Assembly: GCA_030615745.1 (NCBI GenBank)
Contig: JAUWYR010000059.1
Span: forward strand, 1 to 9,829
Length of the DNA: 9,829 bases
Direction: 5' to 3'
Source of the DNA: Candidatus Zixiibacteriota bacterium
GTDB lineage: Bacteria > Zixibacteria > MSB-5A5 > SM23-73-2
Both the position numbers and the translations under genes were made by a program. Numbering within the stretch: the stretch's first letter is position 1; every line of letters starts with the position of its first letter. Shown here one piece after another: positions 1 through 9,829 of this stretch. The notes below the pieces were generated by a model. The model was not told the DNA's origin and made no database searches. It worked only from the letters and a program-made list of their open reading frames with translations.

Positions 1-126
1 GAAGGTTTTCATTCAAGACTGAAATCAGATTATCAAAGACACAGAGGTTTAACGGAAAAACACAAAATTCAATACATAAATTGGTACTGTTTCCTTAAAA
101 ATCAAATGAAAATAGCAACACTTTAA
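1..126 (+). CDS. C-terminal fragment of a probable DDE transposase (5' end outside window)
   Basis: The first frame is open from base 1 to a TAA at 124-126, giving 41 residues. The peptide starts EGFHSRLKSDYQ, continues RHRGLTEKHK and then IQYINWYCFLKN. A 'FHSRLK...RG(L/V)...K...Y(L/I).W(Y/F)' tail is typical of the C-terminus of several DDE transposases, where the first glutamate often belongs to the catalytic triad. I infer a transposase on that pattern and cannot assign the IS family. It is followed by noncoding sequence and a palindromic repeat, which fits the edge of a mobile element. It could instead be the tail of an unrelated gene, because only 41 residues are visible. Confidence 0.4.
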   Translation, partial: EGFHSRLKSDYQRHRGLTEKHKIQYINWYCFLKNQMKIATL

Positions 127-138
127 AACCTTTATACC

Positions 139-209
139 CATTGCGAGGAGTCCATATGGACGACGAAGCCCCGCCGTTTGCGGGGGCCACGCCCTTCGGG
201 CTCGCAATG
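139..209. repeat. REP-like palindromic element with 9-bp terminal inverted repeats
   Basis: The ends are CATTGCGAG (139-147) and CTCGCAATG (201-209), a perfect 9-bp inverted repeat. Inside are a perfect 12-nt palindrome, GTCCATATGGAC (150-161), a GC-rich hairpin CCCCGC/GCGGGG (169-174 with 180-185), and GCCC-TTC-GGGC (191-201). It is far more GC-rich than the flanks and contains no gene. Multi-hairpin elements starting ATTGCGAG and ending CTCGCAAT are widespread dispersed repeats in bacteria; membership in that group is from memory. No T-run follows, so I do not call it a terminator. The rest of 127-361 is AT-rich leader sequence. Confidence 0.75.
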
Positions 210-248
210 ACAAAATACATACTTTTTCAGAGCTCTATATATAATAAG

Positions 249-277
249 TTGACACCAAAATCTTTTTATGCTATTTT
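249..277 (+). promoter_or_regulatory. Predicted sigma-70-type promoter for the lipoprotein operon
   Basis: A perfect -35 box TTGACA (249-254) is followed after 17 bases by TATTTT (272-277), four of six matches to TATAAT. Transcription would start near 284, giving a leader of about 78 nt before the ATG at 362. A TATAAT hexamer at 240-245 lies just upstream but has no good -35 partner. No operator is evident. Confidence 0.6.
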
Positions 278-361
278 TTAATCTATGAAAAAACTAACTC
301 TGCAAAAAGTTTCAAAAAAAAGATGGATGAGAAAGGACCAAAAGTTAGTGGAGGTTTCGAT

Positions 362-1441
362 ATGAGAAGACTCTCTTTATCATTAATTGCTGCAATACTT
401 TGTTTGACTTTTTTGCTTTTTGGATGTGGAAAGGAAACGAAAAAAACTTTCCCGCAAGCTTTTCAAGACAAGATAGTTTTTGTTTGTGGGGATAATCTGT
501 GCACTATCAACCCCGATGGTTCAGATTTGAAGGTAGTAGCTTCTTCTAAAAGAAGAGGTGCATTTTCAAGACCATCCTGGTCTTCTAACAAAGAGATGAT
601 AGGTGCAACAGTCTATGTCCGAAAAACACCTCAGATTATTTTGGTCAACTCCGATGGCTCGAATCTTGATACACTCGGTCTGCCAGCTGAGCTTGAAGAA
701 AAAATAGAGCATCCACGCCGAGCTTTACCAAAAAAAAGAAAGAAAAGCATATATTTCCGAGGTTGGACTAAGGGAGATAACCTTATGTTCTCCTCAGGAG
801 CGTTTGAGGGTTCAAGGATCGGTGTGATGAACACCAAAGGAGAGATCAAAAAGGTATTGAGGGGCAATTATCCTCATAGTTTCGGGGATAAAATTGTCTA
901 TTTAGGTTATAGTTATACAGAAAAAGGATTGGGAACTGATATATTTGTCTTTGATTTTAAAACAGGAAGAAATTTTAACTTGACCGGTGACAGAAAAATC
1001 GAGTATTATCTTCCAGTTGGTTCTCCTGAAGGTGAAAAGATTGCATTTGGATTTACTCCCCGTGGGGAGAAAGGTGAGCTCTGGGTTATGAACTCAGATG
1101 GGACAGGAAAGAAAATTCTGGCTAAAAGGGATAAGGATTATGTGGGCACTTCTATCAGGACAATTGAGTTTTCACCTGATGGTAAAAAGATTCTGTTTGT
1201 CCCGGACAATGGAGGCAAAAGTGAGATTTATGTAATAAACACAGATGGCACTAATTTAAAAGGTATAACTGGAAAGGTAGCTTTTGGCAGAGGCGGAGCC
1301 AGCTGGTCTTCTGATGGAAAAAAAATCGTTTTCACATCTAACAAAGATGGTAATGAAGAGCTTTACATAGTCAACGCTGATGGAACCGGACTTAAAAGAT
1401 TAACCAATAACGATATTAAAGACTGTTATCCGGATTGGTAA
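362..1441 (+). CDS. PD40-repeat (TolB/DPP-IV-like) beta-propeller lipoprotein
   Basis: The 359-residue protein starts with a lipoprotein signal peptide: MRRL, a hydrophobic stretch to residue 20, then the lipobox L19-F20-G21-C22. It should be exported and lipid-anchored at Cys22. I chose the ATG at 362 over the in-frame ATG at 323 because it gives a proper signal peptide and has GGAGG (350-354) seven bases upstream. The mature part has PD40-type propeller blades, each combining a 'SPDGKKI.F' strand with an 'I.V.N.DGT.LK.LT' strand: about residues 33-60, 72-105, 220-253, 269-303 and 314-348. Such proteins fold as TolB-like propellers and bind proteins or glycans. It is not TolB itself, since the N-terminal TolB domain and Tol-Pal neighbours are missing. 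The exact role is unknown. It is probably first in the operon, with a nine-base gap to the next gene. Confidence 0.85.
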   Translation: MRRLSLSLIAAILCLTFLLFGCGKETKKTFPQAFQDKIVFVCGDNLCTINPDGSDLKVVASSKRRGAFSRPSWSSNKEMIGATVYVRKTPQIILVNSDGSNLDTLGLPAELEEKIEHPRRALPKKRKKSIYFRGWTKGDNLMFSSGAFEGSRIGVMNTKGEIKKVLRGNYPHSFGDKIVYLGYSYTEKGLGTDIFVFDFKTGRNFNLTGDRKIEYYLPVGSPEGEKIAFGFTPRGEKGELWVMNSDGTGKKILAKRDKDYVGTSIRTIEFSPDGKKILFVPDNGGKSEIYVINTDGTNLKGITGKVAFGRGGASWSSDGKKIVFTSNKDGNEELYIVNADGTGLKRLTNNDIKDCYPDW

Positions 1442-1450
1442 AGTCAAATT

Positions 1451-2161
1451 ATGAACTCAAAATCTCTTGATGCTTCCGCAGAAAAAATAAAAAAAATCTC
1501 TAAGCTTTTAAACAAAGAATATGGTGAAAGGATTTGGAGACCAAGTGGCGACCCTTTAAAAGTTTTAATCGGAACCATTCTTTCACAGAACACCTCGGAT
1601 AACAACAGCCACCAAGCCTTTAGAAATCTCAAAAATAACTTTAAAAATTGGGATGATATAAGGAAAGCACCCACAAAGAGAATTGAAAAGGCTATAAAAC
1701 ACGGGGGATTAGCCAGAATAAAAGCGAAAAGGATAAAAGATATATTGAATCGGATACACAAAGATAATCATAATACAAGTCTAAGTCATTTGAAGAAGAT
1801 GGAAACCCAAAAGGTGATCGAATATTTAAAAAGATTCAAAGGAGTGGGTGAGAAGACCGTTGCCTGTGTTCTTTTATTTTCCTTAGGGCGACCAATTATT
1901 CCGGTGGATACTCATGTTTTGAGATTGTCCAGAAGATTGGGTCTCATTCCAAAAAAGACTGAGCCGAAAAAAGCCCACCAAATCCTTCAAAAACTTGTTC
2001 GAAAAAATTTAGTTTACTCATTTCATCTGAACCTGATCGAACATGGAAGAAAGATATGCAAGGCTAAAAATCCAAGGTGTGATGAGTGTGTTTTATTTGA
2101 TCTATGTAAGGCTTTTGAAAAAATAAACTTTTTAAAAAAAGGAGAGCCATCTTATGCCTAA
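1451..2161 (+). CDS. nth: Endonuclease III-like DNA glycosylase/AP lyase (HhH-GPD, 4Fe-4S)
   Basis: This 236-residue protein is a base-excision repair enzyme that removes oxidised pyrimidines and cleaves abasic sites by beta-elimination. The core includes ILSQNTSD (43-50), a helix-hairpin-helix FKGVGEKTVACVL (129-141) with catalytic Lys135, and the HhH-GPD aspartate Asp153 in PVDTHVLR. The C-terminal iron-sulfur loop is Cys203-x6-Cys210-x2-Cys213-x5-Cys219, the canonical Endo III spacing. E. coli Nth is 211 residues; the extra length is an N-terminal extension and a short basic tail. The extension contains a 27-nt repeat (codons 3-11). No good ribosome-binding site is visible, and no alternative start lies nearby, so it may be translated by coupling to the gene upstream. 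It overlaps the cupin gene by eight bases. The symbol denotes the family; a paralogous Nth-like subgroup is possible. Confidence 0.9.
   Translation: MNSKSLDASAEKIKKISKLLNKEYGERIWRPSGDPLKVLIGTILSQNTSDNNSHQAFRNLKNNFKNWDDIRKAPTKRIEKAIKHGGLARIKAKRIKDILNRIHKDNHNTSLSHLKKMETQKVIEYLKRFKGVGEKTVACVLLFSLGRPIIPVDTHVLRLSRRLGLIPKKTEPKKAHQILQKLVRKNLVYSFHLNLIEHGRKICKAKNPRCDECVLFDLCKAFEKINFLKKGEPSYA
1457..1483 (-). repeat. 27-nt dispersed repeat, copy 1 (inverted relative to copy at 9373-9399)
   Basis: The reverse complement of 1457-1483 is identical over all 27 bases to 9373-9399. The shared core includes CTGCGGAAGCATCAAGAGAT. Here it covers exactly codons 3-11 of the endonuclease III gene (SKSLDASAE), read antisense to the other copy. 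A chance match of this length in 10 kb is negligible. It holds two weak dyads, TTC-TGCG-GAA and TCAA-GAGATT-TTGA. Confidence 0.9.
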
Positions 2162-2471
2162 AATTAATATCAATGAGGCGATGAAAAAGATTAAAAAGCC
2201 TTTTGAGCCTCTGCATTTGGTGGATGTGGGTGATTATAACGTTTATCTGGTTGAGCTTTTAGGTGAATATAAACGTCACAAGCATCCATTTGATGAGTTT
2301 TTCTACGTAGTTAAGGGTGAGATACAGATCGAGCTCGATAAAAAGACTGAGAAGCTTAAAGAAAAAGAGGGTCTTTTAGTAAAAAGAGGAGAGTTTCATA
2401 AATCCAAATCCAAGAAAAGGTCTGTGGTGATGATGTTCGAGAAAGCAGGTCTCAGCATGCAGTTCAAATAG
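2154..2471 (+). CDS. Small single-domain cupin protein
   Basis: This 105-residue protein is one beta-barrel cupin domain. Motif 1 is complete: G37-x4-H42-x-H44-x3-E48-x6-G55. Motif 2 is G79-E-F-H82. His42, His44, Glu48 and His82 would form a divalent metal site, so it is probably metal-binding. Family members are isomerases, dioxygenases, metal sensors or small-molecule binders; the sequence does not discriminate, so I give no substrate. There is no signal peptide, so it should be cytoplasmic. Its ATG overlaps the end of the endonuclease III gene by eight bases, with AAAGGAGAG (2139-2147) six bases ahead as a good ribosome-binding site. The peroxiredoxin-like gene starts one base after its stop, so the two are probably made together. 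Confidence 0.85.
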   Translation: MPKININEAMKKIKKPFEPLHLVDVGDYNVYLVELLGEYKRHKHPFDEFFYVVKGEIQIELDKKTEKLKEKEGLLVKRGEFHKSKSKKRSVVMMFEKAGLSMQFK

Positions 2472-2472
2472 G

Positions 2473-2943
2473 ATGGATAACGTCAATATAATAAGACCCG
2501 GATTTATTGCCCCTTTGTTTGAACTTTTTGATTCAGAAGGGGAAAAAATCAATTTAGCTTCCTTTTTTGGGGAAAAGATAGTTGTTCTGGTCTTCTTTTC
2601 CAGTTTAAAAGAAAACCAGGATTTTTTAAAGCTATTTCAAGAAAAACTTAGAGAGATAAGATTAAAAGGTGGGGTAGTTTTAGGGATAAGTGGAGTTAGG
2701 AAAAGAGAGTTGAGAAAAGAGAAAGAGAAATTAAATCTCGAATTTCCCCTTTTATGTGATAAAGGTTTTTCGGTTATATCCCAGTATGGGGTAAAGGATA
2801 CATCTTCTGAAAAAGGTCTTTGTTATCCTGCGGTCTTTATAATCGACAGAAATGGATTGATTCGCTACAGGAAAGTCTGGGTAGAGAAAAATTTCAAGCC
2901 GGACTTAGGGGAGATACTTTTCACTTTAGATGAATTGATTTAA
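2473..2943 (+). CDS. Peroxiredoxin/AhpC-TSA-fold protein lacking the peroxidatic cysteine
   Basis: This 156-residue protein has the thioredoxin-fold outline of a Bcp-type peroxiredoxin: an N-terminal PGFIAPLFELFDSEG (9-23), NLASFFGEKIVVLVFF (27-42), GVVLGIS (67-73), FPLLCDKGF..ISQYGV (91-106) and YPAVFIIDRNGLIRY (118-132). After the VVLVFF strand, active peroxiredoxins have a P-x3-T-x2-C loop. Here the loop reads SSLKENQDFL (43-52), with no Thr and no Cys. The only cysteines, Cys95 and Cys117, lie elsewhere. It therefore probably lacks classical peroxidase activity, unless one of those cysteines has taken over. It begins one base after the cupin stop (TAGGATG) with no strong ribosome-binding site, which suggests translational coupling. 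It ends the first operon; no conventional terminator follows. Confidence 0.75.
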   Translation: MDNVNIIRPGFIAPLFELFDSEGEKINLASFFGEKIVVLVFFSSLKENQDFLKLFQEKLREIRLKGGVVLGISGVRKRELRKEKEKLNLEFPLLCDKGFSVISQYGVKDTSSEKGLCYPAVFIIDRNGLIRYRKVWVEKNFKPDLGEILFTLDELI

Positions 2944-3042
2944 CGATTTTTTATTCGTATAGAGGTAGTGTATCTCATTATGGTTATAAGACCTGTAAGT
3001 TTCTTGAACGCTATTGCTTATCCAACAAAATAAACCTGATAC

Positions 3043-3102
3043 GTAGGGGAGACCCTTGTGGTCTCCCACTGGTAGTTGGGAGGGGACAAGCCCCTCCCCT
3101 AC
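3043..3102. repeat. 60-bp double-hairpin palindromic element
   Basis: Outer arms GTAGGGG (3043-3049) and CCCCTAC (3096-3102) pair perfectly. Inside are two 8-bp hairpins: GGGAGACC/GGTCTCCC (3047-3054 with 3060-3067, loop CTTGT) and GGGAGGGG/CCCCTCCC (3078-3085 with 3091-3098, loop ACAAG). The right flank ACAAAAAAATC is found, in reverse complement, to the left of the hairpin at 3314-3339, so the two look like one family. No T-run follows on either strand, so it is not a standard terminator, though it could stabilise the 3' end of the upstream mRNA. The rest of 2944-3166 shows no gene. Confidence 0.8.
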
Positions 3103-3109
3103 AAAAAAA

Positions 3110-3120
3110 TCCGAAGGATC
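3110..3120. repeat. TCCGAAGGATC motif, copy 1 of 3
   Basis: TCCGAAGGATC occurs here and at 9785-9795, and TCCGAAGGAT at 9556-9565. The core TCC-GAA-GGA is a small dyad. All three copies lie in repeat or mobile-element sequence, so it is probably a fragment of a dispersed element. Confidence 0.5.
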
Positions 3121-3166
3121 TTGACGATTTGCATTATTTAATTGGAATAGCACTTTTTAAAAATAT

Positions 3167-3194
3167 TTGCTTTTAAAATGGAATTTGATATATT
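3167..3194 (+). promoter_or_regulatory. Predicted promoter of the tRNA-Sec gene
   Basis: TTGCTT (3167-3172) and TATATT (3189-3194) are 16 bases apart, four of six and five of six matches to the consensus. Initiation would fall about seven to ten bases downstream, close to the first base of the tRNA at 3204. That placement supports the call. A weaker TTGACG at 3121-3126 has no good -10 box. Confidence 0.45.
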
Positions 3195-3203
3195 AGAAAA
3201 GGT

Positions 3204-3301
3204 GGAAGCGGATAGGATCTGGTGGTCCTTGCGGACTTCAAATCCGTTATCCCGGCTCTTTTTGAGTCGGGAGGTGGGTTCGATTCCCACCCCTTCCGCC
3301 A
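3204..3301 (+). tRNA. selC: tRNA-Sec (anticodon UCA), encoded CCA
   Basis: The 98-nt gene reads UGA as selenocysteine. The acceptor 5' strand is GGAAGCGG (3204-3211). The D arm has the six base pairs and 4-nt loop typical of tRNA-Sec (AGGATC/GGTCCT around TGGT, 3214-3229). The anticodon arm is 3231-3247 with TCA at 3238-3240 in loop CTTCAAA. A long extra arm of eight pairs has a T5 loop (3251-3271). The T arm is GTGGG-TTCGATT-CCCAC (3274-3290). The discriminator is G3298 and CCA is encoded (3299-3301). Oddity: the 3' strand after the T loop is only 12 nt, so the branch pairs as 7+5 with C3209 bulged, or has a C-C mismatch, unlike the usual bacterial 8+5. It lies 271 bases upstream of selD, whose product acts in the same pathway. 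Confidence 0.93.
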
Positions 3302-3313
3302 AAAGTATTTTTT

Positions 3314-3339
3314 GTAGGGACAGGTCAAAAGACCTGTCC
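3314..3339. repeat. Hairpin repeat, half-element of the GTAGGG family
   Basis: GGACAGGTC (3318-3326) and GACCTGTCC (3331-3339) form a perfect 9-bp stem with an AAAA loop. The left flank ATTTTTTGTAGGG matches the reverse complement of the right end of the 3043-3102 element. The T-run precedes rather than follows the stem, so I do not call it a terminator for the tRNA gene. A possible promoter (TTGACT 3340-3345, GATTAT 3365-3370, 19-base spacer) lies just downstream and might serve selD, but it is weak. Confidence 0.65.
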
Positions 3340-3395
3340 TTGACTGATTTCATCTTTTTATATTGATTATGAGCCAAAAAGAAAAAAATCTGTGT

Positions 3396-3467
3396 CCGTC
3401 GGGTCCCCTGACCCGACGGGAACTCCCCTTTTGGGTCAGCCTGCCCGTCCAGGGGGGACCCAAAAGG
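3396..3467. repeat. Compound palindromic element upstream of selD
   Basis: The first stem is CCGTCGGGTC/GACCCGACGG (3396-3405 with 3410-3419, loop CCCT), ten perfect pairs. The second is CCTTTTGGGTC/GACCCAAAAGG (3427-3437 with 3457-3467), eleven perfect pairs around a 19-base loop. Both arms share GGGTC/GACCC. It is much more GC-rich than the surroundings and has no coding content. Confidence 0.75.
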
Positions 3468-3483
3468 CACTGGATTAAGATAA

Positions 3484-3561
3484 TGGTAGCCGTCCCGTTT
3501 CAGACGGGGCGAAAATCTAACATTTATTTTTAATAACTAACGCCCATATGGGCGGCTACCA
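3484..3561. repeat. 78-bp inverted-repeat element abutting the selD start
   Basis: Terminal arms TGGTAGCCG (3484-3492) and CGGCTACCA (3553-3561) pair over nine bases. A left inner hairpin pairs 3491-3498 with 3504-3511 (loop TTCAG, one G-T pair), and a right perfect palindrome is CGCCCATATGGGCG (3541-3554). The centre is AT-rich (TAACATTTATTTTTAATAAC). Its right end is 11 bases before the selD ATG, so the arm could fold into the selD leader and mask the poor ribosome-binding site. That regulatory role is inference. The CCATATGG core recurs in the 139-209 element. Confidence 0.7.
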
Positions 3562-3572
3562 GGTTTTAAATT

Positions 3573-4625
3573 ATGTCAGAAAAAGAAAAAATAAAACTCA
3601 CAGCTTATGCCTCGTCATTTGGGTGAGCTTCCAAATGTAGTCCGGAGGACACGATGCAGGTTCTGCATCATCTGAACAAAGTCGATGACCCCAATGTTTT
3701 GGTCGGCTTTAACGCAGTTGATGATTGCGGTGTATATAAACTTACAGATGATTTAGCTTTAGTTCAAACAGTTGATTATTTTCCTCCGGTTGTGGATGAC
3801 CCTTATGATTTCGGTGCCATCGCCTGTGCCAACTCTTTATCCGATATTTATGCTATGGGTGGAAAACCAATTTCTGCTTTAAATATTGTTGGATTTCCGT
3901 CTAATAAGCTTCCTTTAGAAGTCTTGGAGGAAATTTTAAAAGGTGGGTCTTTTAAGGCTAAAGAAGCAGAAGTTTCAATAATCGGAGGTCACACAATTAA
4001 GACAAAAGAGCCCCTTTATGGTATGTCGGTTACCGGAGTGATCCATCCGCAAAAAATCGTTAAAAATAGTGGAGCTGAAGTTGGGGATGCTTTGATTTTA
4101 ACCAAACCTCTTGGAATCGGGATAATAACCACCGCGCTCAAACAGGGAAAAATCTCTTCAGATGTTGAAAAAAATGTAACAGAGATAATGACTACTTTGA
4201 ATAAAAATGCTTCGGAGGCAATGGTAGAGGTTGGAATAAAAGCTTGCACAGATATTACCGGCTTTGGTCTTCTTGGTCATCTATGGGAGCTATGCTCCTC
4301 CTCTGGTGTAGGAGCGAAAATCTATCTTTCGAGGATTCCAACGATAAAAGAGGTCTGGGATTTTGCTTCGAAAAAAATTATTCCTGGAGGAACATTGGCA
4401 AATCTAAAATTCGTGGAGGATAAGGTGGTCTGGGAGGAAAGGATAAGCGAGGATGCAAAAATTGTCCTAACTGATGCTCAGACCTCAGGTGGACTCTTGA
4501 TATGTTGCCCTGAGGATAAAAAAGAAAGGCTTTTGGATCTTTTAAAAGAGAAAAATGTTTCAAATTATAATATAATAGGAAAGATTTTAGAGGATAAAAG
4601 ATGCAAGATAAAAGTGGAGATGTGA
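3573..4625 (+). CDS. selD: Selenide, water dikinase (selenophosphate synthetase), Sec-containing
   Basis: SelD makes selenophosphate from selenide and ATP, the selenium donor for SelA. Reading from ATG 3573, codon 18 is TGA (3624-3626) in the context LTAYASSFG-U-ASKCSPED. That is the place of the catalytic Cys17 of E. coli SelD, with the essential lysine at Lys21. The full product is 350 residues, like E. coli SelD (347). Downstream are the ATP-binding VDDCGVY (48-54), GGHTIKTKEP and TDITGFGLLGHL motifs. Beginning at ATG 3654 would remove the active site. ATG 3573 is the only upstream start, because an in-frame TAA lies at 3567-3569, but its ribosome-binding site is poor. A SECIS hairpin candidate is at 3653-3669. 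The gene overlaps selA by 25 bases. Confidence 0.93.
3653..3669 (+). promoter_or_regulatory. Candidate bacterial SECIS hairpin in selD
   Basis: GATGCAGGTTCTGCATC folds as a perfect stem (GATGCA/TGCATC, loop GGTTC; or seven pairs with loop GTT). From memory, the E. coli fdhF minimal SECIS is GGTTGCAGGTCTGCACC, also 17 nt, with the same GCA-GGU..C-UGC apex that binds SelB. The hairpin starts 26 nt after the UGA, longer than the 11 nt of fdhF, but the apical G lies about 33 nt away, within the range accepted for bacterial SECIS. A small GTCC-GGA-GGAC hairpin (3640-3650) in between could shorten the effective distance. The codons also encode MQVLH, so some of the pairing could be coincidental. 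Confidence 0.75.
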
Positions 4626-5995
4626 AATCTAAAAAGTTAAGAACTCTTCCTCAGATCGAGAAGATATTACAAACTCCTGCCTTAAAAAAATTTATTCAAA
4701 ATCACTCTCAAAAAGCAGTTGCAGATGTAGCCAGAGAGATTGTAAATTTATTCAGAAAAAATATCTTGAAGGGGAAAGAGAAAGTATCGGAAAAGAAAAT
4801 CCTTAAAGAAATTCAAAAAATTCTTTTGGAAAGACAAACCCTACCCTTAAAAGCGGTTATAAATGGAACCGGGGTTATCATTCACACAAATCTGGGCAGA
4901 GCACCTCTCTCAGAGGATACAATTAAACATATTTCAGATATTGGTAAAAATTATTCAAATCTCGAATTCGATTTACTCAAAGGTAGGAGGGGAGAAAGAA
5001 CATCCTTTCTGGAGAATCTAATCTGCGAGTTGACAAAAGCTGAAGGAGCATTGGTTGTCAACAACAACGCTTCTGCAGTTCTGTTGATTTTGGCTGGGTT
5101 AGCTAAGGGAAAAGAGGTTTTGGTCTCAAGAGGTGAGCTTGTTCAGATAGGAGGAGGCTTCAGAGTTCCTGAGGTGATGGAAGAGTCGGGTGCTTTTCTA
5201 AAAGAGGTTGGGACAACTAACCAGACCTCGGTTAAAAACTATGAAAATAACATAAATGAGAATACCTCTTTAATCTTAAAAGTTCACAAAAGCAACTTCA
5301 GGATGGAAGGATTTGTTGGTGAAGCAACGTTAAAAGAGTTGGTCAATTTAGGCAAAAAGTATAATATCCCTGTTGTCCAGGATTTAGGAAGTGGCTGTTT
5401 TTTGAACTCAGAGGATTTCGGATTAGCCCATGAGCCAACTCCATTTGATTCTATTAACTCAGGGGTTGATCTGATCTCATTCTCAGGGGATAAGCTCTTA
5501 GGAGGACCACAATCTGGAATAATTTTGGGGAAAAGGAAATACACAGATTTTTTAAGAAAAGATCCCCTTTATCGCGCCCTAAGAGTTGATAAACTGATAA
5601 TCTCAGGATTGGAAAATGTGATTTTGACCTATCTAAAAAAAGAAGCTACCAAAAAAATACCGGTGTGGCAGATGATAAGCATACCCTTAAAAGACTTGAG
5701 AAAGAGAGCTTTAGAAATACAAAAAGAGTTAAAAAAATCTAATATAAAACTCAATATTTTTGAATCCAAAAGCACAGTGGGTGGAGGTTCTCTGCCCGGC
5801 GAGACTCTGCCTACAATTGTTATTTCAGTGGACTCGAAAATATCACCCCACATTCAGGCACAGAATTTCCGAAATCAAAGTCCACCCATTATTGGAAGAG
5901 TCGAAAAGGATAAGTTCATTTTAGATTTGAGGACGATCTTCCCCCATCAGGATGAGGAAGTCTTGCAATCTGTCAAAAAAATTTTTTCAAAGTAA
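4601..5995 (+). CDS. selA: L-seryl-tRNA(Sec) selenium transferase (selenocysteine synthase)
   Basis: SelA is a pyridoxal-phosphate enzyme that converts Ser-tRNA(Sec) to Sec-tRNA(Sec) using selenophosphate from SelD; the E. coli enzyme is a large cytoplasmic homodecamer. The 464 residues match its usual length (463). Landmarks are the basic helical N-terminal region (about 10-80) that contacts tRNA-Sec, VINGTGVIIHTNLGRAPLS (86-104), NLEFDL..GRRGER (120-133), NNNASAVLL (154-162), VHKSNFRMEGF (228-238), and the PLP lysine Lys298 in SFSGDKLLGGPQSG. The start at 4601 lies inside the end of selD, with GAGG (4590-4593) seven bases upstream, so it is probably translated in coupling with selD. selB follows after seven bases. 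No key residue appears to be missing. Confidence 0.97.
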   Translation: MQDKSGDVKSKKLRTLPQIEKILQTPALKKFIQNHSQKAVADVAREIVNLFRKNILKGKEKVSEKKILKEIQKILLERQTLPLKAVINGTGVIIHTNLGRAPLSEDTIKHISDIGKNYSNLEFDLLKGRRGERTSFLENLICELTKAEGALVVNNNASAVLLILAGLAKGKEVLVSRGELVQIGGGFRVPEVMEESGAFLKEVGTTNQTSVKNYENNINENTSLILKVHKSNFRMEGFVGEATLKELVNLGKKYNIPVVQDLGSGCFLNSEDFGLAHEPTPFDSINSGVDLISFSGDKLLGGPQSGIILGKRKYTDFLRKDPLYRALRVDKLIISGLENVILTYLKKEATKKIPVWQMISIPLKDLRKRALEIQKELKKSNIKLNIFESKSTVGGGSLPGETLPTIVISVDSKISPHIQAQNFRNQSPPIIGRVEKDKFILDLRTIFPHQDEEVLQSVKKIFSK

Positions 5996-6002
5996 TTAAA
6001 GG

Positions 6003-7868
6003 ATGTTTGTTTTGGGAACAGCTGGTCATGTTGACCATGGGAAGTCAGCTTTGGTTAAGGCTCTAACAGGGATCGATCCCGACAGGCTTCCTGAGGAGAA
6101 AGAAAGGGAGATGACCATAGATTTAGGGTTTGCCTGGCTTTTTTTTCCAGATGGTAAAGAGGTGGGGATAGTCGATGTGCCAGGGCATGAGAGGTTTGTA
6201 AGAAATATGATCTCTGGTGTGGGAGGAATCGATGCGGTCTTGTTTGTCGTAGCAGTTGATGATGGCTGGATGCCCCAGTCAGAGGAGCATCTTCATATCA
6301 TAAGGCTTTTGGATATTAGATATGGGATTGTGGTTTTGACCAAGATAGATTTAGTAAAAAAAGATTGGCTTTCTCTGGTAGAAGAAGATATTAAGCAGAA
6401 GCTCAAAGGGACTTTCTTAGAGAATGCACCTCTGGTCAAAACCTCATTTGTTGAAGGTACTGGGATTGAAGAGTTGAGGTCTCAAATTATGGATTTGATA
6501 AAAAAGATTCAGCCGAAAAAAGACCTCGGAAAGCCGAGAGTTTTTGTGGATAGAGTATTCACTATGTCAGGAAGGGGAACAGTTGTAACAGGGACACTCA
6601 TAGATGGGTCTTTATCTTTAGATCAGGAGGTGAAGATTTTACCTCAGGGTCTTTTTTCGAGGGTCAGGGAGCTCCAAACTCATAAAAAGAAAAGGGAAAG
6701 AGTTGAACCTGGAACAAGGGTGGCAATGAATTTAGCTGGTCTGGAAAAATCTGAGATTAAAAGAGGGGATTTGGTGACAACTCCTGATTTTGAGAAAACT
6801 ACACTTCTGGTTGATACCAGGGTGCAGATGATCTCATCCTCCCCATATCCATTAAAACATAATCTTGAGATTTTATTCATTTTGGGAACAACTGAGCTTT
6901 TGGGAAAAGCAATCCTTTTAGAAAAGGATATACTCAAACCGGGCGAGGAGAGTCTGGTTCAGTTCAGGTTCAAAAAGCCTTTGGTCCCCAGAGTTGGAGA
7001 CCATTTCATCCTAAGGCTTCCCTCCCCTCCCACAACCATAGGTGGAGGTGTGGTTTTAGATATAGAGACAAAGAGACATAAAAGAAAAGACCCGAAATTT
7101 CTTGTTTATCTTGAAAGGAGAGCCTCTCTTAGACTCTCTGACCTTATATTATCGGAGTTGGAAAAGTCTGAGTTCGTCTTAACAAGAAATTTACTTAAGG
7201 AAAGTCTTTTCAGTCAAAAAGATGTCGAATCTGAGTTGAAAAACTTAGAAAAGCAAGAAAAAGTGATTTTAAAAGAGGAGATGGCAATCGATTCAAAAAG
7301 ATTCGAAAAGCTTTCTGAGATGATAGTTGAAAAAATTAGGGAAGAACACACAAAATATCCTTTTAAACCGGGATTGAAGCTATCAGATTTAGGCTCAACT
7401 GTCAAAGCAAATGGGAAATTTTTAGATTTTGTGATCAAAAGTTTGATAACTGAAAAAAAGATAGTTCAAAAAGAAGCCTACCTTTCTTTTTTAGACCACA
7501 AGCCCAAGCTGACACAGGAACAGGAGAGAATAGCTTCAGAGATTTTGAAAAAATTTGAGTCCAAACCAAAAGCACCTCCAATAAAAGATGAAATCATAAC
7601 TTGTGGTAAAGAGCACAAAGAGGTCTTTTCCTTTCTTATTCAACAGGAAATTATAGTCGAGCTTGGCTCAGGAATACTTTTTTTAAAAAAGGATTTTGAA
7701 AAAATTCAAAAGAAAGTCATAGATTTCATCAAAGAGAATGGTCCCTCCACTGTAAGCCAGATAAGAAAACATCTGGAAATAACCAGAAAATATGCAGTTC
7801 CCATCTTAGAGAAATTAGATCAATTGAAAATCACCAAAAGAGATAGGGACAAAAGAGTCTTAGCTTAA
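6003..7868 (+). CDS. selB: Selenocysteine-specific elongation factor SelB
   Basis: SelB is the GTPase that carries Sec-tRNA(Sec) to the ribosome and recognises the SECIS hairpin in mRNA. The 621 residues resemble E. coli SelB (614). The G domain has P-loop GHVDHGKS (8-15), switch I EREMTIDLGF with Thr38, DVPGH (58-62) and TKID (113-116). Domain II spans about 176-260 and includes SGRGTVVTGTL, and domain III spans about 265-360. The C-terminal winged-helix array occupies about 370-621 and ends in ENGPSTVSQIRKHLEITRKY and then AVPILEKLD, a typical SelB WH4 for SECIS binding. This intact array fits the SECIS-like hairpin in selD. The start follows selA by seven bases, with AAAGG (5998-6002) directly against the ATG, so coupling to selA is likely. 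Confidence 0.97.
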   Translation: MFVLGTAGHVDHGKSALVKALTGIDPDRLPEEKEREMTIDLGFAWLFFPDGKEVGIVDVPGHERFVRNMISGVGGIDAVLFVVAVDDGWMPQSEEHLHIIRLLDIRYGIVVLTKIDLVKKDWLSLVEEDIKQKLKGTFLENAPLVKTSFVEGTGIEELRSQIMDLIKKIQPKKDLGKPRVFVDRVFTMSGRGTVVTGTLIDGSLSLDQEVKILPQGLFSRVRELQTHKKKRERVEPGTRVAMNLAGLEKSEIKRGDLVTTPDFEKTTLLVDTRVQMISSSPYPLKHNLEILFILGTTELLGKAILLEKDILKPGEESLVQFRFKKPLVPRVGDHFILRLPSPPTTIGGGVVLDIETKRHKRKDPKFLVYLERRASLRLSDLILSELEKSEFVLTRNLLKESLFSQKDVESELKNLEKQEKVILKEEMAIDSKRFEKLSEMIVEKIREEHTKYPFKPGLKLSDLGSTVKANGKFLDFVIKSLITEKKIVQKEAYLSFLDHKPKLTQEQERIASEILKKFESKPKAPPIKDEIITCGKEHKEVFSFLIQQEIIVELGSGILFLKKDFEKIQKKVIDFIKENGPSTVSQIRKHLEITRKYAVPILEKLDQLKITKRDRDKRVLA

Positions 7869-7873
7869 AACCT

Positions 7874-9466
7874 ATGAGTGGATTGATTCTTTTAAATGGA
7901 AAAATCTATACAATGGATGGGAAATTTCGAGTTGTGGAGGCGGTCGCCTGTTTGGATTCTAAAATAATTGCCTTAGGAAAAAGTGATGATATGAAGAATT
8001 TTAAAAAAAAAGATTTTAAAATTTATGACTTAAGGGGGAAAACTGTGCTCCCTGGTTTTATAGATTGTCACACCCATTTCCTCTATTTCGCCTCAACTCT
8101 CGATACTCTGAACCTTTCCGGGGTGAAGACTTTTGCCACGCTCAAATCGAGGATCAAAGAGAAATTAAAAAATTTAAAACCGGGTGAGCTTCTTTTTGTC
8201 AAAGGGTGGGATAAAAATCTTTTCAAAGACCAGTCCATTTTTAATAAAAAGACTCTGGATAAAATCTCTGTTCAAAATCCAATAGCCATCTTCTCAAAAG
8301 ATCAGCACACCTTCTGGGTGAACTCAATAGTTTTAGAGATGGCTGAAGTCGACAAAAAAAGAAAATACTTTGCTCCAGAAAAGATTGAAGAGGATCAAAA
8401 GACAAAAAAACCAAAAGGGATATTAAGGGAGGATGCCACAGAGCTTATTCTGCGTTTGATTAAAAAAGTTCATCAAAAAAAGCCAAAAGACCTATTTGAA
8501 AAAGCAATATCTATTGTTCATCGAAATGGTATTGTTGGAATCCATGATTTAGGCGGAGAAAATACACTTGCAAATTACCAGACTTTTCTTTCTTCAGGAA
8601 AGCTTAAATTAAGAGTCTATGTCACAATCCCTCAGAAAAATCTTGATAAAGCATTAGATTTAGGAATGAAAACAGGTTTTGGAAATGAGTTTTTAAAAGT
8701 AGGTGGGGTAAAACTTTTTGCTGATGGTGCCCTTGGTTCTCAGACTGCTTTAACCTTCGAACCTTATTCAGGGAGTGAAAATAATTATGGAATTGAGGTT
8801 ACATCTGAGAAAGATTTGAAGATTTTAGTAAAGAAAGCCAATGGTTCTGGGATAGGTGTGGCAATTCATGCAATTGGTGACCGTGCGGTTTCTCAGTCTT
8901 TGAATGCTTTGGAAAAGTGCGGGAAAAAATCTTTGCGAAACAGAATCGAGCATATTCAGTTAGTTCATCCAAAGGATTTAAAAAGGTTTGCCCAACTAAA
9001 AGTTATAGCATCGGTTCAGCCGATTCATTTAACCTCAGATAGAGATATTGCGGAAAAATATTGGGGTAAAAGGTGCAAATTCGCATATCCTTATAAGACC
9101 CTTTTAAAAAATGGTGCCACATTGGTTTTTGGCTCGGATATGCCGATAGAGGGTTTTAGCCCTTTAAAAGGAATCTATTCAGCTGTAACCAGGAAAAAAG
9201 AAAGGGAGAGAAAAGACTCCTGGTATCCTGAACAGAGAATCTCAGTCAAGGAGGCTGTTTATGCTTACACCTTGGGCGCAGCTTATGCTTCAGGTGAGGA
9301 GAGAATAAAAGGGTCAATCGAGCTCGGTAAATTAGCTGATTTTGTGATTTTGTCCGAGGATATATTTGAAAATTCTGCGGAAGCATCAAGAGATTTTGAA
9401 AGGATTTTGAAGACGAAGGTTTTGGCAACAATTTTTGATGGTAGAATCGTTTTTGGGTTTATGTAA
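7874..9466 (+). CDS. Metal-dependent amidohydrolase (amidohydrolase_3, YtcJ-like)
   Basis: This 530-residue protein is a probable zinc hydrolase of the amidohydrolase superfamily, cytoplasmic, with no signal peptide. An N-terminal beta-sandwich (LLNGKIYTMDG, 6-16) leads to the metal motif PGFIDCHTHF with His66 and His68. Further likely ligands or active-site residues are Lys280 in GGVKLFADGALGSQTA, His332 in AIHAIGDRAV, His360 and His365 in RIEHIQLVH, and Asp422 in VFGSDMPIEGFSPL. The C-terminal sandwich returns at KLADFVILSED. The overall order is that of the YtcJ-like group, whose substrates are mostly unknown. It starts five bases after selB with no clear ribosome-binding site, so it probably belongs to the sel transcript, although no role in selenium use follows from the sequence. 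Residues 500-509 are encoded by a 27-nt dispersed repeat and look like an insertion just before ERILKTKVLATI. Confidence 0.88.
   Translation: MSGLILLNGKIYTMDGKFRVVEAVACLDSKIIALGKSDDMKNFKKKDFKIYDLRGKTVLPGFIDCHTHFLYFASTLDTLNLSGVKTFATLKSRIKEKLKNLKPGELLFVKGWDKNLFKDQSIFNKKTLDKISVQNPIAIFSKDQHTFWVNSIVLEMAEVDKKRKYFAPEKIEEDQKTKKPKGILREDATELILRLIKKVHQKKPKDLFEKAISIVHRNGIVGIHDLGGENTLANYQTFLSSGKLKLRVYVTIPQKNLDKALDLGMKTGFGNEFLKVGGVKLFADGALGSQTALTFEPYSGSENNYGIEVTSEKDLKILVKKANGSGIGVAIHAIGDRAVSQSLNALEKCGKKSLRNRIEHIQLVHPKDLKRFAQLKVIASVQPIHLTSDRDIAEKYWGKRCKFAYPYKTLLKNGATLVFGSDMPIEGFSPLKGIYSAVTRKKERERKDSWYPEQRISVKEAVYAYTLGAAYASGEERIKGSIELGKLADFVILSEDIFENSAEASRDFERILKTKVLATIFDGRIVFGFM
9373..9399 (+). repeat. 27-nt dispersed repeat, copy 2 (inside amidohydrolase gene)
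   Basis: This segment is identical to the reverse complement of 1457-1483. Here it encodes part of NSAEASRDFE, residues 500-509. The flanking sequence SEDIFE and ERILKTKVLATI would join naturally without it. The frame is preserved and the repeat has no stop codon in either frame used. Confidence 0.9.
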
Positions 9467-9509
9467 ATTTCTAATTTCTTGAGATAGAAGGAGAAGGGGT
9501 ATATTCTGT

Positions 9510-9542
9510 TAGGTGTTTAAAAAAATAAAATATAAACATCTA
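9510..9542. repeat. AT-rich imperfect inverted repeat
   Basis: TAGGTGTTTA (9510-9519) pairs with TAAACATCTA (9533-9542) over ten positions with one G-T pair, around a 13-base AT loop. It lies between the amidohydrolase stop and the transposase fragment. It may belong to the left end of the damaged insertion sequence. No T-run follows, so it is a poor terminator candidate. Confidence 0.4.
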
Positions 9543-9555
9543 GCCCAGGAGGATA

Positions 9556-9565
9556 TCCGAAGGAT
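9556..9565. repeat. TCCGAAGGAT motif, copy 2 of 3
   Basis: This copy immediately precedes the transposase fragment. AGGAGG at 9547-9552 lies just upstream. An ATG overlapping it (9564) opens only a 14-codon frame. Together with the copy at 9785 it brackets the fragment in direct orientation. Confidence 0.5.
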
Positions 9566-9579
9566 GTTTCGCATACCTT

Positions 9580-9779
9580 ATGAAAGAGTTAGGTTTTCTG
9601 GAGGATAAGATAACAGGAGGATGGGATTTTGTCAAGAGTCATGGTAGTGAGGTGGATTTTTGGGAGGGTATAAGGGAGCGGGTTTTAAAGAGGATAAAGA
9701 TGGTATTAGGGGGGTATTGTTGGATGAGGTTAAGGGTGTGGTGGGCTGTGATAGGTATGAGCGGAGTAAGGAGAGGAGA
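9580..9779 (+). pseudogene. Frameshifted N-terminal fragment of an IS256 (mutator)-like transposase
   Basis: The frame from ATG 9580 reads MKELGFLEDKITGGWDFVK and then EVDFWEGIRERVLKRIKMVLGG. After the G6 run at 9709-9714 that frame loses sense, but the -1 frame continues LLDEVKGVVGCDRYERSKER. 'LL.EV....G.(D/E)RYERS.ERR' is the usual N-terminal signature of IS256/mutator transposases, normally followed by a Y-R-N-G-Y motif. Here similarity stops after ERR (9779), where a TCCGAAGGATC repeat begins. The catalytic DDE domain is therefore missing from what is visible, and the gene looks frameshifted and truncated. I infer a decayed IS. The sequence is strikingly G-rich on this strand compared with its neighbours. 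It could be intact beyond the window only if the junction is an insertion. Family assignment rests on the short YERS motif. Confidence 0.55.
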
Positions 9780-9784
9780 GCTTG

Positions 9785-9795
9785 TCCGAAGGATC
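9785..9795. repeat. TCCGAAGGATC motif, copy 3 of 3
   Basis: Flanking CTTG (9781-9784) and CAAG (9795-9798) extend the dyad. It sits within a few bases of the point where the transposase similarity ends, suggesting that it marks an insertion or deletion junction. Confidence 0.5.
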
Positions 9796-9829
9796 AAGAG
9801 ATAAGTTGGACCCCCTCGGTATGGAAAAG

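Follow-up and report, generated by a model that had tools for sequence, protein, structure and literature searches.

The tRNA-Sec gene of a Candidatus Zixiibacteriota bacterium very probably encodes a 12-bp acceptor/T branch of seven acceptor and five T-stem pairs (7/5) plus one bulged base, and throughout the genes sampled from the phylum this 12-bp form with its bulge at position 5a is fixed. The gene lies in the stretch of 9,829 nucleotides analysed here (the window), and the published kind of 7/5 bulged tRNA-Sec, type 5a, takes in the window's tRNA. As an overall explanation, we consider it likely that this is a functional selC of the Zixibacteria with a 12-bp, 5a-bulged branch, the tRNA being delivered to UGA by a matching subfamily of SelB, the Sec-specific elongation factor.

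Results

Structure of the window's tRNA-Sec gene

The gene, selC, is called by ARAGORN as tRNA-SeC(tca) at 3203-3300 on the + strand. A covariance-model scan, which the first-pass annotation had proposed as a check, recovers it as well, with RF01852 matching at 3204-3297 (Rfam scan; score 66.9 bits, cut-off 47); this is the sole RF01852 match above the family cut-off in the window's genome. In the Rfam alignment the 9-pair stem of the model is short of one base on each side and three pairs are broken. Direct reading gives exactly 12 nt (CCCAC plus CCCTTCC, 3286-3297) between the T loop and G73. The UCA anticodon, the 6-bp D stem with its 4-nt loop, the long variable arm and the G73 that characterize tRNA-Sec are all present; the 13 acceptor/T pairs of the canonical bacterial 8/5 form are absent, with 12 nt 3' of the T loop in 105 of 105 genes of the phylum. 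The parts of the gene and its downstream neighbors are as follows.

3204-3301, + strand: selC, tRNA-Sec (UCA), CCA encoded; 7/5 fold with C3209 bulged (position 5a), from ARAGORN, RF01852 and direct reading
3204-3211, + strand: acceptor 5' strand GGAAGCGG, that is GGAAG[C]GG, 8 nt with C3209 bulged
Between the acceptor 5' strand and the D arm, + strand: linker AT, 2 nt, by direct reading
3214-3229, + strand: D arm, 6-bp stem AGGATC/GGTCCT with 4-nt loop TGGT; SelA identity element, 6/6 pairs in 105/105 relatives
Anticodon loop, + strand: CTTCAAA (UCA), by direct reading
3251-3271, + strand: long variable arm, 8 bp CCCGGCTC/GAGTCGGG with loop TTTTT, by direct reading and fold
3274-3290, + strand: T arm, 5-bp stem GTGGG/CCCAC (3274-3278/3286-3290) with loop TTCGATT (3279-3285); pairs covary in relatives
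3291-3301, + strand: acceptor 3' strand CCCTTCC (7 nt), G73 (3298) and CCA (3299-3301), by direct reading and relatives
3573-4625, + strand: selD, itself a selenoprotein gene with in-frame UGA at codon 18 (FGUASK), from read-through translation; TIGR00476, E 1.6e-113; UGA conserved in relatives
4601-5995, + strand: selA, with Gln182; TIGR00474, E 1.8e-172
6003-7868, + strand: selB, Sec-specific elongation factor, with Trp89 in DDGWMPQ; TIGR00475, E 2.6e-110

When the CCA end is kept single-stranded, the best pairing runs from G3204-C3297 to G3208-C3293, leaves C3209 unpaired, continues with G3210-C3292 and G3211-C3291 and is completed by the 5-bp T stem. The cloverleaf with C3209 unpaired is the predicted fold under this constraint, and the fold z-score of selC is -4.6. 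The unconstrained minimum free energy register (-47.3 kcal/mol) consumes the CCA end, and it was set aside because the CCA end of a tRNA must remain single-stranded. The first-pass annotation had set eight 5' bases against a 3' strand of 12 bases and arrived at 12 bp with C3209 bulged, a reading that proved exact on direct inspection, in the fold and in 105/105 relatives.

Conservation in the phylum and occurrence outside it

Of 132 Candidatus Zixiibacteriota genomes, 106 gave a tRNA-Sec in the family search, and 105 genes were parsed. In two of the relatives, G033 and G013, SelA is identical to SelA from named Zixiibacteriota loci. Every one of them has the arrangement of 8 nt facing 7 nt, with 7 residues separating the T stem from G73, as well as G73 itself and all six D-stem pairs. 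Where, then, does the extra 5' base sit? When it is placed at 5' position 6, all 7 pairs form in 104/105 genes, and any other position works in none, which puts the bulge at 5a in 104/105. The bulged base is C in 50 genes, A in 44 and U in 11, the divergent G009 copy being among the last; it is never G. Pair 50-64 of the T stem covaries among the relatives (UA, AU, GC, CG). The tRNA-Sec of G009 (L057) starts with TGTAG, not GGAAG, such that acceptor pairs are lost, by either assembly error or decay. Another genome of the phylum, G015, carries a second tRNA-Sec-like gene (L113; G015:C141:3320-3490, minus strand) with a GCA anticodon, 6-bp D stem, long variable arm and U73, which looks like a selC*-type tRNA-Cys; similar tRNA-Sec-shaped genes with GCA anticodons occur in Thermodesulfobacteriaceae genomes (L379, L384).

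Outside the Zixibacteria the samples were partly score-selected, so the following frequencies are approximate: the 5a form was found in 19/19 Atribacterota genes, a 7-nt 3' strand in 7 of the 44 parsed genes of the Chloroflexota sample, and 13 bp in 48/48 parsed tRNA-Sec of the Gemmatimonadota and 48/48 of the Clostridia sample (phylum of G172), with which two more Clostridia genes read by eye agree. The Atribacterota stem, GGGAG[C/U]GG facing CCCUCCC or CCCUCUC, differs from that of the Zixibacteria. Six of the seven Chloroflexota genes have GGAGG[C]GG/CCCCUCC, a form also found in a named Dehalococcoidia genome (L243), and the seventh belongs to G477 (L363), a separate lineage of the Chloroflexota-phylum sample in which GGGAG[U]GC faces GCCUCCC and complete pairing requires the bulge register. 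A different solution is seen elsewhere in the Dehalococcoidia (L254, G158), where a 7-bp acceptor of contiguous pairs is accompanied by an extra base in the linker. Several tRNA-Sec matches were observed in one Dehalococcoidia genome (L373; G135:C44), where a match with a poorly paired T arm stands beside a normal 13-bp one.

Pairing register and identity of the tRNA

Two other registers of the branch deserve consideration. In a 6/6 branch the 5a base would still be bulged and C66 would pair with G48 (3273) in place of the last acceptor base. For the window's tRNA the computed energy of this arrangement equals that of the 7/5 branch with bulge (-44.7 kcal/mol each), and base 48 is G in 105/105 genes of the phylum; it is impossible in the independent lineage G477, the one case where it is ruled out, where bases 48 and 66 are both G and C7-G66 can pair. 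We regard the 6/6 branch as improbable. The 8/4 branch, an alternative that the first-pass annotation had named, retains eight acceptor positions, the sixth being an N.C mismatch, together with a 4-bp T stem and no bulge, and is very improbable. It has one pair fewer and, with its C.C mismatch, costs 3.5 kcal/mol (-41.2 kcal/mol). With G at the mismatched site its pairing would be complete, but no G was seen among 105 genes of Zixibacteria, 18 of Atribacterota and 7 of Chloroflexota, and in G477 this register would yield G.G where the 5a-bulge register pairs fully. The mismatch register was dropped on the combined grounds of energy, absent G and lineage G477, and the 7/5 branch with C3209 bulged is used below as the most probable register.

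A second question is whether this 7/5 tRNA serves in Sec incorporation at all. The genes downstream of selC follow in the order selD, selA, selB (a selC-selD-selA-selB cluster), and the window's genome has selA, selB and selD plus a gene with a Sec-UGA, selD itself. The UGA at codon 18 of selD, which we take to be the catalytic Sec/Cys site, is kept in distinct Zixibacteria relatives. The features used by SerRS and SelA, namely the D arm (6 bp, 4-nt loop), the long variable arm and G73, are intact. Because selC combines an intact D arm, UCA anticodon and G73 with adjoining selD-selA-selB and a Sec-UGA in selD, it is, on sequence grounds, almost certainly the functional Sec tRNA of the organism. 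The same features, together with its being the lone match above the cut-off in the genome and with a residue 73 that is G and not U, make it extremely improbable that selC is decayed or repurposed, or that it is a selC*-like tRNA-Cys or an allo-tRNA. Least credible of all, with a probability close to nil, is a sequencing or assembly indel within an ordinary 13-bp tRNA-Sec, which the reliance of the first-pass annotation on a single genome and the fragmentation of that genome (74 contigs) might have allowed, since an error could not recur across 105 genomes of many families and independent assemblies that share the same base count, as do the Atribacterota and some Dehalococcoidia, and no parsed gene of the phylum has the 13-bp branch that would have pointed to one.

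Several observations concern the surroundings of selC. The ordinary ORF listing begins selD downstream, at 3654. An imperfect inverted repeat of 26 nt (GTAGGGGAGACCC...) lies at 3043-3102, between a peroxiredoxin-like gene and selC; GC-rich units at 130-215, 3311-3345 and 3390-3560 resemble it and look like dispersed intergenic repeats. The AhpC/TSA-family ORF at 2473-2943 seems to be without the usual peroxidatic Cys motif and has FFSSLKEN at that place. No SelA was found in viral contigs.

Linkage of the 5a form to SelB and possible linkage to SelA

The SelB tree comprised 56 rows, 30 from the groups with 5a tRNA-Sec (14 Zixibacteria, 9 Atribacterota and 7 Dehalococcoidia) and 26 others that include the remaining Chloroflexota. 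All 30 SelB sequences of the three 5a groups fall on one side of a branch with support of 100/100, and a constraint of Chloroflexota SelB monophyly is rejected (p ~1e-6). Residue 89 of SelB, within the DDGxMPQ motif of the G domain, is Trp in 30/30 sequences of the 5a groups vs 0/26 of the others, which have Val, Pro or Ile. The SelA tree (106 rows) likewise places the 5a groups together on one side with support of 98, and residue 182 is Gln in 34/34 SelA sequences of these groups vs Glu in 29/29 others; constrained tests on SelA are compatible with both clustering of the 5a groups and Chloroflexota monophyly.

These trees fit a common inheritance of tRNA shape and SelB in different phyla, which in turn suggests that a selC-selB unit, perhaps with selA, was transferred between phyla. 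Do the marker residues reflect a general need of a 12-bp tRNA-Sec? This idea found no support, because G477 and G158, independent 12-bp lineages, keep Val at SelB site 89 and Glu at SelA site 182, such that Trp89 and Gln182 are no general requirement of a 12-bp branch. The two residues may be neutral marks of one clade. The first-pass annotation had surmised that SelA and SelB co-adapted with the shortened branch. Sharing of one SelB clade by the 5a tRNA-Sec of three phyla lends this indirect support, and co-adaptation of the 5a tRNA-Sec with SelB is possible; the adaptive part of the claim does not follow, since the shared clade represents one evolutionary event and therefore is alone no proof of adaptation, and the two 12-bp lineages keep ordinary SelB and SelA residues.

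The E. coli EF-Tu antideterminant consists of C7-G66, G49-U65 and C50-G64. This set is absent in the Zixibacteria and was discarded as an explanation: pair 49-65 is mostly G-C in the 13-bp Gemmatimonadota and Clostridia as well, and for this reason the absence is uninformative.

Discussion

How would SelB accept, and EF-Tu refuse, a tRNA-Sec with 12 pairs? SerRS recognizes the variable arm together with G73 and has a preference for a branch of 12 bp, recognition by SelA goes through the 6-bp D arm and G73, and both SelB and EF-Tu sense how long the branch is (PMC7609411). For E. coli, acceptance by SelB and rejection by EF-Tu are attributed chiefly to the 8-bp acceptor stem, and in eukaryotic tRNA-Sec the elongation factor requires a non-Watson-Crick 5a:67b pair (PMC7609411). 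In the pathway that we propose, SerRS, which favors a 12-bp branch, would serylate the tRNA, SelA, reading the D arm and G73, would convert Ser to Sec on the tRNA, and a SelB of the matching subfamily would carry it to the UGA. With the bulge the 5' strand would stay 8 nt long, the branch is probably distorted or made longer at the step from G5 to G6, and the extruded 5a base could stand in for the missing pair such that SelB accepts the tRNA and EF-Tu refuses it, in a role that may be likened to that of the eukaryotic 5a:67b pair. We put forward this role of the bulge as a recognition feature for SelB and EF-Tu only tentatively. The 5a tRNA, SelB and probably SelA would share one line of descent and have moved between phyla as a single unit. 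A stronger version, to which we also give rather less than even credence, holds that the 12-bp 5a tRNA-Sec and a dedicated subfamily of SelB (Trp89) and SelA (Gln182) form a co-adapted cassette that arose once and spread among Zixibacteria, Atribacterota and Dehalococcoidia, and that the bulge takes the place of the 13th pair as the feature that SelB reads and EF-Tu refuses.

Fixation of the 5a form and its linkage to one SelB clade make the question of tRNA recognition testable. Whole phyla with a shortened, bulged stem and a matching SelB clade amount to a natural experiment on what SelB reads, and the residues worth mutating are W89 and E/Q94, both changed in the G domain of this SelB, and Q182 of SelA. 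The same organisms are a source of candidate tRNA/SelB pairs for incorporating Sec, their branch having the length that SerRS reportedly prefers.

The literature searched contained no mention of 5a tRNA-Sec for Zixibacteria or Atribacterota, and no report of its universality in the sampled members of these phyla, of its occurrence in some Dehalococcoidia or of a linkage to one SelB clade. The published precedents of a 12-pair tRNA-Sec with a bulge that the first-pass annotation had mentioned do exist (PMC5330540). Santesmasses et al. 2017 described 47 bacterial 7/5 tRNA-Sec, most with an acceptor bulge at 3a, 4a or 5a, from Gammaproteobacteria, Clostridiales, Spirochaetes, two Alphaproteobacteria, Rubrobacter and Dehalogenimonas, most of them also with a 43a anticodon-stem bulge, a common yet not universal feature (PMC5330540). 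The window's tRNA shares with this type the 7-nt acceptor 3' strand, the 5-bp T stem, 12 bp, G73, one acceptor bulge (their column C = 5a) and the selABC neighborhood; the set differs in that Zixibacteria and Atribacterota are unnamed there (PMC5330540).

Two further 12-bp forms, from Epsilonproteobacteria and Cloacimonetes, were reported earlier than that study. Epsilonproteobacterial tRNA-Sec is 7/5 instead of 8/5, a covariance-supported and lineage-wide feature (PMC4607533), and as judged from its description it shares these two properties with the window's tRNA in another lineage. The Cloacimonetes type, as cited in PMC5330540, also has 12 bp as 7+5 and is described there as being without one linker nucleotide, while the window's tRNA has a 2-nt linker (AU) plus the bulge. 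The canonical 8/5 form (E. coli, Gemmatimonadota, most Chloroflexota and the Clostridia sampled) has the same D arm, anticodon, long variable arm and G73, and differs by its 13 pairs and lack of a bulge. The selC*-type and similar tRNAs have a tRNA-Sec-like shape and a non-13-bp branch in common with the window's tRNA, and carry other amino acids with mostly other anticodons and 8/4 or 9/3 branches; selC* tRNA-Cys has U73, 8/4 and an A51a T-stem bulge, whereas the window's selC has G73 and a covarying 5-bp T stem free of bulges. The fold itself is already described; the present analysis adds that it is fixed in two phyla and linked to one clade of SelB.

Follow-up and report, generated by a model that had tools for sequence, protein, structure and literature searches.

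The selD gene in the window (the whole 9,829-bp stretch of DNA analysed, which makes up the complete contig C32) very probably encodes a selenophosphate synthetase with selenocysteine (Sec) at its catalytic position, the in-frame UGA being predicted to be recoded through a hairpin that follows it (Table 1). The gene comes from a metagenome-type assembly of 2.28 Mb in 74 contigs that is 98.6% complete and has Zixibacteria assemblies as its closest named relatives, and lies within a complete Sec machinery in the order tRNA-Sec, selD, selA and selB, with the selA start overlapping the 3' end of selD by 25 nt. The first-pass annotation had proposed that this SelD is itself a selenoprotein with its own SECIS element, a reading now backed by homologs, covariation, the adjoining machinery and genomic context. 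Upstream of the Sec genes, positions 2473–2943 code for a peroxiredoxin-like protein in which the usual site (VFFSSLKENQ) shows no obvious peroxidatic Cys or Sec.

Table 1. Coordinates of the selD locus (window positions) and of two further in-frame TGA codons (locus positions) in the same genome.
Feature	Position	Strand	Evidence
tRNA-Sec gene, anticodon TCA (reads UGA)	3203–3300	+	ARAGORN; Rfam RF01852, 66.9 bits vs gathering score 47
selD, selenophosphate synthetase, 350 residues, predicted Sec at residue 18	3573–4625	+	NCBIfam TIGR00476, 379 bits vs cut-off 125
In-frame TGA, predicted Sec18	3624–3626	+	Same alignment column as the catalytic Cys17 in E. coli SelD
Small hairpin GUCC-GGA-GGAC, between UGA and SECIS hairpin	3640–3650	+	Maintained in Sec-SelD genes; weak alone
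Bacterial SECIS apical hairpin, 7 bp, loop GUU	3653–3669	+	Folding, covariation, Sec vs Cys contrast
selA, L-seryl-tRNA(Sec) selenium transferase	4601–5995	+	TIGR00474, 574 bits
selB, Sec-specific elongation factor	6003–7868	+	TIGR00475, 370 bits
FdhA and HdrA in-frame TGA	L131:2090–2092; L132:8150–8152	+; -	Same genome as window

The start codon (ATG 3573–3575), the internal TGA and the main open reading frame share one frame, whose terminal stop is also a TGA (4623–4625). With the internal TGA read as Sec, the protein begins MSEKEKIKLTAYASSFGUASKCSPED and matches the solved structure of E. coli SelD (3u0o, E 3.4e-78). In the structure alignment U18 falls opposite Cys17 of the E. coli enzyme and K21 opposite its K20, a UxxK motif with the lysine three residues on, which agrees with the earlier assignment of the TGA to the catalytic Cys equivalent. 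The annotation had also called for an alignment of homologs at this residue. Among 110 SelD loci, 109 were readable at the column (one starts past the site): 48 have TGA, 61 have Cys and none has another codon. Some of these loci represent the same contig twice, and the hairpin tests described below use distinct sequences (42 Sec and 60 Cys). A genome of the same genus has the identical TGA in a protein that is 83% identical, every relative in the order that has selD shares the codon, and it also occurs in other phyla. The two conditions that the annotation had named as refuting its reading, near homologs with neither a Cys nor a Sec codon and an error in the TGA, were checked in this way and did not overturn it. 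A second cysteine, Cys22 (3636–3638), lies four residues past Sec18 (UxxxC) and was found, among the compared homologs, only in members of the order.

The perfect 17-nt hairpin that had been noticed after the TGA was located with all seven pairs intact (GATGCAG-GTT-CTGCATC). Only 1 of 200 shuffles matched it, and 7/7 pairing arose in 0.7% of synonymous-codon draws from the gene's own usage. The bSECIS model (PMC13188914) describes a loop of 3–9 nt whose first or second base is G, a stem of 4–16 bp, a spacing from the UGA of 16–37 nt and a minimum free energy of -7.5 or lower. The window hairpin fits all four constraints, with a 3-nt GUU loop that opens on G, a 7-bp stem, a UGA-to-loop spacing of 33 nt (towards the long limit of that range) and a folding energy of -7.8 kcal/mol. 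A search of Rfam returned no family matching the SECIS region. Wider folds of the UGA region were unexceptional relative to shuffles (z -0.7 to -1.3) and one short fragment of the region adopts a different fold. Because longer stretches fold no better than shuffles, folding of the single sequence is insufficient by itself, and comparison among genes decides. Comparison also disposed of a hairpin around the UGA (CATTTGG/CCAAATG, 3616–3637), which is strong in the window but was rejected as functional because neither the same-genus relative nor the rest of the order retains it.

Across 29 distinct Sec genes, standard pairs occupy 95.6% of the cells of the SECIS helix and two-sided changes occur at five of its seven pairs. 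All seven pairs are kept in 28 of the 42 distinct Sec genes vs none of the 60 distinct Cys genes. As a control for coding constraint, we redrew the synonymous codons of each gene according to its own usage. Sec genes had 6.26 pairs vs 4.28 expected (z 13.3) and Cys genes stayed near expectation with 3.13 vs 2.84 (z 2.5); the compared sequences are related and Paenibacillus is heavily represented in the Cys set, so these z-scores overstate independence and are not probabilities. The pairing excess of the Sec genes recurs when the order, Firmicutes and the remaining sequences are analysed as three separate groups, and none of 1000 draws reached the observed mean.

Sec-SelD genes also maintain the small hairpin that separates the UGA from the SECIS helix. 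Although weak by itself (-2.5 kcal/mol), it retains 3.07 of 4 pairs in Sec genes vs 1.97 in the codon control, with an excess in each of the three groups. When both helices are taken together, 89% of cells are paired, a value that falls to 30–48% when the register is slid. Two-sided changes in the small hairpin are few among Sec genes, and Cys genes show some pairing excess too (z 3.7, read with the same caution about relatedness). The latter indicates that the coding motif G-P-E-D or relatedness accounts for part of the signal. A two-hairpin SECIS, in which the small hairpin absorbs about 11 nt and brings the distant loop effectively about as close to the UGA as in fdhF, is a tentative proposal that we regard as possible but rather doubtful. 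A brief literature search, with most subscription journals outside its coverage, found no description of such a hairpin. Its maintenance offers a simple test case for the spacing tolerance of SECIS elements.

The arrangement of the locus is consistent with the following predicted route to Sec. A ribosome translating selD would reach the UGA at codon 18, where SelB (from the downstream gene), loaded with Sec-tRNA-Sec (from the upstream gene), would bind the SECIS hairpin, so that Sec is inserted and termination avoided. Full-length SelD would then convert selenide and ATP to selenophosphate, from which SelA would produce Sec-tRNA-Sec. This product would supply Sec for FdhA, HdrA and SelD itself. 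Both the insertion of Sec and the enzymatic activity of SelD are thus putative steps.

The other presumed recipients of Sec lie elsewhere in the genome. In-frame TGA codons were identified in FdhA (ARIUHSATV) and HdrA (DCSIUILGPKM), which gives at least two candidate selenoproteins besides SelD in a search that covered a few families and leads us to reject SelD as the sole selenoprotein. Selenouridine as an alternative use of SelD was rejected as well, as selU/ybbB was not found in the order. The genome has one SelD; two further matches are weak hits to distant sequences, at 33% and 26% identity, and a Cys copy of SelD was not found in the genome. The single SelD upholds the earlier suggestion that the enzyme needs its own product. 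Hence the organism appears to be an ordinary Sec user whose SelD would depend, in the cell, on the pathway that it feeds. In a relative from the same order (G010), the tRNA-Sec gene upstream of selD has the anticodon TTA, which would read UAA (L090:3476–3570, minus strand; G010:C55:4451–4545). Its cloverleaf is intact by eye and a TCA-anticodon copy was not found in that assembly, yet the selD, HdrA and FlpD genes of this relative have in-frame TGA codons despite the UUA anticodon. The variant may reflect an assembly error, a missing second copy or a real change.

Self-dependence had also led the first-pass annotation to suggest a selenium-sensing feedback. The UGA would double as a sensor if low Sec-tRNA caused termination at codon 18, leaving less SelD and perhaps, via the gene overlap, less SelA. 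The presence of a single SelD accords with such a loop, and termination at codon 18 could cut coupled translation across the selD/selA overlap, although this is a consequence of layout. Against it, such a positive loop would deepen selenium starvation rather than correct it, and no dedicated leader element was found in the region upstream of selD (3380–3572). It contains pieces of a dispersed repeat family with inverted-repeat ends that match 34 other places in the genome, and a selD-specific regulatory leader was rejected for this reason. We therefore regard a sensory role as unlikely: Sec shortage would lower full-length SelD, as the layout implies, and nothing here supports its use as regulation.

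Initiation at the in-frame ATG 3654 is far less probable still. It would yield a protein of 323 residues without Sec and reduce the upstream frame to a leader. A GGAGG sequence (3644–3648) precedes this codon at good Shine-Dalgarno spacing, and mechanical ORF calling does start there, as the annotation had warned, with the loss of 27 residues that include the Sec loop. However, the alignment to E. coli SelD extends across the 27 codons before it and takes in Cys17 and Lys20. These codons are conserved in relatives, most of which have no Met at the position of ATG 3654, and a SelD deprived of the Sec loop would be deprived of its catalytic residue. A sequencing or assembly error or a decaying pseudogene, which the fragmented source might suggest, has a negligible probability, as the TGA is shared with the same-genus and order relatives and with other phyla, the downstream selD frame is intact and only Sec genes preserve the hairpin.

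The SECIS element of E. coli fdhF, which has the loop GGUC, provides the closest point of reference for the apex of the window hairpin. The early description of this apex as fdhF-like stands for the GCA...UGC top of the stem and the GGU in the loop region but not for the loop itself, which is one nucleotide longer (G-GUU-C). Furthermore, the distance from the UGA to the loop is about 14 nt greater in selD than in fdhF, with the extra small hairpin in between, whose 11 nt would account for most of the difference. FdhA of the same genome is closer to fdhF than selD is in SECIS position and loop, with a GGUCU loop placed as in fdhF; the HdrA hairpin has a 7-bp stem and a GGUC loop. The bSECIS model, for its part, has one stem-loop, unlike the Sec-SelD genes with their second hairpin.

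The selD of the window is very probably a real Sec-SelD, and the gene type has long been known. The first-pass annotation had noted that some bacterial SelD proteins carry Sec at this position. Sec-SelD proteins are widespread in bacteria (Zhang et al., 2006, PMC1794560; Mariotti et al., 2015, PMC4561486), and Sec occurs in 19% of detected prokaryotic SelD proteins, always at the Cys17-equivalent position (Mariotti et al., 2015, PMC4561486). Also discussed are species with SelD as their single selenoprotein, in which the Sec decoding trait may persist just to make SelD (PMC1794560). Two instances of SelD fused to NifS have been reported among prokaryotes (PMC4561486); in other members of the window's class (L095, L096 and L099), a Cys SelD is fused behind a domain that, judged by eye from the sequence, is a NifS-like desulfurase. 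The familiarity of the gene type limits the surprise. Nevertheless, the annotation of a key gene is corrected in a poorly studied phylum, and the base enzyme of the selenium pathway would depend on that pathway in a Zixibacteria organism. Like other Sec-containing SelD/SPS2 proteins, the window protein belongs to the TIGR00476 family, with Sec at the Cys17 column in a UxxK motif, a SECIS directly downstream and the Sec machinery at hand; it differs in the UxxxC motif, which among the homologs compared is confined to the window order, and in the tRNA-Sec gene that most members of this order have just upstream of selD.
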